Shown here: positions 1 through 64,000 of the stretch, piece by piece | Position numbering within the stretch: position 1 is the first letter of the stretch | Layout: every line of letters begins with the position of its first letter | Origin: an uncultured Pelagibacteraceae bacterium | GTDB lineage: Bacteria; Pseudomonadota; Alphaproteobacteria; Pelagibacterales; Pelagibacteraceae | Length of the DNA stretch: 64,000 nt | Assembly (NCBI GenBank): GCA_902582155.1 | Contig: CACHRI010000002.1 | Span: 62,001-126,000 of the forward strand | Direction of reading: 5' to 3' | The notes under the pieces: model-generated | Database searches by the model: none | Told to the model about the DNA's origin: nothing | What the model saw: only the letters and a program-made list of their open reading frames with translations | Made by a program: the position numbers and the translations under genes

Positions 1-2811
1 TACATATGGTCTAAGCTGATCTGAAAATGATCTAATATAATCAGAAGCTGCAAACACAGGGCCTTCTCGTTTTTCTAAACATTTTTCAACGTAAGATTTC
101 TTCTTTTTTCCATCGGGATTTAATAAGTTCCATCTTTCAGTTTCCATCCCGTCTTTTCTGAGCTCATTGAAACTTGTGACACTCCAAATATCAGAGTCAA
201 TTCCATATTCTTTAGAAAGAATTTCAGCAGCACCCATTACCTCACGCAGGATTGTACCAGAGCCTAGAAGTTGGACTCTAGTCTTTCCTTTATTTCTTGT
301 CTCTTTAAGCAAATACATGCCCTTTAAAATACCCTCGTCAGAGTCTTTAGGTTTAGCAGGATGAGGATAGTTCTCATTCATTGCTGTAATATAGTAAAAA
401 ATATTCTCTTTTTTCTCATGCATTCTTTTCATTCCATCCCTTAAGATTACTGCCATCTCGTATGCGAAAGTTGGATCGTAACTTACACAATTTGGAATAT
501 TAGAGGCCATAAGATGACTGTGACCGTCTTGGTGTTGCAATCCTTCCCCAGCTAAAGTTGTTCTTCCAGCCGTAGCACCAATTAAAAAACCTCTAGCTTG
601 AGAGTCTCCTGCAGCCCAGGCCAAATCACCAACTCTCTGAAATCCAAACATAGAATAAAATATATATATAGGTATCATCTCTATATCATGATTGGTGTAT
701 GCTGTTCCTGCAGCAATCCAAGATGACATCGCCCCTGATTCTGTTATTCCTTCCTCTAAAACCTGTCCACTCTTATCTTCACGATATGAACTAAGTTGTT
801 CAGAGTCGACCGGCTCATATTTTTGTCCTTCATGAGCGTAAATTCCTATCTTTTGAAAAAAACCTTCCATACCAAATGTTCTAGCTTCATCTGGAATTAT
901 TGGAACTAATCTTGGCGATACATTTTTATCTCTTAATAGAGCAGTAAGCATTCTTACTAAGGCCATGGTAGTAGACATTTCTTTTTCACCTGTCGACTTC
1001 ATAAAACTATCAAAAATATCTTTTGGAGGAGTTTTAATTGCTTTCGCAAAAGACGTACGCTCTGGGATAAATCCACCTAATTTTATTCTACGATCTTTAA
1101 GGTATTTAATTTCTTCTGAATTTTCGTCCGGTCTATAATACTCGATATTTTTGACTTGCTTGTCAGTTAGTGGAACACCAAATCTATCTCTATAATATAA
1201 CAAATCTCCCTCATCCATTTTTTTCTGTTGATGAGTGGTATTTATACTTTCACCGGATTTACCCATTCCGTATCCTTTAATTGTTTTTGCAATAATAACT
1301 GTCGGCGAGCCTTTATTTTTCATAGCTGCATCGTACGCGGCATAAACTTTATGTGGATCGTGACCACCTCTATTTAATTTCCATATATCTTTATCTGTTA
1401 AAGTAGACACTAATTCTTTTAACTCTGAGTATTTACCAAAAAATTTTTCCCTAACATAATTCCCTCCTTTTGCCTTGAAAGCTTGATACTCACCATCTAC
1501 ACACTCGTTCATTCTTTTTATTAAAAGCCCACTCTTGTCTTTTGCTAAAAGTTGATCCCAATAAGAGCCCCAAATTACTTTAATCACGTTCCATCCTGTT
1601 CCTCTAAAACTACCCTCAAGCTCTTGAATAATTTTACCGTTTCCTCTAACAGGACCGTCAAGTCTTTGTAAATTACAATTAATTACAAATATTAAATTGT
1701 CCAATTTTTCTCTAGCCGCAAGACCAATTGCACCTAATGACTCTGGTTCATCCATTTCTCCATCTCCTAGAAAAACCCAAATCTTCCTCCCTTCATCTTT
1801 GATTAGCCCTCTATTAATCAAATATTTTAAGAATCTCGCTTGATATATACCCATTATTGGACCGAGACCCATAGATACAGTTGGGAACTGCCAAAAATTT
1901 GGCATTAACCATGGGTGAGGATAAGAAGATAATCCATCTTTTCCAACTTCTTGTCTGAAACCGTCTAGTTGTTTAGCAGTTAGTCTTCCCTCTAAAAATG
2001 CTCTTGCATACATCCCAGGAGCCGAGTGTCCTTGAAAATATACTAGGTCACCACCAAATTTATTATTTTTTGCTCTCCAAAAATGGTTCATTCCTACATC
2101 GTAGAGCGTTGCAGCTGATGCAAAAGTTCCAATATGACCACCAAGCTCTGAACTTTTTTTGTTTGCTTTCACAACCATTGCAGCGGCATTCCATCTTATA
2201 TAGGCACGTATTTTTTTTTCAATATTTTGATCTCCTGGAGATTTAACCTCAGCTTCAGGCGGAATAGTGTTTATATAAGGTGTTGTTCTAGTATCAGGCA
2301 GTACTAATCCTGCTTTATAAGCTTGGTCAATTACTTTATTTAATAAATAACTTGCTCTAGATGCACCATCGTTTTCAATAACTGAGTTTAAAGACTCAAT
2401 CCATTCATTTGTTTCTAAAGGATCTATATCATCTTTGGAGGCTGGTTCAGCAAAGACTTTTTTTATTTGTTTTAAAGATTGTGTAGTAACAACATTTCCA
2501 TTTTTTTTTGGTTTTTCTTTATTTATCTCCTTATGAACTTTTTGTTCTTCCTTTTTCACTTGAACATTAGAGTTATCTTTAGATTCTAAAGTTACTAATA
2601 AGCTTCCCTCAGAAACTTTGTCGCCAACTTTAACTTTTAAATCTTTGATTTGACCTGCTGACGGAGATGGAATTTCTACGCTGGATTTGTCACTCTCAAT
2701 AGTAACTAAAGGATCATTTTTCTTGATTTGGTCTCCTGGTTTAACCAATACCTCAATCACTTCTACGTTTTTAAAGTCACCAATGTCAGGTACTGAAATG
2801 TTTTGAGCCAT
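1..2811 (-). CDS. aceE: Pyruvate dehydrogenase E1 (homodimeric type) with N-terminal lipoyl domain, partial
   Basis: Thiamine-diphosphate-dependent E1 of the pyruvate dehydrogenase complex, decarboxylating pyruvate and reductively acetylating lipoyl groups. The gene starts at 2811 and runs off the left edge; 937 codons are visible and roughly the last 80-90 residues are missing by comparison with E. coli AceE. Residues 1 to about 78 form a complete lipoyl (biotinyl-lipoyl) domain with the motif ESDKSSVEIP, Lys42 being the expected lipoylation site. A Lys/Glu-rich linker (about 79-115) leads into an AceE-type E1 with the ThDP motif GDGEMDEPES and the NLQRLDGPV segment. In AceE systems the lipoyl domains normally sit on E2, so the fusion is unusual. 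E2 and E3 genes would lie beyond the edge. AceE identity is secure. Confidence 0.93.
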   Translation of the reverse strand, partial: MAQNISVPDIGDFKNVEVIEVLVKPGDQIKKNDPLVTIESDKSSVEIPSPSAGQIKDLKVKVGDKVSEGSLLVTLESKDNSNVQVKKEEQKVHKEINKEKPKKNGNVVTTQSLKQIKKVFAEPASKDDIDPLETNEWIESLNSVIENDGASRASYLLNKVIDQAYKAGLVLPDTRTTPYINTIPPEAEVKSPGDQNIEKKIRAYIRWNAAAMVVKANKKSSELGGHIGTFASAATLYDVGMNHFWRAKNNKFGGDLVYFQGHSAPGMYARAFLEGRLTAKQLDGFRQEVGKDGLSSYPHPWLMPNFWQFPTVSMGLGPIMGIYQARFLKYLINRGLIKDEGRKIWVFLGDGEMDEPESLGAIGLAAREKLDNLIFVINCNLQRLDGPVRGNGKIIQELEGSFRGTGWNVIKVIWGSYWDQLLAKDKSGLLIKRMNECVDGEYQAFKAKGGNYVREKFFGKYSELKELVSTLTDKDIWKLNRGGHDPHKVYAAYDAAMKNKGSPTVIIAKTIKGYGMGKSGESINTTHQQKKMDEGDLLYYRDRFGVPLTDKQVKNIEYYRPDENSEEIKYLKDRRIKLGGFIPERTSFAKAIKTPPKDIFDSFMKSTGEKEMSTTMALVRMLTALLRDKNVSPRLVPIIPDEARTFGMEGFFQKIGIYAHEGQKYEPVDSEQLSSYREDKSGQVLEEGITESGAMSSWIAAGTAYTNHDIEMIPIYIFYSMFGFQRVGDLAWAAGDSQARGFLIGATAGRTTLAGEGLQHQDGHSHLMASNIPNCVSYDPTFAYEMAVILRDGMKRMHEKKENIFYYITAMNENYPHPAKPKDSDEGILKGMYLLKETRNKGKTRVQLLGSGTILREVMGAAEILSKEYGIDSDIWSVTSFNELRKDGMETERWNLLNPDGKKKKSYVEKCLEKREGPVFAASDYIRSFSDQLRPYV

Positions 2812-2952
2812 AATTCTTATTATAAACTGAATAGGAATTTATTAAAAATTGATAAATTAATAAATGCCAAAATTGAAGCAATTTATTCATTATAAACCTT
2901 TTTTGACACAATTTACTCGATTTTTTGACAACAAAAATTGCACAATAAAGAT

Positions 2953-3054
2953 ATGAAGTGGATATTGAACATTTTTTGGAAAAAAAGAGACCAAATATCT
3001 AAAAGTGAATATTTGGTTCAAAAAATCATACTTAAAAAATACTTTTTAAAATAA
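2953..3054 (+). CDS. Possible 33-residue basic peptide
   Basis: A short ATG-to-TAA frame in the spacer between the divergent aceE start and the end of the deacetylase gene. It would encode a Trp/Lys-rich peptide beginning MKWILNIFWKKRDQ. Two TTGACA hexamers lie just upstream (2903-2908 and 2925-2930), but no convincing -10 or ribosome site follows. No family is recognised. In DNA this A/T-rich a 33-codon frame can arise by chance. The rest of 2812-3060 holds nothing else I can support apart from a TATAAT-like hexamer on the minus strand near 2889-2894 that could serve aceE. Confidence 0.2.
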   Translation: MKWILNIFWKKRDQISKSEYLVQKIILKKYFLK

Positions 3055-3060
3055 GAATTC

Positions 3061-3957
3061 TTATTTAATTATTTCTGAACAATTTTTATGAAGCATCGAG
3101 TGAAGTTCTATAAGCTTTTCAAAATTCTTATTGTATCCTCCACCTAAGACTCCACATAAAGGAGTTTTCCTTTGATAAAAGTTCTCAATGACAATTTGAT
3201 CTCTTTTATTAACTCCTGCATCTGTAATTTTAAGTTTCCCCAATCTGTCTTCAAAATGAATATCTACACCAGCAACATAAAATATAAAATCGTATTTATT
3301 TTGATTTAATACTTTTAAATTTTTATGAAGAATATTTAAGTATTCATCATCTTCTGTATTTTCCGCTAACTCGATATCCATATCACTTTTTGATTTTTTA
3401 GCAGGATAATTAGAAGCACAGTGCATACTAAAAGTTAGTACATCTTTATCGTTCTTAAATATTTCAGAATTACCATTTCCTTGATGAACGTCTAAATCTA
3501 AAATTAGGATTTTTTTCGCATACCCTCTTTTTTTTAGATAATTTGCTGCAACGGCAACATCGTTGAATACACAATACCCAGCTCCAAAGTCAAAAGTAGC
3601 ATGGTGACTTCCCCCCGCTGTATTGCAAGCAAGTTTAGAGTCTAAAGCTAATTTACTTGCAAGCACTGTTCCTCCGGTTGCAACAAAAGATCTTCTTACA
3701 ACACTATCATTAATAGGAAATCCAATTTTTTTTTGTGATTTAATATCCAAAGTTTTATTTTTTATCTGATTTATGTATTCTAAAGAATGAGAAGTTTTCA
3801 TCGTTTCAATAGAACATTCTTTTGGAATAAAAAATTTTTTTACAACTTTCTCTTTTAATAGATGATCCGCTAAGGCACCGAATTTTTTTATAGGGAATTT
3901 ATTATCGTCATTTATTTTTGCAACATAATCGGGGTGATTAATGACGGGCAGTTGCAT
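3061..3957 (-). CDS. Histone deacetylase-family amidohydrolase
   Basis: Zinc-dependent deacetylase of the arginase/HDAC fold (AcuC/HDAC-like), 298 residues. Visible family motifs are the tandem-His segment GGSHHATFDFGAGYCVFND, the metal-binding strand LDLDVHQGNGN, the second metal Asp in YVAGVDIHFED, and a C-terminal LGGGYNK. Bacterial members remove acetyl groups from polyamines, acetoin-related substrates or protein lysines; the substrate cannot be read from sequence. It is the last gene of a minus-strand run after the split thiolase and a 44-residue membrane protein (5 bp gap). A second, diverged family member lies at 44545-45471. Confidence 0.85.
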   Translation of the reverse strand: MQLPVINHPDYVAKINDDNKFPIKKFGALADHLLKEKVVKKFFIPKECSIETMKTSHSLEYINQIKNKTLDIKSQKKIGFPINDSVVRRSFVATGGTVLASKLALDSKLACNTAGGSHHATFDFGAGYCVFNDVAVAANYLKKRGYAKKILILDLDVHQGNGNSEIFKNDKDVLTFSMHCASNYPAKKSKSDMDIELAENTEDDEYLNILHKNLKVLNQNKYDFIFYVAGVDIHFEDRLGKLKITDAGVNKRDQIVIENFYQRKTPLCGVLGGGYNKNFEKLIELHSMLHKNCSEIIK

Positions 3958-3963
3958 TTGATC

Positions 3964-4098
3964 TTAGTTGTAAGCTAGATAAATAGAAATTATAACGACC
4001 CAAAAAAATGCATAGTATAAAATATACCCCTTTGGTGTAAACGGCATTTTTCTTAGTTTACGTTTTCCTCTGCCTTTATATGGTTTTGATATTTCCAT
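3964..4098 (-). CDS. Small membrane protein, 44 residues
   Basis: ATG at 4098 overlaps the thiolase stop by one base (TAATG), the same coupling used by several real gene pairs in this window. The N-terminus is strongly basic ([17 protein letters not shown]), followed by a single hydrophobic segment of about 20 residues (roughly 25-43), which fits an N-in inner-membrane protein. The stop lies 6 bp before the deacetylase start. I do not recognise a family. Position, coupling and a clean basic-then-hydrophobic layout support it as a real gene. Confidence 0.55.
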   Translation of the reverse strand: MEISKPYKGRGKRKLRKMPFTPKGYILYYAFFWVVIISIYLAYN

Positions 4099-4886
4099 TA
4101 TCGTTCTATACTCATGGCTATACCCATTCCACCACCTATACACAATGTGGCCAAACCTCTCTTCACATCGCGTTTAATCATCTCGTGAATAAGAGTGACA
4201 AGAATTCGAGTGCCTGAAGCACCTATTGGATGACCTATTGCAATTGCTCCACCATTAACGTTAACTTTTTCATCTGGAATTCCTAGAGTTTTTAAAACTG
4301 CAATACTTTGAGCTGCAAAAGCTTCGTTTACCTCGAAAAGGTCTACGTCATCAATTTTCCATCCCGCTAAATCTAAAGCTTTTTTTGTTGCTGGAATAGG
4401 TCCTGTTCCCATTAGAGCTGGCTCAACACCGCAACTAGCCCAAGATTTAATAGTAACTAACTTCTTTAAATCTCTTTTTTTTGCTTCTTCATCTGACATT
4501 AAAGTTACTGCAGCCGCTCCGTCATTAATTCCAGAAGCATTTCCAGCAGTTACAGTACCATCCTTTTGAAAAACTGGTTTAAGTCTAGTTAAGCCCTCTA
4601 AATTAATGCCATCTCTAGGGTGTTCATCTTTATTGAAATCTATCTCAGCTTTTTTTGACTTAATTTTAAAATTAGTTATTTCGTCTTTAAACTTATTTTC
4701 TTTGATTGCTTTTAACGCTTTTTCTTGTGACTTAAGAGCAAATTTATCTTGTTCTTGTCTAGTCACTTGAAATTTAGTAGCCACATTCTCAGCAGTAACT
4801 CCCATGTGATATCCATGAAAAGCATCCCACAACCCATCTTTAATCATCGTATCAACTAATTCAGTATCACCTATTTTTTTTTCCAT
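4098..4886 (-). CDS. Acetyl-CoA acetyltransferase, C-terminal fragment (frameshifted)
   Basis: Carries the C-terminal two thirds of a degradative/biosynthetic thiolase (AtoB/PhaA type, Claisen condensation of two acetyl-CoA). Visible are [18 protein letters not shown] with the catalytic His and CIGGGMG with the second catalytic Cys. The segment [19 protein letters not shown] directly continues the N-terminal fragment at 4867-5274. The two are separated by a +1 shift at a run of nine A on the coding strand (4874-4882): removing one A gives [14 protein letters not shown] in one frame of about 391 residues, the normal family length. The ATG at 4886 is probably not a natural start. Either the run is a sequencing error, or polymerase or ribosome slippage is used, or the gene is newly broken. 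Confidence 0.85.
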
Positions 4887-5274
4887 CTCTTAAATGAATT
4901 GCATGTGGAGCTAGAGACATGTTCTCTTGACCACCAGCGATAACTATCTTTGAGTCTCCTGATTTTATACTTTGAAATCCTGATGCTATTGATCTCAGTC
5001 CTGATCCACATACTTGATTTACAATATAAGCTGGTTTTTCTTTTGGAATACCGGACTTCATAGCTGCCTGTCTTGCAGGATTTTGACCAGTTCCTCCTGT
5101 TAAAACCTGACCCATTATTGTTTCGTCAACATCAGAAGAATTGATATTTGACCTCTTAATTGCCTCTTTTATAACTACAGAACCCAATTCCTCACTAGGT
5201 ATATTTTTGAGAGATTTTCCTAATGAACCAACAGCGGTTCTTACAGACGAAGTTATAACTACGGATTTACTCAT
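4867..5274 (-). CDS. Acetyl-CoA acetyltransferase, N-terminal fragment (frameshifted)
   Basis: N-terminal third of the thiolase continued by 4098-4886. It has the family start [19 protein letters not shown] and the acyl-accepting active-site Cys in [15 protein letters not shown], followed by [13 protein letters not shown]. Translation in this frame ends at DGKKNR just after the nine-A run, far short of a functional thiolase, which needs the C-terminal His and Cys. The start at 5274 gives the usual N-terminus. The divergent tRNA-Arg lies 62 bp upstream. By function the two pieces should be treated as one gene, 4098-5274. Confidence 0.85.
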
Positions 5275-5336
5275 ATTTCCTTTATAAATTAAAAGCCTTT
5301 AATTTCAACAATATATTTGATAATTGGTATATTATT

Positions 5337-5413
5337 GCGCCTGTAGCTCAACTGGATAGAGCGCTTGGCTACGGACCAGGAGGTTCTGGGTTCAAATCCT
5401 AGCAGGCGCACCA
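5337..5413 (+). tRNA. tRNA-Arg (ACG)
   Basis: A 77-base cloverleaf. The acceptor GCGCCTG pairs with CAGGCGC and is followed by A73 and an encoded CCA. The D arm is GCTC/GAGC with a GG-containing loop. The anticodon stem CTTGG/CCAGG encloses anticodon ACG, read as ICG after deamination, for CGN Arg codons. The T loop is TTCAAAT. It is transcribed divergently from the thiolase. Confidence 0.96.
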
Positions 5414-5423
5414 TAGGAAATTT

Positions 5424-5501
5424 ATGAGTTTAAATAATGCAATTATAGTTTTTTTTATAATAGTTTTTTTAGTGATATTATCGCTTACATTTATTTTGTA
5501 A
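5424..5501 (+). CDS. Possible 25-residue hydrophobic peptide
   Basis: ATG ten bases after the tRNA-Arg CCA opens a 25-codon frame that is almost entirely one membrane-spanning stretch (starting MSLNNAIIVFF, ending LSLTFIL). Its stop codon abuts the stop of convergent uppP at 5502. No ribosome-binding site is evident. A frame rich in T codons is hydrophobic by composition alone, so this may be chance. It would be co-transcribed with the tRNA. Confidence 0.2.
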   Translation: MSLNNAIIVFFIIVFLVILSLTFIL

Positions 5502-6263
5502 TTAACCTTGATAAGCAAATATAAGAATTATTACTCCAAGAACTACCCTATACAAAACAAAAACATCTAAACTCGCTTTTTTAATGTAACCCAAAAAAGC
5601 CACCATTGTTATATAAGAAAAAATAAACGATAAAATAATACTCGAGAAATTTAATTTAATAATAGCAAAACTTTCAGTTACATAAATTTTATAGCCACCA
5701 AAAACTGATACAGCTAGTAAAGTAGGAATGGATAATAAAAACGAAATCCTAGCAGCATTAACTCTATCAAATTTAAGAAATCTCGCTGCTGTAATAGCTA
5801 TGCCAGATCGACTTACGCCGGGAATGAGAGAAAAAATATGTAAGAATCCTATAATTAAAGCTGATTTGAGGTCAAAATTAATTTCAAGATTTTTCTCATT
5901 TCCCTTTTTATCTGAAAAATACAGCAAAATCCCAAATGTTACAGTTGTCCACCCAATTATTTTGAGCGATCTTAAATCATCAATAATACCTGACTCGGCT
6001 ATCAAATATCCACTTAAAATAATTGGAAAAGAGGCGATTATAATGAGCATAAAAATTTTTCTGTATATAAAGAAGCTTAATATTTCTTTTCTAAAAAAAA
6101 CAATTACTGCTAGGAATGAGCCAATATGCAGACTTACATTTAAAATAAGGTCCTCACTTATAAAATTCATAAATTTTGAAAATAAAATAATGTGAGACGA
6201 AGAACTGATAGGAAGAAACTCAGTTATACCTTGGACTAGTGAAAGAATAAGAATCTCTATCAT
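5502..6263 (-). CDS. uppP: Undecaprenyl-diphosphatase
   Basis: Integral membrane phosphatase (BacA/UppP) that dephosphorylates undecaprenyl pyrophosphate to recycle the lipid carrier for peptidoglycan and polysaccharide synthesis. 253 residues, the family's usual size. The two signature loops are present: LVQGITEFLPISSSSHI near the N-terminus, with the catalytic Glu and Ser run, and LIPGVSRSGIAITAARFL in the middle, with the essential Arg. About seven to eight hydrophobic segments are visible. It is transcribed divergently from gltD. Confidence 0.95.
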   Translation of the reverse strand: MIEILILSLVQGITEFLPISSSSHIILFSKFMNFISEDLILNVSLHIGSFLAVIVFFRKEILSFFIYRKIFMLIIIASFPIILSGYLIAESGIIDDLRSLKIIGWTTVTFGILLYFSDKKGNEKNLEINFDLKSALIIGFLHIFSLIPGVSRSGIAITAARFLKFDRVNAARISFLLSIPTLLAVSVFGGYKIYVTESFAIIKLNFSSIILSFIFSYITMVAFLGYIKKASLDVFVLYRVVLGVIILIFAYQG

Positions 6264-6312
6264 TACTATTTCTAATAAACTTTAGATTGAATTCCAAAGA
6301 TATAATTAAACA

Positions 6313-6327
6313 GCATAGCTGCTATGC
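6313..6327. promoter_or_regulatory. 15-bp perfect palindrome upstream of gltD
   Basis: GCATAGC-T-GCTATGC is a perfect odd palindrome, more G/C-rich than its surroundings, in the divergent uppP-gltD spacer. It lies about 50 bp upstream of the likely gltD -35 box, which would suit an activator or repressor site. A six-base-pair hairpin with a CTG loop followed by A-rich DNA is the alternative. No regulator can be named from sequence. Confidence 0.35.
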
Positions 6328-6347
6328 ATAAAAAAAGCCGCAAAAAG

Positions 6348-6369
6348 CCTATATATCAACAATTATAGG
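6348..6369. repeat. Inverted repeat in the uppP-gltD spacer
   Basis: CCTATA (6348-6353) and TATAGG (6364-6369) are complementary arms around a ten-base spacer, immediately upstream of the gltD -35 hexamer. It could be a small hairpin or a dimeric operator. Arms of six mostly A/T bases are weak evidence. Confidence 0.2.
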
Positions 6370-6378
6370 TAAGTAATA

Positions 6379-6408
6379 TTGACTTAAATATTATTTCATT
6401 TTTATATA
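6379..6408 (+). promoter_or_regulatory. Likely sigma-70 promoter of gltD-gltB
   Basis: TTGACT at 6379-6384 and TATATA at 6403-6408 with an 18-base spacer, about 23 bases before the gltD start codon. It is the only good -35/-10 pair in the spacer on this strand. Two inverted repeats lie upstream (6313-6327, 6348-6369). Confidence 0.5.
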
Positions 6409-6431
6409 TTATCCGTTAGAACACCAAAACT

Positions 6432-7877
6432 ATGAGTAAAAAAATGTTAAAATTTGTTAATGTAAATCAAGAAACACCTGTCAAAAGACAAACAGACAGA
6501 AGAAAGAAAGATTTTAATGAAATTTATGATCAGTACATAACAGATAAAGCCAAAGAGCAGTCGAGTAGATGCTCTCAATGTGGCGTACCTTTTTGTCAAA
6601 TTCATTGTCCATTACAAAACAACATTCCTGATTGGTTAAAACTGACAGCTGAAGGCAGATTGAAAGAGGCATATGAAATATCACAAAGCACTAACAATAT
6701 GCCCGAAGTTTGTGGAAGAATTTGCCCGCAAGATAGATTATGCGAGGGAAACTGTGTTATCGAACAATCGGGACATGGCACTGTTACAATAGGTTCTGTT
6801 GAAAAATATATCACCGATACAGCATGGGAAAAAGGTTGGGTAAAACCTTTAAAAATTTCAAAAGAGTTGAATGAAAGTATTGGCATAATTGGAGCAGGGC
6901 CAGCTGGTCTAGCGTGTGCTGAAGAAATGAGAAAATTTGGATATAAGGTAACTATATACGACCGTTACGATAGACCTGGTGGTTTGTTAATTTACGGAAT
7001 TCCTAATTTCAAATTAGAAAAATTTGTTGTTGAGAGAAGAACTAAACTTTTAAAAGAAAGTGGCATTAAGTTTGTTCAGAATTTTGAAGTAGGAAAAGAC
7101 AAAACTTTGGAAGAACTTAAATCAGAACATGACGCCATTTTAATAGCAACTGGAGTATATAAAGCCAGAGAAATAGATATTCCGGGATCAAAATTAGAAA
7201 ATATTTTTCCTGCTATGGATTTTTTGACTGCTTCAAACAAAAAAGGGCTTGGAGATAAAGTGGAATTGTTCGATAATGGAACTTTAAACGCAGAAGGTAA
7301 AGACGTTGTTGTAATTGGTGGCGGAGATACAGCAATGGATTGTGTAAGAACTGCCGTTAGACAAAAAGCTAAATCTGTTAAATGTTTATATCGAAGAGAT
7401 AAAGCCAATATGCCTGGTTCAGCTAGAGAGGTTGGAAATGCTGAAGAGGAGGGTGTTGATTTTGTTTGGTTAACAAGTCCAAAATCATTTATTGGAGACA
7501 AAAAAGTCAAGGAAGTCGAGGTTAGCAAAATGAAACTAGGGGAACCAGATGCTTCAGGAAGAAGACGTCCTGAACCTGTTACAGACGGAGAGTTCAAAAT
7601 TAAAGCAGACTTGGTTATTAAATCTCTTGGATTTGATCCTGAAAATATTCCAAAATTATTTAATAGCGAGGATCTAGCAATATCAAAATGGGGTACAATT
7701 AAAATTGATTTAAAAACGATGCAAACAAACATTAAAGGTGTATTTGCTGCAGGTGATATCGTCAGAGGTGCTTCGTTAGTTGTATGGGCAATTAGAGACG
7801 GTAGAGACGCAGCAGAGCAGATGGACAAATATATTTCTCTAAATAGAAAAAAAAACAAAGAGGAATTTGCTGCATGA
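6432..7877 (+). CDS. gltD: Glutamate synthase (NADPH) small subunit
   Basis: Electron-input subunit of GOGAT: oxidises NADPH through FAD and passes electrons via 4Fe-4S clusters to GltB, for ammonium assimilation with glutamine synthetase. 481 residues. Cys clusters CSQCGVPFCQIHCPL (about 46-60) and CGRICPQDRLCEGNC (about 94-108) bind the Fe-S centres. The FAD site is IGIIGAGPAGLACAEEM, the NADPH site VVVIGGGDTAMDC, and the C-terminal GVFAAGDI closes the FAD domain. The stop overlaps the gltB start by four bases (ATGA), implying translational coupling. Having gltD first matches some alphaproteobacteria and differs from E. coli gltBD. Confidence 0.96.
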   Translation: MSKKMLKFVNVNQETPVKRQTDRRKKDFNEIYDQYITDKAKEQSSRCSQCGVPFCQIHCPLQNNIPDWLKLTAEGRLKEAYEISQSTNNMPEVCGRICPQDRLCEGNCVIEQSGHGTVTIGSVEKYITDTAWEKGWVKPLKISKELNESIGIIGAGPAGLACAEEMRKFGYKVTIYDRYDRPGGLLIYGIPNFKLEKFVVERRTKLLKESGIKFVQNFEVGKDKTLEELKSEHDAILIATGVYKAREIDIPGSKLENIFPAMDFLTASNKKGLGDKVELFDNGTLNAEGKDVVVIGGGDTAMDCVRTAVRQKAKSVKCLYRRDKANMPGSAREVGNAEEEGVDFVWLTSPKSFIGDKKVKEVEVSKMKLGEPDASGRRRPEPVTDGEFKIKADLVIKSLGFDPENIPKLFNSEDLAISKWGTIKIDLKTMQTNIKGVFAAGDIVRGASLVVWAIRDGRDAAEQMDKYISLNRKKNKEEFAA

Positions 7878-10800
7878 GGAATAAATATTTAGAAAATAAA
7901 AAATTACTTTCTGAAAATCACGCTTATGATCAATCTTTAGAACACGAAGCATGTGGTGTTGGATTAGTAGCTACAACAAATGGAAAAAAAAGTCGTAAAG
8001 TAGTTGAGTATGGTATCGAGGCGTTAAAAGCTGTTTGGCATAGAGGCGCTGTTGATGCTGACGGAAAATCAGGTGATGGTGCAGGAATAAAACTTGAAAT
8101 ATCACCTGAGTTTTTTATTCAAAAAATTTTAGATACTGGACACACACATGATGAAACTAAAAGAATTTGTGTAGGAATGATTTTTATGCCTCGAAACGAT
8201 TATGCAGATCAAGAAAAGTGCAGATCAATTATTGAAAAAGTATTACTAAACCAAAATTACTACATTTATGGATGGAGGCAAGTTCCTGTAAACCCTAAAG
8301 TTCTCGGACCAACAGCAGAGTCTAACAGGCCAGAAATTGCGCAAGTTTTATTCAGAAAAAATGAAATTATAAAAACTAACGATCTTGAACGCGATCTATA
8401 TGAAGCCCGAAAAAAAATTGAGAAGCATGCTCGTGAAAATCAATTAAAAAATTTTTATATCTGTTCAATGAGCTCAAGATCAATTGTTTATAAAGGTATG
8501 TTTCTAGCCGAGTCTTTAGCTGACTTTTATAAAGATTTAAATGACAAAAGTTTCAAATCAAGATTTGCTATATTTCATCAAAGATATTCAACAAATACTT
8601 TCCCTAGCTGGGATTTAGCCCAACCTTTCCGAACTTTAGCTCATAATGGAGAAATAAATACTCTTAAAGGAAATGTAAATTGGATGAGAATCCATGAACA
8701 GGACATGACCAGCAAACTTTTTAAAAATATTGAAGATTTGAAACCAGTTATTATTCCTGGCAATTCAGACTCCGCATCATTAGATAACGTATTTGAATTA
8801 TTAACTCATTCTGGAAAACTCGCTCCATTAATTAAATTAATGATGATACCAGATGCTTGGTCAAAAAGAAGTAAAACAGTTCCTAAAAATCACCAACAAT
8901 TATTTAATTTCTTAAACAGTACAATTGAACCGTGGGATGGACCAGCTGCAATTTGTGCAACAGATGCTAAATGGGTTTTAGCAGCCGTGGATAGAAATGG
9001 ATTGAGACCGCTGAGATATTCAATCACATCTGATGGACTAATTTTTGCAGGATCCGAAACTGGAATGATAAAAATTCCCGAAGATAATATAATAAAAAAA
9101 GGTAGACTAGGACCGGGTGAATTAATTGCCGTAGATCTCAAAGAAGGAAAACTTTTTCAAGATAAAGAAATTAAAGATTATGTTTCAAAAGAATACAAAC
9201 AATTTAATAGTCAAATAATTGACTTAGATAAAAAATTAAAAGTTACCAATGAAGAAATAAATTATTCAGGTAACGATCTTAGAAGAAGACAATATTTGTC
9301 TGGTTACAGTGTCGAAGATTTAGAATTAATTCTCCATCCAATGGTTGAAGAAGGAAAAGAGGCAACAGGATCTATGGGAGACGATACACCTACAGCTGTT
9401 TTATCAAGTCATTTTAGACCGATATCACATTATTTTAGACAAAATTTTAGTCAAGTAACTAATCCACCAATTGACTCTCTGAGAGAAAATAAAGTTATGA
9501 GTTTAAAAACGAGGTTTGGAAATTTAGGCAATATCTTAGATTTCAATAATCTTACCCAAGAAGATATTTTCGTTTTAGATAGTCCGATACTCACAAATTC
9601 TCAACTTAAAAAATTTAAAAAAATTTTTTCAAAAAAAATTAAAATTATTGATTGCACATTCAATATTAAGGAAACTCTAAAAGATAATTTAAAAAGAGTA
9701 CAAGATGAGACTGAAATAGCTGTAAGAGAAGGAAGCACAGCTTTAATTTTAAGCGATAAAAATATTTCTGAAAAAAGAGCTAACATTCCTATGGCTCTGG
9801 CAGTGGGAGCAATTAATTCTAATCTAGTTAATCTTGGGTTGAGAGGATACTGCTCATTAAATGCTGAAACATCAGAGACGCTCGATACCCATTCTTTCGC
9901 GGTTCTAATAGGGGTTGGAGCTACGACTGTGAATCCGTACTTAACCATTGACAGTATTCATCAGAGATTTGAAAAAAATTTATTTGGTAAATTTAAATTT
10001 AATGAATGCGTAGAAAGATTTAAAAAATCAATCGAAAATGGATTATTAAAGATTATGTCTAAGATGGGTATTTCAGTAATCAGTTCTTATAGAGGTGGAT
10101 GTAACTTTGAAACAGTTGGACTGAGTAGAGCTCTAGTTTCAGATTATTTTCCAGGAATGATATCAAGAATTTCTGGTATCGGTTTAATTGGAATAGAAAA
10201 AAAAATTAAAGAACTTCACGAGAAAGCATATAAAAAAGATGTTCAAATATTACCAATTGGAGGAATTTATAAGTATAGAAAAACTGGTGAAAACCACCAG
10301 TTTCAAGGAAAACTAATTCACACATTACAACACGCAGTAACAATTGGTTCTTACGCAACATTTAAAAAATATACTGACGGTATAAATAACATGTCTCCTA
10401 TTAATTTAAGAGATCTTTTAGATTTTAAAAAATCAAATGATCCAATCGATATTAAAGAAGTTGAGTCCATAGAAAATCTTACTAAAAGGTTCGGTAGCGG
10501 GAGTATGTCTCATGGTGCATTGTCTGCTGAAGCACATGAAACATTAGCTATTGGTATGAATAGAGTTAAAGGTGCCTCCTGCAGTGGTGAAGGAGGTGAA
10601 GATTCTGCTAGATTTAAAATTCAAGAAAATGGAGATAGCGCAAATTCAAGAGTTAAACAAGTTGCATCAGCAAGATTTGGAGTGACAATTGATTATCTAA
10701 ATAATTGTAATGAAATTGAAATTAAAATAGCTCAAGGTGCTAAACCAGGCGAAGGTGGACAATTACCAGGATTTAAGGTTACAAAAGAAATAGCTAGATT

Positions 10801-12376
10801 AAGACACTCAACACCAGGCGTAACTCTTATCTCACCGCCACCACATCATGATATTTACTCTATAGAGGATTTAGCCCAGCTAATTTACGATTTGAAACAA
10901 ATAAATCCAAAAGCTCGAATAGGTGTAAAATTAGTCGCTGCAACTGGAATTGGAACAATCGCTGCAGGAGTGGCTAAAGCTAAAGCAGATGTGATTCTCA
11001 TTTCAGGTCATTCAGGAGGAACTGGCGCCAGTCCACAAACGAGCGTTAAGTATGCAGGTATTCCCTGGGAGATGGGATTAACTGAGGCCAATCAGATTTT
11101 AACATTAAATAACTTAAGACACAAAGTTACTTTAAGAACAGATGGCGGAATTAAAACAGGTAGAGACGTTGTTATTGCGGCAATGATGGGGGCAGAGGAA
11201 TTTGGCATGGGCACTTCATCTTTAATTGCAATGGGATGTATAATGGTAAGACAATGTCACTCTAATACTTGTCCGGTAGGAGTTTGTTCTCAAGACGAGG
11301 AATTAAGGAAAAAATTCACCGGAACGCCAGAAAAAGTCGTCAATTTTTTTAGATTTGTTGCAGAAGAAGTTAGAGAGATTTTAGCTTCATTAGGATTTAA
11401 AAATTTAAATGAAATAATCGGAAGGACTGATCTCCTTAAACAAGTAAGCAGAGGCTCATCAAATTTAGATGATTTAGATTTAAATCCATTATTAGTAAAA
11501 ACCGATCCGGGTGAAAATACTAGATATTGTGAAAAAAGAGATATTAATGCTGTCCCCGACACTTTAGACGAAAAAATTTGGACAGATATTAAAAATAAAA
11601 TTGTTAAGGATAAAATAATAGAATGTGAATACGATGTTGAAAATACATATAGAGCGGTAGGAACTAGATTATCTCATTATGTTTATAAGAAATTTGGCAA
11701 TAACGCTTTAGCGGAGAACACTGTTATTATCAAATTAAATGGTTCTGCAGGACAATCACTTGGAGCTTTTTTAGCTAAAGGAATTAAAATAATTGTTAAT
11801 GGCGATTCTAACGACTACGTTGGAAAAGGGTTATCAGGTGGAACAATAATAGTTAAACCAGTTAAAAATAGTAATTTAATTTCGAATGAAAATGCAATTA
11901 TAGGAAACACAGTTTTATATGGAGCTACAAGTGGCAAACTTTTTGCATCAGGTAAAGCTGGTGAAAGATTTGCTGTTAGAAATTCTGGAGGGATCGCAGT
12001 AGTAGAAGGGTGTGGATCAAATGGATGCGAATATATGACCGGAGGAAAAACGGTTATTCTTGGCGATGTAGGAGATAACTTCGCAGCAGGTATGACAGGC
12101 GGAATGGCATTTATATATGATCCTAATAAAAAATTTGAAAATTACGTAAATCCTCAATCTGTAATTTGGCAAAACATAGAAACAGACTATTGGAAAAAAT
12201 ATTTGAAGGATTTAATTTTAGAATTTAGCAAGGAGACCAATTCAAAAATTTCAAGAGTGATCTTAAATAATTATGAAAACGAAATGAAGAATTTTATTCA
12301 AGTTTGCCCTATAGAAATGTTAGATAAGTTAGATCATCCTATTTCATTAAAAGAACTTAAGTCGAAATCAGCATAA
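7874..12376 (+). CDS. gltB: Glutamate synthase (NADPH) large subunit
   Basis: Makes two glutamates from glutamine and 2-oxoglutarate. 1500 residues, typical for the family. Cys27 in HEACGVGLV is the N-terminal nucleophile of the glutaminase domain, so the first 26 residues should be a removed propeptide. The central and FMN-binding synthase domains follow (KPGEGGQLPGFKV, ISGHSGGTGASP, LRTDGGIKTG). The 3Fe-4S Cys cluster is CIMVRQCHSNTCPVGVC. The C-terminal GXGXG beta-helix domain has repeated Gly-rich turns (GSAGQSLGAFLAKGI, GGTIIVKP). It is coupled to gltD by a 4-base overlap. Confidence 0.97.
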   Translation: MRNKYLENKKLLSENHAYDQSLEHEACGVGLVATTNGKKSRKVVEYGIEALKAVWHRGAVDADGKSGDGAGIKLEISPEFFIQKILDTGHTHDETKRICVGMIFMPRNDYADQEKCRSIIEKVLLNQNYYIYGWRQVPVNPKVLGPTAESNRPEIAQVLFRKNEIIKTNDLERDLYEARKKIEKHARENQLKNFYICSMSSRSIVYKGMFLAESLADFYKDLNDKSFKSRFAIFHQRYSTNTFPSWDLAQPFRTLAHNGEINTLKGNVNWMRIHEQDMTSKLFKNIEDLKPVIIPGNSDSASLDNVFELLTHSGKLAPLIKLMMIPDAWSKRSKTVPKNHQQLFNFLNSTIEPWDGPAAICATDAKWVLAAVDRNGLRPLRYSITSDGLIFAGSETGMIKIPEDNIIKKGRLGPGELIAVDLKEGKLFQDKEIKDYVSKEYKQFNSQIIDLDKKLKVTNEEINYSGNDLRRRQYLSGYSVEDLELILHPMVEEGKEATGSMGDDTPTAVLSSHFRPISHYFRQNFSQVTNPPIDSLRENKVMSLKTRFGNLGNILDFNNLTQEDIFVLDSPILTNSQLKKFKKIFSKKIKIIDCTFNIKETLKDNLKRVQDETEIAVREGSTALILSDKNISEKRANIPMALAVGAINSNLVNLGLRGYCSLNAETSETLDTHSFAVLIGVGATTVNPYLTIDSIHQRFEKNLFGKFKFNECVERFKKSIENGLLKIMSKMGISVISSYRGGCNFETVGLSRALVSDYFPGMISRISGIGLIGIEKKIKELHEKAYKKDVQILPIGGIYKYRKTGENHQFQGKLIHTLQHAVTIGSYATFKKYTDGINNMSPINLRDLLDFKKSNDPIDIKEVESIENLTKRFGSGSMSHGALSAEAHETLAIGMNRVKGASCSGEGGEDSARFKIQENGDSANSRVKQVASARFGVTIDYLNNCNEIEIKIAQGAKPGEGGQLPGFKVTKEIARLRHSTPGVTLISPPPHHDIYSIEDLAQLIYDLKQINPKARIGVKLVAATGIGTIAAGVAKAKADVILISGHSGGTGASPQTSVKYAGIPWEMGLTEANQILTLNNLRHKVTLRTDGGIKTGRDVVIAAMMGAEEFGMGTSSLIAMGCIMVRQCHSNTCPVGVCSQDEELRKKFTGTPEKVVNFFRFVAEEVREILASLGFKNLNEIIGRTDLLKQVSRGSSNLDDLDLNPLLVKTDPGENTRYCEKRDINAVPDTLDEKIWTDIKNKIVKDKIIECEYDVENTYRAVGTRLSHYVYKKFGNNALAENTVIIKLNGSAGQSLGAFLAKGIKIIVNGDSNDYVGKGLSGGTIIVKPVKNSNLISNENAIIGNTVLYGATSGKLFASGKAGERFAVRNSGGIAVVEGCGSNGCEYMTGGKTVILGDVGDNFAAGMTGGMAFIYDPNKKFENYVNPQSVIWQNIETDYWKKYLKDLILEFSKETNSKISRVILNNYENEMKNFIQVCPIEMLDKLDHPISLKELKSKSA

Positions 12377-12378
12377 TA

Positions 12379-13245
12379 ATGAATAAAGATAAATTCTTTT
12401 TTTTTGGATTCGGCCAAACTGCTAAGTACTTTGTAAACAATTTAGAGAAATCAAAAAAAAAATTTTCTCTTAGTGCTACTAATACTAAAAAAACAACTTT
12501 AAAAACTTTTGGTAAAAAAAAGTTTTTGTCTTTTAAGTTCAAAGATAAATTTTACGACAAAAAATTAATCAAAAACTTATCAGAAGCTGATTATGTTTTA
12601 ATCTCTATCCCTCCGCAAAAAAAGAGGGATTTAGTTCTAAAAAGTTTTGGCAAATTTTTAAAAAATTCAAAATTCAAAAAACTGATTTATTTATCTGCAA
12701 CAAGTGTTTATGGAAATCATAACGGAAAATGGGTTAATGAAAATTCGAAACTTAAAGGTAATACTAAATTTGGTTTAGGTAGAAAAATTGTTGAAAAGTC
12801 ATGGATAAAATTTAGAGACCTACACAAGCTTGATATAAATATTCTACGTGTCTCAGGAATTTATTCAAAAGAGAGTAACGTATTAAAAAAAATATCAAAA
12901 AAGAACATTTATGTTAAAGAAAAAAAATATTTTTCAAGAATAAGAATAGAAGATTTAGCACAAATTATTAAAAAGATGTTTTATGCACGACAAAGTTTTC
13001 TAATACTTAATGCCTCAGATGACAAGCCAGCAACGAACATAGAAGTAGCTAATTTTGCTGCAAAACTTTTAAAAATTAAAAATTTAAAACCTATGCCAAT
13101 ATCCAATTTTAAAAATAAAATGATTAAAGAATTTTATAAAGACTCAAAAAAAGTGAGTAATAAAAAAATGAAAAATAAATTACTCATTAAATTAAAATAT
13201 CCTACTTACAAAGAAGGACTAAGAAATATTTTTAATAATTCTTGA
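12379..13245 (+). CDS. NAD(P)-dependent epimerase/dehydratase-like (SDR) protein
   Basis: 288-residue Rossmann-fold protein of the extended SDR type, resembling the YeeZ-like group. The N-terminal FFFFGFGQTAKYFV corresponds to the dinucleotide-binding turn, and YLSATSVYGNHNGKWV matches the Ser/Thr-VYG segment of these enzymes. The usual YxxxK is not clear; FGLGRKIVEK occupies the expected place. Substrate unknown. It starts 2 bp after gltB, so it probably belongs to the gltDB transcript. Its 3' end overlaps convergent 13219-13983 by 27 bp. Very Lys-rich. Confidence 0.7.
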   Translation: MNKDKFFFFGFGQTAKYFVNNLEKSKKKFSLSATNTKKTTLKTFGKKKFLSFKFKDKFYDKKLIKNLSEADYVLISIPPQKKRDLVLKSFGKFLKNSKFKKLIYLSATSVYGNHNGKWVNENSKLKGNTKFGLGRKIVEKSWIKFRDLHKLDINILRVSGIYSKESNVLKKISKKNIYVKEKKYFSRIRIEDLAQIIKKMFYARQSFLILNASDDKPATNIEVANFAAKLLKIKNLKPMPISNFKNKMIKEFYKDSKKVSNKKMKNKLLIKLKYPTYKEGLRNIFNNS

Positions 13246-13983
13246 TAACTCATTCTTCATTTTTTTAAGAGATTTTGTATCTGAGAGACTGTGATCTCCA
13301 TTTTTAATAATAACCAATTTTTTTTTAGCTTTTTTAAAAATTGATAATACTTTTCTTGAAAAAGAAACTGGAACTACCTCATCCTTTTTTCCATGAAACA
13401 TAGAGATCTGAATTTTCTTAAATATTTTTTTTGAGAAAACTTTATTTTTTCTACCATCTTTAATTAATTGATGTGAAATAGGATATTGATATTTTGTTTT
13501 ATCCCCATGATTAATTGTTGTTATACCCTTTTTTATTATTTCGTTTTTTATCTTTTTTGGAAATTTCTTCCACATCAACCTATCTAAAAATTCTGGAGCT
13601 GAGCCTATTCCCAACATACCTACAATTTGATTTTTATAAAATTTGAACTGGTTAAGTGCTATCCATGCCCCCATACTAGAACCAATTATTAAAAATTTGT
13701 TCTTTTTAACGATTTTTTTAATTAATTTTTTAGCATCATCAGTCCATAAACTTATGTTTCCTTCAATAAATTTTCCTGAGGATTTTCCATGACCAGAATA
13801 TTCAATTGCTAAAAAACCAATTTGGTTTTTATTAGCAAATGAACGAAAAAAATTTGGTTTTTTCCCTTCAATATCGGACATAAAGCCGGGCAAAAAAACA
13901 ATGTAAGGATTTTTATCAAAATTATTGGTTGAATATCTAAGCTTTCTATATCTGGAGATATTGTAGTATCTAAATTTTTTCAT
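13219..13983 (-). CDS. Alpha/beta hydrolase
   Basis: 254 residues. Nucleophile elbow GSSMGAW (GxSxG, Ser as nucleophile), oxyanion-hole segment VFLPGFMSD near residue 30, acid in GKKDEVVP and catalytic His in KNGDHSLSD, so the Ser-Asp-His triad is complete. Probably a cytoplasmic serine esterase or acyl hydrolase; no signal peptide is visible. The substrate cannot be inferred. Its start is 38 bp from the divergent glycosyltransferase start, and its end overlaps the epimerase-like gene. Confidence 0.8.
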   Translation of the reverse strand: MKKFRYYNISRYRKLRYSTNNFDKNPYIVFLPGFMSDIEGKKPNFFRSFANKNQIGFLAIEYSGHGKSSGKFIEGNISLWTDDAKKLIKKIVKKNKFLIIGSSMGAWIALNQFKFYKNQIVGMLGIGSAPEFLDRLMWKKFPKKIKNEIIKKGITTINHGDKTKYQYPISHQLIKDGRKNKVFSKKIFKKIQISMFHGKKDEVVPVSFSRKVLSIFKKAKKKLVIIKNGDHSLSDTKSLKKMKNELSRIIKNIS

Positions 13984-14021
13984 ATTATGTTGTCAAAGTT
14001 GATAATATATTATCTTAACAT

Positions 14022-15179
14022 ATGGCATCTAATTTTAAAGTAATGCAAGTAATACCAAAACTAGGCTACGGTGGCGCTGAGACTGGTTGTTATGATCTAG
14101 CTCATTTCTTGGCAGAAAAGGACTGTAAATCTATTATTGTTACAAGCGGAGGTCCTTTGATTAAATATATAAGAAAAAAAAAAGTTAAGATTATTAAATT
14201 ACCGGTGCATCTAAAAAATCCTCTTGCACTTATGTTTAATACTTTTGCTTTAATTTTATTACAGATTATTTACAGAATTGATATTGTTCATGCCAGAAGC
14301 AGAGCTCCAGCTTGGTCATGTTATTGGTCAACTTTTTTTACAAGAAGAAAGTTTGTCACGACTTTTCATGGGACATATAACTTTAAAAATAAATTTAAAA
14401 AGTTTTATAATAGCGTGATGGTAAAATCAAAATTAACTATTGCTGGATCCAATTTTATATTTAATCATATAAATGAACATTATGAAAATTATTTGAATCA
14501 TAAAAATAAACTTTTGGTTATTTTTAGAGGTATAAATTTAAATTATTTTGACCCAAGTGCTATATCTGATATTAAACTCTTAAAATTAAAAAAAGAGTGG
14601 AGTGTCGATGATGATAAATTTAAAATTCTTTTACCTGGTAGATTAACAAATTGGAAAGGACAGCTCAATTTTATTGAAGCTCTAAATATTTTAATTGAAG
14701 ATTATAAAAATGACAAATTCCAAGCAATAATTTTAGGATCAGATCAAGGTAGAAATGTGTATAAAAAAAAACTTCAAAGTCTAATAGATAGATACAATAT
14801 TAATAAGAAAGTAATATTTGCAGAACATTGTAATGAGATGCCCTTAGCTTACGCCGTAGCTGATATTGTAGTTTCAAGTTCAATTGAACCTGAGGCATTT
14901 GGCAGGGTAGCTGTGGAAGCGCAAGCTATGCAAAAGCCTATAATTGCTACTAAATTGGGCGGGTCTATGGAAACAATCGTTAATAATAAAACTGGTATTC
15001 TTTATAAGTTTGACGATCCTCGAGAATTAGCTAAAAATATTAATTCTTTTATGGAAACAGACAAATTGGCATTGAATATAATGGGAGTTGAAGGTAGAAA
15101 AAACGTAGTGAAAAAATTTGATGTTGAAAAAATGTGTCAAAGCACTTTTAATGAATATAAAAAGCTTCTAAATTTATAA
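14022..15179 (+). CDS. Glycosyltransferase, GT4 family
   Basis: 385-residue GT-B-fold glycosyltransferase. The N-terminal domain begins VMQVIPKLGYGGAETGCYDLA, typical of GT4. The C-terminal nucleotide-sugar domain has LLPGRLTNWKGQLNFIEAL and the EX7E-type region SSIEPEAFGRVAVEAQAM followed by KPIIATKLGGSMETI. It probably acts in lipopolysaccharide core or exopolysaccharide assembly at the cytoplasmic face of the inner membrane. The stop overlaps the thrS start by one base (TAATG). Confidence 0.88.
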   Translation: MASNFKVMQVIPKLGYGGAETGCYDLAHFLAEKDCKSIIVTSGGPLIKYIRKKKVKIIKLPVHLKNPLALMFNTFALILLQIIYRIDIVHARSRAPAWSCYWSTFFTRRKFVTTFHGTYNFKNKFKKFYNSVMVKSKLTIAGSNFIFNHINEHYENYLNHKNKLLVIFRGINLNYFDPSAISDIKLLKLKKEWSVDDDKFKILLPGRLTNWKGQLNFIEALNILIEDYKNDKFQAIILGSDQGRNVYKKKLQSLIDRYNINKKVIFAEHCNEMPLAYAVADIVVSSSIEPEAFGRVAVEAQAMQKPIIATKLGGSMETIVNNKTGILYKFDDPRELAKNINSFMETDKLALNIMGVEGRKNVVKKFDVEKMCQSTFNEYKKLLNL

Positions 15180-17098
15180 TGCCAGATATTCAGCTCTTAG
15201 ATGGAAAAAAAATTCCCTTTGAAAAAAAAATTAATGGTTTTGAACTAGTAAAAAAGATTAGTAAATCTTTAGAAAAAAAAGCTCTTATCATGGAAGTCGA
15301 CGGCAAATTGAAAGATTTAAGTTTTGAAATTACAAAAAATTCTAAAGTTAAGATAGTTACATCTGATGATAAGGACGGTTTAGATGTTCTAAGACATGAT
15401 GCAGCTCATATTATGGCTATGTCTGTTCAAGAGCTTTATCCAGGAACACAAGTTACAATCGGGCCCGTTATAGAAAATGGATTTTATTACGATTTTGCTA
15501 GAAAAGAACCTTTTACTTCAGAAGACTTAAAAAAAATTGAAAAAAAAATGTCAGAAATTATTGATAGAGATGTAAAAACTAAGAGAGAAGTTTGGAAAAG
15601 AGATCACGCTATAAAACATTTTAAAAATCTAGGAGAAAAATATAAAGCTGAAATAATTGAAAGTATTCCAAAAAATGAGGAACTGTCTATATATCATCAT
15701 GGTGATACTTGGCATGATTTATGTAGAGGGCCACATTTGGCTTCATCTGGAAAAATTGGAAAGGCTTTTAAGTTAACAAAAGTATCAGGTGCATATTGGA
15801 GAGGAGACTCTAACAATGAGATGTTACAAAGAATTTATGGAACTTGTTGGAGCAATAAAGAACAATTAAATTTATATCTGGAAAGACTAGAAGAAGCAGA
15901 GAAAAGAGACCATAGAAAATTAGGAAAGGAAATGGATTTGTTTCATTTTAGAGAGGAAAGCCCTGGATCTGTATTTTGGCATGAAAAGGGATGGATTTTA
16001 TTTCAAAGGCTCGTTGAATACATGAGGTTTAGACAAAGGCTTGATGGCTACAAAGAGATAAATACACCAGAATTATTAGACAAAACTCTATGGGAAAAAT
16101 CTGGTCACTGGGAAAAATTTTCAGAGCATATGTTCACTTCTGAAACTCCAGATGAAAAAGTTTTTGCAATAAAACCAATGAATTGCCCAGGATGTGTTCA
16201 GATATTTAATCAAGGTCTTAAAAGCTATCGTGATCTTCCATTAAAACTTTCTGAATTTGGTAAGGTACACAGATATGAGCCCTCAGGAGCATTGCATGGA
16301 TTGCTTCGTGTAAGAGCTTTTACTCAAGACGATGCCCATATTTTTTGCACAGAGGATCAAATCACGCAAGAATGTTTAAGTGTAACAAATTTAATAATAG
16401 ATATTTATAAAAATCTTGGATTTAAAAAAGTAATTTTAAAATATTCAGATCGGCCTGCGAAAAGAGTCGGTGATGATAAAATTTGGGATAAGTCTGAGGA
16501 AGCCTTATTAATAGCCATTAAAAAGTCCAAACTTGAATATTCAATTAACAAAGGAGAAGGAGCATTTTACGGACCTAAGATTGAATTTGTATTGCAGGAT
16601 GCAATAGGAAGAGATTGGCAATGCGGAACTTTGCAGGTTGACCTTAACTTACCAGGTAGATTAGGCGCCTCATATGTTAGCAAGTCAGGAGAAAAACAAG
16701 TACCAGTAATGTTGCATAGAGCTCTTTTTGGTTCTTTAGAAAGATTTATAGGTATTTTAATTGAAAATTATGCCGGTAAACTTCCATTTTGGCTATCACC
16801 TTCACAAGCAGTAGTATGTCCAATAGCTGAGGACAATAATAATTATGCAAAAAAGTTATTTGAAGATTTGTTTAAAGAGAGTATAAAATGTGAAGTGGAT
16901 TTAAGAAATCAAAAAATCAGTTATAAAATTAGGGAACATTCCTTGGCAAAAGTACCAATGATTTTGGTATGCGGTAAAAAAGAAGAGAAAGACAAAACGG
17001 TTACTGTGAGAACTTTAGGGTCTGAAAAACAAGAAACATTTAAAAGAGAAGAATTAATAAAACGTATTATTAAATCAAATAAGATGCCAATTAAATAA
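15179..17098 (+). CDS. thrS: Threonyl-tRNA synthetase
   Basis: Charges tRNA-Thr. 639 residues with the standard layout: TGS domain (1 to about 60), SAD editing domain with HDAAHIMAM, class II catalytic core with FAIKPMNCPGCVQIF (motif 2 region and the zinc Cys) and HRALFGSLERFIGIL (motif 3), then an anticodon-binding domain from about 540. It opens a translation block with infC. The start is coupled to the upstream glycosyltransferase (TAATG), and the stop directly abuts the GTG of infC. Confidence 0.97.
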   Translation: MPDIQLLDGKKIPFEKKINGFELVKKISKSLEKKALIMEVDGKLKDLSFEITKNSKVKIVTSDDKDGLDVLRHDAAHIMAMSVQELYPGTQVTIGPVIENGFYYDFARKEPFTSEDLKKIEKKMSEIIDRDVKTKREVWKRDHAIKHFKNLGEKYKAEIIESIPKNEELSIYHHGDTWHDLCRGPHLASSGKIGKAFKLTKVSGAYWRGDSNNEMLQRIYGTCWSNKEQLNLYLERLEEAEKRDHRKLGKEMDLFHFREESPGSVFWHEKGWILFQRLVEYMRFRQRLDGYKEINTPELLDKTLWEKSGHWEKFSEHMFTSETPDEKVFAIKPMNCPGCVQIFNQGLKSYRDLPLKLSEFGKVHRYEPSGALHGLLRVRAFTQDDAHIFCTEDQITQECLSVTNLIIDIYKNLGFKKVILKYSDRPAKRVGDDKIWDKSEEALLIAIKKSKLEYSINKGEGAFYGPKIEFVLQDAIGRDWQCGTLQVDLNLPGRLGASYVSKSGEKQVPVMLHRALFGSLERFIGILIENYAGKLPFWLSPSQAVVCPIAEDNNNYAKKLFEDLFKESIKCEVDLRNQKISYKIREHSLAKVPMILVCGKKEEKDKTVTVRTLGSEKQETFKREELIKRIIKSNKMPIK

Positions 17099-17644
17099 GT
17101 GTCAAATTTTAAACCAAACTATTTTCAAAGACGCAGCAAACCTCAAGGCCCAAAAGCAAATGAGCGTATCAAAGCTTTAGATGTTCAAGTGATTGGCAGC
17201 GATGGAAATAATTTAGGTGTAATGCAAATTAAACAAGCTATTCAACGTGCACGAGATGAAGGTTTAGACTTAATCGAAATCTCCCCTAATGCAAATCCTC
17301 CTGTTTGTAAAATTATGGACATGGGAAAATATAAATATGATTTACAAAAAAAAGCTAATCAGGCAAAAAAGAAGCAAAAAATTGTTTCTCTTAAGGAAAT
17401 TAAATTAAGGCCTGGAACAGAAATCCATGACTACAATTTTAAAATTAAAAATGCAAAAAAATTTATTACAAAGGGAGATAAAGTAAAATTTACTGTAAAA
17501 TTTAAAGGAAGAGAAATGCAGCACGTTGAACTTGGCAAAAATTTGATGAATAGAATTATTGAGGACACTAAAGATATTGGAAAAGTAGAGACCCATCCAA
17601 AATTTGAAGGCAGACAAATGATAATGATAATTCAGCCTATTTAA
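17099..17644 (+). CDS. infC: Translation initiation factor IF-3
   Basis: Binds the 30S subunit, enforces start-codon and initiator-tRNA selection and prevents premature 50S joining. 181 residues with the family's LDLIEISPNANPPVCKIMDMGKY N-domain, a Lys-rich linker and a C-domain ending KVETHPKFEGRQMIMII. The start is GTG at 17099, immediately after the thrS TAA (in-frame stop just upstream), so no earlier start is possible. A non-ATG start is notable because infC uses AUU in E. coli for autoregulation by IF-3; GTG is not discriminated as strongly. Confidence 0.96.
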   Translation: MSNFKPNYFQRRSKPQGPKANERIKALDVQVIGSDGNNLGVMQIKQAIQRARDEGLDLIEISPNANPPVCKIMDMGKYKYDLQKKANQAKKKQKIVSLKEIKLRPGTEIHDYNFKIKNAKKFITKGDKVKFTVKFKGREMQHVELGKNLMNRIIEDTKDIGKVETHPKFEGRQMIMIIQPI

Positions 17645-17661
17645 TCTTATATAAAATCACC

Positions 17662-17690
17662 TTGTAAAGTTTTACTAATATAGATATAAC
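17662..17690 (+). promoter_or_regulatory. Likely sigma-70 promoter of rpmI-rplT
   Basis: TTGTAA (17662-17667), a 17-base spacer and TATAAC (17685-17690). Only 11 bases separate the -10 from the rpmI ATG, so an mRNA starting at the usual distance would have a leader of about five bases, with no room for a Shine-Dalgarno site. Confidence 0.5.
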
Positions 17691-17701
17691 CCGAGTAATT
17701 T

Positions 17702-17908
17702 ATGCCAAAATTAAAAACTAAAAGCTCTGCTAAAAAAAGATTTAGAATGACTGCAAGAGGTAAAGTAAAAATGCCTCAAGCAAATAAAAGGCACGGTATG
17801 ATAAAAAGGTCCAATAACCAAATAAGAAAACAACGAGGCACTACGATAATGTCTAAGCAAGATGCAAAGATCGTCAAATCGTACATGCCATATAATTTAA
17901 GAGGATAA
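17702..17908 (+). CDS. rpmI: 50S ribosomal protein L35
   Basis: 68 residues, highly basic, starting [20 protein letters not shown], the L35 signature, and ending SYMPYNLRG. Component of the large subunit. It lies between infC and rplT in the conserved infC-rpmI-rplT order, with one base between its stop and the rplT start, and is preceded by its own likely promoter in the 57 bp gap after infC. Confidence 0.97.
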
Positions 17909-17909
17909 A

Positions 17910-18266
17910 ATGGCTAGAACAAAACGTGGAGTAATAAGCAAAGCAAAACATAAAAAGGTTTTCAAAGCTGTTAAAGGGCAATACGGTAGAAGAAAAAACA
18001 CTATTCGAGTTGCGAGACAAGCAATGGAAAAAGCAATGCAATATGCTTATAGAGATAGAAAAGCCAAAAAAAGAGATTTTAGATCTTTGTGGATACAAAG
18101 AATAAACGCTGGAGTAAGAAGTGAAGGTTTAACGTATTCGAGATTTATCAACGGTTTAGCTAAGTCAAAAATCAAATTAGATAGAAAAGTATTGGCAGAA
18201 CTAGCTTATAATAACCCAGAAGTATTCAAAACTATTGTAAAAAAAGTTCAATCATCCCTTAACTAA
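17910..18266 (+). CDS. rplT: 50S ribosomal protein L20
   Basis: 118 residues, basic, with the L20 pattern: [39 protein letters not shown] and [11 protein letters not shown]. An early assembly protein of the 50S subunit, and in several bacteria the autogenous repressor of the rpmI-rplT mRNA. No leader structure for such control can be seen here, since the likely rpmI leader is only a few bases long. pheS follows after 47 bp. Confidence 0.97.
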
Positions 18267-18313
18267 TTAAGGTCTTTGATTTATCTTATAAATTATAAAA
18301 GAATCAAAAATTT

Positions 18314-19381
18314 ATGAGTGACCTGAATAACATTTTAAGTAGTTTTGAAAATAAGTTCTCATTAGTTAAGAATAAAGATGAACTGCAAAATTTAAAATCT
18401 GAATTTTTTGGAAAAAACGGATCTATTTCTCTTCAGTTTAAAAAAATGGGTTCACTTAATCCTGAAGAAAAAAAAAATATTGCTAAAAAATTAAATGAAA
18501 TTAAAAACCAGTTAACTTCTAAAATAGAAAAAAAATTTAAAGATTTTGAAAATCTTGAGATAAGTCAAAAACTTAAAGATGAAAAGGTAGATATTACTTT
18601 ACCAATTAGATCTACTCAACATGGTAAAATTCATCCAGTCTCCCAAGTAATTGACGAAATATCTTCCATTTTTTCTGAGGTAGGCTTTTCAGTTGCTGAG
18701 GGCCCAGATGTAGAATCAGAACATAACAATTTTTCAGCTTTAAACACCCCCGAAGACCATCCCGCAAGAGATATGCATGATACTTTTTATCTTGATAAAG
18801 ATAAAAAAACACTTTTAAGAACACACACTTCTCCAGTTCAAATAAGAACTATGCTTAATGGGAAGCCACCATTTAAAATTATTGTTCCTGGCAGGACTTA
18901 CAGATGCGATAGCGACCAAACCCACGCGCCAATGTTTCATCAATTAGAGGGCTTACATATAGATAAAAATATAACTATGGGACATCTTAAAGGATGTTTG
19001 AATTATTTTATAAAAGAGTTTTTTGAGGTAAAGAAAATTAAAATGAGATTTAGACCTAGTCATTTCCCGTTCACAGAGCCATCCGCAGAGGTAGATATTG
19101 GTTATAAAATTGAGGACGGTAAAATTGTAATTGGCGAAGGTGATAAATGGTTAGAGATTTTAGGTTGTGGAATGGTTCATCCTAATGTTTTAAAAAATAC
19201 TAAAGTTGACCCTAAAAAGTTTCAAGGCTTTGCTTTTGGAATGGGCATTGATCGACTTGCAATGCTTAAATATGGAATAAATGACTTAAGAGCATTTTTT
19301 GAAACTGATTACAGATGGCTAAATCATTTTGGCTTTGATCCATTAGATGTTCCAACTAATTATAGAGGATTAAGTAGATGA
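18314..19381 (+). CDS. pheS: Phenylalanyl-tRNA synthetase alpha subunit
   Basis: Catalytic subunit of the alpha2-beta2 enzyme. 355 residues: an N-terminal coiled coil that binds tRNA (about 1-90), then the class II core with [29 protein letters not shown] (motif 2) and [15 protein letters not shown] (motif 3). The stop overlaps pheT by four bases (ATGA). Its tRNA substrate, tRNA-Phe, is encoded at 57131-57205 and has an unusual core. Confidence 0.97.
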
Positions 19382-21777
19382 TTTTAACATTATCTTGGTT
19401 AAAAAATCATTTAAATACTAAAGCCGGTATAAATGAGATAATAGAAAAATTAACAAATATAGGTTTAGAGGTTGAAAGTCTTAAAGAAGGAACTAATAAT
19501 TTATCAGAATTTAAAATTGCAAAAATATTAAAAACTGAAAAACATCCTAATGCAGATAAGCTAAAACTTTGTGATGTGAACACCGGGGGATCTTCTGTTG
19601 TTAAAGTTGTCTGTGGAGCAGATAATGCAAGAGATGGTCTAGTCACAGTTTATGCTCCACCTGGAGCCATAATACCTAAATCACAAATTAAATTAAAAAT
19701 AGCTAAGATTAGAGGAGTAGAGTCGCAAGGTATGCTTTGTTCTGAAAGTGAACTTAATTTATCAGAGGAAAGCGCTGGGATTATAGAGCTTAAAAATATG
19801 TCTAACAAAATAGGCAAAAGTTTTTTTAAAAGTTCAAGTGAAAAAGTTATTGATTTATCAATAACTCCCAACCGCCCAGATTGTTTAGGTGTGAGAGGAA
19901 TAGCTCGAGATTTATCTGCTGCAGGATTAGGAAAACTATTAGATATAAAAAAAAATAAGATTATACAAAAAAAAAATCACAATATAAAAATTTCAATAAC
20001 TAAAGAGAAGAACCAAGGTTGCTTAGCATTTGGTAGCTGTTTGATTAAAGGAATAAAAAATAAAGAGAGCCCTAAATGGTTGAAAGATAAAATTCATTCC
20101 TTGGGTCTTAAACCAATTTCAGCGGTAGTAGATATTACTAATTACGTCATGTTTGATTTAAATAGGCCTTTACACGCTTATGATGCCGACAAGATTGACA
20201 AAGAAATTATTGTTAGGAACTCAAGAAAAGGTGAAAGTTTTACAGCTCTTGATGAAAAAAAATACACTCTGCAAAAAGATATGTGTGTTATAGCCGATAA
20301 AAGTGGAGTTCTAGGCTTAGGAGGTATCATTGGTGGAACAAGATCTGGAACAGAGATAGAGACAAAAAATATTTTGTTAGAATCTGCTTATTTTCTCCCG
20401 GCATCAATAAGAAAAACTTCAAAACAGCTAGGTCTCGAAACTGATGCTAAATATAGATTTGAAAGAGGAATAGACCCTAATTCAATGATTGATGGTTTGC
20501 AAACTGCTACAGATTTAATTTTAAAAATTTGTGGAGGTGAGGCAAGTAAGTTTTATATTTCAGGAAAAAAAGAATACAAAAATAAATCAATTGAACTTGA
20601 AATAGGTAAATTTAAAAAAACAATAGGATTTTCGATAACAGAGAGTGAAATAAAAAAAATATTAAATTCTCTTGGATTTTTTACAAAATCTAGGAAAAAA
20701 AATCTTCAAGTTCTCATCCCAACATGGAGACCAGATATTAACCAAGAAATAGATTTGATAGAAGAGCTTATTAGGATAAAAGGATTTGACAAAATAAATC
20801 TAGTTGAACCTGAAAAGGTAAGAGTTAAAGAGACACTTAATTTTCAACAAAAACTATTTCACCTGGGACAACGATCTGTTTCTAGTAAAGGTTATTATGA
20901 AGCAGTTACTTGGTCATTTACAGATCAAAAGATTGACGATTTGACAAACGACAGCAATAGTCCGATTTTTATAATTAATCCAATTTCTAATGAATTAAAC
21001 GTATTAAGAAGGTCAATATTTTCAAATTTACTTTATTATTTAAAAAAAAACCACGATAGAGGATTTCAAGATATTGCTTTATTTGAAATAGGACCAGTTT
21101 TTTACGGAAAAAAACCTGGAGAGCAGCAAACTATAATAGGAGCAGTTAAATCTGGACAAGTAAATAAAAAAAGTTGGTCAGAAAAAACTAGAAATGTTGA
21201 TATTTTTGACATGAAAACAGATGTAATAAAAACTTTAATTGAATTGGGAATTAATCAAGATCATTTAATAGTGAGTGATAAATCAAAAAACTGCTACCAT
21301 CCTGGCAGATCAGGTTCGGTAAACTTTAAAACAAGTAATGGAGTATTACTAGCTCAATTTGGAGAAATTCATCCATCAATCATTTCAAATTTAGATTACA
21401 AAGAAAAAAATATTTATGGATTTGAAATCTTTTTAGACAATATTCCAAAACCAAATAAAAAGATGAGAGTCTTAAAAGAAAACTTTAAGTTCTCTGACTA
21501 TCAAATTTCTGAGAGAGATTTCGCTTTTGTGATTGATAAACATTATCAAGTGGGCAGATTAGATAAAATTATCAAAGATCTGGACAGAAATATAAGATCA
21601 GTAAATATTTTTGATGTCTTTGAAGGCGGAAATCTACCACCCAATAAAAAATCCATAGCAATTAATGTTTCATTACAGGCAGATGATAAAACTCTTTCAG
21701 ATAATGATCTAAATCAAATAAGTGAGAAAATTATTAAAGAAATAGAGGATAAAACTGGCGGGAATATTAGATCATAA
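19378..21777 (+). CDS. pheT: Phenylalanyl-tRNA synthetase beta subunit
   Basis: 799 residues. N-terminal EMAP-like tRNA-binding domain with [16 protein letters not shown] and [10 protein letters not shown], the B3/B4 editing domain around residues 200-370, B5 domains, and a C-terminal FDX-ACB anticodon-binding domain starting near [16 protein letters not shown]. Binds tRNA-Phe and hydrolyses Tyr-tRNA-Phe. Coupled at both ends: ATGA with pheS and TAATG with lepA. Confidence 0.97.
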
Positions 21778-23585
21778 TGTCTGAAATAGAAAGAATTCGT
21801 AATTTTTCAATAATTGCGCATATTGATCACGGAAAATCAACAATAGCGGACAGAATAATTCATAAGTGTGGCGGTCTGACAGATCGTGAAATGAAACAAC
21901 AAGTCCTTGACTCAATGGATATTGAAAGAGAGAGAGGTATCACAATTAAAGCACAAACTGTAAAATTAAATTACAAAGCAAAAGATGGCAAAGATTATAT
22001 TTTGAATATAATTGATACTCCTGGGCATGTTGATTTTGGATATGAAGTAAGCCGATCGTTATCTGCCTGTGAGGGTTCCTTATTAATTGTTGATAGCACA
22101 CAAGGAGTTGAAGCTCAAACTTTGGCAAATGTTTACCAAGCTATGGAAATTGAACACGAGGTAATTCCAATACTTAATAAAATTGATCTACCAGCATCTG
22201 ATATAGAAAAAACAAAAAAAGAAATAGAGGATGTAGTAGGAATAGAAACAAACAATGCTATTTCTTGCTCAGGTAAGACTGGTGAAGGAATTGACGATAT
22301 TTTAGAGGCAATAATAAATAAACTTCCTTCTCCAAAAGGGCAGCAAAAAGATAAGCTAAAATCATTATTGGTTGACAGTTGGTATGATAGTTATTTGGGT
22401 GTTGTAATTTTGGTAAGAGTTATAAATGGAAAAATTACAAAAAATATGAAAATAAAATTAATGTCTAATGGCCAGGAGTATATTGTTGAGAAGGTTGGTG
22501 TTTTTACACCAAAACCTATAGACATGAACGAACTTAATTCAGGAGAAATAGGATTTATTATCACAGGTATAAAATCACTATCAGAAACTAAAGTGGGTGA
22601 TACTATTTGTGATGCTTCAAATCCAATTAAGACACCTTTACCAGGATTTAAACCTAGCAAACCAGTTGTATTTTGTGGTTTATTCCCAGTAGATAGTTCA
22701 GAGTACCAAAAACTAAAAGACGGACTAGCAAAACTAAAACTTAATGATGCGAGCTTCTCTTATGAACCAGAGTCATCTAGTGCACTTGGCCTTGGTTTTA
22801 GATGTGGATTTTTAGGCTTGCTTCATCTTGAAATTATTACTGAAAGATTAGAAAGAGAATTTGATGTTAATCTCATCACCACAACACCTGGAGTAATTTA
22901 CAAAGTACATAAAAATAATGGTGAGGTAATAGATTTACAAAATCCAACTAATATGCCTGACCCCTCTCAAATTTTAAAAATTGAAGAGCCCTGGATAAAA
23001 TCTACAGTTATTACCCCAGATGAATACTTAGGTTCTATAATTAAAATATGCCAAGATAAAAGAGGCATTCAAACTAATCTAAGTTATTCGGGAAATAGAG
23101 CAGTTTTAACTTATGATCTTCCACTTAATGAAGTTGTTTTTGACTTTAACGACAGACTCAAATCTGTCTCAAGTGGTTACGCAAGTTTTGACTATGAGAT
23201 TTCAGGATATAGAGAAGGCAAGCTGGTTAAACTTGGAATTCTCGTGAATACTGAACCTGTAGATGCTTTAGCAATGATTATACATAAAGACTTTGCACAA
23301 AAAACTGGAAGACAGGTTTGTGAAAAGCTTAAAGATCTTATTCCTAGGCACAATTTTATGATCCCAGTACAAGCAGCTATTGGAAGCAAGATAGTTGCAA
23401 GAGAGTCGATTAAAGGTTTTAAAAAAGACGTACTGACAAAAATTCATGGCGGGGGTGCAACTGACAGAAAAAGGAAACTTTTAGAAAAACAAAAAAAAGG
23501 TAAAGCAAGAGCAAAACAATTCGGAAAAGTTGAAATACCCCAAGAAGCTTTTATTGGAGTTTTAAAGATAAATAAAAACGAGTAG
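21777..23585 (+). CDS. lepA: Elongation factor 4 (LepA)
   Basis: Ribosome-associated GTPase of 602 residues. The G domain carries AHIDHGKST (P-loop), [12 protein letters not shown] (G3) and NKIDLP (G4). Then come an EF-G-like domain II, the [13 protein letters not shown] segment, and the LepA-specific C-terminal domain ending with [19 protein letters not shown]. Domain IV is absent, as expected. Last core gene of the block that starts at thrS; five bases separate it from the acyltransferase. Confidence 0.97.
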
Positions 23586-23590
23586 TTAGA

Positions 23591-25648
23591 ATGATATTTA
23601 AGTACAGGCCTGAAATAGATGGATTAAGAGCTATAGCTGTATTTTCAGTAATATTATTTCATGCTGGTATAAATTTGTTTAAAGGAGGGTTCGTTGGAGT
23701 TGATGTTTTTTTTGTAATAAGTGGTTACCTTATTACTTCAATCATTTTAACAAATCTTGACAATAAAGATTTCTCCACAATGTATTTTTATGAAAGAAGG
23801 GCAAGGAGAATATTACCAACTTTAATAATAACTATTTTTTTTAGTCTTATAATATCCTTTTTCCTTTTTAGTTCTAAAGACCTAATTTTTTTTTCTAAAA
23901 GTGTAATATCATCTCTTACCTTCTGGTCTAATCTTCAATTTCATAATGAAGCAGATTATTTCGCAAAAACAAGTGAGTTTAAACCTCTTTTACATACCTG
24001 GAGTTTATCAATAGAGGAACAATTTTATATTATTTTTCCTTTGATAGTATTATTTTTTATTTCCATCAAAAAAAAATTTCTTAACAAGTTTATAATAACT
24101 GTTTTTTTTATGAGTCTTTTATTTTCTCAATGGTCAGGAAATCTCTCAAAAAACTATCCTTTTATTGATAATGAATTAAATTTTTTTTCACAATCAGCTT
24201 ACTCATCTTTTTTTATGCCATTCGGTAGAATATGGGAAATATCTTTAGGAGCTATTTGCGCTATAATACTAAAAAAAAATTTAGTTAAAGATAGTAAGAT
24301 TTCAAATTTTTTGTCTCTCACTGGATTTATTTTAATTTGTTTTTCAGTATTTTTTATCTCAGAAAATTATCCATTTCCAAGTTTTTATACTTTAATCCCT
24401 ACCATCGGAACAGCTTTAGTTATCTTGTTTAGTTTTAAAAAAACTTTTATAACAAAAATTTTAAGTTTTAAATACTTTGTGTATTTAGGATTATTATCGT
24501 ACAGCTTGTACTTATTTCATTACCCAATTTTTACCTTTTTGAAATATCTTAACATAGAAGTAAATTCTATATTGTTGATACCTTTGTTAACAAGCATAAT
24601 ACTAATTTCTTTTCTTAACTGGAATTTTATAGAAAAACCAATGAGAAAAAAAAATGTAAAGATTAAAAAGTTTTTAATTTTAATTGGAACATCATATCTA
24701 CTTCTTATATTTATTTCATTTTATTTTATTAATTTTAAAATTAAGGGAAAAAACTATATCGAGGATCTGCCAGTTAAAATACAAAATTCTCTTGATGTTT
24801 TACCCAAAGAAGTAACTAGGTGTACTGGTGTAGAACTTAAAAAAGAAAATTTTTTGAAAAATGATTTATGTTTTATAGGTAACAAAAATAATAAAAAAAT
24901 TGATTTTGTAATATACGGCGATAGCCACATATTAGCTTATTATAATATCTTTAATAATTATTTAGCAAAAGTAAATAAAAAAGGATTATTCATTGGATAT
25001 CCCGGATGTCCACCTATCCCTAATATTTATACTATTAGATCAGATGAAAGTAGAAAAAATTGTAGAAAATTAAATGATAAGATACTCCAGCTTGTAGAAA
25101 ATAAAAATATTTCTAATTTAATACATATTGCACGATGGTCTTACTACACAGGAGAGGAGCTACCTAATGGAGAATTTAATCCAATAAATAATATTATAAA
25201 TTTCAATACCGATACTGAAGAGTCAAAAAAAGTTTTTGAAAAATCAGTTGAAAAGAGTTTGGAAAAATTTGGAAAAATGAACTTAAATCTTTATATACTT
25301 GAGCAACCGCCATTTCAAAATTTTTCCCCATCAGATGTTTATTTGCGATCTTATAATAAGGATAAAAAAATTTTTTTAGATAAAATAAACTATTATTCTA
25401 TTAAATATTCAAAATATATTTTTAATCAATTATTTAGCAATAGTGTTTTACAAATTAATTCAGAAAAATATAAAAATATTTATTTCATAAAAATAAGTGA
25501 TATTTTTTGTAATAATAAAAAACAAATATGTAAAATAGGAAATTCAAAACAATCTTTTTATAGAGATAAAAATCACCTCAATGAATATGGAGCAGAAGTT
25601 GTTAAAAAAAGAATTATCAATAAAATAGAAACATTATCAAATGATTAA
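23591..25648 (+). CDS. O-acyltransferase (acyltransferase-3 plus SGNH domain)
   Basis: 685 residues of the OafA type. The N-terminal half is a multi-span acyltransferase-3 domain, starting YRPEIDGLRAIAV with the conserved Arg and FHAG, then VGVDVFFVISGYLI and YERRARRILP, with about ten membrane segments up to residue 375. The C-terminal half is a periplasmic SGNH hydrolase-like domain with YGDSHILAYY and DKNHLNEYGAEVV (Ser and Asp-x-x-His). These proteins usually O-acetylate O-antigen or other envelope glycans. First of three surface-glycan genes between lepA and tRNA-Ser; overlaps the next by eight bases. Confidence 0.9.
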   Translation: MIFKYRPEIDGLRAIAVFSVILFHAGINLFKGGFVGVDVFFVISGYLITSIILTNLDNKDFSTMYFYERRARRILPTLIITIFFSLIISFFLFSSKDLIFFSKSVISSLTFWSNLQFHNEADYFAKTSEFKPLLHTWSLSIEEQFYIIFPLIVLFFISIKKKFLNKFIITVFFMSLLFSQWSGNLSKNYPFIDNELNFFSQSAYSSFFMPFGRIWEISLGAICAIILKKNLVKDSKISNFLSLTGFILICFSVFFISENYPFPSFYTLIPTIGTALVILFSFKKTFITKILSFKYFVYLGLLSYSLYLFHYPIFTFLKYLNIEVNSILLIPLLTSIILISFLNWNFIEKPMRKKNVKIKKFLILIGTSYLLLIFISFYFINFKIKGKNYIEDLPVKIQNSLDVLPKEVTRCTGVELKKENFLKNDLCFIGNKNNKKIDFVIYGDSHILAYYNIFNNYLAKVNKKGLFIGYPGCPPIPNIYTIRSDESRKNCRKLNDKILQLVENKNISNLIHIARWSYYTGEELPNGEFNPINNIINFNTDTEESKKVFEKSVEKSLEKFGKMNLNLYILEQPPFQNFSPSDVYLRSYNKDKKIFLDKINYYSIKYSKYIFNQLFSNSVLQINSEKYKNIYFIKISDIFCNNKKQICKIGNSKQSFYRDKNHLNEYGAEVVKKRIINKIETLSND

Positions 25649-26660
25649 AAAAAAACTTATCATCATTACTAATGAGAAGATTTTTCAAGAAGGGGAAAAA
25701 AGTTTTTGTAACAATATCGATATCAAGACAACATCAGAGAATTTAAACAAAAATTTTGAAGTTTTACTATTTGGAAGAAAATCTTTAAAAAAAACTAATC
25801 ACAAAATTGATATAAATTCAATTATAGTCTGCTCAGGTCTCATTGGTTTATTTAAAAATATTAAACAATTAATTAGTGAAAGAGAAACAAAATTTTTGAT
25901 TATTTCACTAACTCCCTTTACTTTTTTTGTGAACTTATTTTTAAAAGTTTTTGGTAAAAAAACATTTCTTTATTTACGAAGTGATGGGTTTATAGAGTAT
26001 AAGAAAATACTAGGATTAACTGGATCGATTGTTTACAGATTTATGTTTTTGATTACATCAAAAATCTCAAAGTTGATTAGTGTTAATAATTTTTTATTAA
26101 GAGGCAATAAGGGTTTCACTGTTATACCATCTCAATTAAATGATGAATGGATGGAAAATAGGTCTGTTCCCAATTTGGACAAAAATGACTTACTTTATGT
26201 TGGAAGATTAAGAGTTGAAAAGGGAATATTTTCTTTAATAAATATTATTAAAGATAAAAATGAAGTACGATTAACTATTGTAGGTAACGATAATAAATTA
26301 AAAGGATTTTCGGAAAATAATATTAAAATTTTTGATATAGAGACAAACCAAACAAAATTGATAAAACATTATGATGAAAATAACATTTTTATTTTACCAT
26401 CATTTACAGAAGGAAGCCCAATGGTAATGATTGAAGCTTTAGCTAGATTAAGACCTGTTATAATATTTGAGGAAATTAAGCACATAGTTGGGACATATAA
26501 AGGAGTCTTTGTATCAAAGAGAGAATATTCAAGTTTAATTAAACAAATAGAATTTATAAAAGAAAATTACAGATTTATTCAAAAAGAAATAGAAACAAAC
26601 GTTTTGCCAAAAAACGATAACTTTATAAAAAGTATTCAAAAAATAATTGATAACGAATAA
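25641..26660 (+). CDS. Glycosyltransferase, GT4-like
   Basis: 339 residues. The C-terminal half has the GT-B sugar-nucleotide domain: LLYVGRLRVEKGIFSLINII and LPSFTEGSPMVMIEALARL, with the expected Glu residues, then RPVIIFEEI. The N-terminal acceptor domain is poorly conserved. It starts inside the end of the acyltransferase gene (8-base overlap), so the two are likely co-translated and act on the same envelope glycan. The acceptor and sugar are unknown. Confidence 0.8.
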   Translation: MIKKKLIIITNEKIFQEGEKSFCNNIDIKTTSENLNKNFEVLLFGRKSLKKTNHKIDINSIIVCSGLIGLFKNIKQLISERETKFLIISLTPFTFFVNLFLKVFGKKTFLYLRSDGFIEYKKILGLTGSIVYRFMFLITSKISKLISVNNFLLRGNKGFTVIPSQLNDEWMENRSVPNLDKNDLLYVGRLRVEKGIFSLINIIKDKNEVRLTIVGNDNKLKGFSENNIKIFDIETNQTKLIKHYDENNIFILPSFTEGSPMVMIEALARLRPVIIFEEIKHIVGTYKGVFVSKREYSSLIKQIEFIKENYRFIQKEIETNVLPKNDNFIKSIQKIIDNE

Positions 26661-26666
26661 AATACA

Positions 26667-27365
26667 ATGAATAATAAAACACTTATTTTTACTGCCACAT
26701 ATAATGAGTCTGAAAATATAAAAAATTTTTTAGGAATAGTGTTGAGCCTAAAAAATACCGATATTTTAATTATTGACGATAATTCACCAGATGGAACGTC
26801 TAAGATAATTGAAAATTTTAAAAAAGAAAATGTAAATTTGAGTCTTTTAGTTAGAAAAGAAAAAGAAGGTTTAGACACTGCACACAAAAAAGCGTTTAAT
26901 TATGCAAAAGAAAAGGGCTATAAATATTTGATTACTATGGATGCCGACTTATCTCATGACCCTTCAAAGGTCCCAATGTTCATTGAAGAGTTAAATTTCA
27001 GTCCTTTTGTAATTGGTTCGAGATACATTCAAGGTGGTCGTAATGAGACAAAGCTATCACGATATTTATTGAGTATAATTGGAAACAAAATAATAAAATT
27101 AGTGTTAGGAATTAACTGTGAAGAATTTACAACATCTTATAGAGGTTTTGATTTATCTAAGTTAACTAACTTTGATATCAATAAAGTGAAATCTAGAGGA
27201 TATAGTTTTTTTATGGAAACAATTTATCAAATAGATAAAGCTGGATACACGATAAAACAAGTGCCAATTATATTTGCAGATAGAAAAAAGGGTGTCTCAA
27301 AAATTCCTAAAATTGAAACTTTAAGAACTTTAAAAAATTTATTTTTATTAAAGTTCTTTTCCTAG
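26667..27365 (+). CDS. Polyprenol-phosphate glycosyltransferase (GT2, DPM1-like)
   Basis: 232 residues of the dolichol-phosphate-mannose-synthase type, without the C-terminal membrane extension. Visible are TATYNESENIKNFL, the nucleotide-binding LIIDDNSPDGTSKII, the metal-binding MDADLSHDPSKVP, FVIGSRYIQGG and a C-terminal FADRKKGVSKI. It would load a sugar onto a polyprenyl phosphate for later transfer in the periplasm. tRNA-Ser begins two bases after its stop, making it the last gene of the glycan cassette. Confidence 0.88.
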   Translation: MNNKTLIFTATYNESENIKNFLGIVLSLKNTDILIIDDNSPDGTSKIIENFKKENVNLSLLVRKEKEGLDTAHKKAFNYAKEKGYKYLITMDADLSHDPSKVPMFIEELNFSPFVIGSRYIQGGRNETKLSRYLLSIIGNKIIKLVLGINCEEFTTSYRGFDLSKLTNFDINKVKSRGYSFFMETIYQIDKAGYTIKQVPIIFADRKKGVSKIPKIETLRTLKNLFLLKFFS

Positions 27366-27367
27366 TA

Positions 27368-27457
27368 GGAGAGGTGGCCGAGTGGTTGAAGGCGCACGCT
27401 TGGAAAGCGTGTAAACGGGAAACCGTTTCGAGGGTTCGAATCCCTCTCTCTCCGCCA
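27368..27457 (+). tRNA. tRNA-Ser (GGA)
   Basis: A 90-base class II tRNA. Acceptor GGAGAGG/TCTCTCC, anticodon stem CACGC/GCGTG around TTGGAAA (anticodon GGA, reads UCC/UCU), a long variable arm (about TAAACGGGAAACCGTTTC), T arm GAGGG-TTCGAAT-CCCTC, discriminator G and encoded CCA. Confidence 0.97.
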
Positions 27458-27522
27458 TTTATTATCCACATACAACTAAAAAGAGACTTAAGATAAAAGC
27501 ACGAATCATTTAAATTATTTTC

Positions 27523-27554
27523 AAGGGCAGCTAAGGGAGACTGAGGCTGCCTTT
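27523..27554 (+). terminator. G/C-rich hairpin between tRNA-Ser and the NlpC/P60 gene
   Basis: GGCAGC (27526-27531) pairs with GCTGCC (27546-27551), extended by AAG/TTT to about nine pairs, with a 14-base loop TAAGGGAGACTGAG. It lies between two convergent transcription units, so it may end both. The T tract after it is poor (TTTGCTATTT), so a structured RNA element is also possible. Nothing else is seen in the 102 bp spacer. Confidence 0.4.
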
Positions 27555-27559
27555 GCTAT

Positions 27560-28300
27560 TTAAGGTCTTTTAATTCCGATCACTTCCAAATTTGCTGTCT
27601 GTTTTATTTTTTTAATGGTTTGATTAATTCCCATAATAACTGTTTTTTTCATGGGTCCGTAAGCATGGATAAGTTTTTTATTTGATAGAGCCACTGCAAC
27701 GTGACCTTTCCAAAAAATAAGATCGTTTTTTTTAATTTTTTGTAATTTAATATTTTTCTTAAAATATTTCACCTGATCTTTTGCATCTCTTGGACAAAAT
27801 TTTTTGTTAAAATTTAAAAAAACCTGTACAAGGGCTGAGCAGTCAATTCCTTTAAAAGATTTGCCGCCCCATTTATATTTTATATTTTTAAAAATATTAA
27901 TCTTATTAAAAAAATTTTTTCCTTTATAAGAAAGTGGCTTAACATCTTTTGAACTAATCCATCCTTTTTCAAATTTAAGAAAATTTGCTTTTTTATCTAA
28001 AACTTTTATTTTCGAGCCGAAAGTTAAATTAATAATTTCATTTCGTTTGTTTGGAAATCTATAAACTTTTGCTTTCAAAATTGCTATTTTATGTGATGGT
28101 TTGAGGTACTGAGAAAAGTTTTTATTCTCTATATAACCTATATAGTTGTCCTCTTTAATTTTTACTTTAAGCCATTTTTTCGTTTTTTTGGTAAGTGAAA
28201 AACTATCTCCATAAATCATTTGCGTGACTATTTCCGACTTTTTAGTAGGATTTTTGTGGAGATTAATTATTGAAAAATTATTTGTTAGGTATTTAGTCAT
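27560..28300 (-). CDS. NlpC/P60 family peptidase with SH3-like domains
   Basis: 246 residues. The N-terminal half looks like two bacterial SH3 repeats (about 1-60 and 65-125, with GDSFSLTKKTKKWLKVKI and FGSKIKVLDKKANFLKFEKG). The C-terminal NlpC/P60 domain has the catalytic Cys in KGIDCSALVQVFL and the His in WKGHVAVALSNKKLIHAYG. These enzymes usually cleave D-glutamyl-diaminopimelate bonds in wall peptides. No signal peptide is seen, so it may act on recycled muropeptides in the cytoplasm. It overlaps the AmpG-like permease gene by eight bases, supporting a peptidoglycan-recycling pair. Confidence 0.85.
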   Translation of the reverse strand: MTKYLTNNFSIINLHKNPTKKSEIVTQMIYGDSFSLTKKTKKWLKVKIKEDNYIGYIENKNFSQYLKPSHKIAILKAKVYRFPNKRNEIINLTFGSKIKVLDKKANFLKFEKGWISSKDVKPLSYKGKNFFNKINIFKNIKYKWGGKSFKGIDCSALVQVFLNFNKKFCPRDAKDQVKYFKKNIKLQKIKKNDLIFWKGHVAVALSNKKLIHAYGPMKKTVIMGINQTIKKIKQTANLEVIGIKRP

Positions 28301-29666
28301 TTAATTTAAGTTTATCTTTTATCATGTAAAGAAATATTAAAGATGGTATCACCATTAGTGCAGTAATTATAAAAAATGTACCCCAATCCCCATTTAGCCA
28401 ATCAACTAATGCACCAGATGATGCAGCTAAAGTAGTTCTACCAGCAGTTCCAATTGAAGCAAGAAGAGCATACTGTGTTGCCGTATAAGTTCTGTCAACT
28501 AGCAAAGAAATAAAAGCAACAAAAGCTACTGTTGCAAAGGCTGCTGCCATATCATCAAATATAACAGCAATAGCAAATAATAATTCTGATTTTCCAGACC
28601 AAGCTAATAAAGAAAACAATAAATTTGTTGAAGCCATTAATATTCCAGAAACAAACATTGCTTTAATGACACCAGATCTAATTGCGAACAATCCTCCTAA
28701 AAGAGTAAAAATAACAGTCGTTATCCAACCCAGTCCTTTGGAGTAAAGTGCAATATCTGATTTGGTAAAACCTATTTCTTTGTAAAAAATAACTGACATT
28801 CGTCCTAAAAAAGCTTCTCCAATTTTAAAAAGAAAAATAAAAGCTAAAATTGCCAAAGCTATATTAAAACCGTTTTTTTTAAAGAAACTTATAATGGGAC
28901 CTATAATTGTTCCAGTTAACCAGGCAAGAATTTTAGTGACTAAATTTGAAGTACCTAATCTTTTTTCAATGTTTTTGTCAGTTTGTAATTGTAATTGTTC
29001 TTTATCTATTTGTTGTGGTTCGTTAACAAACATCAAACCTATATTACAAGCAATTATGACTAATCCTAAAATAAGAAAAGTTAGTTGCCAATAATTTTCA
29101 AATCCGAGGTTCTGAAAAAATTCAGCTGTGTTTAGAGAAATCACACCACCTAATTTATAACCAGTCCACCACCCAACCACTGCCATTGCTGCACCTGCTT
29201 GCATTGATTTACCCTCATTTTCACCAATTTGCTCAATTCTCAAAGCATCTACAGTTATATCTTGAGTTGCAGAAGCAATAGCAATTATTAAACCAATGGT
29301 AATTACTAACGCAAGATTGGCAGTGGGATTTATAATGCTCCAAAAAACTAAGCTTATTAAAATAATTGCTTGCATAACAACTATCCAGCTTCTTCTATGA
29401 CCAATTTTATTTGTTAACCAGGGAATTCTAACTCTATCAATTAATGGGGCCCAAAGATAATTAAAAGCATAAACAGCAAATATTAAGCCGGCCCAACCAA
29501 CAGTACTTCTGCTTAATCCATCTTCTTTTAACCAAAGACTTAAACTGCTACCAATTATGACCCAGGGAAAGCCACTAATAGCACCTAGTAATAAAATTTT
29601 GATCATCCTACGATCAAAATAAACAGAAAAGCTCTCAGAAAAAGATTGTTTTTTATGTATTTGCAT
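28293..29666 (-). CDS. MFS transporter, AmpG-like muropeptide permease
   Basis: 457 residues with about 12 membrane segments. The N-terminal part shows the AmpG pattern: GAISGFPWVIIGSSLSLWL, the DGLSRSTVGWAGL loop, NYLWAPLIDRV, and later ASATQDITVDALRIE. Family members import anhydro-muropeptides for cell-wall recycling. The downstream NlpC/P60 gene, overlapping by eight bases, fits that role. Three bases separate it from trkH upstream. Confidence 0.82.
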   Translation of the reverse strand: MQIHKKQSFSESFSVYFDRRMIKILLLGAISGFPWVIIGSSLSLWLKEDGLSRSTVGWAGLIFAVYAFNYLWAPLIDRVRIPWLTNKIGHRRSWIVVMQAIILISLVFWSIINPTANLALVITIGLIIAIASATQDITVDALRIEQIGENEGKSMQAGAAMAVVGWWTGYKLGGVISLNTAEFFQNLGFENYWQLTFLILGLVIIACNIGLMFVNEPQQIDKEQLQLQTDKNIEKRLGTSNLVTKILAWLTGTIIGPIISFFKKNGFNIALAILAFIFLFKIGEAFLGRMSVIFYKEIGFTKSDIALYSKGLGWITTVIFTLLGGLFAIRSGVIKAMFVSGILMASTNLLFSLLAWSGKSELLFAIAVIFDDMAAAFATVAFVAFISLLVDRTYTATQYALLASIGTAGRTTLAASSGALVDWLNGDWGTFFIITALMVIPSLIFLYMIKDKLKLND

Positions 29667-29669
29667 AAT

Positions 29670-31118
29670 TTAGTTCCTCCAAAAAGATGGGAAAAATAAA
29701 ACTAAAATCGCAAATAATTCTAATCTTCCTAATAACATTCCTGCTGATAAAATCCACTTAGAGATATCTGGAATATTTTTATAATTTCCATTAGGCCCAA
29801 TAATATCACCTAAACCAGGACCAACATTTGAAATCGAGCTAGCTGCTCCAGAAATAGCAGTTAAAAAATCTAGTCCCGAGAGTGATAATAAAAAGGCTAT
29901 TATTAAAAATATGAATAAAAATGAAAAAATAAAAGTAATTACTGATTTTATGAAATCATCGGAAATCTTTTGATTGTTATATTTTATTATTATAACACTA
30001 TTTGGAGAAATTAACTTTTTTATCTGATTTTTTAAAAAAATTAATAACATTTGTAACCTAAATATTTTTATTCCGCACGCGGTAGAACCAGCACATCCAC
30101 CAATAAACATTAAAAATAAAAAGAAAATCAAAGAAAATTTTCCCCAAAGTCCAAAATCATCCGTCACATACCCAGTACCTGATAGAATTGAAATTACATT
30201 AAAGAAAGAAATTCTAAGATTATCGATAATAGACGTTTCATCACTAATTAAAAATAGATATAGAAACATAATTATTATTGAAAAAATTAAGATATTTATT
30301 AGTCCTTTAATTTGTATGTCTTGCACAAATATCTTTCTATTTCCTTTAATAAATTTTAAATACGAAATAAATGGAATACTTCCTAATATTATAAAAATAC
30401 TTGCCACTATCTCAATATTTGAATTACCAAAAAAACCGATTGATTTATTATGCGTTGAAAAACCGCCAGTAGCTAATGTTGTCATGGAGTGTGCAATGCT
30501 ATCAAAAATAGACATTCCGAACAGCCAATAAAAAAAGGCACAAAGAAAAGTTAAAACAAAATAAGTGGCTATTAGTATTGTTGCAACTTCTAGTGTTCTA
30601 GGTAAAATTTTTTCAGTTGATAGAGGTCCCTCCATTTTAAATAATTGCATTCCACCTACTTTTAATAAAGGTAAAATTGTTATCGCCATTACTATTATTC
30701 CTATACCTCCGAGCCATTGCATTAAAGCTCTCCATAGTAAAATACTTTTTGGTGTGCTATCTAAATCTGTAATTACAGTTGCACCAGTAGTTGTTATACC
30801 TGACATACTTTCAAAAAATGCCTCACTAATTGATAGTGGAATTGGTGATAGTAAAAAAGGCAAACTACCGAAAACTGCAATTAAAAACCACGCTAAAGCA
30901 GAAAATAAAAAGGTTTGTTGTAGATTTAATCTGAACTGTTTTTCTAAATTAGCTAAAATAAATAAAACTCCGATAAAAATTGTTATAAATGATGCACCAA
31001 TAAAACTATGACTATCTTCATTAAAAATCACTTGAAGCGCGTAAGGTATAAGCATTGAAGATCCTAGGATTGTAAGCAAAACACCTATTAAGAAAAAAAC
31101 TGTTTTATTTGATGACAT
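29670..31118 (-). CDS. trkH: Potassium uptake protein TrkH
   Basis: 482-residue polytopic membrane protein of the Trk/Ktr family, with pore-loop (selectivity-filter-like) segments such as MSGITTTGATV, MTTLATGGFSTH, LSGTGYVTDDF and SISNVGPGLG. It forms the K+-translocating subunit and normally needs the cytosolic NAD-binding TrkA, which is not in this window. First gene of a minus-strand group with the permease and the peptidase; 92 bp of very A/T-rich spacer separates it from divergent lysS. Confidence 0.92.
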   Translation of the reverse strand: MSSNKTVFFLIGVLLTILGSSMLIPYALQVIFNEDSHSFIGASFITIFIGVLFILANLEKQFRLNLQQTFLFSALAWFLIAVFGSLPFLLSPIPLSISEAFFESMSGITTTGATVITDLDSTPKSILLWRALMQWLGGIGIIVMAITILPLLKVGGMQLFKMEGPLSTEKILPRTLEVATILIATYFVLTFLCAFFYWLFGMSIFDSIAHSMTTLATGGFSTHNKSIGFFGNSNIEIVASIFIILGSIPFISYLKFIKGNRKIFVQDIQIKGLINILIFSIIIMFLYLFLISDETSIIDNLRISFFNVISILSGTGYVTDDFGLWGKFSLIFFLFLMFIGGCAGSTACGIKIFRLQMLLIFLKNQIKKLISPNSVIIIKYNNQKISDDFIKSVITFIFSFLFIFLIIAFLLSLSGLDFLTAISGAASSISNVGPGLGDIIGPNGNYKNIPDISKWILSAGMLLGRLELFAILVLFFPSFWRN

Positions 31119-31210
31119 GAAAGTGAGACTATTTAAATACTAAAAAAATTCAACTTAATTTAATAAATTATAAACTGTATTTTGTAATAAAAATTTTATA
31201 AACCTATATA

Positions 31211-32773
31211 ATGTTAGATAATAATGTAGTTCAATCTGTTTCTGCTTGGCCATTTGTTGAAATTAGAAATTTATTAAAAGAGAGGAAAAATTTAATCAAA
31301 TCGAAAAACAAGATTATTTTTCAAACCGGATACGGCCCTAGTGGTCTTCCACATATAGGCACTTTTGGGGAAGTTGCCAGAACGACTATGATGATTAATG
31401 CTCTACGTCATACAAATAAAATTGATGCAGAGTTAATCACCTTTTCTGATGATATGGACGGACTGAGAAAAGTCCCTGACAACATACCCAATGACGATGT
31501 TTTGAAAAAAAATTTAGGGAAACCACTTACAGCTATTCCTGATCCATTTGGAAAATTTGGAAGTTATGCCGATCATAATAATTCAATGTTAAAGGATTTT
31601 TTAAAAAAATTTAATTTTAAATTTAAATTTAAAAGCTCTACCGAAAACTATAAAAATGGTACATTTAATAATTCTTTAAAAAGAGTAGCTGAAAAATATG
31701 AAGATATATTAAATATTATTTTACCCACTTTAAGAGCAGAAAGAAGAAAAACATATTGTCCATTTTTACCACTATGTCCAGATACAGGAAAAGTTTTAGA
31801 AATTCCGATGGAAAAATTAGAAAAAAAAAATGGAAAAATAATTTTTAATAATAACGGAAAAAAAATTGAAACAAGTATTTATGACGGAAAATGTAAATTA
31901 CAATGGAAAGTAGATTGGGCAATGAGATGGTTTACTTTTGATGTTGACTTTGAAATGTACGGTAAAGATTTAACTGAGAGTGCTATTTTATCAAGTAAAA
32001 TTTGTAAAATTCTTGGCAAACAACCACCAAGTGGATTTGCTTATGAACTTTTTCTTGATGAAAAAGGAGAAAAAATATCGAAATCAAAAGGAAATGGAAT
32101 TACTATAGACGAATGGTTGAAGTATGCATCTCCAGAAAGTCTATCGTTATATATGTATCAGAATCCAAGAAGAGCAAAAAAATTATATTCAGATGTAGTT
32201 CCTAAAGCAGTCGATGAATATTTATCTTTAATTGAAAAATTTCCTTCACAAAAGGAAAAAGATAAACTATCCAATCCTGTTTGGCATATACATAATGGAG
32301 AGCCACCAAATGAAAAAATTGTAATGCCTTTTTCAATGCTTCTCAATTTGGTCGGTTCTAGTAATGCTGATGATAAAAAAATATTGTGGAAGTTTATCAA
32401 TAGATTTCATAAAGACGTAAGACCAGAAAGTTTTCCGATTTTAGATAATTTAACAGAGTATGCAATAAAGTTTTTCAAAGACAAATTAAAACCAAAAAAA
32501 ATTTATAAACGACCGAATGAAAATGAAAAAAAAGCCTTAGCTGACCTTGCAGCGAAAATTGAAAAAATTAATGAAAATGTAAACCCTGAAGAAATTCAAA
32601 CAATGGTATATTCAGTTGGTAAAGAAAACGGTTATGAAAAAAATCTTAGAGATTGGTTTAAATTGATTTACCAAGTTTTATTTGGTGATACTGATGGACC
32701 TAGAATGGGGTTTTTTATAAGTTTTTTTGGAATACAAGAAACAGTTAAATTGATAAAAGATAAGATTAATTAG
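31211..32773 (+). CDS. lysS: Lysyl-tRNA synthetase, class I
   Basis: 520 residues of the class I (archaeal/alphaproteobacterial, LysK) type, not the class II LysRS of E. coli. The HIGH-like motif is YGPSGLPHIGTFGEV and the KMSKS-like motif KISKSKGNGI. The N-terminal SVSAWPFVEIRNLL is typical of alphaproteobacterial members. Charges tRNA-Lys. Its stop is directly followed by the pyrD start. Confidence 0.95.
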   Translation: MLDNNVVQSVSAWPFVEIRNLLKERKNLIKSKNKIIFQTGYGPSGLPHIGTFGEVARTTMMINALRHTNKIDAELITFSDDMDGLRKVPDNIPNDDVLKKNLGKPLTAIPDPFGKFGSYADHNNSMLKDFLKKFNFKFKFKSSTENYKNGTFNNSLKRVAEKYEDILNIILPTLRAERRKTYCPFLPLCPDTGKVLEIPMEKLEKKNGKIIFNNNGKKIETSIYDGKCKLQWKVDWAMRWFTFDVDFEMYGKDLTESAILSSKICKILGKQPPSGFAYELFLDEKGEKISKSKGNGITIDEWLKYASPESLSLYMYQNPRRAKKLYSDVVPKAVDEYLSLIEKFPSQKEKDKLSNPVWHIHNGEPPNEKIVMPFSMLLNLVGSSNADDKKILWKFINRFHKDVRPESFPILDNLTEYAIKFFKDKLKPKKIYKRPNENEKKALADLAAKIEKINENVNPEEIQTMVYSVGKENGYEKNLRDWFKLIYQVLFGDTDGPRMGFFISFFGIQETVKLIKDKIN

Positions 32774-33817
32774 ATGTTTTCATTAATCAAACCATTTATT
32801 TTTAAGTTCGATCCAGAAATGGCGCATGACTTAGCTATTAAATCCTTAAAATACAATTTTTTACCTGAGGATGTTTTTAAAGTTGAGAATGAGGACATGT
32901 TAGAAACTAAGATTTTCAAAACAAATATAAAAAATCCTATTGGCCTGGCAGCAGGGTTTGATAAGAGTGCTGAAGTTTATAATTCTTTATTTAAGTTTGG
33001 ATTTGGTTTCATAGAGGTTGGAACTATTACTCCAAAAGGGCAATCAGGAAATCCTAAACCAAGAGTATTTAGACTTGAAAAAGACAAAGCCTTGATAAAC
33101 AGACTAGGATTTAACAATGACGGTTTAGATGTAGTCTCTAAACGATTAGAAAAGAATTTACCAAGTGGGATTTTAGGTGCAAATATTGGACCCAACAAGG
33201 AAAGTATCGATAGAGTTCAAGATTATTTAAGCTGCATAAGTAGAATTCACAATTATGTAAATTATATCACAATAAATATTTCATCTCCTAATACTCCAGG
33301 TCTTCGAGAGTTTCACAGTAAAAAAACCCTCAACGATCTTTTGACAAATATAAAAAATTTCACAAAAAAAAATAAAATTAATAAACCCGTAGTTTTAAAA
33401 ATATCTCCAGATATTGGAGATCAAGAAATAGAAGATATAATAGAGCTACTGAAAAAATTTAATATTGAGGGAGTTATCATTTCAAATACCACTGATTCTA
33501 ATAGAGAAAAACTTTTAGGAAAACACAAGGATGAAATAGGTGGATTGTCAGGAGAGCCATTAAATCAAATATCTAATCAAATTATTAAAAAATTTTATAA
33601 AGAATTAAAAAACGAAATTACTATAATTGGTGTAGGAGGTGTTAATTCTGGAAACACTGCTTACGAAAAGTTGAGATCTGGAGCTAATTTATTACAACTC
33701 TATACTGGAATGGTTTACGAAGGTCCAGGAGTAGTAAAAAAGATCAAATCTGAATTGATTAATATTATGAAAAAAGAAAAAATTAAAAATATTAATGAAA
33801 TAGTTGGAAGTGGATAA
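32774..33817 (+). CDS. pyrD: Dihydroorotate dehydrogenase (quinone)
   Basis: Class 2 membrane-associated DHODH of 347 residues; oxidises dihydroorotate to orotate and reduces ubiquinone in pyrimidine synthesis. Visible are the N-terminal quinone-tunnel helices (FDPEMAHDLAIKSLKY), PIGLAAGFDKSAE, GFIEVGTITPKGQSGNPKPR, NISSPNTPGLREF with the catalytic Ser, and the FMN-binding IIGVGGVNSGNTAYEKLRSGA. Co-transcribed with lysS (no gap). Confidence 0.96.
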   Translation: MFSLIKPFIFKFDPEMAHDLAIKSLKYNFLPEDVFKVENEDMLETKIFKTNIKNPIGLAAGFDKSAEVYNSLFKFGFGFIEVGTITPKGQSGNPKPRVFRLEKDKALINRLGFNNDGLDVVSKRLEKNLPSGILGANIGPNKESIDRVQDYLSCISRIHNYVNYITINISSPNTPGLREFHSKKTLNDLLTNIKNFTKKNKINKPVVLKISPDIGDQEIEDIIELLKKFNIEGVIISNTTDSNREKLLGKHKDEIGGLSGEPLNQISNQIIKKFYKELKNEITIIGVGGVNSGNTAYEKLRSGANLLQLYTGMVYEGPGVVKKIKSELINIMKKEKIKNINEIVGSG

Positions 33818-33827
33818 GAATAATCAC

Positions 33828-33856
33828 TTGACCAAATTAAAGCTAACAATTATAAA
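33828..33856 (+). promoter_or_regulatory. Likely sigma-70 promoter of rpmB
   Basis: TTGACC (33828-33833), a 17-base spacer and TATAAA (33851-33856), with 12 bases to the rpmB ATG. As at rpmI, the predicted leader is only about six bases. No terminator is seen between pyrD and this site. Confidence 0.5.
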
Positions 33857-33868
33857 AGCCCATCTATT

Positions 33869-34147
33869 ATGACAAAAAAATGTGAACTAACTGGTGTTTT
33901 ACCATTAAAAGGACATAACGTTAGCCATGCTAATAATAAAACAAAGAGACGTTTTCTACCAAATTTAAAAAAAGTTTCCTTTAAAAGTGATATTTTAAAA
34001 AGAAGTATACGATTAAATGTGAGCAATGCCGCTCTAAGAACAGTTGATTTTAAAGGCGGGTTAGACAAGTTTTTAAAAACAGCGAAGAGTAGAAATTTAT
34101 CAAAAAGAGTCCAAAAACTTAAATATTCAATAATTTCTCAAAAATAA
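33869..34147 (+). CDS. rpmB: 50S ribosomal protein L28
   Basis: 92 residues. Starts MTKKCELTGVLPLKGHNVSHANNKTKRRFLPNL, the L28 signature (a Cys followed by Gly and the HNVSHANNKTKR motif), and ends with the basic C-terminal domain of alphaproteobacterial L28. A large-subunit protein. Has its own likely promoter in the 51 bp gap after pyrD; the VUT transporter follows after five bases. Confidence 0.96.
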   Translation: MTKKCELTGVLPLKGHNVSHANNKTKRRFLPNLKKVSFKSDILKRSIRLNVSNAALRTVDFKGGLDKFLKTAKSRNLSKRVQKLKYSIISQK

Positions 34148-34152
34148 TTTAG

Positions 34153-34746
34153 ATGCTAGGATTTAAAGATAATAGATTATTTTTAACCTTGTCATTTTTG
34201 ATGGGGTTAATAGTAATACTATCAAATTATTTAGTTCAGTTTCCAGTGCAAATATACAATTTAGAAAACTTGCTTACTTATGGTGCATTTAGTTACCCTA
34301 TTACTTTTTTAATTACTGATTTGGCTAATAGAGCTTATGGAAAAGAAAAAGCTCGTATAATAGTTTTAATTGGTTTTTTTATTGGAATTATATTAACTTT
34401 TTTCATCTCCACTAATTTTGATGATATTATATCAGTAAGAATAGCCATTGGCTCAGCCACAGCCTTCATCATCGCTCAAAACTTTGATGTAAACATTTTT
34501 GATAAGCTAAGAAATAAATCTTGGTTTGTAGCCCCTCTGACTTCATCTGTTCTTGGATCTGTAATCGATACATTTCTTTTCTTTTCTATAGCTTTTTACG
34601 GAACAGATATTCCGTGGACCACTTTAGCCTTAGGAGATTTATTTGTAAAATTAACAGTTGCAATTGCCATGTTAGTGCCCTTTAGATTATTAATTTATAA
34701 AATTAAAGATATTGGTAAAATTAAAATTAAGAATTTTAATTATTAG
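34153..34746 (+). CDS. VUT family transporter, probable queuosine precursor importer
   Basis: 197 residues, about six membrane segments, of the YhhQ/VUT (ECF-like) family. The conserved stretch [21 protein letters not shown] and the late [16 protein letters not shown] match the family. YhhQ imports preQ0/preQ1 for queuosine in tRNA. Five bases after rpmB, likely co-transcribed. Its end overlaps convergent cobT by four bases. Confidence 0.85.
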
Positions 34747-36551
34747 TTGAGCACTCTCTTGTCGTCTTTAAATAAATCTGTTAATTGATTTATCATTACA
34801 TCCCCAAGATCTTGAACATCGGTGATTTTAACAGCTTTTTTATAATATCTTGTAACATCATGGCCAATTCCAATCGCTAGAAGCTCTATATTTGATTTAT
34901 CTTCTATCCATTGCACAGTACTTTTTAAATTAGTCTCTAAAAAATCACTAGCGTTTGTAGATAATGTTGAATCATCCACAGGTGCACCATCTGAAATCAC
35001 CATTAATATTTTTCTTTCCTCTTTTCTTTTTGACATTTTTTCAAATGCCCATTTAAGAGCTTCGCCATCAATATTTTCTTTTAATAAACCTTCTTTAAGC
35101 ATTAAGCCCATATTTTTTTTTGCCAACCTCCAGGGAGTATCAGCAGATTTATAAATAATATGACGCAAGTCATTTAATCTTCCAGGAAAACGAGGTTTTT
35201 CATTTTTCATCCACAATTCACGGCTTGACCCACCTTTCCAATGTTTTGTGGTGAAACCTAAAATTTCAACTTTAACAGAACATCTTTCTAAAGTTCTAGA
35301 GAGAATATCTGCACAAATTGCAGCCACGGAAATTGGCTTACCTCTCATAGACCCAGAGTTATCGATGAGTATCGTTACAAGTGTATCTTTAAATTCTGTA
35401 TCCTTTTCTTTTTTAAAAGATAGGGAATTTAAAGGATCAATAATAATTCTTGATAGTTTTGAGGTATCAAGAGTTCCTTCTTCCAAATCAAAATTCCAAG
35501 ACCTATTTTGTTTTGCTAATAATTTTCTTTGTAATTTATTAGCCAACTTCGAGATAAAATTTTTAAGCTGTAATAGTTGCTGGTCCAGATTTTGCCGCAA
35601 TCTTTGAAGCTCCTCTTCAGACTCAAGCTCTTCCGCAAGAATAATTTCATCAAACTCTTTAGTATAAAATTTATATTTTTTATCCCCGAAATTATTTTTA
35701 CTTCGAGCTCTTTTTTCAGTATCATTAGAAGTATCTTCTATTTGAATTTCATCAGCATCTTTGTCATTTTCATCTGCGAGATTGTCTAATTCAGGTATTT
35801 TGGCATCTATAGCCATTTCTTGGTTTTCGTCAATTTTTGTATCTTTTTTCTGATCCGTATCATCTTTATTATTTATTTCTTTATTGTTATCTTCCTCTTT
35901 TTTATTATCTATCTCCTCATAATCTGTGGACTCTTCTAAATCTAATTCTTTTATCAGCTCTGATATCGCAGAATTATACGTTTGTTGTTCATTAATCTTT
36001 TCTTTAATGCTATTTATTTTAAGTTTAAATACTTTATCAAAATTCTTTTTGAATTCAGCTGGTATAATATCTGATTTTATTTCAGATTTATTTTTAAAGA
36101 ATTCTTTTCTCAAATAACTTTCAAAAGCAAAATTAAATTTATCTTGTTTATTTTGAGTTAATTTTTGTCTTGAATAGAAATTTGTTAAGTTATCTTTAAT
36201 GCCTTTATACTCGTTAATTCCTAAAGCTTCGTACCTTACTTTTTCAGCTAATTCATATAATTTTTTTGACTTATTACCTATGGGTTCAAATTTTTTATAA
36301 ATTTTTTTATTGCTATACTTCAATTTAAGAGACATTGAGTCTGCTTGTGCTCTAGCTTTGTCAAAATTAATTTGATTATGTTCTGTGTTTATTTCTGGTA
36401 GTTTTATTGATTTATTATCTTCGATTACGTCGTGACCACCAAAACTTATCTCTATATCTTCTTTATTTGATATAGATTTAATAGTTGATTTAATTGCTGT
36501 TTTAAAATTTTGAATTATCTCTTCTTTTTTTTCCACTTTATAATTGAACAT
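34743..36551 (-). CDS. cobT: CobT-like VWA-domain protein (cobaltochelatase subunit family)
   Basis: 602 residues. N-terminal helical region, then a strongly acidic Asp/Glu/Asn/Lys-rich stretch (about 215-290), and a C-terminal von Willebrand A domain with the MIDAS motif [17 protein letters not shown] and [14 protein letters not shown]. In aerobic B12 synthesis CobT works with the AAA+ CobS to drive CobN cobalt insertion. No CobN or other cobalamin gene is near. The start overlaps the end of cobS by 14 bases. The CobT family call is firm; the chelatase function is not. Confidence 0.85.
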
Positions 36552-37515
36552 TTATTGAGGATTCAGGAAGCTCCTCACCAAAACATCTTTGATAATATTC
36601 AGAAATTATTTTTTTCTCAATTTCGTCACATTTATTTAAAAAAGTTACTCTGAACGCATATCCTTTATCTTTAAAAATTGTTGCATTTTCTGCCCAATGC
36701 AAAACTGTTCTTGGACTCATCACAGTCGATATATCACCAAGCATAAAGCCTTTTCTAGTTAGATCTGCTACTTTAATCATGTTTGAGAGTGTTTCTTTTC
36801 CTTCTTTATTATTATATTTTTTATTTTTAGCTAAAATTATTTCTAACTCTTTTTCATTTGTAAGATAATTTAAAGTTGAAACTATATTCCATCTATCCAT
36901 TTGTCCTTGATTTATTTGCTGCGTACCGTGGTATAAGCCTGTAGTATCTCCCAAGCCAATTGTATTTGTTGTTGCAAACATTCTAAAAAAATCATGCTGT
37001 TCTAAAACTTTATTTTTATCTAGTAATGTAAAGTTACCCTCACTTTCCAAAACTCTTTGAATAACAAACATTACATCAGGTCTACCAGCATCATACTCAT
37101 CGAAAACAAGGGCAACTGGGTTTTGTATCGACCAAGGCAATATTCCTTCTTTGAATTCTGTAATTTGCTTACCGTCTTTCAAAACAATCGCATCTTTGCC
37201 AATTAAATCTATTCTACTAATATGACTATCAAGATTTACTCGTACGCAAGGCCAGTTTAGCCTTGCAGCAACTTGTTCGATGTGAGTTGATTTTCCTGTT
37301 CCGTGATACCCTTGAATTAAAACTCTTTTATTAAAAGAAAAACCTGCAAGTATCGCTAATGTAGTGTCTTTATCAAATTTGTAGTCCGGATCTATCTTTG
37401 GAACATACTCATTTTTTTTTGAAAAACCTTCAAGTTCCATATTGCTTTCGAAGCCAAAAGTTTGTTTAACTGAAATTTTAATATCAGGTTTAGTTAAAAA
37501 TTGCGCTGCGCTCAT
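36538..37515 (-). CDS. cobS: CobS-like AAA+ ATPase (cobaltochelatase subunit family)
   Basis: 325-residue MoxR-type AAA+ ATPase. Walker [10 protein letters not shown] at about 69-77, Walker [13 protein letters not shown], and sensor-like [20 protein letters not shown], which is diagnostic of CobS. The extended C-terminus ends [11 protein letters not shown]. It forms a ring partner for CobT. Preceded by a J-domain gene with one base between, and overlapping cobT by 14 bases, so the three form one unit; the same order is common in alphaproteobacteria. Confidence 0.88.
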
Positions 37516-37516
37516 T

Positions 37517-38032
37517 TTATTTTTTTCCTAAATTCATTTTTAATTGACTGTAAGCTAAAGTAATCTTTTTTAACTTGTCTTCAAATTTTTTACTACCGTT
37601 GTTTTTATCAGGATGATATTTCTTTACAAGGTATTTAAATTTTTGCTGAATTTCTTGCCATTTTGCTGAATAATTTAATTCCAAAATATCAAAAGCATCT
37701 TTTTCTTTTGAAGACAAGTTTGATTTCCTGAACTCTTTAAAGCCAGTTGTTTTAAATATATTTAGCTTATCATCTAAGGCGTTATTCCATAATAAATTAA
37801 AAAAATTTTCAGAAGACCCAAAACTTTTAGTTGATTTGTGCCAAGTTAAATCTGATTTTAAAAAGTACTCAATCTCATCGTTATTCATATTTTCAAAATA
37901 ATTCCAATTTTTGTTAAAAATTTTTATATGTTTGAGACATAATAATTTATATTTTCTGATATTATCTTTTTCCACTGGAGCTTTATAAGTTCCGTATTCT
38001 TTACAGTTTTCCCAATCACAAATAATTTTCAT
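37517..38032 (-). CDS. J-domain protein
   Basis: 171 residues with a C-terminal J domain (about 112-165): [17 protein letters not shown], then YHPDKNNG with the HPD tripeptide needed to stimulate DnaK. The N-terminal part has spaced Cys/His residues ([18 protein letters not shown]) that could bind metal. It belongs to the short J-protein family found next to cobS in alphaproteobacteria, and may recruit Hsp70 to the CobST machine. It is 33 bp from divergent bolA. Confidence 0.85.
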
Positions 38033-38049
38033 ATTCTATTATTTTTATA

Positions 38050-38055
38050 TATAAT
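38050..38055 (+). promoter_or_regulatory. Possible -10 element of bolA
   Basis: A perfect TATAAT ten bases before the bolA ATG in a 33 bp divergent spacer. No good -35 lies at 16-18 bases upstream (TTTCAT/TTTTCA at best). The distance to the start codon matches the rpmI and rpmB promoters. Confidence 0.3.
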
Positions 38056-38065
38056 ATTATTTTTA

Positions 38066-38320
38066 ATGGAATCTTATTTTAAACAAATTAAAGAAAAAAT
38101 TAAAAGTAAAATTAAGATAGAAGAAATTAATATTATTGATAACTCTGACGCACATAGAAATCATAAATCATTTGAAAAAGGTAAATTGCATCTTATTTTA
38201 GAAATTAAATCAAGTTATCTAAATAATCTTAAAAGATTGGAGGCAGAAAAAATTTTAATGACAACATTAAAAGATGATTTTGTTGATAAAATTCATGCAG
38301 TAGAAATTCGTCTAAAATAA
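38066..38320 (+). CDS. bolA: BolA family protein
   Basis: 84 residues, a small class II KH-fold protein. The pattern IIDNSDAHRNHKSFEKGKLHLILEI corresponds to the BolA ligand loop with His residues, and IHAVEIRLK to the C-terminal helix and strand. BolA proteins pair with monothiol glutaredoxins to bind 2Fe-2S clusters or act in stress and cell-shape control. Divergent from the J-protein/cobS/cobT set, as in many alphaproteobacteria. Its 3' end overlaps convergent aroB by nine bases. Confidence 0.88.
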   Translation: MESYFKQIKEKIKSKIKIEEINIIDNSDAHRNHKSFEKGKLHLILEIKSSYLNNLKRLEAEKILMTTLKDDFVDKIHAVEIRLK

Positions 38321-39406
38321 TTTATTAACAATCTGATTAATCTGACCGATATTAAATTTGTAATTACCTGGCTCTGTTGTTTTTGCAATGTTTCTTAAAA
38401 GTATAAAATTTATTTTATCGTCATTATTTTTTTTGTCATTTTTCATAAATTTTACTGACTTTAAAATTTCATTTTTTCTAATAAATTTCTTTACATTTTT
38501 GAGAAGTTGATTTTTATCGTAAATTCGTTTGATCCTCATTACGGTATTTTCGCTGCATAATTTTTTAAATTTTGAAACTCTTACAGCTATATACATGCCA
38601 ATCAAAACAGCTTCACCATGATTTAATTTTTTTGAATATTTATTTTTAATTTCCAATGCATGGGCAAAAGTATGGCCAAAATTTAATTTCATTCTTAAAT
38701 TTTTTTCTTTAAAATCTTTTTCAGTAAAAGATAATTTTATTTCACAACTTTTTTTAATAGCGATAATCAGGGAATGATCTTCACATTTAAGAATTTTTTC
38801 TGTATTTTTTTCAAGCCAATTAAAAAAATTTTTATCTTTAATAATAGCGTGTTTAATAATTTCAGCATAACCACAGACCATTTCTCTTCTTGGCAATGTC
38901 TTAAGAAATTCAGTTTCAATAAATACAGCTTTTGGATTATAAAAAGATCCAATCAAATTTTTTCCATAACTTGAGTTAACGCCTGTTTTTCCACCTATAC
39001 AAGAGTCTACTTGGGCAAGTAAAGTAGTAGGTATATTTATGAAGTTTAATCCTCTTTTATAAATACTTGAAATGAAACCAGATAAATCACCAATGATACC
39101 TCCCCCAACTCCAATAATTAAATCTGATCTATTAAAATTATTTTTCAATAATTTTGAAATTATATTATTAGCTACAAAAAGATTTTTGTTTTTTTCAGAC
39201 GAAGTCACAAAAAAAATAAACAATTTATGCTTTGATAAACTTTTTTTAATTTTTGAAAGAAATTTTTTTGGTACTCTTTTATCGTAAATAATTGCAATTT
39301 TATTTGTTCGAGAACAAACTTTCTTTAGTTCATTATTTAAAACTTTAAGAGAATTTTTGCCAATAAAAATTTTATAATTTTTTGTTTTTAATCTATTAAC
39401 TTTCAT
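38312..39406 (-). CDS. aroB: 3-Dehydroquinate synthase
   Basis: 364 residues; converts DAHP to 3-dehydroquinate using NAD+ and a divalent metal, the second step of the shikimate pathway. Visible are the NAD-binding GVGGGIIGDLSGFISSIYKRG, the PTTLLAQVDSCIGGKTGVN motif, and metal ligands in EIIKHAII, NFGHTFAHALE and LNHGEAVLIGM. It overlaps aroK by 11 bases in the usual aroK-aroB order. Confidence 0.96.
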   Translation of the reverse strand: MKVNRLKTKNYKIFIGKNSLKVLNNELKKVCSRTNKIAIIYDKRVPKKFLSKIKKSLSKHKLFIFFVTSSEKNKNLFVANNIISKLLKNNFNRSDLIIGVGGGIIGDLSGFISSIYKRGLNFINIPTTLLAQVDSCIGGKTGVNSSYGKNLIGSFYNPKAVFIETEFLKTLPRREMVCGYAEIIKHAIIKDKNFFNWLEKNTEKILKCEDHSLIIAIKKSCEIKLSFTEKDFKEKNLRMKLNFGHTFAHALEIKNKYSKKLNHGEAVLIGMYIAVRVSKFKKLCSENTVMRIKRIYDKNQLLKNVKKFIRKNEILKSVKFMKNDKKNNDDKINFILLRNIAKTTEPGNYKFNIGQINQIVNKLF

Positions 39407-39902
39407 AAAATACTAATATTTTTTGAACAATTTTACTTTTTTCAATATTATCACATTTAATTCTAAAATCTGCTAATCTATAAACTTTCTTTCGTAATTT
39501 ATATATTTTCTTTACATCATTCTCTAGATTGTCTTTACTTAATAACGGTCTTCTATTATTTCTCTTATATCTTTTTATAAGTTGATCAAATCTTAAACTT
39601 AACCAAAAACTCACACAAGATTTAAGCACTTCACTCCTAATCTGATCATTCATAAAAGCACCACCGCCCAAAGCGATAACAGCCTTTTTGCCTTTTAAAA
39701 TTTTAATTGTGGTTTTTTCCTCTAATTTTCTAAAATAATTTTCGCCATCACTCTGGAAAATCTTTTTAATTGATCTTTTTTCATTTTTTTCAATAATTTT
39801 ATCGACATCAATAAACTTTGTATTAAGTTTTTTGGCTAATAATCTACCAATTGTAGACTTACCTACACCCATCATTCCAGTTAAAACAAGGCTTTTATTC
39901 AA
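39396..39902 (-). CDS. aroK: Shikimate kinase
   Basis: 168 residues. P-loop GMMGVGKSTIGRLLA, the shikimate-binding FIDVDKIIEKN and Arg in FRKLEEKTT, the GGGAF strand, and the lid KRYKRNNRRPLL. Phosphorylates shikimate at the 3-hydroxyl. First gene of the aroK-aroB unit; 73 bp separate it from the divergent 60-residue ORF. Confidence 0.95.
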   Translation of the reverse strand: MNKSLVLTGMMGVGKSTIGRLLAKKLNTKFIDVDKIIEKNEKRSIKKIFQSDGENYFRKLEEKTTIKILKGKKAVIALGGGAFMNDQIRSEVLKSCVSFWLSLRFDQLIKRYKRNNRRPLLSKDNLENDVKKIYKLRKKVYRLADFRIKCDNIEKSKIVQKILVFYES

Positions 39903-39975
39903 TAATTATCCTAATTAAAAATTTGATTTATCACAAATTTGTCTTAATTTGCGAGTTTAAATATATTTTTTAACT

Positions 39976-40158
39976 ATGCAACTTAAATTCAATCGACAAA
40001 AAAGTTTAAGAGAATCTATCATTCATAGATTACTTAAGTTAGTGGTTTTTATAGGTATTTTTGTAATAGTTGTTTTCTTATTAGAAAAAATAAATTTTTC
40101 AAAACCCGATAAGATGTTTAACACCGATATTACGAATGAAATTATCAAACTTAAGTAA
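39976..40158 (+). CDS. Small single-span membrane protein, unknown function
   Basis: 60 residues. A basic, amphipathic N-terminus (MQLKFNRQKSLRESIIHR) precedes one membrane segment (about 21-40, LVVFIGIFVIVVFLLEKINF), then a polar tail. It overlaps the next gene by 23 bases, so the two are likely co-translated. I do not recognise a family; an envelope role is inferred only from the membrane span and the exported neighbour. Confidence 0.6.
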   Translation: MQLKFNRQKSLRESIIHRLLKLVVFIGIFVIVVFLLEKINFSKPDKMFNTDITNEIIKLK

Positions 40159-41872
40159 ACTTATTTTTGTTTTATTAATTTTATTTAATTCAAGCTCTAT
40201 AAAAGCTGATGACGAGGATGCAGTTGATATTTGGAAGAAAAATGAATTAGAGAGTTCATCCAAAGATCTTAAAAAGAAAAAAGATAAAATTGATAGTCCT
40301 CTTATAAATAAGAATACAATTACCACCAATAACATAATCCAAGAAGAAACAACGATTCAAAAAAAAGAAACTCCTTTGTATGGGATTTGGGATCCCGACA
40401 CTTACAACTTTGAATTATCAATGTGGTCTAAAACTGATGGAAAAAATATACAAAAAACTATTTCTCGTATAAACAAATTAGAACTTTCAGAGACAGCAGA
40501 AAGTCTGTTTCTCAATACTTTATTTTCTTATTCATACACCCCAGAAAATATTAGTGATAAAGAATTTTTAGATATTAAGATAAATTGGTTAATAAAAAAT
40601 GAAAAGGATGCACTAATAGAACAATTTCTAAAAAAAAATGAAGACTTTCCTAATAAAACAAAAATTATTCAATATTTAGTTGATAGAAATATTTCAAACG
40701 CAAATATAAAACTTGGATGTGAAAAAGTGAATTTTATTGGCAAAGACATTAAAGATCCTTATTTGGAAAAATTTAAAATTTATTGTTTAATTTTCAATAA
40801 CAAAAAAAATCAAGCGCAATTGTTATATGATATTTTGAAAGAACAAAAACAATCAGATAAATATTTCGATAACGCTATAAATTATTTACTCGGACTCTCC
40901 GATAATAAAAACAAAAAAGTGAAAGATGACAATTTATTAAATTTTTATTTATCAAGTGTTACTCTTTCAAATTTTAGTTATGAACCAACAAGCAAAACAA
41001 AAAAAAGCATTTGGGAATATATGAATGCTGCAAATCTAATTAGTATCGATGATGTTAATGATAAAGAAAAGATTAGAAATATTGAGACAGCAGCTAATAA
41101 TGATCAGATAAACAAAAGTCAAATATTTAAAATTTATAGACAAATACCTTTTGATTTGAATACTTTAATTAATGCTCAAAATGTATACCAATCTTTAGAC
41201 GAAATTGAAGGAAGAGCTCTAATTTATCAGAAATATTTACTATCAGACAATATACAAAATAAACTTGATTTACTGTTTTTGTTAAAAGATCTTTTTAAAA
41301 AAGCAGATCTTTCGAATTTATACTCTGAATATTTAAGTGACAGATTAAAAGAGTTAGATATTAAAAAAATTCCAAAAGAATACCAGAATGTAGTTGAAAG
41401 AAACATAATATCAAATAAGTCTTTAACACAAAGAAAAATAAAATTCGATGACAAAATTTTACATAGATCTAAATTGGTAAGATACTTTTATGAAAAAGAT
41501 TATCCAATTAAAAAGACTCAAAAGGAATTAGAAAATGTTTATAAAAAGATAAAAAGAAATAGGAATTATTTTTATTCTGCCAAAGACATAGCTGTATTAG
41601 AGTCTTTAGAAAAAGATGGCATTAAAATTCCAAAAGAAATTGATCATAAAAAATTATCAAAAGATTACAATATCCCTGGAAGCTTAATAGATTTAGTAAA
41701 TAAAGGTCAAAAAGGATTTTTAGCACTTAAAATTGTTGAAATAATAGGTGAAGATGACGTAAATAATTTAGATCCAGAGACAATTTACTTTATTACAAAT
41801 TTGTTAAATAAGCTGAATCTTAAAGAATTTAGAAATGAAATATTAGGAACTGCTCTACCTTTACGAATATAA
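40136..41872 (+). CDS. Exported helical-repeat protein, unknown function
   Basis: 578 residues. A signal peptide is visible (MKLSNLSKLIFVLLILFNSS, cleavage near KADDED), followed by a charged low-complexity Lys/Ser/Asp stretch (about 27-65) and then alpha-helical sequence with TPR- or Sel1-like spacing to the end. No catalytic motif is seen. Probably periplasmic or outer-membrane associated. It lies between the small membrane protein and def. The family is not recognised by eye; a structure-based search would be decisive. Confidence 0.7.
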   Translation: MKLSNLSKLIFVLLILFNSSSIKADDEDAVDIWKKNELESSSKDLKKKKDKIDSPLINKNTITTNNIIQEETTIQKKETPLYGIWDPDTYNFELSMWSKTDGKNIQKTISRINKLELSETAESLFLNTLFSYSYTPENISDKEFLDIKINWLIKNEKDALIEQFLKKNEDFPNKTKIIQYLVDRNISNANIKLGCEKVNFIGKDIKDPYLEKFKIYCLIFNNKKNQAQLLYDILKEQKQSDKYFDNAINYLLGLSDNKNKKVKDDNLLNFYLSSVTLSNFSYEPTSKTKKSIWEYMNAANLISIDDVNDKEKIRNIETAANNDQINKSQIFKIYRQIPFDLNTLINAQNVYQSLDEIEGRALIYQKYLLSDNIQNKLDLLFLLKDLFKKADLSNLYSEYLSDRLKELDIKKIPKEYQNVVERNIISNKSLTQRKIKFDDKILHRSKLVRYFYEKDYPIKKTQKELENVYKKIKRNRNYFYSAKDIAVLESLEKDGIKIPKEIDHKKLSKDYNIPGSLIDLVNKGQKGFLALKIVEIIGEDDVNNLDPETIYFITNLLNKLNLKEFRNEILGTALPLRI

Positions 41873-41889
41873 GTATTGTAAAGTTAATA

Positions 41890-42414
41890 ATGTCAAAAAA
41901 AAAAATATTAACAGTTCCAGATCCAATTTTGAGACAGATCTCTAATCCAATATCAGAAGTAAACAGTGAAATTAAAAATTTAATGGACGATATGCTTGAA
42001 ACAATGTACGAAGCACCAGGTATAGGTTTGGCTGCCGTGCAAATTGGAATTTTAAAAAGAGTAATAGTGGTTGATGTTTCGAAAGATGCAAAAAAAAAAG
42101 AACCTTTATTTATAGCTAATCCAGAAATACTATCTCAATCAAAAGATTTAATTTCATACGAAGAGGGTTGTCTTTCAATTCCAAACCAATTTGCAGAAGT
42201 ACAGAGACCCAGCATGTGCAAAATTAAATATTTAAATTATAATGGAGAAACAAAAGAATTAAACGCTGAGGGTCTATTAGCGACTTGTATACAGCATGAA
42301 ATTGATCACCTTAATGGAGTATTATTCATTGATTATTTATCAAAACTTAAAAAAGATTTAATGTTAAAAAAAGCAAAAAAACAAAAAAAAGAAATAGATA
42401 GGGTTGTAGTTTAA
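41890..42414 (+). CDS. def: Peptide deformylase
   Basis: 174 residues; removes the formyl group from nascent N-terminal Met. All three signature motifs are present: GIGLAAVQIG, EEGCLSIP with the metal-binding Cys, and QHEIDHLNG with the two His ligands and catalytic Glu. Operon def-fmt-truA with short spacers. The functional pair with Fmt (formylation of initiator Met-tRNA) is conserved. Confidence 0.97.
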   Translation: MSKKKILTVPDPILRQISNPISEVNSEIKNLMDDMLETMYEAPGIGLAAVQIGILKRVIVVDVSKDAKKKEPLFIANPEILSQSKDLISYEEGCLSIPNQFAEVQRPSMCKIKYLNYNGETKELNAEGLLATCIQHEIDHLNGVLFIDYLSKLKKDLMLKKAKKQKKEIDRVVV

Positions 42415-42427
42415 CTTCAATAATCAA

Positions 42428-43345
42428 ATGCCATTAAAAATAGTTTTTATGGGAACACCTGAGTTCGCAATTCCTTCATTAAAAATTTTAAATAATTCAG
42501 AGCATAAAATTTTGTGTGTATATACTCAACCACCAAAAAAAAAAAATAGAGGACAAAAAATTCTTAAAACACCAATACATGACTTTTCTGAAAAAAATGG
42601 ATTAGAAGTAAGAACAAAAGATTTGAGTGAAATTGGCGAATATGATAAATTCTTAGAATTAAACCCCGATTTTGTTGTCGTAGTCGCTTATGGAAGAATA
42701 ATTCCAGAAAAATATCTTAAAATAAAGAATTTGTTATTTTTAAATATTCATGCATCATTACTTCCTAAGTGGAGAGGAGCTGCTCCTATTGAGCGTTCTA
42801 TTATTAGTATGGATAGCGAAACAGGAATATCTATAATGAAAATAGAAAAAAAACTAGATACAGGACCCTTCATTAAACAAGTTAAAACAAAAATTTTTAA
42901 AGAAACCACGAGTGGAGATTTATCGGAAAAACTTTCTGTTATTGGCGCCAATGCTTTATTAGAGGTGATTGATTTGATTCATTCTGGCAAGGCTTCGTAT
43001 ACAAAACAAAATGAGAAAGAAGCTTCTTATGCAAAAAAAATTAATAAAAGTGAAACTCGAATTAATTGGAAAGACAAAGCAGAAAATATTATTGCAAAAA
43101 TTAATGCTTTTAACCCTAAACCAGGAGCATGGTTTTTGTTTAATGAAGAGAGAATAAAAATTTTAAAAGCAAAAGAAATACTCATAAATGGAAAAGAAGG
43201 AGAAATTCTTGATAACAAACTTACCGTTGGTTGTGCAAAAAATGCAATTCAAATTTTAAGTATTCAAAAAGAAGGAAAAAAAGCGATGAGCGTTAATGAG
43301 TTTTTAGTCGGCAATAATTTAAAAAAAGGAACCAGATTAAATTGA
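42428..43345 (+). CDS. fmt: Methionyl-tRNA formyltransferase
   Basis: 305 residues; formylates initiator Met-tRNA using 10-formyl-THF. The N-terminal start VFMGTPEFAIPSL, the signature HASLLPKWRGAAPIERSI with the catalytic Asn/His region, and a C-terminal OB-like domain from about 205 are all visible. The stop overlaps the TTG start of truA. Confidence 0.97.
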   Translation: MPLKIVFMGTPEFAIPSLKILNNSEHKILCVYTQPPKKKNRGQKILKTPIHDFSEKNGLEVRTKDLSEIGEYDKFLELNPDFVVVVAYGRIIPEKYLKIKNLLFLNIHASLLPKWRGAAPIERSIISMDSETGISIMKIEKKLDTGPFIKQVKTKIFKETTSGDLSEKLSVIGANALLEVIDLIHSGKASYTKQNEKEASYAKKINKSETRINWKDKAENIIAKINAFNPKPGAWFLFNEERIKILKAKEILINGKEGEILDNKLTVGCAKNAIQILSIQKEGKKAMSVNEFLVGNNLKKGTRLN

Positions 43346-44082
43346 AATTTAATTATCAAATTGTAATTGAATATGATGGTACAAATTATAATGGATGGCA
43401 GTTCCAAAAAAACGGCTCTACAATTCAAAAAGAGATTGAAAAGGCAATTAAAAGAATATTGAAAAAAAATATAAGATTAATTGGTTCTGGACGTACCGAT
43501 TCAGGCGTTCATGCTGTAGGACAATCTGCAAACTTTTTTTGTGAAAAAATTAAAGATGAGAAAAAATTTTTAGGATCTTTAAATTATTTTTTAAACAAAA
43601 AAGATATATCGATTTGTTTAATAAAAAGGAAAAAATTAAACTTTCATTCTAGATTTGATGCAAAAAAAAGAACTTATAAATACTTAATAGTTAATAGAAA
43701 AAATTATTTGGTATTAGATAAGAATAGGGCATGGCATGTTAAAAAGAAATTAAATATTAATTCTATGAAAAAGGCTATTAAATTATTTTTGGGGACTCAC
43801 AATTTTAATGCTTTTAGATCCTCATCCTGTGGTGCCAAATCACCCGTAAGAACAATTGAAAAAGCAGCAGTCATTAAAAAAGGAAATAAAATTTCTATTA
43901 CTTTTTCCTCAAAGTCTTTTTTACAGCAGCAAGTAAGATCAATGGTAGGCTGTTTAAAAATGATAGGAGAGGGAAAATGGGGAAAAAATAATCTTAAAAA
44001 TTTGTTAAAAACAAAAAAAAGATCGCTCTGTGCGCCACCCGCACCATCTTGTGGTTTATATTTGTATAAAGTTATTTACTAA
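43342..44082 (+). CDS. truA: tRNA pseudouridine(38-40) synthase
   Basis: 246 residues. The catalytic Asp lies in SGRTDSGVHAVGQSA; KRTYKYLIVNR and FLQQQVRSMVGCL are the other family segments. The start is TTG at 43342, overlapping the fmt TGA by two bases (TTGA), and gives the expected N-terminus KFNYQIVIEYDGTNYNGWQ. Its end overlaps the convergent SET-domain gene by 11 bases. Confidence 0.95.
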   Translation: MKFNYQIVIEYDGTNYNGWQFQKNGSTIQKEIEKAIKRILKKNIRLIGSGRTDSGVHAVGQSANFFCEKIKDEKKFLGSLNYFLNKKDISICLIKRKKLNFHSRFDAKKRTYKYLIVNRKNYLVLDKNRAWHVKKKLNINSMKKAIKLFLGTHNFNAFRSSSCGAKSPVRTIEKAAVIKKGNKISITFSSKSFLQQQVRSMVGCLKMIGEGKWGKNNLKNLLKTKKRSLCAPPAPSCGLYLYKVIY

Positions 44083-44542
44083 TTGATTTATTTTTTTTTG
44101 ACTTTTTAATTCTCCATCTTGACTCTGACTTTACAATAAAACCAACACACTTTTTTGCGCCGCACCTACATGGATAATTTTTATAATCTTTATCAAAGCT
44201 GAACCCATAATCATAAGTAAGCTCTTCATTTTTTTTAATATCCTTGATTGAATAAATCCATAATTTTAATCCTACACCATCAACCTCGCAATTTGGGTCA
44301 CATGAGTGATTTATCAGTCTAGCAGTATTATAATTAAAGTCTCCATCCAAATCATATTTTTTGTTTAGATTAAATAAATAAATAGCTTTATCATTGTCAA
44401 ATTTAGGATTTGTCTCAGTCTCTTTTACAGTAATTATTTTCCCTTTATATTCAATAATTTTAGTTCCCTTTTTAATGTCTAATGCAGCACATAAACCGCG
44501 ATTATCAATGTTAGATTTTTTTATTTTGTAAAGCTTCTTCAT
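44072..44542 (-). CDS. SET-domain protein methyltransferase
   Basis: 156 residues, essentially one SET domain plus post-SET. It has the N-terminal SNIDNRGLCAALDIKKGT, the SAM-binding and knot motif RLINHSCDPNCE (NHS), ELTYDYGF (catalytic Tyr, YDY) and the post-SET zinc site CRCGAKKCVG. Such proteins methylate protein lysines; the bacterial target is unknown. It is two bases downstream of an HDAC-like deacetylase gene and ends a ten-gene run. Eukaryote-like SET genes are scattered in bacteria and often transferred, but the composition here matches the neighbours. Confidence 0.88.
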   Translation of the reverse strand: MKKLYKIKKSNIDNRGLCAALDIKKGTKIIEYKGKIITVKETETNPKFDNDKAIYLFNLNKKYDLDGDFNYNTARLINHSCDPNCEVDGVGLKLWIYSIKDIKKNEELTYDYGFSFDKDYKNYPCRCGAKKCVGFIVKSESRWRIKKSKKNKSISK

Positions 44543-44544
44543 TA

Positions 44545-45471
44545 TTAAAATTCCATTAATGCTTTTATATGTTCTTCTGTGCTCTCTGCTAAAGCATTTA
44601 AATCGTAACCTCCTTCAAGAATTGAAACTATATTTCCTTTACAATAATCTCTTGAAGCTATCAATGTTCTTTTTGTAATTTCAAAATAATCTTGAGATTT
44701 TAAATTAATATTTGAAAGCGGATCATCTTTATGCGCATCAAAGCCAGCAGAGAAAAAAATAAATTCTGGTTTAAATTCATTAAGTTTTTTCAGAACATGT
44801 TCATATGCATCAAAGTATTCAATAGAATTAGTTCCTGCTGGCAATGGTATATTAAAAATATTATTATATGATCCTTTCTCATGACTTGCTCCGGTTCCAG
44901 GAAAATGAGGGTATTGGTGAGTAGAAATATATAAGACTTTTTTGTTAGAATAAAAAATATTTTGAGTTCCATTTCCATGATGAACATCAAAGTCTATTAT
45001 TGCCACTCTCTGTAATTTATATTTTTCAATTAAATAATTTGCTCCAACAGCAACATTATTAAAAATACAAAAACCCATAGCTTTATCGTATTCAGCATGA
45101 TGTCCAGGTGGTCTAACTGCACAAAATGCATTCTTTAATTTTTTGTTTTTTACAGAATCGACCGCAGATATAATTGAGGATACAGCATCGTAAGAAGCGT
45201 TTTTACTTCCAGGAGAAATTACAGTATCACCATCTAAAAAAAATTGACCTTTGGTTGGAAAAGCTTTTTTTACTTCGTTGATATATAAATTATCGTGAGT
45301 TTTTTTGAGATAATATTCATCAAATTTACTAGGTTCACTCCATTCTAGATTAGAAAAATTCCTTTTTTTCAACCTGTCTAAAATAGACTTAATTCTATAC
45401 TTATTTTCTGGGTGTCCATCGCCGGTATCATGATTTAATGAACTTTTAGATGATATAAAACCGGTCTTCAC
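44545..45471 (-). CDS. Histone deacetylase-family amidohydrolase
   Basis: 308 residues, the closer of the two window members to class II HDAC/acetylpolyamine amidohydrolases. Visible are RPPGHHAEYDKAMGFCIFNN with the His pair, IIDFDVHHGNGTQ with Asp/His metal ligands, FFSAGFDAHKDDPL with the second Asp, and SILEGGYDL with the catalytic-loop residues. It overlaps dapE by four bases and is followed by the SET gene. The substrate could be polyamines or acetyl-lysine; sequence alone cannot decide. Confidence 0.9.
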   Translation of the reverse strand: MKTGFISSKSSLNHDTGDGHPENKYRIKSILDRLKKRNFSNLEWSEPSKFDEYYLKKTHDNLYINEVKKAFPTKGQFFLDGDTVISPGSKNASYDAVSSIISAVDSVKNKKLKNAFCAVRPPGHHAEYDKAMGFCIFNNVAVGANYLIEKYKLQRVAIIDFDVHHGNGTQNIFYSNKKVLYISTHQYPHFPGTGASHEKGSYNNIFNIPLPAGTNSIEYFDAYEHVLKKLNEFKPEFIFFSAGFDAHKDDPLSNINLKSQDYFEITKRTLIASRDYCKGNIVSILEGGYDLNALAESTEEHIKALMEF

Positions 45472-46625
45472 TTAAAAAACTCAACTAAAAAATTATAATA
45501 AATCTTTTTCAGATTGCTAAGATCCTTTAAAGAAACACACTCATCTATTTTATGCATAGTTTTATTTACCAAGCCAAACTCAAGACATGGAGAAATTTTT
45601 TTAATAAATCGTGCGTCTGATGTGCCTCCCGTAGTAGAAAAAACAGGATTAATCTTTGTAATTTTTTTAATAATTTTTTTAGCCAATAATATATTTTTTC
45701 CAGGCTTTGTTAAAAAAGACTCTCCGTTTTCTAAATAATTAACTTTATATTTACATTTATTTTTTTTTGTGATTTTTTTTATAATTATATTAATTTTTCT
45801 TTTAAGTTTTGATGCAGTTTGAAGATTATTATATCTCACATTAAACAGAGTTTTAGCTGATGATGGAATTACGTTATGAGCTTTATTATTTACATAAAGA
45901 CTTGTAAATTCGAGATTAGAGGGTTGAAAATTTTTGTTTCCTTTATCTAATTTTTTTCTTTTTAGCTCTGAACAAATTTTTACTAATGTATTAATTGGGT
46001 TATTAGATAAGTGTGGATAAGCAATATGGCCTTGAGTTCCGAATATTTCTAATTCAGCTGTTAGACTACCTCTTCTTCCAATTTTTATCATTTCACCTAA
46101 TTTTTTTGGATTTGTTGGCTCCCCAACAATACAAAAATTTATCTTTTCTTTTTTCTTTTTCAAATAATCGACAACTTTTTTAGTTCCATTAGTAGCATAT
46201 CCTTCTTCATCTCCAGTAATGAGAAAACTTATTGAACCACTTATATTTTTATTTTGTTTTATATATTCACTGACAGCAGAAACAAAACAGGCAATTGAAC
46301 TTTTCATGTCGTTAGCTCCTCTACCAATTAAATAACCTCTCTTAACTTGAGGTTTGAAAGGATTTACTGTCCAATTGCTATAATCTCCAGGAGGAACAAC
46401 ATCTGTATGTCCTGCATAACAGAGATTAGGTTGTTTTTTACCCAATCTTGCGTATAAATTTTTAATTGGTTTACCTTTTCCTTTTTTAAATTCCAGTATT
46501 TTACAATTGAAACCTAAAGATTTTAATTTTTTACTCAGAAATTTAATTGCACCTGCGTCTATAGGAGTAACGGTAGGAAATTTAATTAAATCTTTGGATA
46601 AAGTTAATTCGTTTATAGTTTGCAT
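45468..46625 (-). CDS. dapE: Succinyl-diaminopimelate desuccinylase
   Basis: 385 residues, M20 metallopeptidase family. Metal-binding YAGHTDVVPPGDYSNW, GRGANDMKSSIACFV and TGDEEGYATNGTKK are present, with the late TTGGTSDARF. It hydrolyses N-succinyl-LL-diaminopimelate in the lysine/peptidoglycan pathway. It follows dapD directly with no gap. Confidence 0.95.
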   Translation of the reverse strand: MQTINELTLSKDLIKFPTVTPIDAGAIKFLSKKLKSLGFNCKILEFKKGKGKPIKNLYARLGKKQPNLCYAGHTDVVPPGDYSNWTVNPFKPQVKRGYLIGRGANDMKSSIACFVSAVSEYIKQNKNISGSISFLITGDEEGYATNGTKKVVDYLKKKKEKINFCIVGEPTNPKKLGEMIKIGRRGSLTAELEIFGTQGHIAYPHLSNNPINTLVKICSELKRKKLDKGNKNFQPSNLEFTSLYVNNKAHNVIPSSAKTLFNVRYNNLQTASKLKRKINIIIKKITKKNKCKYKVNYLENGESFLTKPGKNILLAKKIIKKITKINPVFSTTGGTSDARFIKKISPCLEFGLVNKTMHKIDECVSLKDLSNLKKIYYNFLVEFFK

Positions 46626-47453
46626 TTAGTCTCTCAATAAATCGTTAATTGAAGTTTTGCTTCTAGTTTTTTCATCTACCTTTTTAACAATCACTGCGCA
46701 ATATAAACTTGGTCCGCCAGGATTTTTCTTGTTGGGTAAACTTCCTGGTACCACTACTGAATATGCTGGAACTTTTCCATAAGTTATCTCACCTGTATTT
46801 CTGTCTACAATTTTAGTTGAAGCGCCAATATAAACGCCCATAGAAATTACTGCTCCTTCTTCTACTAGTACTCCCTCTGCTATCTCTGATCTGGCACCGA
46901 TAAAACAATTATCTTCTATAATAACTGGTCCGGCTTGAAGAGGTTCTAAAACGCCTCCTATTCCAGCACCACCTGATACATGACAGTTTTTTCCTATCTG
47001 AGCACACGAACCAACAGAAGCCCAAGTGTCGATCATAGTTCCTTCATCGACATAAGCACCTAAGTTTACAAAACAAGGCATTAGAACAACGTTTTTTGCA
47101 ATGTAAGAACCTCTTCTTACAACTCCATTAGGAACATGTCTATAACCAGCTTTTTTCCAATCCGCTTCATTCCAATTAACAGATTTTCCTGGAACTTTAT
47201 CATACCAAGTAGTGTAAGGACCTTTAGACATTGTCATTTTATTTGTTCTAAAACTTAACAGAATAGCCTTTTTAACCCATTGATTGACAGTCCAATTTCC
47301 ATTTTTCTTTTCCGCAACTCGCACAGATCCTTTATCTGTTAAATTAATAGTTTCATTAATAGCATCTAATATTTTTTGATTAGATGTATCAGAAATATTT
47401 TGTCTGTCTTCAAATGCATCATTAATTATTTTTTCAAGTTCATCTACTTTCAT
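46626..47453 (-). CDS. dapD: Tetrahydrodipicolinate N-succinyltransferase
   Basis: 275 residues; uses succinyl-CoA to succinylate tetrahydrodipicolinate. The C-terminal two thirds is a left-handed beta-helix of hexapeptide repeats (for example [20 protein letters not shown] and [19 protein letters not shown]). It forms the succinylase branch with adjacent dapE. The start overlaps the HAD gene by 14 bases. Confidence 0.96.
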
Positions 47454-48105
47454 TTATCTCCTTTAAAAATTTCGATAATTTATCTGTTTTATAGTTAATA
47501 AAACTTGAGTTCGAAAACTCAGCAGCCCAAGGCTCCTCATTTATTATCCAAACTGTTTTCATTCCTAATTCATGAGCGGGTTTTAAATTTCTCGCAATAT
47601 CTTCAATAAATATACTATATTGTGGCTCAATTTTGTATTTTTCTATAATTTTTTTATAAGTTATGATTGATGGCTTGGGTATAAAGTCTGCACTAACGAT
47701 ATCAAAAATGTCATCAAAATACCTTTCAATTCCAAGTCTTTTTGTTACATTTTTAGCGTGTGCTAATGAACCGTTAGTAAATATTATTTTTTTACCTTTA
47801 ATTTTTTCAATTTCCTCACCTAATTGTTTATCCTCTTTTAAAAAGCTTAGGTCTACATCATGAACAAATTCTAAGAATTCATTAGCATCAATTTTATGAT
47901 TTTTTATCATACCATTAAGCGTTGTATTATATTCCACAAAATAATTTTTTTGGATTTTTCTTGCCTCTTCTTTGCTGATATTTAGTTTAGAAGAAATATA
48001 ATCGGTCATTTTTTTATCAACCTGTTCAAAGACCTTTGTAGCCCCAGAATACAAAGTATTATCTAAATCAAAAAGCCAAAATTTTATATCTTTTAATTCT
48101 TTCAT
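47440..48105 (-). CDS. HAD-family pyrimidine 5'-nucleotidase-like hydrolase
   Basis: 221 residues. HAD motif I is [13 protein letters not shown] (nucleophile Asp, DxDNT), motif II IIFTNGS, and motif [14 protein letters not shown]. It resembles the YjjG/SDT1-type pyrimidine nucleotidases found between argB and dapD in alphaproteobacteria. Overlaps argB by four bases and dapD by 14. Confidence 0.88.
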
Positions 48106-48971
48106 TTTCTTATCAAAGTTCCAGCGCCCTTATCAGAAAATATTTCATCTAATATTGAATGAGGTTTTCTTCCATCAAGAATAACTACACCTCGCACTCC
48201 ATTTTCTACTGCATCAATACAATTTTTTATTTTAGGTATCATCCCACCCTGTACAATCTTAAGTTTTACTAAATTTTCTATATCAAAAGGTTTAATTTCT
48301 GAAATCAAAGTTTTCCTATCATCATAAACTCCCTCTACATTCGTCATGAGCAAAAGTCTTCTTGATTTAAGTTTCTTAGCTATTGCACTTGCTGCAGTAT
48401 CACCATTAATATTGTAAGTATTTTTATCTTTATCTATACCTAAAGGAGCAATAACAGGTATCTGTTTTTTATTAATTATACTTTTTAAAAATTCAATATT
48501 TATACTTTCAGGAATACCAACAAATCCAAGTTCTTTATTATCAGGCACAACGTTAATTATATTATTATGTTTTGATGTAATCGATATTGCTTGTGCACCT
48601 TTTTTTATCAAAGAGTCCACAATATCTTTGTTGAAATCAATTAGCACATCCTCAACTATTGATATTACTTTTCCATCAGTTACTCTTAAACCATTAATAA
48701 AATTTGTTTTAATATTTTCTTTCTTTAACTTTCTTTCAATCCTTGGACCCCCTCCATGAACAACAATAATTGACAGTCCTAATTTATTTAATACGCTTAT
48801 ATCTTCAATAAAATTATTGAAAATATTTCTATCAATTAAAACGTTTCCGCCGTATTTAATTACTATAAGTTCTTGTTTATATTTATTGATATATTTTGGG
48901 ACGCTATTGATATCTGGAGCACCCTTGGGCCAAAATTTTTTAATTTCTTCTAAATTTTTTTCCTCGGACAT
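48102..48971 (-). CDS. argB: Acetylglutamate kinase
   Basis: 289 residues; phosphorylates N-acetylglutamate, the second step of arginine synthesis. Visible are VIKYGGNVLID, VVHGGGPRIERKLKK, NINGDTAASAIAKKL and GGMIPKIKNCIDAV. The N-terminal extension suits the arginine-sensitive hexameric type. Works with argJ at 60213-61523. It abuts yidC; the engB gene often found between them in related genomes is absent here. Confidence 0.96.
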   Translation of the reverse strand: MSEEKNLEEIKKFWPKGAPDINSVPKYINKYKQELIVIKYGGNVLIDRNIFNNFIEDISVLNKLGLSIIVVHGGGPRIERKLKKENIKTNFINGLRVTDGKVISIVEDVLIDFNKDIVDSLIKKGAQAISITSKHNNIINVVPDNKELGFVGIPESINIEFLKSIINKKQIPVIAPLGIDKDKNTYNINGDTAASAIAKKLKSRRLLLMTNVEGVYDDRKTLISEIKPFDIENLVKLKIVQGGMIPKIKNCIDAVENGVRGVVILDGRKPHSILDEIFSDKGAGTLIRK

Positions 48972-50663
48972 TTAATTTGTTTTAACTTTTGTTTTTCTCA
49001 TAATAACCCACTGCTGAGCTATCGTAAGAATGTTATTAACTGTCCAATAAACGACTAGTCCGGATGGGAAGGGCGCTAAAATTATTGTTAAAAACAAAGG
49101 AAAGAATGCAAAGATTTTAGCCTGTATAGGATCAGCCGGTGCGGGATTTAATTTTTGTTGTACATACATTGAAAGCCCCATTAATATTGGCCATATACCA
49201 ATTATTAAAAATCCTGGAGGATCCCAAGGTATCAAACCGAATAGATTAAAAATGGTAGTTGGATCTTTAGCAGACAAGTCTTGAATCCATCCAAAGAAAG
49301 GCTGATGTCTCATTTCTAATGATATAAATAGCATTTTATAAATAGCGAAGAAAAAAGGTATTTGAATTAGTATTGGCAAACATCCAGAAGCAGGATTAAT
49401 TTTTTCTTTTCTGTATAAAGCCATCATTTCTTGTTGTAATTTAACTTTATCCTCTTTATGAAGTTCTTTTAGTCTCGTCATTTCTGGCTGAACTGCTTTC
49501 ATTTTAGCCATCGATCTAAATGAATAATTGGCAAGAGGAAAGAATATTATTCTTATAGCTAAAGTAATCAAAACAATTGCTATTCCAAAGTTACCTGAAA
49601 ACTTAAATAGATAATCAATTACAAAAAATAAAGGTTTAGTAAAAAAATAAAACCATCCCCAATCAATTGTTAAGTCAAATTTTTCAATACTTTCGCTTTC
49701 AGCATATCCATCGACTGTTTCTACTTCTTTTGCAGCAACAAACAATCTTACGTCATTACCAGATGTACTTTTAGGGTTAATCGTAACTGGTGAATTTAAT
49801 ATATAATTAGCTCTATAATTATCCTTATATAAAAATGTCGATTTAAAGTTTTTATCTTTAGGAGGAACAATTGCTGTTACCCAATATTTATCAGTTATAC
49901 CTAGCCAACCGTTATCTGAATTTCTTACAATCTTCTTTTCTTTAATGTCATCATAATCATCTTCCTTTAATTCCCCATCAAACACTCCGATAAAACCCTC
50001 GTGTAAAATGTAGAAACCCATTACGTCGTCAGGCTTTTTATTTCTTGTTATTTGAGAATACGGGTAAAGATTTATTTTTTGAGAGGTATTGTTTTTCACT
50101 TCTTGCTTAATTTTAAATAAATATTTGTCATCTAGTTTGATAATTTTTTTAAAGATTAAACCTTTGCCATTATTCCATTCTAGCACGACATCATTTTTGT
50201 CATTTAAGACTCTATTGCCCTTTACTTTCCACAAAGAATCTAATCCAGGAACATCTACTTCATTACCAACACTTGCCCACCCAGTCTCAATATAATATCC
50301 ATCTTCAATTTGTTTAGGATTTAAAAGAACAACGTTTTCCTCAGACTTCAAATCTTTTTTATATTTTTTAAATGATAAGTCATCAAATATTGCTCCTTTT
50401 AAAGAAATCGATCCAGTAACTTTATTATTTTCAATTATTATTCTATCAACTTCAGTTAAAGCATCCTTTCTTGAAATCTTTTTTACAATTTTTTCTTGAT
50501 TAATATTTGGAGTGATATCACTTTGAGTTAAATTTTGATTTGTTTGGACATTGCCTGAAGTTTGGCTTTCCTTGACTTGTCTAGGTGTTTCAAAAAAAGC
50601 ACCCCAAAAAAGAAGTACCGCCATTGATAAAGCAATTGCTACAAAAACATTCCTATTATCCAT
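48972..50663 (-). CDS. yidC: Membrane protein insertase YidC
   Basis: 563 residues. N-terminal membrane anchor (about 5-22), a large periplasmic beta-domain (about 60-330), and the C-terminal five-span insertase core with ITLAIRIIFFPLANYSF (conserved Arg) and the cytoplasmic hairpin MKAVQPEMTRLKELHKEDK, then NPASGCLPILIQIPFFFAIY. Inserts membrane proteins with or without SecYEG. The start overlaps yidD by eight bases. Confidence 0.97.
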   Translation of the reverse strand: MDNRNVFVAIALSMAVLLFWGAFFETPRQVKESQTSGNVQTNQNLTQSDITPNINQEKIVKKISRKDALTEVDRIIIENNKVTGSISLKGAIFDDLSFKKYKKDLKSEENVVLLNPKQIEDGYYIETGWASVGNEVDVPGLDSLWKVKGNRVLNDKNDVVLEWNNGKGLIFKKIIKLDDKYLFKIKQEVKNNTSQKINLYPYSQITRNKKPDDVMGFYILHEGFIGVFDGELKEDDYDDIKEKKIVRNSDNGWLGITDKYWVTAIVPPKDKNFKSTFLYKDNYRANYILNSPVTINPKSTSGNDVRLFVAAKEVETVDGYAESESIEKFDLTIDWGWFYFFTKPLFFVIDYLFKFSGNFGIAIVLITLAIRIIFFPLANYSFRSMAKMKAVQPEMTRLKELHKEDKVKLQQEMMALYRKEKINPASGCLPILIQIPFFFAIYKMLFISLEMRHQPFFGWIQDLSAKDPTTIFNLFGLIPWDPPGFLIIGIWPILMGLSMYVQQKLNPAPADPIQAKIFAFFPLFLTIILAPFPSGLVVYWTVNNILTIAQQWVIMRKTKVKTN

Positions 50664-50913
50664 TTTTGATATCCCTTTTTTTTGGAACTAAATCTAGACC
50701 AGAGTTTCCACCTAAAAATTTAATAGGGTGACATTTGATTATTCTTTTAAATCCTAATAAACCACCTTTAAAAAAACCATGCTCATTTAAACTTTCAATA
50801 CAATAATCCGAACATGAAGGTAAGAATCTGCATCTATTTCCCAGCATTGGGGAAAAAAAATATTTATATATTTTTATAAAAAAAATGGCAGTTTTGATAA
50901 AGATTTTATTCAT
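50656..50913 (-). CDS. yidD: Membrane protein insertion efficiency factor YidD
   Basis: 85 residues. Family signature KYFFSPMLGNRCRFLPSCSDY with its conserved Cys residues, then CIESLNEHGFFKGGLLGFKRI and CHPI. Small amphipathic protein aiding YidC-dependent insertion. Between rnpA (no gap) and yidC (8-base overlap). Confidence 0.95.
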   Translation of the reverse strand: MNKIFIKTAIFFIKIYKYFFSPMLGNRCRFLPSCSDYCIESLNEHGFFKGGLLGFKRIIKCHPIKFLGGNSGLDLVPKKRDIKNG

Positions 50914-51258
50914 TTAATTTAATTTTTTAAAACTTTTCTGCATTTCTAAAAATATTTTATCGTACTTTTCTGAGTAAGATTTTATTTTACAGATTATTAT
51001 ATAAGTATAATTCGAATTAATTGCACCTTTTATTTTAAGAATTTTCGAAGTTATTGCTTTCAATCTTCTCTTAATTCTATTTCTTTTTACTGCATTGCCT
51101 AATTTTTTCTTTACAACAAAGCTAACTAACAAATTATTTTTATCAGTTTTTAAAAAATTCTTAGCTGCGAACATAGAAAAGTAGTCAGTGTGAATTTTTT
51201 TACCTTTTAAAACACGCTTGAAATGATCGCTCTTTTTTAAACTTTCAAGCTTAAGCAT
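50914..51258 (-). CDS. rnpA: Ribonuclease P protein component
   Basis: 114 residues. The RNR motif is seen in KKKLGNAVKRNRIKRRLKAI, with the expected preceding SFVVKKK. Binds the RNase P RNA for tRNA 5' maturation. Follows rpmH after one base, the usual order. Confidence 0.94.
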   Translation of the reverse strand: MLKLESLKKSDHFKRVLKGKKIHTDYFSMFAAKNFLKTDKNNLLVSFVVKKKLGNAVKRNRIKRRLKAITSKILKIKGAINSNYTYIIICKIKSYSEKYDKIFLEMQKSFKKLN

Positions 51259-51259
51259 T

Positions 51260-51394
51260 TTATGTTGAAATAGTTTTTCTTCCTTTAGCCCGTCTTCTGG
51301 CTATAAGTTTTCGACCACCTTTAGTAGCCATTCTTGATCTAAAGCCGTGACGTCTTTTTCTTACTAATTTACTTGGTTGGTATGTTCTTTTCAT
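51260..51394 (-). CDS. rpmH: 50S ribosomal protein L34
   Basis: 44 residues: [20 protein letters not shown], then a basic tail with ARRRAKGRK, the full L34 pattern and length. Start at 51394 and TAA at 51260-51262, one base before rnpA. It leads the ten-gene minus-strand run down to the SET gene. The 57 bp upstream spacer to the divergent VTT gene contains TATAAC-like hexamers but no clear -35. No dnaA or replication-origin signature is visible next to it. Confidence 0.97.
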
Positions 51395-51451
51395 AGAATA
51401 ATTTTAGTTATATATTTAATAATATCACTGTTGTACAGTTAAAATTATTTA

Positions 51452-52168
51452 ATGACTAAAAATATTAAAATCACCTTGGGCCTTATTTATTTACTTTGTT
51501 TATGTCTAATTTTATATGGCTTTTTTATTTTTGTGGATGTAAGTCAACTTAATAATTATTCCTATATAAGAGACAAAACTCAATTTTTAATAGATGTTAG
51601 AGACCAAAATTTAATTCTTTTTACAATTGCGTATGTGTTTTTCGTAATAATATGGATTTTGTTGTTGGGTTTTGCCTCCCCAATTGCTTTAGTAACAGGT
51701 TTTCTCTTTGGAAAGTTTTTTGGAACTATAATTTCAGTTTTAAGTTTTACATTTGGATGCACACTTCTGTATTTATTTGCAAATCAATTTTTTAAAGACT
51801 ACATAACGGACAAATTTTTAACAAAAATAACAAAATTCAAAGAATTATTTAATAAAAATGAATTTTATTATTTCATGTTATTCAGATTTGCTGGAGGAGG
51901 AGGCATTCCTTTTGCAATACAAAACGTACTTCCAGTTATTTTTAATATGAAGGTAAAAAATTATTTTTTTTCGACTTTAATTGGTCTTCTACCTACTGTT
52001 TTTATAATGTGTGCTATAGGATCAGGAATAGAAAATATCATACAAAAAAATATAGATCCAAGTATTTTTACAATGATACAAAATAAAGAAATTTTTTTAC
52101 CAATTATTGGCTTTTTTGTAATAATTATTTTTTCATTAATTTTAAGATTTTACTATTTTAAGAGATGA
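51452..52168 (+). CDS. VTT (TVP38/TMEM64, DedA-like) membrane protein
   Basis: 238 residues, about six membrane segments. The VTT-domain features are FASPIALVTGFLFGKFFGTII and the MLFRFAGGGGIPFAIQNVLPV loop with conserved Arg and Gly/Pro. Related DedA/VTT proteins act as lipid scramblases or flippases. Overlaps the next gene by four bases (ATGA). Confidence 0.85.
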   Translation: MTKNIKITLGLIYLLCLCLILYGFFIFVDVSQLNNYSYIRDKTQFLIDVRDQNLILFTIAYVFFVIIWILLLGFASPIALVTGFLFGKFFGTIISVLSFTFGCTLLYLFANQFFKDYITDKFLTKITKFKELFNKNEFYYFMLFRFAGGGGIPFAIQNVLPVIFNMKVKNYFFSTLIGLLPTVFIMCAIGSGIENIIQKNIDPSIFTMIQNKEIFLPIIGFFVIIIFSLILRFYYFKR

Positions 52169-53880
52169 AAAATATTTTATCAGACAATCCCAGTCCTTAC
52201 TTACAACAGCACAAAAACAATCCTGTTCACTGGCAGACTTGGTCTAAAGAGTCTTTAAGCTATGCAAAAGAAAAAAAAAAACCAATCTTATTGAGTATCG
52301 GTTATTCCAGTTGTCACTGGTGTCATGTCATGGCACACGAAAGCTTTGAAGACAATCAAACAGCAGATTTAATGAACAAATATTTTGTTAATATAAAAGT
52401 AGACAGGGAAGAAAGACCTGACTTAGATTTTATATTTCAAAGTTCATTCCAATTATTTAATCAAACTGGTGGCGGTTGGCCACTTACAATGTTTTTAGAT
52501 GAAAATGCAGTTCCATTTATGGGGGGCACGTATTTTCCTAAAGATGAAAAACACGGACTTCCTGCATTTAAAACTATTTTACAAAAAGTACATGAGGCAT
52601 ATACAGAACAAAGAGAAAAAATAATTGAGCAAAAATCTTTAATACTTAAAAATTTAGAACTTAAAAAAACAAATGTTGTATCGCAAGACCTCGAGCCATT
52701 ATTAGAAAACGTATTGAATAATTTAGATAAAGTTAATGGCGGGTATAAAGGAGCTCCTAAATTTCCAACATTTCATATTTTTGATACTTTAATTTATTTT
52801 TTTAATAGAACAAAAAATCAAAAATACTTAGAACCCGTTGAGTTAATTTTGAAAAAAATATGTTCTAAAGGAATTTACGATCATGTCGAGGGAGGTATTT
52901 CTAGGTATACTGTAGATGATAAATGGCTTGTACCTCACTTTGAAAAAATGTTGTATGACAACGCTCAATTTATTTTACTTTTAACTAAGTTTATAAAAGT
53001 AAATCCTAATGAGTACTTTTTAAATAAAGCTAAGCAAACGACAAATTTTTTGATGAAAAGTTTTATATGTGAAGACTCCGGTTTACTTGGGACAGCATAT
53101 GATGCTGATAGCGAAGGTATCGAAGGTAAATATTATGTGTATAAATTTGAGGAACTTAATGTAATTGAAAATATTGAAAAATTTTACGATGTAAGGCCTG
53201 AAGGTAATTGGGAAGGGAAAATAATTTTGGATGAGTTAAAAACTCCGAATGCAGACATCCAGCAAAAATTACTCGAAATTAGATCAAAAAGAAAAAAACC
53301 TTTTTTTGATAAAAAGATACAATTAGATTTAAATTGTATCTGGATCAGCGCTTTAAACTCATTACATTCTATAATGCCTAATGAAAATTTTTTAAGAACA
53401 GCTGAGAATTTTTTTGAAAAAATTGAAAAAAAGTTTTTATCAAACGAGATTTTTCACAGTTACTCAAAAGACATTTCTTTCATTGAGGACTATGCTTATC
53501 TTATACAATGCTTATTAGATCTATCAGACAGCAGCTTAAATCCAAAATATAGAATTTTGGCAAAAAAATATTGCGATGAAGCAGTACTTAAATTTTATGA
53601 CAAAAACAAAAAAATATTTCAAAAAAATAAAAAAAATAGAAATGATATTTTTATTGAACCGATAGATATAAGCGACAACACAATATCTAACGGTAACTCC
53701 ATTATGTTATTAAATTTTTCTAGACTAGGTTATATTGAAGAAGCTAATAATTTAGCCTTAAGTTTAAATGGCTATCTAAATATATATAAAAGTTTTATGA
53801 TAAGTTCTTTGAAGTCGTTAGATTTTTTTAGAGAAATTCAAAGTGGTAAAAATTGTAGTAGCGAAGGATGTAAAATTTGA
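52165..53880 (+). CDS. YyaL-like protein with thioredoxin-fold DUF255 domain
   Basis: 571 residues, shorter than the usual 650-700. N-terminal DUF255 thioredoxin-like domain (about 1-160): NPSPYLQQHKNNPVHWQTW, SIGYSSCHWCHVMAHESFED with the CxxC, and VDREERPDLD. The rest is an (alpha/alpha)6 six-hairpin glycosidase-like domain with GGISRYTVDDKWLVPHFEKM and YDADSEGIEGKYYVY. Function is unclear, possibly redox or glycan-linked. The family is related to human SPATA20. No signal peptide. Confidence 0.9.
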   Translation: MKNILSDNPSPYLQQHKNNPVHWQTWSKESLSYAKEKKKPILLSIGYSSCHWCHVMAHESFEDNQTADLMNKYFVNIKVDREERPDLDFIFQSSFQLFNQTGGGWPLTMFLDENAVPFMGGTYFPKDEKHGLPAFKTILQKVHEAYTEQREKIIEQKSLILKNLELKKTNVVSQDLEPLLENVLNNLDKVNGGYKGAPKFPTFHIFDTLIYFFNRTKNQKYLEPVELILKKICSKGIYDHVEGGISRYTVDDKWLVPHFEKMLYDNAQFILLLTKFIKVNPNEYFLNKAKQTTNFLMKSFICEDSGLLGTAYDADSEGIEGKYYVYKFEELNVIENIEKFYDVRPEGNWEGKIILDELKTPNADIQQKLLEIRSKRKKPFFDKKIQLDLNCIWISALNSLHSIMPNENFLRTAENFFEKIEKKFLSNEIFHSYSKDISFIEDYAYLIQCLLDLSDSSLNPKYRILAKKYCDEAVLKFYDKNKKIFQKNKKNRNDIFIEPIDISDNTISNGNSIMLLNFSRLGYIEEANNLALSLNGYLNIYKSFMISSLKSLDFFREIQSGKNCSSEGCKI

Positions 53881-54026
53881 AAAGAACTTATATAGAGTGG
53901 TTTTTATGGCTGCTATTAGTTGTATTATGGAATTATGGATATCCAGAAGCTTCACCTTTTTATGATGTTTTGGTTGCAATAATTTTATCGCTGATTTTCA
54001 TTTTTATCAAAAAATTTAAAAATTAA
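53877..54026 (+). CDS. Small two-span membrane protein, 49 residues
   Basis: TTG at 53877 overlaps the YyaL-like stop (TTGA), the same coupling as fmt-truA. The 49-residue product has two hydrophobic segments (about 8-19, FLWLLLVVLWNY, and 31-43, VLVAIILSLIFIF) around GYPEASPFYD, with a basic C-terminus. The stop abuts the 3' end of the opposite-strand tRNA-Thr. No family is recognised; coupling and topology argue that it is real. Confidence 0.5.
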   Translation: MKRTYIEWFLWLLLVVLWNYGYPEASPFYDVLVAIILSLIFIFIKKFKN

Positions 54027-54102
54027 TGGTGCCCACAGCCTGAATCGAACAAGCGGCCTTTTCCTTACCATGGAAATGCTCTACCTACTGAGCTATGTGG
54101 GC
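54027..54102 (-). tRNA. tRNA-Thr (GGT)
   Basis: A 76-base cloverleaf on the minus strand. Acceptor GCCCACA/TGTGGGC, D arm GCTC/GAGC with a GG-containing loop, anticodon stem TTTCC/GGAAA with anticodon GGT (reads ACC/ACU), T loop TTCGATT, discriminator A and encoded CCA. Confidence 0.96.
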
Positions 54103-54140
54103 TTTAGTATAGTTATAATTTGCATATAATAATAAGAGGG

Positions 54141-54159
54141 TTGCATATTTTCAATGCAA
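54141..54159. repeat. Inverted repeat upstream of the 64-residue ORF
   Basis: TTGCAT (54141-54146) and ATGCAA (54154-54159) form a symmetric pair around seven bases, in the 88 bp spacer between tRNA-Thr and the gene at 54191. It could be a dimeric operator or a weak hairpin. TATAAT at 54114-54119 is a possible -10 for the plus strand. Confidence 0.22.
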
Positions 54160-54190
54160 GAAGTAAAAGTATTATGATGCAGGAGCTGTT

Positions 54191-54385
54191 ATGGGAATTC
54201 ATTATGATTATAAATCTACGCGTGGCGAAAAGGCTATGAAGAAAGAGGCTAAAAAAAAAGCACGTATAGAACAAAGAAGAGCAAAAAAACTTAAAGATAA
54301 TCCAATATCGGAAAGAGAAAAGAAAATGCACGATATTGATAAACCTATAACTTTAGAGGATTTAACTAATCCAGATAAATCTTAA
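54191..54385 (+). CDS. Small basic protein, unknown function (64 residues)
   Basis: A clear AGGAG at 54181-54185, five bases before the ATG, is one of the few canonical ribosome sites in the window. The product is highly charged: MGIHYDYKSTRGEKAMKKEA, then Lys/Arg-rich helix (RIEQRRAKKLK), and an acidic end (ITLEDLTNPDKS). A nucleic-acid or ribosome interaction is possible from charge alone. No family is recognised. The next small ORF follows after 7 bp. Confidence 0.65.
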   Translation: MGIHYDYKSTRGEKAMKKEAKKKARIEQRRAKKLKDNPISEREKKMHDIDKPITLEDLTNPDKS

Positions 54386-54392
54386 GCTTTTC

Positions 54393-54497
54393 ATGACCTC
54401 GACTAATAGAGAAGAAAAGTTTAAAAAAATTAGGGCAGTATCCCTAAAAAGAAACTTAAAAAAAAGAAAGAAAAAAAATCCAAACTCAAAAAAATGA
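54393..54497 (+). CDS. Small Lys-rich peptide coupled to dcd (34 residues)
   Basis: ATG at 54393, stop TGA at 54495 overlapping the dcd ATG by four bases (ATGA). The product ([20 protein letters not shown] followed by a run of Lys/Arg/Asn) is strongly basic. The overlap suggests a leader peptide or a small gene coupled to dcd. Chance is possible in A-rich DNA. Confidence 0.4.
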
Positions 54498-55048
54498 CTG
54501 TTCTATCTGATAAATGGATAAAAAAAATGTCCAAAACAAAAAAAATGATTAGACCCTTCGTAGATAAACAAAATAGAAAAGGTAAAGTGTCTTTTGGTCT
54601 ATCATCTTATGGATATGATGCTAGAGTATCAAATGAATTTAAAATATTTACTAATGTTAACTCAGGTGTAGTAGATCCAAAAATTTTCAAAAAAGACAGC
54701 TTTGTTACCAAAAGGTCTAAAGAATGTATTATACCACCTAATTCTTTTGCTTTAGCAAGAACGGTGGAGTATTTTAAAATTCCAAAAAATGTTTTGGTTA
54801 TTTGTTTAGGGAAGTCGACCTATGCTCGTTGCGGAATTATTGTAAACGTAACACCTTTAGAACCAGGCTGGGAAGGCCATGTAACTTTAGAATTTTCTAA
54901 TACTACACCTCTACCAGCAAAAATTTATGCTAATGAGGGTGTAGCACAATTTGTTTTCATCAAAGGCAATGAAACTCCCGAAATTACCTATGATAAGAGA
55001 AAAGGTAAGTATATGAAACAAAAGGGTGTAACACTTCCAAAAATTTGA
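54494..55048 (+). CDS. dcd: dCTP deaminase
   Basis: 184 residues; converts dCTP to dUTP for dTTP synthesis. Visible are [19 protein letters not shown], the catalytic [24 protein letters not shown] segment, and [33 protein letters not shown] with the active-site Glu. It follows a possible coupled leader ORF; murA starts six bases after it. Confidence 0.96.
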
Positions 55049-55054
55049 TTTTAA

Positions 55055-56308
55055 ATGCGAAAATTATTAATCGAAGGAAAAAAAACCTTATCTGGTAGTA
55101 TAGAAATATCTGGTTCAAAGAACTCAACACTACCAATACTTGCTGCAACAATACTCAACAATAAAACTGTAATAAAAAATATTCCTTATGTTAACGATGT
55201 ATTTACAATGGTTGATTTATTAAAATTCATTGGGTTGAAATGCCATTTTTTGAAGAAGCAAAAATCTATTCAAATTACAAATGATAAAACAAATATCAAC
55301 ACTGTTGCTCCTTATAAGTTAGTTAAAACTATGAGAGCAGGTGTATTAGTACTAGGACCTTTGCTAGCTAAATATAAAAAAGCTAAAGTTTCTCTTCCGG
55401 GTGGATGTGCTATTGGAACACGTCCAGTAGACTTACACCTATTTGCATTAAAAAAACTAGGAGCAAAAATTAAAATTAAAAATGGCTATATTATTGCATC
55501 AGCAGAAAAAGGTTTGCATGGTACAAATATAAAGTTTCCAAATATTTCAGTTGGAGCGACAGAAAATGCGTTATTAGCATCAGCCTTAGCAACAGGCACT
55601 ACAGTAATTGAAAACTGCGCTATTGAACCTGAAATTCAAGATCTCATTGGTTTTTTAAGAAAAATGGGTTTAAAAATAACAATATTAGGTAGAAAAATTT
55701 CTGTTAGTGGAAAAATTGAACCAAAAAAAATATCTCATAAAGTTATTTCTGATAGAATTGAACTTGGCACCTATCTTATCGCAGGAGCACTAACATCAAA
55801 AAAAATTACTTTTAAAAACATCGACACAAGTTTTATAAAAAAAGAGATAGAAACTTTGAAAACGATGGGTGTAAAAATGAATATTAAAAAGAATTATATC
55901 GAGGTTTTTAGGTCAAATAATCTTAAAAAGATCAATATAAAAACACAACCCTATCCTGGCTTTCCAACTGATTTACAAGCGCAAATAATGATTTTGATGA
56001 CACAAGCTACAGGACAATCGAAAATTACCGAAAATATTTTTGAAAACAGATTTATGCACGTTCCTGAATTAAGAAGAATGGGAGCAAAAATTGAGATTCG
56101 GAATAATGTTGCAAATATTTCTGGGCCTTCTTCATTAACAGGTGCAGAAGTAATGGCAACAGATCTTAGGGCATCGGTAAGTTTAGTCCTTGCAGGTTTA
56201 ATAGCTGATAAAAGAACAAGTATAAATCGTATATATCATCTTGAAAGAGGCTACCAAGATCTAGAGAAGAAATTAAAAAATTGTAAAGCCAGTATAAAAA
56301 AAGTTTAA
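55055..56308 (+). CDS. murA: UDP-N-acetylglucosamine 1-carboxyvinyltransferase
   Basis: 417 residues, the usual length; first committed step of peptidoglycan synthesis. The substrate-binding SGSKNSTLPILAA (Lys-Asn), the active-site loop PGGCAIGTRPVDLH with the PEP-reactive Cys, PTDLQAQIMIL and FENRFMHVPELRRMGA are present. Precedes the DUF2948 gene, as in other alphaproteobacteria. Confidence 0.97.
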   Translation: MRKLLIEGKKTLSGSIEISGSKNSTLPILAATILNNKTVIKNIPYVNDVFTMVDLLKFIGLKCHFLKKQKSIQITNDKTNINTVAPYKLVKTMRAGVLVLGPLLAKYKKAKVSLPGGCAIGTRPVDLHLFALKKLGAKIKIKNGYIIASAEKGLHGTNIKFPNISVGATENALLASALATGTTVIENCAIEPEIQDLIGFLRKMGLKITILGRKISVSGKIEPKKISHKVISDRIELGTYLIAGALTSKKITFKNIDTSFIKKEIETLKTMGVKMNIKKNYIEVFRSNNLKKINIKTQPYPGFPTDLQAQIMILMTQATGQSKITENIFENRFMHVPELRRMGAKIEIRNNVANISGPSSLTGAEVMATDLRASVSLVLAGLIADKRTSINRIYHLERGYQDLEKKLKNCKASIKKV

Positions 56309-56310
56309 AA

Positions 56311-56754
56311 ATGAAAGCACAAAATCTAAAATTAATTGCAAAAAATGATGAAGATTTGAAAGTTATATCTGCACATCTTCAAGATTCCATTGTAAAAACA
56401 AGTGATATCGCAAATTTAAAAAAAAATAGAATTTTATTAATGCAAATAAATCGTTTTATGTGGGAAGATGTTGAAAAGGGAGTGTTTAGAAAAAACAAAC
56501 GCATTAGAACTGTGCTTAAATTTGAAAATTTAATTAAAGTAGTCTCAAAAAATATAAATCAAAAAAAAGGTGATAGATTTTTAGACTTTTTAGCTATTGA
56601 AACAAGGAAAATGCCTGATAAAAACTACGAAATGAATTTAATATTTGCTGGAGATGTTATTATAAAACTTGTAGTTGAAGCTATAGAGGTAACCTTAGAT
56701 GACCAAGGATCTCCGTGGGAAAGTAAAACAAAGCCAAAACATGAGAGTTTATAA
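56311..56754 (+). CDS. DUF2948 family protein
   Basis: 147 residues. Matches the alphaproteobacterial DUF2948 pattern: LKLIAKNDEDLKVISAHLQD near the start, ILLMQINRFMWED, and the C-terminal LDDQGSPWESKTKPKHE. Function unknown. In this lineage it lies between murA and hisD. Its TAA overlaps by one base the ATG of the hisD relic, the arrangement expected for an intact hisD. Confidence 0.88.
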   Translation: MKAQNLKLIAKNDEDLKVISAHLQDSIVKTSDIANLKKNRILLMQINRFMWEDVEKGVFRKNKRIRTVLKFENLIKVVSKNINQKKGDRFLDFLAIETRKMPDKNYEMNLIFAGDVIIKLVVEAIEVTLDDQGSPWESKTKPKHESL

Positions 56755-56915
56755 TGTTAAAAATTTTTAATGGAAATCAAAAAAAATTATAAGTTATTTA
56801 TCTAATGTCTAAAAGAGGTATTGAAAGATTGGGACCATCGGTTATAAATTTAGCTAAGCATGAGAATTTAGAAGGTCATGCACTTTCAGTAAAATTAAGA
56901 TTGGAGGAAAATTAA
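56754..56915 (+). pseudogene. hisD: Internally deleted hisD relic (histidinol dehydrogenase)
   Basis: Reading from ATG at 56754 (TAATG with DUF2948) gives MLKIFNGNQKKL, then TAA at 56790; the same frame continues to TAA at 56913-56915. The last about 36 codons read RGIERLGPSVINLAKHENLE followed by GHALSVKLRLEEN, matching the C-terminal tail of HisD (LGP..LA..E.L..HA.SV..RL). HisD is normally about 430 residues, so more than 370 codons are missing between a plausible N-terminus and the true C-terminus. The C-terminal codons carry the infA ribosome site, which may explain their survival. Location between DUF2948 and infA is the standard hisD site. The N-terminal match is inference. Confidence 0.65.
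56903..56907 (+). promoter_or_regulatory. Shine-Dalgarno site of infA inside the hisD relic
   Basis: GGAGG, eight bases before the TTG start of infA, lies within the last codons of the hisD remnant (reading LEEN). It fixes TTG 56916 as the infA start. Confidence 0.7.
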
Positions 56916-57131
56916 TTGGCTAAGCAAGAAACTTTGGAGTTCAAAGGCAAAGTAACAGAGTTGTTACCTAACGCCATGTTCAGGGTAAAACTTGAAAATA
57001 ATCATGAAATTCTTGCTCACACTGCTGGAAAGTTAAGAAAGAATAGAATAAGAGTTTTAGCTGGAGATAACGTGATGGTTGAAATGACACCATACGATTT
57101 AACTAAAGGTAGAATAACTTTTAGATTTTAG
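56916..57131 (+). CDS. infA: Translation initiation factor IF-1
   Basis: 71 residues, S1/OB fold. Starts at TTG 56916 ([20 protein letters not shown]) after GGAGG and ends [14 protein letters not shown], as in other IF-1 proteins. Blocks the A site of the 30S subunit with IF-3. The stop TAG uses as its last base G57131, which is also nucleotide 1 of tRNA-Phe, so RNase P cleavage of a joint transcript would remove the final base of the stop codon. Confidence 0.96.
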
Positions 57132-57205
57132 GCCTTGTAGCTCAGTAGTAGAGCAGTACCCTGAAAAGGTATGTGTCGTTTGTGCGATTCAAACCAAGGC
57201 CACCA
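57131..57205 (+). tRNA. tRNA-Phe (GAA), with atypical D and T loops
   Basis: A 75-base cloverleaf: acceptor GGCCTTG/CAAGGCC, D arm GCTC/GAGC, anticodon stem GTACC/GGTAT with loop CTGAAAA (anticodon GAA), T stem GTTTG/CAAAC, A73 and encoded CCA. The D loop is AGTAGTA and the T loop TGCGATT. By standard numbering these give A18-G19 and T54-G55-C56, where nearly all tRNAs have G18-G19 and T54-T55-C56. So both partners of the 18-55 tertiary contact are changed. Nucleotide 1 is the G of the infA stop codon. The CCA is repeated (CCACCA), five bases before the next ATG. Confidence 0.92.
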
Positions 57206-57210
57206 CCAAA

Positions 57211-57654
57211 ATGAAAGAAAAAGAAATTTATAAAATATTCAAACCGCAACTTACCCCAAAAAAAATGTTAGAGCTTGGCGTATTCGGGGGAGCATACTTT
57301 GCAGATGGCAGAATTAAAGAATTTCCAAAGGAATGGTTTAAAAAAGCAAAAATGAGTAAGAAGTTTGATGTTAATTTAAATTGTTTTAAAATTGAGTCTG
57401 GTTTGTCCAGAAAAGAATGGATTGATAAAGGCTGGATCTTTAAACAAGATCCTTTAGGCTGGTTTCAATGGTTTTGCAGATTTAAAAACGGAAGGAGAAT
57501 TCTTGAGATAGATATAATTCAAATTAAAAGATGGAAAGCATTTGGGGATAGACACGGACCGGCAGTAAAAAAAAATTGTGACGAAGGTGATTTGCAATGT
57601 AGGAAAAGACAAAGACAAGCTTTATTACAATGGGCATATGATCCTTTTTTTTAA
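57211..57654 (+). CDS. Conserved protein of unknown function (147 residues)
   Basis: Starts five bases after the tRNA-Phe CCA. Aromatic-rich and basic, with LTPKKMLELGVFGGAYFADG, the block DPLGWFQWFCRFKNGRR, then DIIQIKRWKAFGDRHG, and QALLQWAYDPF at the end. The GWFQWFCR...GRR..D..QI.RW pattern resembles an unnamed family that I recall from other bacteria and from fungi. No catalytic motif or membrane segment is seen. It is convergent with secA, with the two stops adjacent. Confidence 0.7.
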   Translation: MKEKEIYKIFKPQLTPKKMLELGVFGGAYFADGRIKEFPKEWFKKAKMSKKFDVNLNCFKIESGLSRKEWIDKGWIFKQDPLGWFQWFCRFKNGRRILEIDIIQIKRWKAFGDRHGPAVKKNCDEGDLQCRKRQRQALLQWAYDPFF

Positions 57655-60168
57655 TTAAACAGATCCACAGCAATGTTTATATTTTTTTCCAGAACCACAG
57701 GGGCACTTGTCGTTTCTTCCAATTTTTTTATTTATTACCTCTTTTTTTGAACTAATCTCCCTTTCTTTCTTTTTATCTTCAAAAACCAAATTCATATTTA
57801 ATAAGAATTTTATAATATCAATTTTGATTTTATTTAATAGGCCCTCAAAAAGTGAAAAAGCTTCTTTTTTAAATTCAGATAAAGGATCTTTTTGACCATA
57901 ACTTCTTAAACCTATTACTTGTCTTAATTGCTCCAAATATTGTAAATGCGCTCGCCAAGAAAAATCTAAAATTTGTAAAAAAATTTTTTTTTCTAAATCG
58001 TTATACTGATTTAATCCAATTAATTGGATTTTTTCATCCCTTTTTTTATTATAAAAAGTTAGAATTTTTTTTGTAAACGACTCATCATCTAATTCAGCGA
58101 GTTTCAAGAGTTCTTCATCATCAATTACATTTCCGGTTATATTTTTAAGACCAGTTAGATATATTTTTTCATCATTTGAGGTTTTGAAGTCAACTTTAAT
58201 ACTTATGAGTTTTTTAGTTATTTCATCCAAAAAATCAATTAACATATCTTTAATATTCTCTTGTTTTAATATATTTAATCTTTGACTGAAAATTACCTGA
58301 CGCTGATCATTCATAACATCATCAAACTTAATTAATGTTTTTCTTATGTCAAAATTTCTTGCCTCTACTTTTTTTTGGGCTCTTTCCATTGCTTTATTAA
58401 TCCATGGATGATCGATAGACTCATTTTCTTTTAAACCCAACTTCTTTAACATTCCGTCAATTTGGTCCCCTCCAAAAAGTCTCATTAATTCATCTTGTAA
58501 GCTTATGTAAAATAATGATGTACCAGGGTCACCTTGCCTTCCTGACCTACCTCTTAATTGGTTATCTATTCTTCTACTTTCATGACGTTCGGTGCCGATA
58601 ACGCACAAACCTCCGATAGTTTTTATTTTTCTTTTCTCTGCCTCAATTTTTCCTCCAAGTTTAATGTCTGTTCCTCTGCCAGCCATATTAGTGGCAATTG
58701 TTATGGCATTAATTTTACCTGCTTCTGAAATAATCTTAGCTTCCTCTTCGTGAAATTTAGCATTTAAAATATTATGTTTTAAATTTTTGTTTTTCAGAAA
58801 CTTTGAGATTTGTTCAGATTTTTCTATACTTGTTGTTCCTACAAGGACGGGCTGACCTTTTTTATTACACTCTAAAATTTTTTTAGTTATCGCATCATAT
58901 TTTTCCTTCTCTGTTCTGAAGATAAGATCATTAAAATCTTTTCTTATCATTTTATTATTAGTAGGAATTGAAACAACATTAAGTTTATAAATATCGTAAA
59001 ATTCTTCAGACTCTGTCAGCGCAGTACCTGTCATTCCAGATAGTTTTTTATATAGTCTAAAATAGTTTTGATATGTAATTGAAGCCAGTGTTTGGTTCTC
59101 TTCTTGTATAGAAACATTTTCTTTAGCCTCGATTGCTTGGTGCAAACCATCAGAAAATCTTCTTCCACTTAAAATCCGGCCCGTGAACTCATCTATAATT
59201 TGAATCTTATCTTCTTTTACTATGTAGTCTTTATCTTTTTTAAATAATAAATTGGCTTTTAGCGACTGATTGATATGGTGAACTAGATTCAAGTTTTGCG
59301 GATCGTAAAAGTTATTATTTTTTAACAATTTTTTTTGAACTGCCAATTTTTCAATTTTATCAATACCAGTATCGGTTAAAATTGCATTTTTATTTTTTTC
59401 GTCTAAATCATAGTCTTTATTGTGCAACTTTAAAACAAATTCATTCGCAGTTTGATATAAATTACTTTTATCCTCTACTTTACCAGATATTATCAGCGGA
59501 GTTCTAGACTCATCAATAAGTATACTGTCGACTTCATCTACAATGCAAAAATTATGATCTCGTTGAACCATATCTTGAATATCGTATTTCATGTTGTCTC
59601 TTAAATAATCAAATCCTAACTCATTATTCGTTCCGTAGGTAATATCGCATTTATAATTTTTCTTTCTTTCGGAGTCTTCCAAAGTTGAGGTAATACATCC
59701 AGTTGATACGCCCAAAAAATTATATATTTTACCCATCCAATCAGAGTCTCGTTTTGCTAAATAATCATTGACAGTAACTATATGCACTCCTCTTCCGCTG
59801 AGAGAATTTAAAAATGCTGGCAGAGTTGACACCAATGTCTTTCCCTCACCAGTTTTCATCTCTGCTATTTTGCCTTTATGCAAAATTATCCCACCAGCTA
59901 ACTGAACATCAAAATGTCTTTCACCCAGAACTCTTTTAGACGCCTCTCTTACCAGCGCAAAACTCTCTGGTATTAATTTGTCAAGTTTGACACCTTCTTT
60001 AATTTGATTTCTTAAATTATATGACTTTTGTTTAACTTCATCATCATTTAATGCCGAAATTTCAGCCTCTCTTCTATTTATCTCAACAATCAAAGGTTTA
60101 ATTTTATCTAATTCCTGTTGATTACCGCTTTTAAATATTTTACTAAATGCTGCTGTAAATAAATTCAT
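57655..60168 (-). CDS. secA: Protein translocase ATPase SecA
   Basis: 837 residues. Walker A MKTGEGKTLVSTLPA, DEVDSILIDESRTPLII (DEAD-like motif), the NMAGRGTDIKLGG and RGRSGRQGDPG helicase motifs, and a C-terminal zinc site GRNDKCPCGSGKKYKHCCG for SecB/ribosome binding. Drives preproteins through SecYEG. I choose ATG 60168 (MNLFTAAFSKIFKSGNQQ, the usual N-terminus). The next upstream ATG at 60219 would add 17 hydrophobic residues and overlap the divergent argJ start. Confidence 0.96.
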   Translation of the reverse strand: MNLFTAAFSKIFKSGNQQELDKIKPLIVEINRREAEISALNDDEVKQKSYNLRNQIKEGVKLDKLIPESFALVREASKRVLGERHFDVQLAGGIILHKGKIAEMKTGEGKTLVSTLPAFLNSLSGRGVHIVTVNDYLAKRDSDWMGKIYNFLGVSTGCITSTLEDSERKKNYKCDITYGTNNELGFDYLRDNMKYDIQDMVQRDHNFCIVDEVDSILIDESRTPLIISGKVEDKSNLYQTANEFVLKLHNKDYDLDEKNKNAILTDTGIDKIEKLAVQKKLLKNNNFYDPQNLNLVHHINQSLKANLLFKKDKDYIVKEDKIQIIDEFTGRILSGRRFSDGLHQAIEAKENVSIQEENQTLASITYQNYFRLYKKLSGMTGTALTESEEFYDIYKLNVVSIPTNNKMIRKDFNDLIFRTEKEKYDAITKKILECNKKGQPVLVGTTSIEKSEQISKFLKNKNLKHNILNAKFHEEEAKIISEAGKINAITIATNMAGRGTDIKLGGKIEAEKRKIKTIGGLCVIGTERHESRRIDNQLRGRSGRQGDPGTSLFYISLQDELMRLFGGDQIDGMLKKLGLKENESIDHPWINKAMERAQKKVEARNFDIRKTLIKFDDVMNDQRQVIFSQRLNILKQENIKDMLIDFLDEITKKLISIKVDFKTSNDEKIYLTGLKNITGNVIDDEELLKLAELDDESFTKKILTFYNKKRDEKIQLIGLNQYNDLEKKIFLQILDFSWRAHLQYLEQLRQVIGLRSYGQKDPLSEFKKEAFSLFEGLLNKIKIDIIKFLLNMNLVFEDKKKEREISSKKEVINKKIGRNDKCPCGSGKKYKHCCGSV

Positions 60169-60212
60169 TAATAATCTATATATGTATTTATAACTTAAAT
60201 TAAATAGTAACA

Positions 60213-61523
60213 ATGACAATAAATTTAAAAAATTTTCTTTCGGATAAATCTAAACTATCAAAAATGGGAGAATTCCAGGATCTAAAGCCCCTAGATGGTC
60301 TTGAAGTATCATCAATTTCTGCTGACTTGTATAATAATGGCAGAGATGATCTTGCTCTTTTTTATTTCAGAGATGGCGCTAATTATGCAACGCTTACGAC
60401 AACGAATACAATTGTTTCTGAAACAATAACTTGGAATGAAAAATCTAACAAAAAAACTATTAAAGGTCTGTTAGTGAATACAAAAAATGCGAATACATTT
60501 ACAGGAAAACAAGGTTATGAAGGAATCGAGTCTGTTGCTAAAAATTTAGCCAAGACACTTACATTAAGAGAGTCAAAATCTGAAGAGGGCGTATCCGAAA
60601 CGGTTAAAATAAAAGACCTTATATTTGCATCAACAGGTGTAATAGGTGAAAAGTTTCCCGCTGATCAAATTAACAGCAGAATGTCAGAGTTAGTCTCTAG
60701 GTTAAGAGATGATCAAAATAAATTAATATGGATTAAGACAGCCTCGGCAATCATGACAACAGATACTAAGCCAAAATTAGCTTATGAAGAATTTACATTT
60801 AATAATAAAATAATTCGTATAGCTGCTGTAGCAAAAGGCTCTGGAATGATTGCGCCTAATCTTGCAACAATGTTATCATTTATATTTACTGATGCCGATA
60901 TACCTTCTAATCTCCTAAAGGTTTTATTAAAAAAAGCTATAGCAAATACATTTAATGCAATTACAGTAGATAGTGATCAATCCACTAATGATATGGTGAC
61001 AATTTTTTCAACAAGAAAAATCAAAATTGGTCATAGTAGAGGAATAAACGATCCAGTAATTCAAAAATTTGAGGCTTCTCTCAAAAGTGTTTGCTTGAAC
61101 TTAGCCAAACAAATTGTTGTAGATGGGGAAGGGGCAAAGAAATTTTTAACTATAAAAGTTATAAATGCAAAATCAATATCTAGCGCTAAAAAAATTGCAT
61201 TTTCTGTTGCCAGTTCACCACTTGTAAAAACAGCTATTGCAGGTGAGGACCCTAACTGGGGTAGAGTAGTGATGGGAATTGGAAAATCAGGCGAAAAAAT
61301 AGACAAAAATAAAATTTCAATTAAATTTGGAGATTTTCTTGTAGCAGAAAATGGTGGTCCGATAGAAAATTTAGATTTAAAGAAAATTAGGGAATATATG
61401 CAATGGGAGTCAGTTTTAATTGAAATTAATTTAAATTTAGGATCTGAACAATTTGAGTGTTACACTTGTGATTTTACACATGATTATATCGATATTAATG
61501 CAGATTATAAAAATGCAACTTGA
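60213..61523 (+). CDS. argJ: Bifunctional ornithine acetyltransferase / N-acetylglutamate synthase
   Basis: 436 residues, slightly long for the family. The self-cleavage site is in GSGMIAPNLATMLSFIFTDA (Ala-Thr, Thr as nucleophile of the beta chain). Other family motifs are FASTGVIGEKFP, FNAITVDSDQSTNDM and AGEDPNWGRVVMGIGKSGE. Recycles acetyl groups in arginine synthesis; argB is at 48102-48971. Divergent from secA with a 44 bp spacer. Confidence 0.95.
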   Translation: MTINLKNFLSDKSKLSKMGEFQDLKPLDGLEVSSISADLYNNGRDDLALFYFRDGANYATLTTTNTIVSETITWNEKSNKKTIKGLLVNTKNANTFTGKQGYEGIESVAKNLAKTLTLRESKSEEGVSETVKIKDLIFASTGVIGEKFPADQINSRMSELVSRLRDDQNKLIWIKTASAIMTTDTKPKLAYEEFTFNNKIIRIAAVAKGSGMIAPNLATMLSFIFTDADIPSNLLKVLLKKAIANTFNAITVDSDQSTNDMVTIFSTRKIKIGHSRGINDPVIQKFEASLKSVCLNLAKQIVVDGEGAKKFLTIKVINAKSISSAKKIAFSVASSPLVKTAIAGEDPNWGRVVMGIGKSGEKIDKNKISIKFGDFLVAENGGPIENLDLKKIREYMQWESVLIEINLNLGSEQFECYTCDFTHDYIDINADYKNAT

Positions 61524-61553
61524 AAAAATACACTAAATTACTAACTATATATT

Positions 61554-61976
61554 ATGATAAAATACAATCTAAAATGCGAAAATAAACATGAGTTCGAAAG
61601 TTGGTTTTCAGATTCAAAAGACTTTGAAAGACTTAAAAGAAAAAACTTAATTGAATGTATTTTTTGTCAGTCCAAAAAAGTTGATAAATCAATAATGGCT
61701 CCAAGAATTTTAAATTCAAAAGATTTTAAAAATAAAAATAATATTACTAATGATGATTTAAAAAATTTCAAAAAAAATCTACAAAATCTACGTCAATTCG
61801 TTGAAAAAAACTTTGAGTTTGTTGGTAATAATTTCGCTAGCAAAGTAAGAGAAGTTTATTACGATAAAAATAGTAATAAAAATATCTATGGAACAACTAC
61901 CGATGAAGAGAAAGATGAGTTAAAAGAAGAAGGCATAGATCTGGTGAGTATTCCGTGGGTCGAGAAAGATAACTAA
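61554..61976 (+). CDS. DUF1178 family protein
   Basis: 140 residues. N-terminal zinc-ribbon-like region with spaced Cys: MIKYNLKCENKHEFESWFSD and IECIFCQSKKVDKSIMAP. The C-terminal part ends EEKDELKEEGIDLVSIPWVEKDN, the typical DUF1178 tail (EE..EL...GI....P.P). Function unknown. Follows argJ by 30 bp and overlaps convergent ubiG by four bases. Confidence 0.88.
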   Translation: MIKYNLKCENKHEFESWFSDSKDFERLKRKNLIECIFCQSKKVDKSIMAPRILNSKDFKNKNNITNDDLKNFKKNLQNLRQFVEKNFEFVGNNFASKVREVYYDKNSNKNIYGTTTDEEKDELKEEGIDLVSIPWVEKDN

Positions 61977-62695
61977 TTTTTTATACTAGAAATTATATAA
62001 TTTACAGACAAATTATTTGATCTCTTCCATTTTTTAGACAGAGGGTTAAACTCCAAACCTTTAACATCATCAATGGTAAAATTAAGCTTATTTATTTTTT
62101 CTTTAAGCTCATTTGGTTTAAAAAATTTATTCCAATCGTGAGTTCCGATTGGCAACCATCTCAAAACATATTCAGCTCCAATTATAGCTTTAATAAAAGA
62201 GATAAATGTCCGATTTAATGTAGCAGTAAACATTATACCATTTTTTTTTAAAAGTTTTGCACAACTTTCAAAATACAAATCTACATCTTCAACATGCTCA
62301 ACGATTTCTAAATTTAGAATAACGTCATATTTTTCTTTTTCATTCAATTCTTCAGGTGAGGAATTTAAATATCTAATTTTAAGTTTATTTTTATTTGAGT
62401 GACTCTCTGCAATTTTTATATTCTTTAATGAGGCATCAATTCCTGTTACCTCAGCTCCTAATCTATTCATTGGTTCTGACATTAAACCTCCGCCACATCC
62501 AATATCTAATAGCTTTAAGCCACTCAGAGGTTTTGATTTGTCTATTTTTTTAAAATGTTTAACTGTTTTTTCCAAAATATATTCAATTCTTATAGGGTTA
62601 AACATATGTAAAGGTTTGAATTTACCTGATACATCCCACCATTCATCAGCAAGTTTTGAAAATTTTTGTATTTCTTCTTGATTTATTGTAGTCAT
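61973..62695 (-). CDS. ubiG: Ubiquinone biosynthesis O-methyltransferase
   Basis: 240 residues, class I SAM methyltransferase. N-terminal FSKLADEWWDVSGKFKPLH and RIEYI are typical of UbiG. The SAM motif is LLDIGCGGGLMSEPM, then VTGIDASLKNI, and NLEIVEHVEDVDLYF (post-motif). Performs both O-methylations in ubiquinone synthesis. Shares a 53 bp divergent spacer with lysC. Confidence 0.95.
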   Translation of the reverse strand: MTTINQEEIQKFSKLADEWWDVSGKFKPLHMFNPIRIEYILEKTVKHFKKIDKSKPLSGLKLLDIGCGGGLMSEPMNRLGAEVTGIDASLKNIKIAESHSNKNKLKIRYLNSSPEELNEKEKYDVILNLEIVEHVEDVDLYFESCAKLLKKNGIMFTATLNRTFISFIKAIIGAEYVLRWLPIGTHDWNKFFKPNELKEKINKLNFTIDDVKGLEFNPLSKKWKRSNNLSVNYIISSIKN

Positions 62696-62707
62696 ACAAG
62701 TCTTAAA

Positions 62708-62733
62708 AGTATTAAATTTTACATATTAATACT
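62708..62733. repeat. 8-bp perfect inverted repeat between ubiG and lysC
   Basis: AGTATTAA (62708-62715) and TTAATACT (62726-62733) with a ten-base spacer, in the divergent promoter region. The symmetry suits a dimeric operator or a leader hairpin. The A/T-rich context lowers confidence. Confidence 0.3.
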
Positions 62734-62748
62734 ATATTAAACTAATTT

Positions 62749-63960
62749 ATGACAAAAAAAGTTTTAAAATTTGGAGGCACTTCCGTAGGTTCTATAGAAA
62801 GAATAGTGCATGCGGCAAAAATCATTAAGAAAGAGTTCGAATTAGGCAATAAGTTGATAGTTGTTGTGTCTGCTATGGCAGGCAAAACCAACGAGTTGAT
62901 CACTTTGTCTAAATCATTATCAAAAAATTTTAATAAAAGAGAGTTAGACGTACTATTAGCGACGGGTGAGCAAGTTACTTGCGCTTTAATCTCAGGAACT
63001 TTAAATGAGCTAGGGGTAAAATCTCAATCATTTATGAATTGGCAAATACCAATTTTGACTGAAGGTGATCATAATAATTCTAGAATAATAAATATGAATA
63101 TTTCAAAAATTAATGAATACTTATTTCAAGGTGGTGTTGCAGTGGTGCCAGGATATCAGGGTATCTCAAGCTTAGGAGAAATCACAACAATAGGAAGAGG
63201 CGGCTCAGATGCAACCGCAGTAGCCATAGCAAAAATTTTTGATACAGACTCATGTGAGATTTATACAGATGTAGATGGAGTATATTCTTCAGATCCAAAT
63301 AATATTCCAATGGCAAAAAAAATTGAAAAAATTTCTTATGAGGAAATGTTAGAGTTGTCTTCTCTTGGCGCAAAAGTAATGCAGTCATCAGCTGTACAGA
63401 CAGCTATGATTTATGAAATACCATTAGAGGTAAAATCGACTTTTACAAACCGACGAGGTACAAAAATTTTTGATAAAGCAAATATTGATTATACCAAAGC
63501 CGTCACAGGTGTTGCATATTCTAAAGATGATGCAAAAATCACACTTCAAGCTGTTGAAGATAAACCAGGTGTTGCAGCGGAAGTTTTTGAGCCTTTAGGC
63601 AAAAACCAGATAAATATTGATATGGTAATTCAAAATGTATCTTCTGATGGCAAAACAACTGATATTACATTTACAGTAAAAAGAGATGAACTAAATAAGT
63701 CTTTGAAAATATTAAGAGAAAACGCTAAAATTAAGTTTAAAAATTTAAGTTATAAAGATAATGTATCTAAAGTTTCAATTGTTGGCGCTGGAATGGTAAC
63801 CACACCAGGGGTAACACATAGAATGTTTAGAGCCTTATACGAAGAAGATATAAATATATTAGCAATATCCACTTCAGAAATAAAAATATCAGTAATTATT
63901 GAAGAAGATTTGACAGTTAAAGCAGTAAAAAAATTGCACAACACTTTTAAATTAGATTAA
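62749..63960 (+). CDS. lysC: Aspartate kinase
   Basis: 403 residues. Catalytic-domain motifs VLKFGGTSVGSIERI, VVSAMAGKTNELI, ATGEQVTCALIS and GRGGSDATAVAIA. C-terminal ACT domains (about 265-403), with KPGVAAEVFEPLGKNQINIDMV, suggest feedback by lysine and/or threonine. First step of the aspartate family, feeding dapD/dapE (46626-47453 and 45468-46625). A probable ispG starts one base after its stop. Confidence 0.96.
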   Translation: MTKKVLKFGGTSVGSIERIVHAAKIIKKEFELGNKLIVVVSAMAGKTNELITLSKSLSKNFNKRELDVLLATGEQVTCALISGTLNELGVKSQSFMNWQIPILTEGDHNNSRIINMNISKINEYLFQGGVAVVPGYQGISSLGEITTIGRGGSDATAVAIAKIFDTDSCEIYTDVDGVYSSDPNNIPMAKKIEKISYEEMLELSSLGAKVMQSSAVQTAMIYEIPLEVKSTFTNRRGTKIFDKANIDYTKAVTGVAYSKDDAKITLQAVEDKPGVAAEVFEPLGKNQINIDMVIQNVSSDGKTTDITFTVKRDELNKSLKILRENAKIKFKNLSYKDNVSKVSIVGAGMVTTPGVTHRMFRALYEEDINILAISTSEIKISVIIEEDLTVKAVKKLHNTFKLD

Positions 63961-63961
63961 C

Positions 63962-64000
63962 ATGGAGATAAGGTCTTACAGAGAAGTTAAGAGAAAAAAA
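63962..64000 (+). CDS. ispG: Probable (E)-4-hydroxy-3-methylbut-2-enyl-diphosphate synthase, N-terminal end only
   Basis: Thirteen codons are visible before the right edge: MEIRSYREVKRKK. This resembles the R-x-Y-R-x-(I/V)-x-R-(R/K)-K opening of alphaproteobacterial IspG (GcpE), the Fe-S enzyme of the non-mevalonate pathway. One base after the lysC stop, so co-transcribed. Too short to be sure; ptsP often follows lysC in other alphaproteobacteria, but its N-terminus differs. Confidence 0.45.
   Translation, partial: MEIRSYREVKRKK

Follow-up and report, generated by a model that had tools for sequence, protein, structure and literature searches.

L-Histidinol dehydrogenase (HisD; PF00815, TIGR00069) and HpsN, the dihydroxypropanesulfonate (DHPS) dehydrogenase also called DHPS-3-dehydrogenase or sulfopropanediol 3-dehydrogenase, have the same fold. 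In the available text of PMC11382572, DHPS dehydrogenases are marked by a GRY(A/S)H motif and HisD by a GSAPL-like motif, and the HpsN of Cupriavidus has no detectable activity on histidinol. The available text of PMC11131964 gives a 691-fold preference for DHPS in a Roseobacter HpsN and describes a promiscuous HpsN from SAR11 strain HTCC1002 that acts to a comparable degree on R-DHPS and on L-histidinol (kcat/Km of 1.7e-3 and 7.5e-4 per mM per s, respectively); E. coli HisD is listed in the same table with a kcat/Km of 0.004 on histidinol. Neither hisD loss nor the existence of two HpsN alleles is mentioned in that available text, and among the titles and abstract openings of the open-access literature we found none that deals with the loss of hisD, or with alleles of HpsN, in SAR11. 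It is well known that the side activity of a homologue can permit the loss of the dedicated gene; such events are described as paralogous gene displacement or as a promiscuous enzyme filling a pathway gap, and we propose one here for a locus found in a 64,000-nucleotide stretch of Pelagibacteraceae DNA (the window).

A hisD remnant between DUF2948 and infA

At the orthologous place of hisD, with the same neighbours as in 83 intact loci of the genus, the window has 162 bases (56754-56915) with an internal TAA, which cannot encode a HisD enzyme (Table 1). The DUF2948 gene ends in a TAA at 56752-56754 whose final A opens the ATG of the remnant (56754-56756; TAATG), and the head codons MLKIFNGNQKKL (56754-56789), which resemble the HisD starts of intact relatives, are followed by the TAA at 56790-56792. 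Past this stop the same frame is open for 40 codons, VIYLMSKRGIERLGPSVINLAKHENLEGHALSVKLRLEEN, among them an ATG at 56805, until it is closed by a TAA (56913-56915) that abuts the infA TTG at 56916.

Table 1. Features at the hisD locus, in window positions
Feature	Position	Strand	Evidence
DUF2948 gene, upstream of the deletion	56311..56754	+	ORF list; PF11164 match 3.4e-42
hisD 5' end, 12 codons MLKIFNGNQKKL and TAA	56754..56792	+	sequence, frame translations, starts of intact relatives
Junction stretch, ~380 hisD codons missing	56793..56810	+	sequence; 1289-1306 base interval of intact relatives
hisD 3' end, ~34 codons and TAA, same frame as the 5' end	56811..56915	+	PF00815, identity to relatives
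GGAGG, probable infA ribosome-binding site, within the hisD tail	56903..56907	+	sequence; site census in relatives
infA, whose TTG start directly follows the hisD stop	56916..57131	+	ORF list; tblastn of InfA in relatives

The tail is the C-terminus of HisD. It matches PF00815 over profile positions 371-411 of 411 with 20.1 bits (E 1.8e-4 for the whole genome), a score that falls short of the 27-bit cut-off of the family and was obtained with one TAA inside the matched stretch, and clear homology begins near 56811, covering ~34 codons. Over a 31-residue core, the median identity to intact relatives is 84% (best 28/31; 73 of the 81 intact loci with a parseable tail), and the identity among intact sequences is also 84%; the tail is thus undecayed, and either the deletion is young or the tail is constrained. 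In total, ~46 of some 432 HisD codons are kept, with a stop between the two ends. We conclude that 56754-56915 is a hisD pseudogene, the scar of an internal deletion. This confirms the initial annotation, made from the sequence of the window, which had proposed an internal deletion leaving both ends of hisD in frame: the profile match, the alignment of the tail with HisD of SAR11 relatives, the starts of these relatives and the full hisD at 83/130 of their loci all agree with it.

Spread of the deletion within the genus

A search for DUF2948 gave matches in 137 of the 169 genomes of the genus, and 130 of these loci were fetched; those left out either have a true HisD (G216, G221, G228, G258 and G267) or only a partial DUF2948 (G282 and G283). 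InfA is 92-100% identical in 126 of the 130 (tblastn), and the length of the DUF2948-infA interval is two-peaked, with 44 loci at 24-161 bases and 81 at 1289-1306 bases. The remaining cases are G183, with an interval of 1736 bases in which another DUF2948 stop is met, and four loci without infA, among which G159 was counted as hisD-bearing for the 534-bit HisD beside its DUF2948. By this census hisD is missing at 44 loci, present at 83 and undecidable at 3, and the genome of the window has the longest remnant among the same-genus hisD-less loci. Searched for a true full-length HisD at other places, which scores 520-548 bits in relatives, the 44 hisD-less genomes gave none. The presence or absence of hisD changes 7 times on the 129-locus tree built from MurA, DUF2948 and InfA.

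Since 44/130 loci have an interval of 24-161 bases, as against 83 with a full hisD, the deletion is widespread and is not a fault of assembly. The genome of the window is admittedly a draft (17 contigs, 88% complete), in which a full hisD might have been collapsed or misbinned at this place; however, the gap is of varied length among the 44 loci, and it recurs in a second collection of 80 named loci, where 16 of the 72 measurable ones are short (24-139 bases) and 56 are full. Records in this collection are mostly named "uncultured Pelagibacteraceae bacterium isolate AG-..." or SAG-MED, with some titled "MAG:", and we take the AG- isolate names to denote single-cell genomes; many of the gap loci thereby come from separate isolates of the single-cell type. 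Assembly collapse as a general explanation is rejected on these counts, and a fault confined to the window is exceedingly improbable.

Retention of the infA ribosome-binding site

A site of the AGGA/GGAG/GAGG type lies at most 20 nt upstream of infA at 38/44 hisD-less and 66/81 intact loci, and in the window it is the GGAGG within the preserved hisD tail, as had been pointed out initially. The accompanying suggestion that selection kept only what infA needs fits part of the data, namely the 38 loci with a site and the several hisD-less lineages in which the hisD tail is gone and only the ribosome-binding site is left. It fits less well with a group of 11 genomes with remnants of 103-104 bases, which keep the tail more strictly than the site alone requires: over the final 66 nt their pairwise identity has a median of 95% (55 pairs, with one genome out of register), whereas at same-amino-acid sites 75% of codons are identical in infA and 73% in DUF2948. 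At 25/44 hisD-less and 68/81 intact loci, the ORF that opens at the DUF2948 stop reaches to within 12 nt of infA, but in the window it comprises 12 codons and stops 123 nt before infA.

This strict conservation may reflect either constraint or local recombination. It is what would be expected if the remnant were a working short gene whose tail peptide or RNA acts beyond the ribosome-binding site of infA, but the reduction of other hisD-less lineages to 24-29 bases speaks against such a role, and recent local recombination could likewise have homogenised the tails; we regard a working short gene as very unlikely. The 11 genomes correspond to L039, L041, L044, L047, L049, L056, L060, L084, L094, L098 and L111, most of which encode a 34-codon ORF running from the DUF2948 stop to infA.

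The histidine pathway without hisD

In the genome of the window, hisB, hisH, hisA, hisF and hisE form one run on contig C12 and hisG is on contig C9, all above the NCBIfam cut-offs; a HisZ-like protein that scores under its cut-off adjoins hisG. The pathway genes considered were hisG, B, H, A, F and E. By hand count, HisB and HisG each occur in 38/44 hisD-less genomes, and HisA is found in 30/30 chosen genomes, 18 of them hisD-less, with that of G220 cut by a contig end. The HisG match contains an internal stop in one hisD-less genome (G253), as it does in the hisD-bearing G231 and G243.

Median dN/dS values for hisB, hisH, hisA and hisF are 0.029, 0.054, 0.064 and 0.052 in hisD-less pairs and 0.026, 0.052, 0.063 and 0.044 in hisD-bearing ones; the pairs share at least 78% identity, and some hisB rows begin upstream of the likely start. 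The hisG/B/H/A/F/E genes are kept, and purifying selection on hisB/H/A/F is the same whether hisD is there or not; judged from these genes, the histidine pathway looks intact and would still run in hisD-less cells.

These results are at odds with the dependence on histidine that the initial annotation had drawn from the loss of hisD, and as the plain reading of the remnant it is rejected, the his genes being intact and under selection. Cells that need external histidine, with the other his genes as leftovers, would explain why a true hisD is absent from the locus and not found elsewhere in all 44 hisD-less genomes. Yet in a streamlined genome such leftovers would decay, whereas here HisB and HisG persist in most of these genomes, hisB/H/A/F have dN/dS values as low as in hisD-bearing genomes, and the recurrent loss always occurs with one particular form of HpsN where HpsN is found (see below). 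An external requirement for histidine is accordingly quite improbable.

An intact HisD-fold protein is closer to HpsN

The dependence had been qualified with the possibility of a hisD elsewhere, and the only full-length HisD homologue elsewhere in the genome is one that we identify below as HpsN, a likely substitute rather than a second copy. This PF00815 protein on contig C5 (L180 6629-7942; 445 bits) passes the hisD model TIGR00069 with 427.8 bits against a cut-off of 243.8. Its nearest solved structures, however, are DHPS dehydrogenases (520 bits to Cupriavidus HpsN, 8v35) and not HisD (248 bits); in the alignment it has the GRYAH and SEHLEV motifs and the catalytic Glu-His, and the HisD-type GSAPL-like motif is absent. 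The gene stands in a TRAP-transporter operon with the order DctP-DctQ-DctM-HpsN-Zn-dehydrogenase. Taken as an ordinary second hisD, the protein is rejected on its 520-bit match to DHPS dehydrogenase versus 248 bits to HisD and on its GRYAH motif; by sequence it is closer to HpsN, the DHPS dehydrogenase of HisD fold, with which it shares the match, the motif and, in this genome, the TRAP neighbours. Acceptance of HpsN by TIGR00069 means that automatic annotation hides the loss of hisD, and a stricter reader would wrongly call histidine dependence.

A sulfoacetaldehyde acetyltransferase gene (Xsc; L180 14893-16674; 1034 bits, cut-off 620) lies some kb from the hps operon, which makes other sulfonate use likely. 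A neighbouring PF04295 protein was considered as SuyB and rejected, scoring 155 bits as galactarate dehydratase, under the cut-off of 731.

HpsN alleles are paired with hisD status

Across the genus, HpsN occurs in the same operon as two alleles, which we call A and B. Allele A is 94.9-100% identical to the HpsN of this genome (85.7% in G202), and allele B is 70.8-74.8% identical to it where full length. All 31 typed hisD-less genomes have A and all 29 typed hisD-bearing genomes have B, with zero discordant cases (G160, G271 and G277 being typed from fragments of 109-180 residues). A further 8 A and 9 B genomes of the genus are unplaced, the hisD locus being not assembled or not found, and no true HisD was found in the 8 with A. 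HpsN itself is seen in 31/44 hisD-less and 29/83 hisD-bearing genomes (Fisher p 1.7e-4, with relatedness ignored).

The MurA-DUF2948-InfA tree is linked to the hisD locus. Pruned to the 60 typed genomes, it has 6 changes of hisD status matched by 6 of HpsN type, with 60/60 tips concordant and 6 independent contrasting pairs. G220 (without hisD, A) and G222 (hisD, B) form a sister pair with support of 1.0, as do G271 (hisD, B) and G098 (without hisD, A) with 0.978; the placement of G165 (hisD, B) beside the hisD-less G264 has a support of just 0.68. A separate tree of hisB/H/A/F (30 chosen genomes, 25 typed) shows three changes of hisD status and three of HpsN type. HpsN type changes once on the tree of HpsN itself, 5 times on that of DctM, 8 times on that of DctQ and 3 times on that of the Zn-dehydrogenase (Zn-ADH), from which we conclude that recombination separates HpsN from its operon neighbours, whereas its type keeps in step with a locus elsewhere. 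The distance between hisD locus and HpsN is ~310 kb in the single-contig genome G026. Over 57 columns that separate A from B, no plain lean of the A-specific residues toward HisD was seen, about equal numbers favouring B by eye.

The pairing might instead follow from common ancestry or from a linked ecology, such as that of a lineage living on DHPS, with an unrelated dehydrogenase having taken over the step. Most concordant tips do fall in a few clades, and neither HpsN nor an hps-type DctM was found in 13/44 hisD-less genomes; several HisB-bearing genomes of another genus, g3, likewise show no HpsN. The 13 absences could stem from incompleteness, as completeness alone predicts 33.6/44 HpsN-positive genomes, or ~10 misses (P(<=31) 0.21), but HisB and HisG were each recovered in 38 of these genomes, against 31 for HpsN. 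Against an unrelated enzyme, hisD-less genomes gave no full-length homologue of HisD other than HpsN, and the pairing survives 6 switches at unlinked loci while the operon neighbours break away. We therefore hold a takeover by an unrelated dehydrogenase to be unlikely.

A possible route to hisD loss

We consider it likely that the last step of histidine synthesis is performed by HpsN allele A, encoded on C5 in this genome, and that hisD was redundant and deleted, the action of allele A on histidinol being a prediction. In the order of events that we envisage, allele A would oxidise histidinol well enough in the cell, a true hisD would become redundant in a cell with allele A and be deleted, and the leftover between DUF2948 and infA would be worn down to the infA ribosome-binding site and, in many cases, a short coupled leader ORF. 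Cells with allele B would keep hisD, presumably because this allele acts too weakly on histidinol in vivo. HpsN of HTCC1002, the enzyme assayed in the available text of PMC11131964, is probably of the B type and from a hisD-bearing strain, judging from G026. Its histidinol activity would mean that the B-type enzyme already has the side activity; A may be the version of the enzyme that suffices. Allele A in hisD-less genomes would then differ from the described HpsN enzymes in probably also serving histidine synthesis. Against this role stand the lack of histidinol activity in the Cupriavidus HpsN, the DHPS-dehydrogenase motif GRYAH kept by the C5 enzyme, the A/B columns that do not bring A plainly nearer to HisD, the 13 hisD-less genomes in which HpsN was not seen, the g3 genomes with HisB but without a HisD-family match and, possibly, G097 (see below).

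On a broader reading, to which we give about an even chance, a large share of SAR11 would run histidine synthesis on a bifunctional HpsN allele A, selection would couple A with the absence of hisD and B with its presence across unlinked loci despite recombination, and the enzyme in the genera g3 and g13 would perhaps now be a dedicated histidinol dehydrogenase. The case differs from paralogous gene displacement as described above in that two unlinked loci repeatedly switch together in a recombining population. If the proposal holds, some of the commonest ocean bacteria owe an essential biosynthetic step to the catabolic enzyme of an abundant algal sulfonate, and these genomes would provide a natural, repeated test of how promiscuity allows genes to be lost from streamlined genomes, as well as a natural test of selection binding two unlinked loci.

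Other genera

Seven genomes of other genera were checked at both loci, and each has hisD with a B-type HpsN (G014, G017, G026, G043, G051, G083 and G109). G097 may be an exception to the A/B pairing: this genome (L425; 97% complete) has HpsN of the B type, and a search of it gave no true HisD. We also picked 20 genomes of the genera g3, g6, g8 and g13 for showing no true HisD. DUF2948 is found in 9 of them, with intervals to infA of 49-55 bases in six g3 genomes, 76 bases in one of g8 and 152-153 bases in two of g6, and HisB is found in 13/20. Four of the HisB-bearing g3 genomes (G025, G068, G073 and G096) have no HisD-family match. Among L409-L411 (g6 and g8, 76-153 bases), the g6 intervals contain traces resembling the hisD tail.

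The twelve HpsN proteins fetched from these genera are A-like, with 80.8-85.7% identity to allele A. TRAP genes, which adjoin HpsN in one g6 locus, are absent beside it in the two g3 loci and the one g13 locus that were read, a further difference from the described HpsN setting. In the g13 locus (L259 2492-3778) the HpsN gene is solitary, and in the two g3 loci (L249 and L253) it lies beside a Zn-dehydrogenase.
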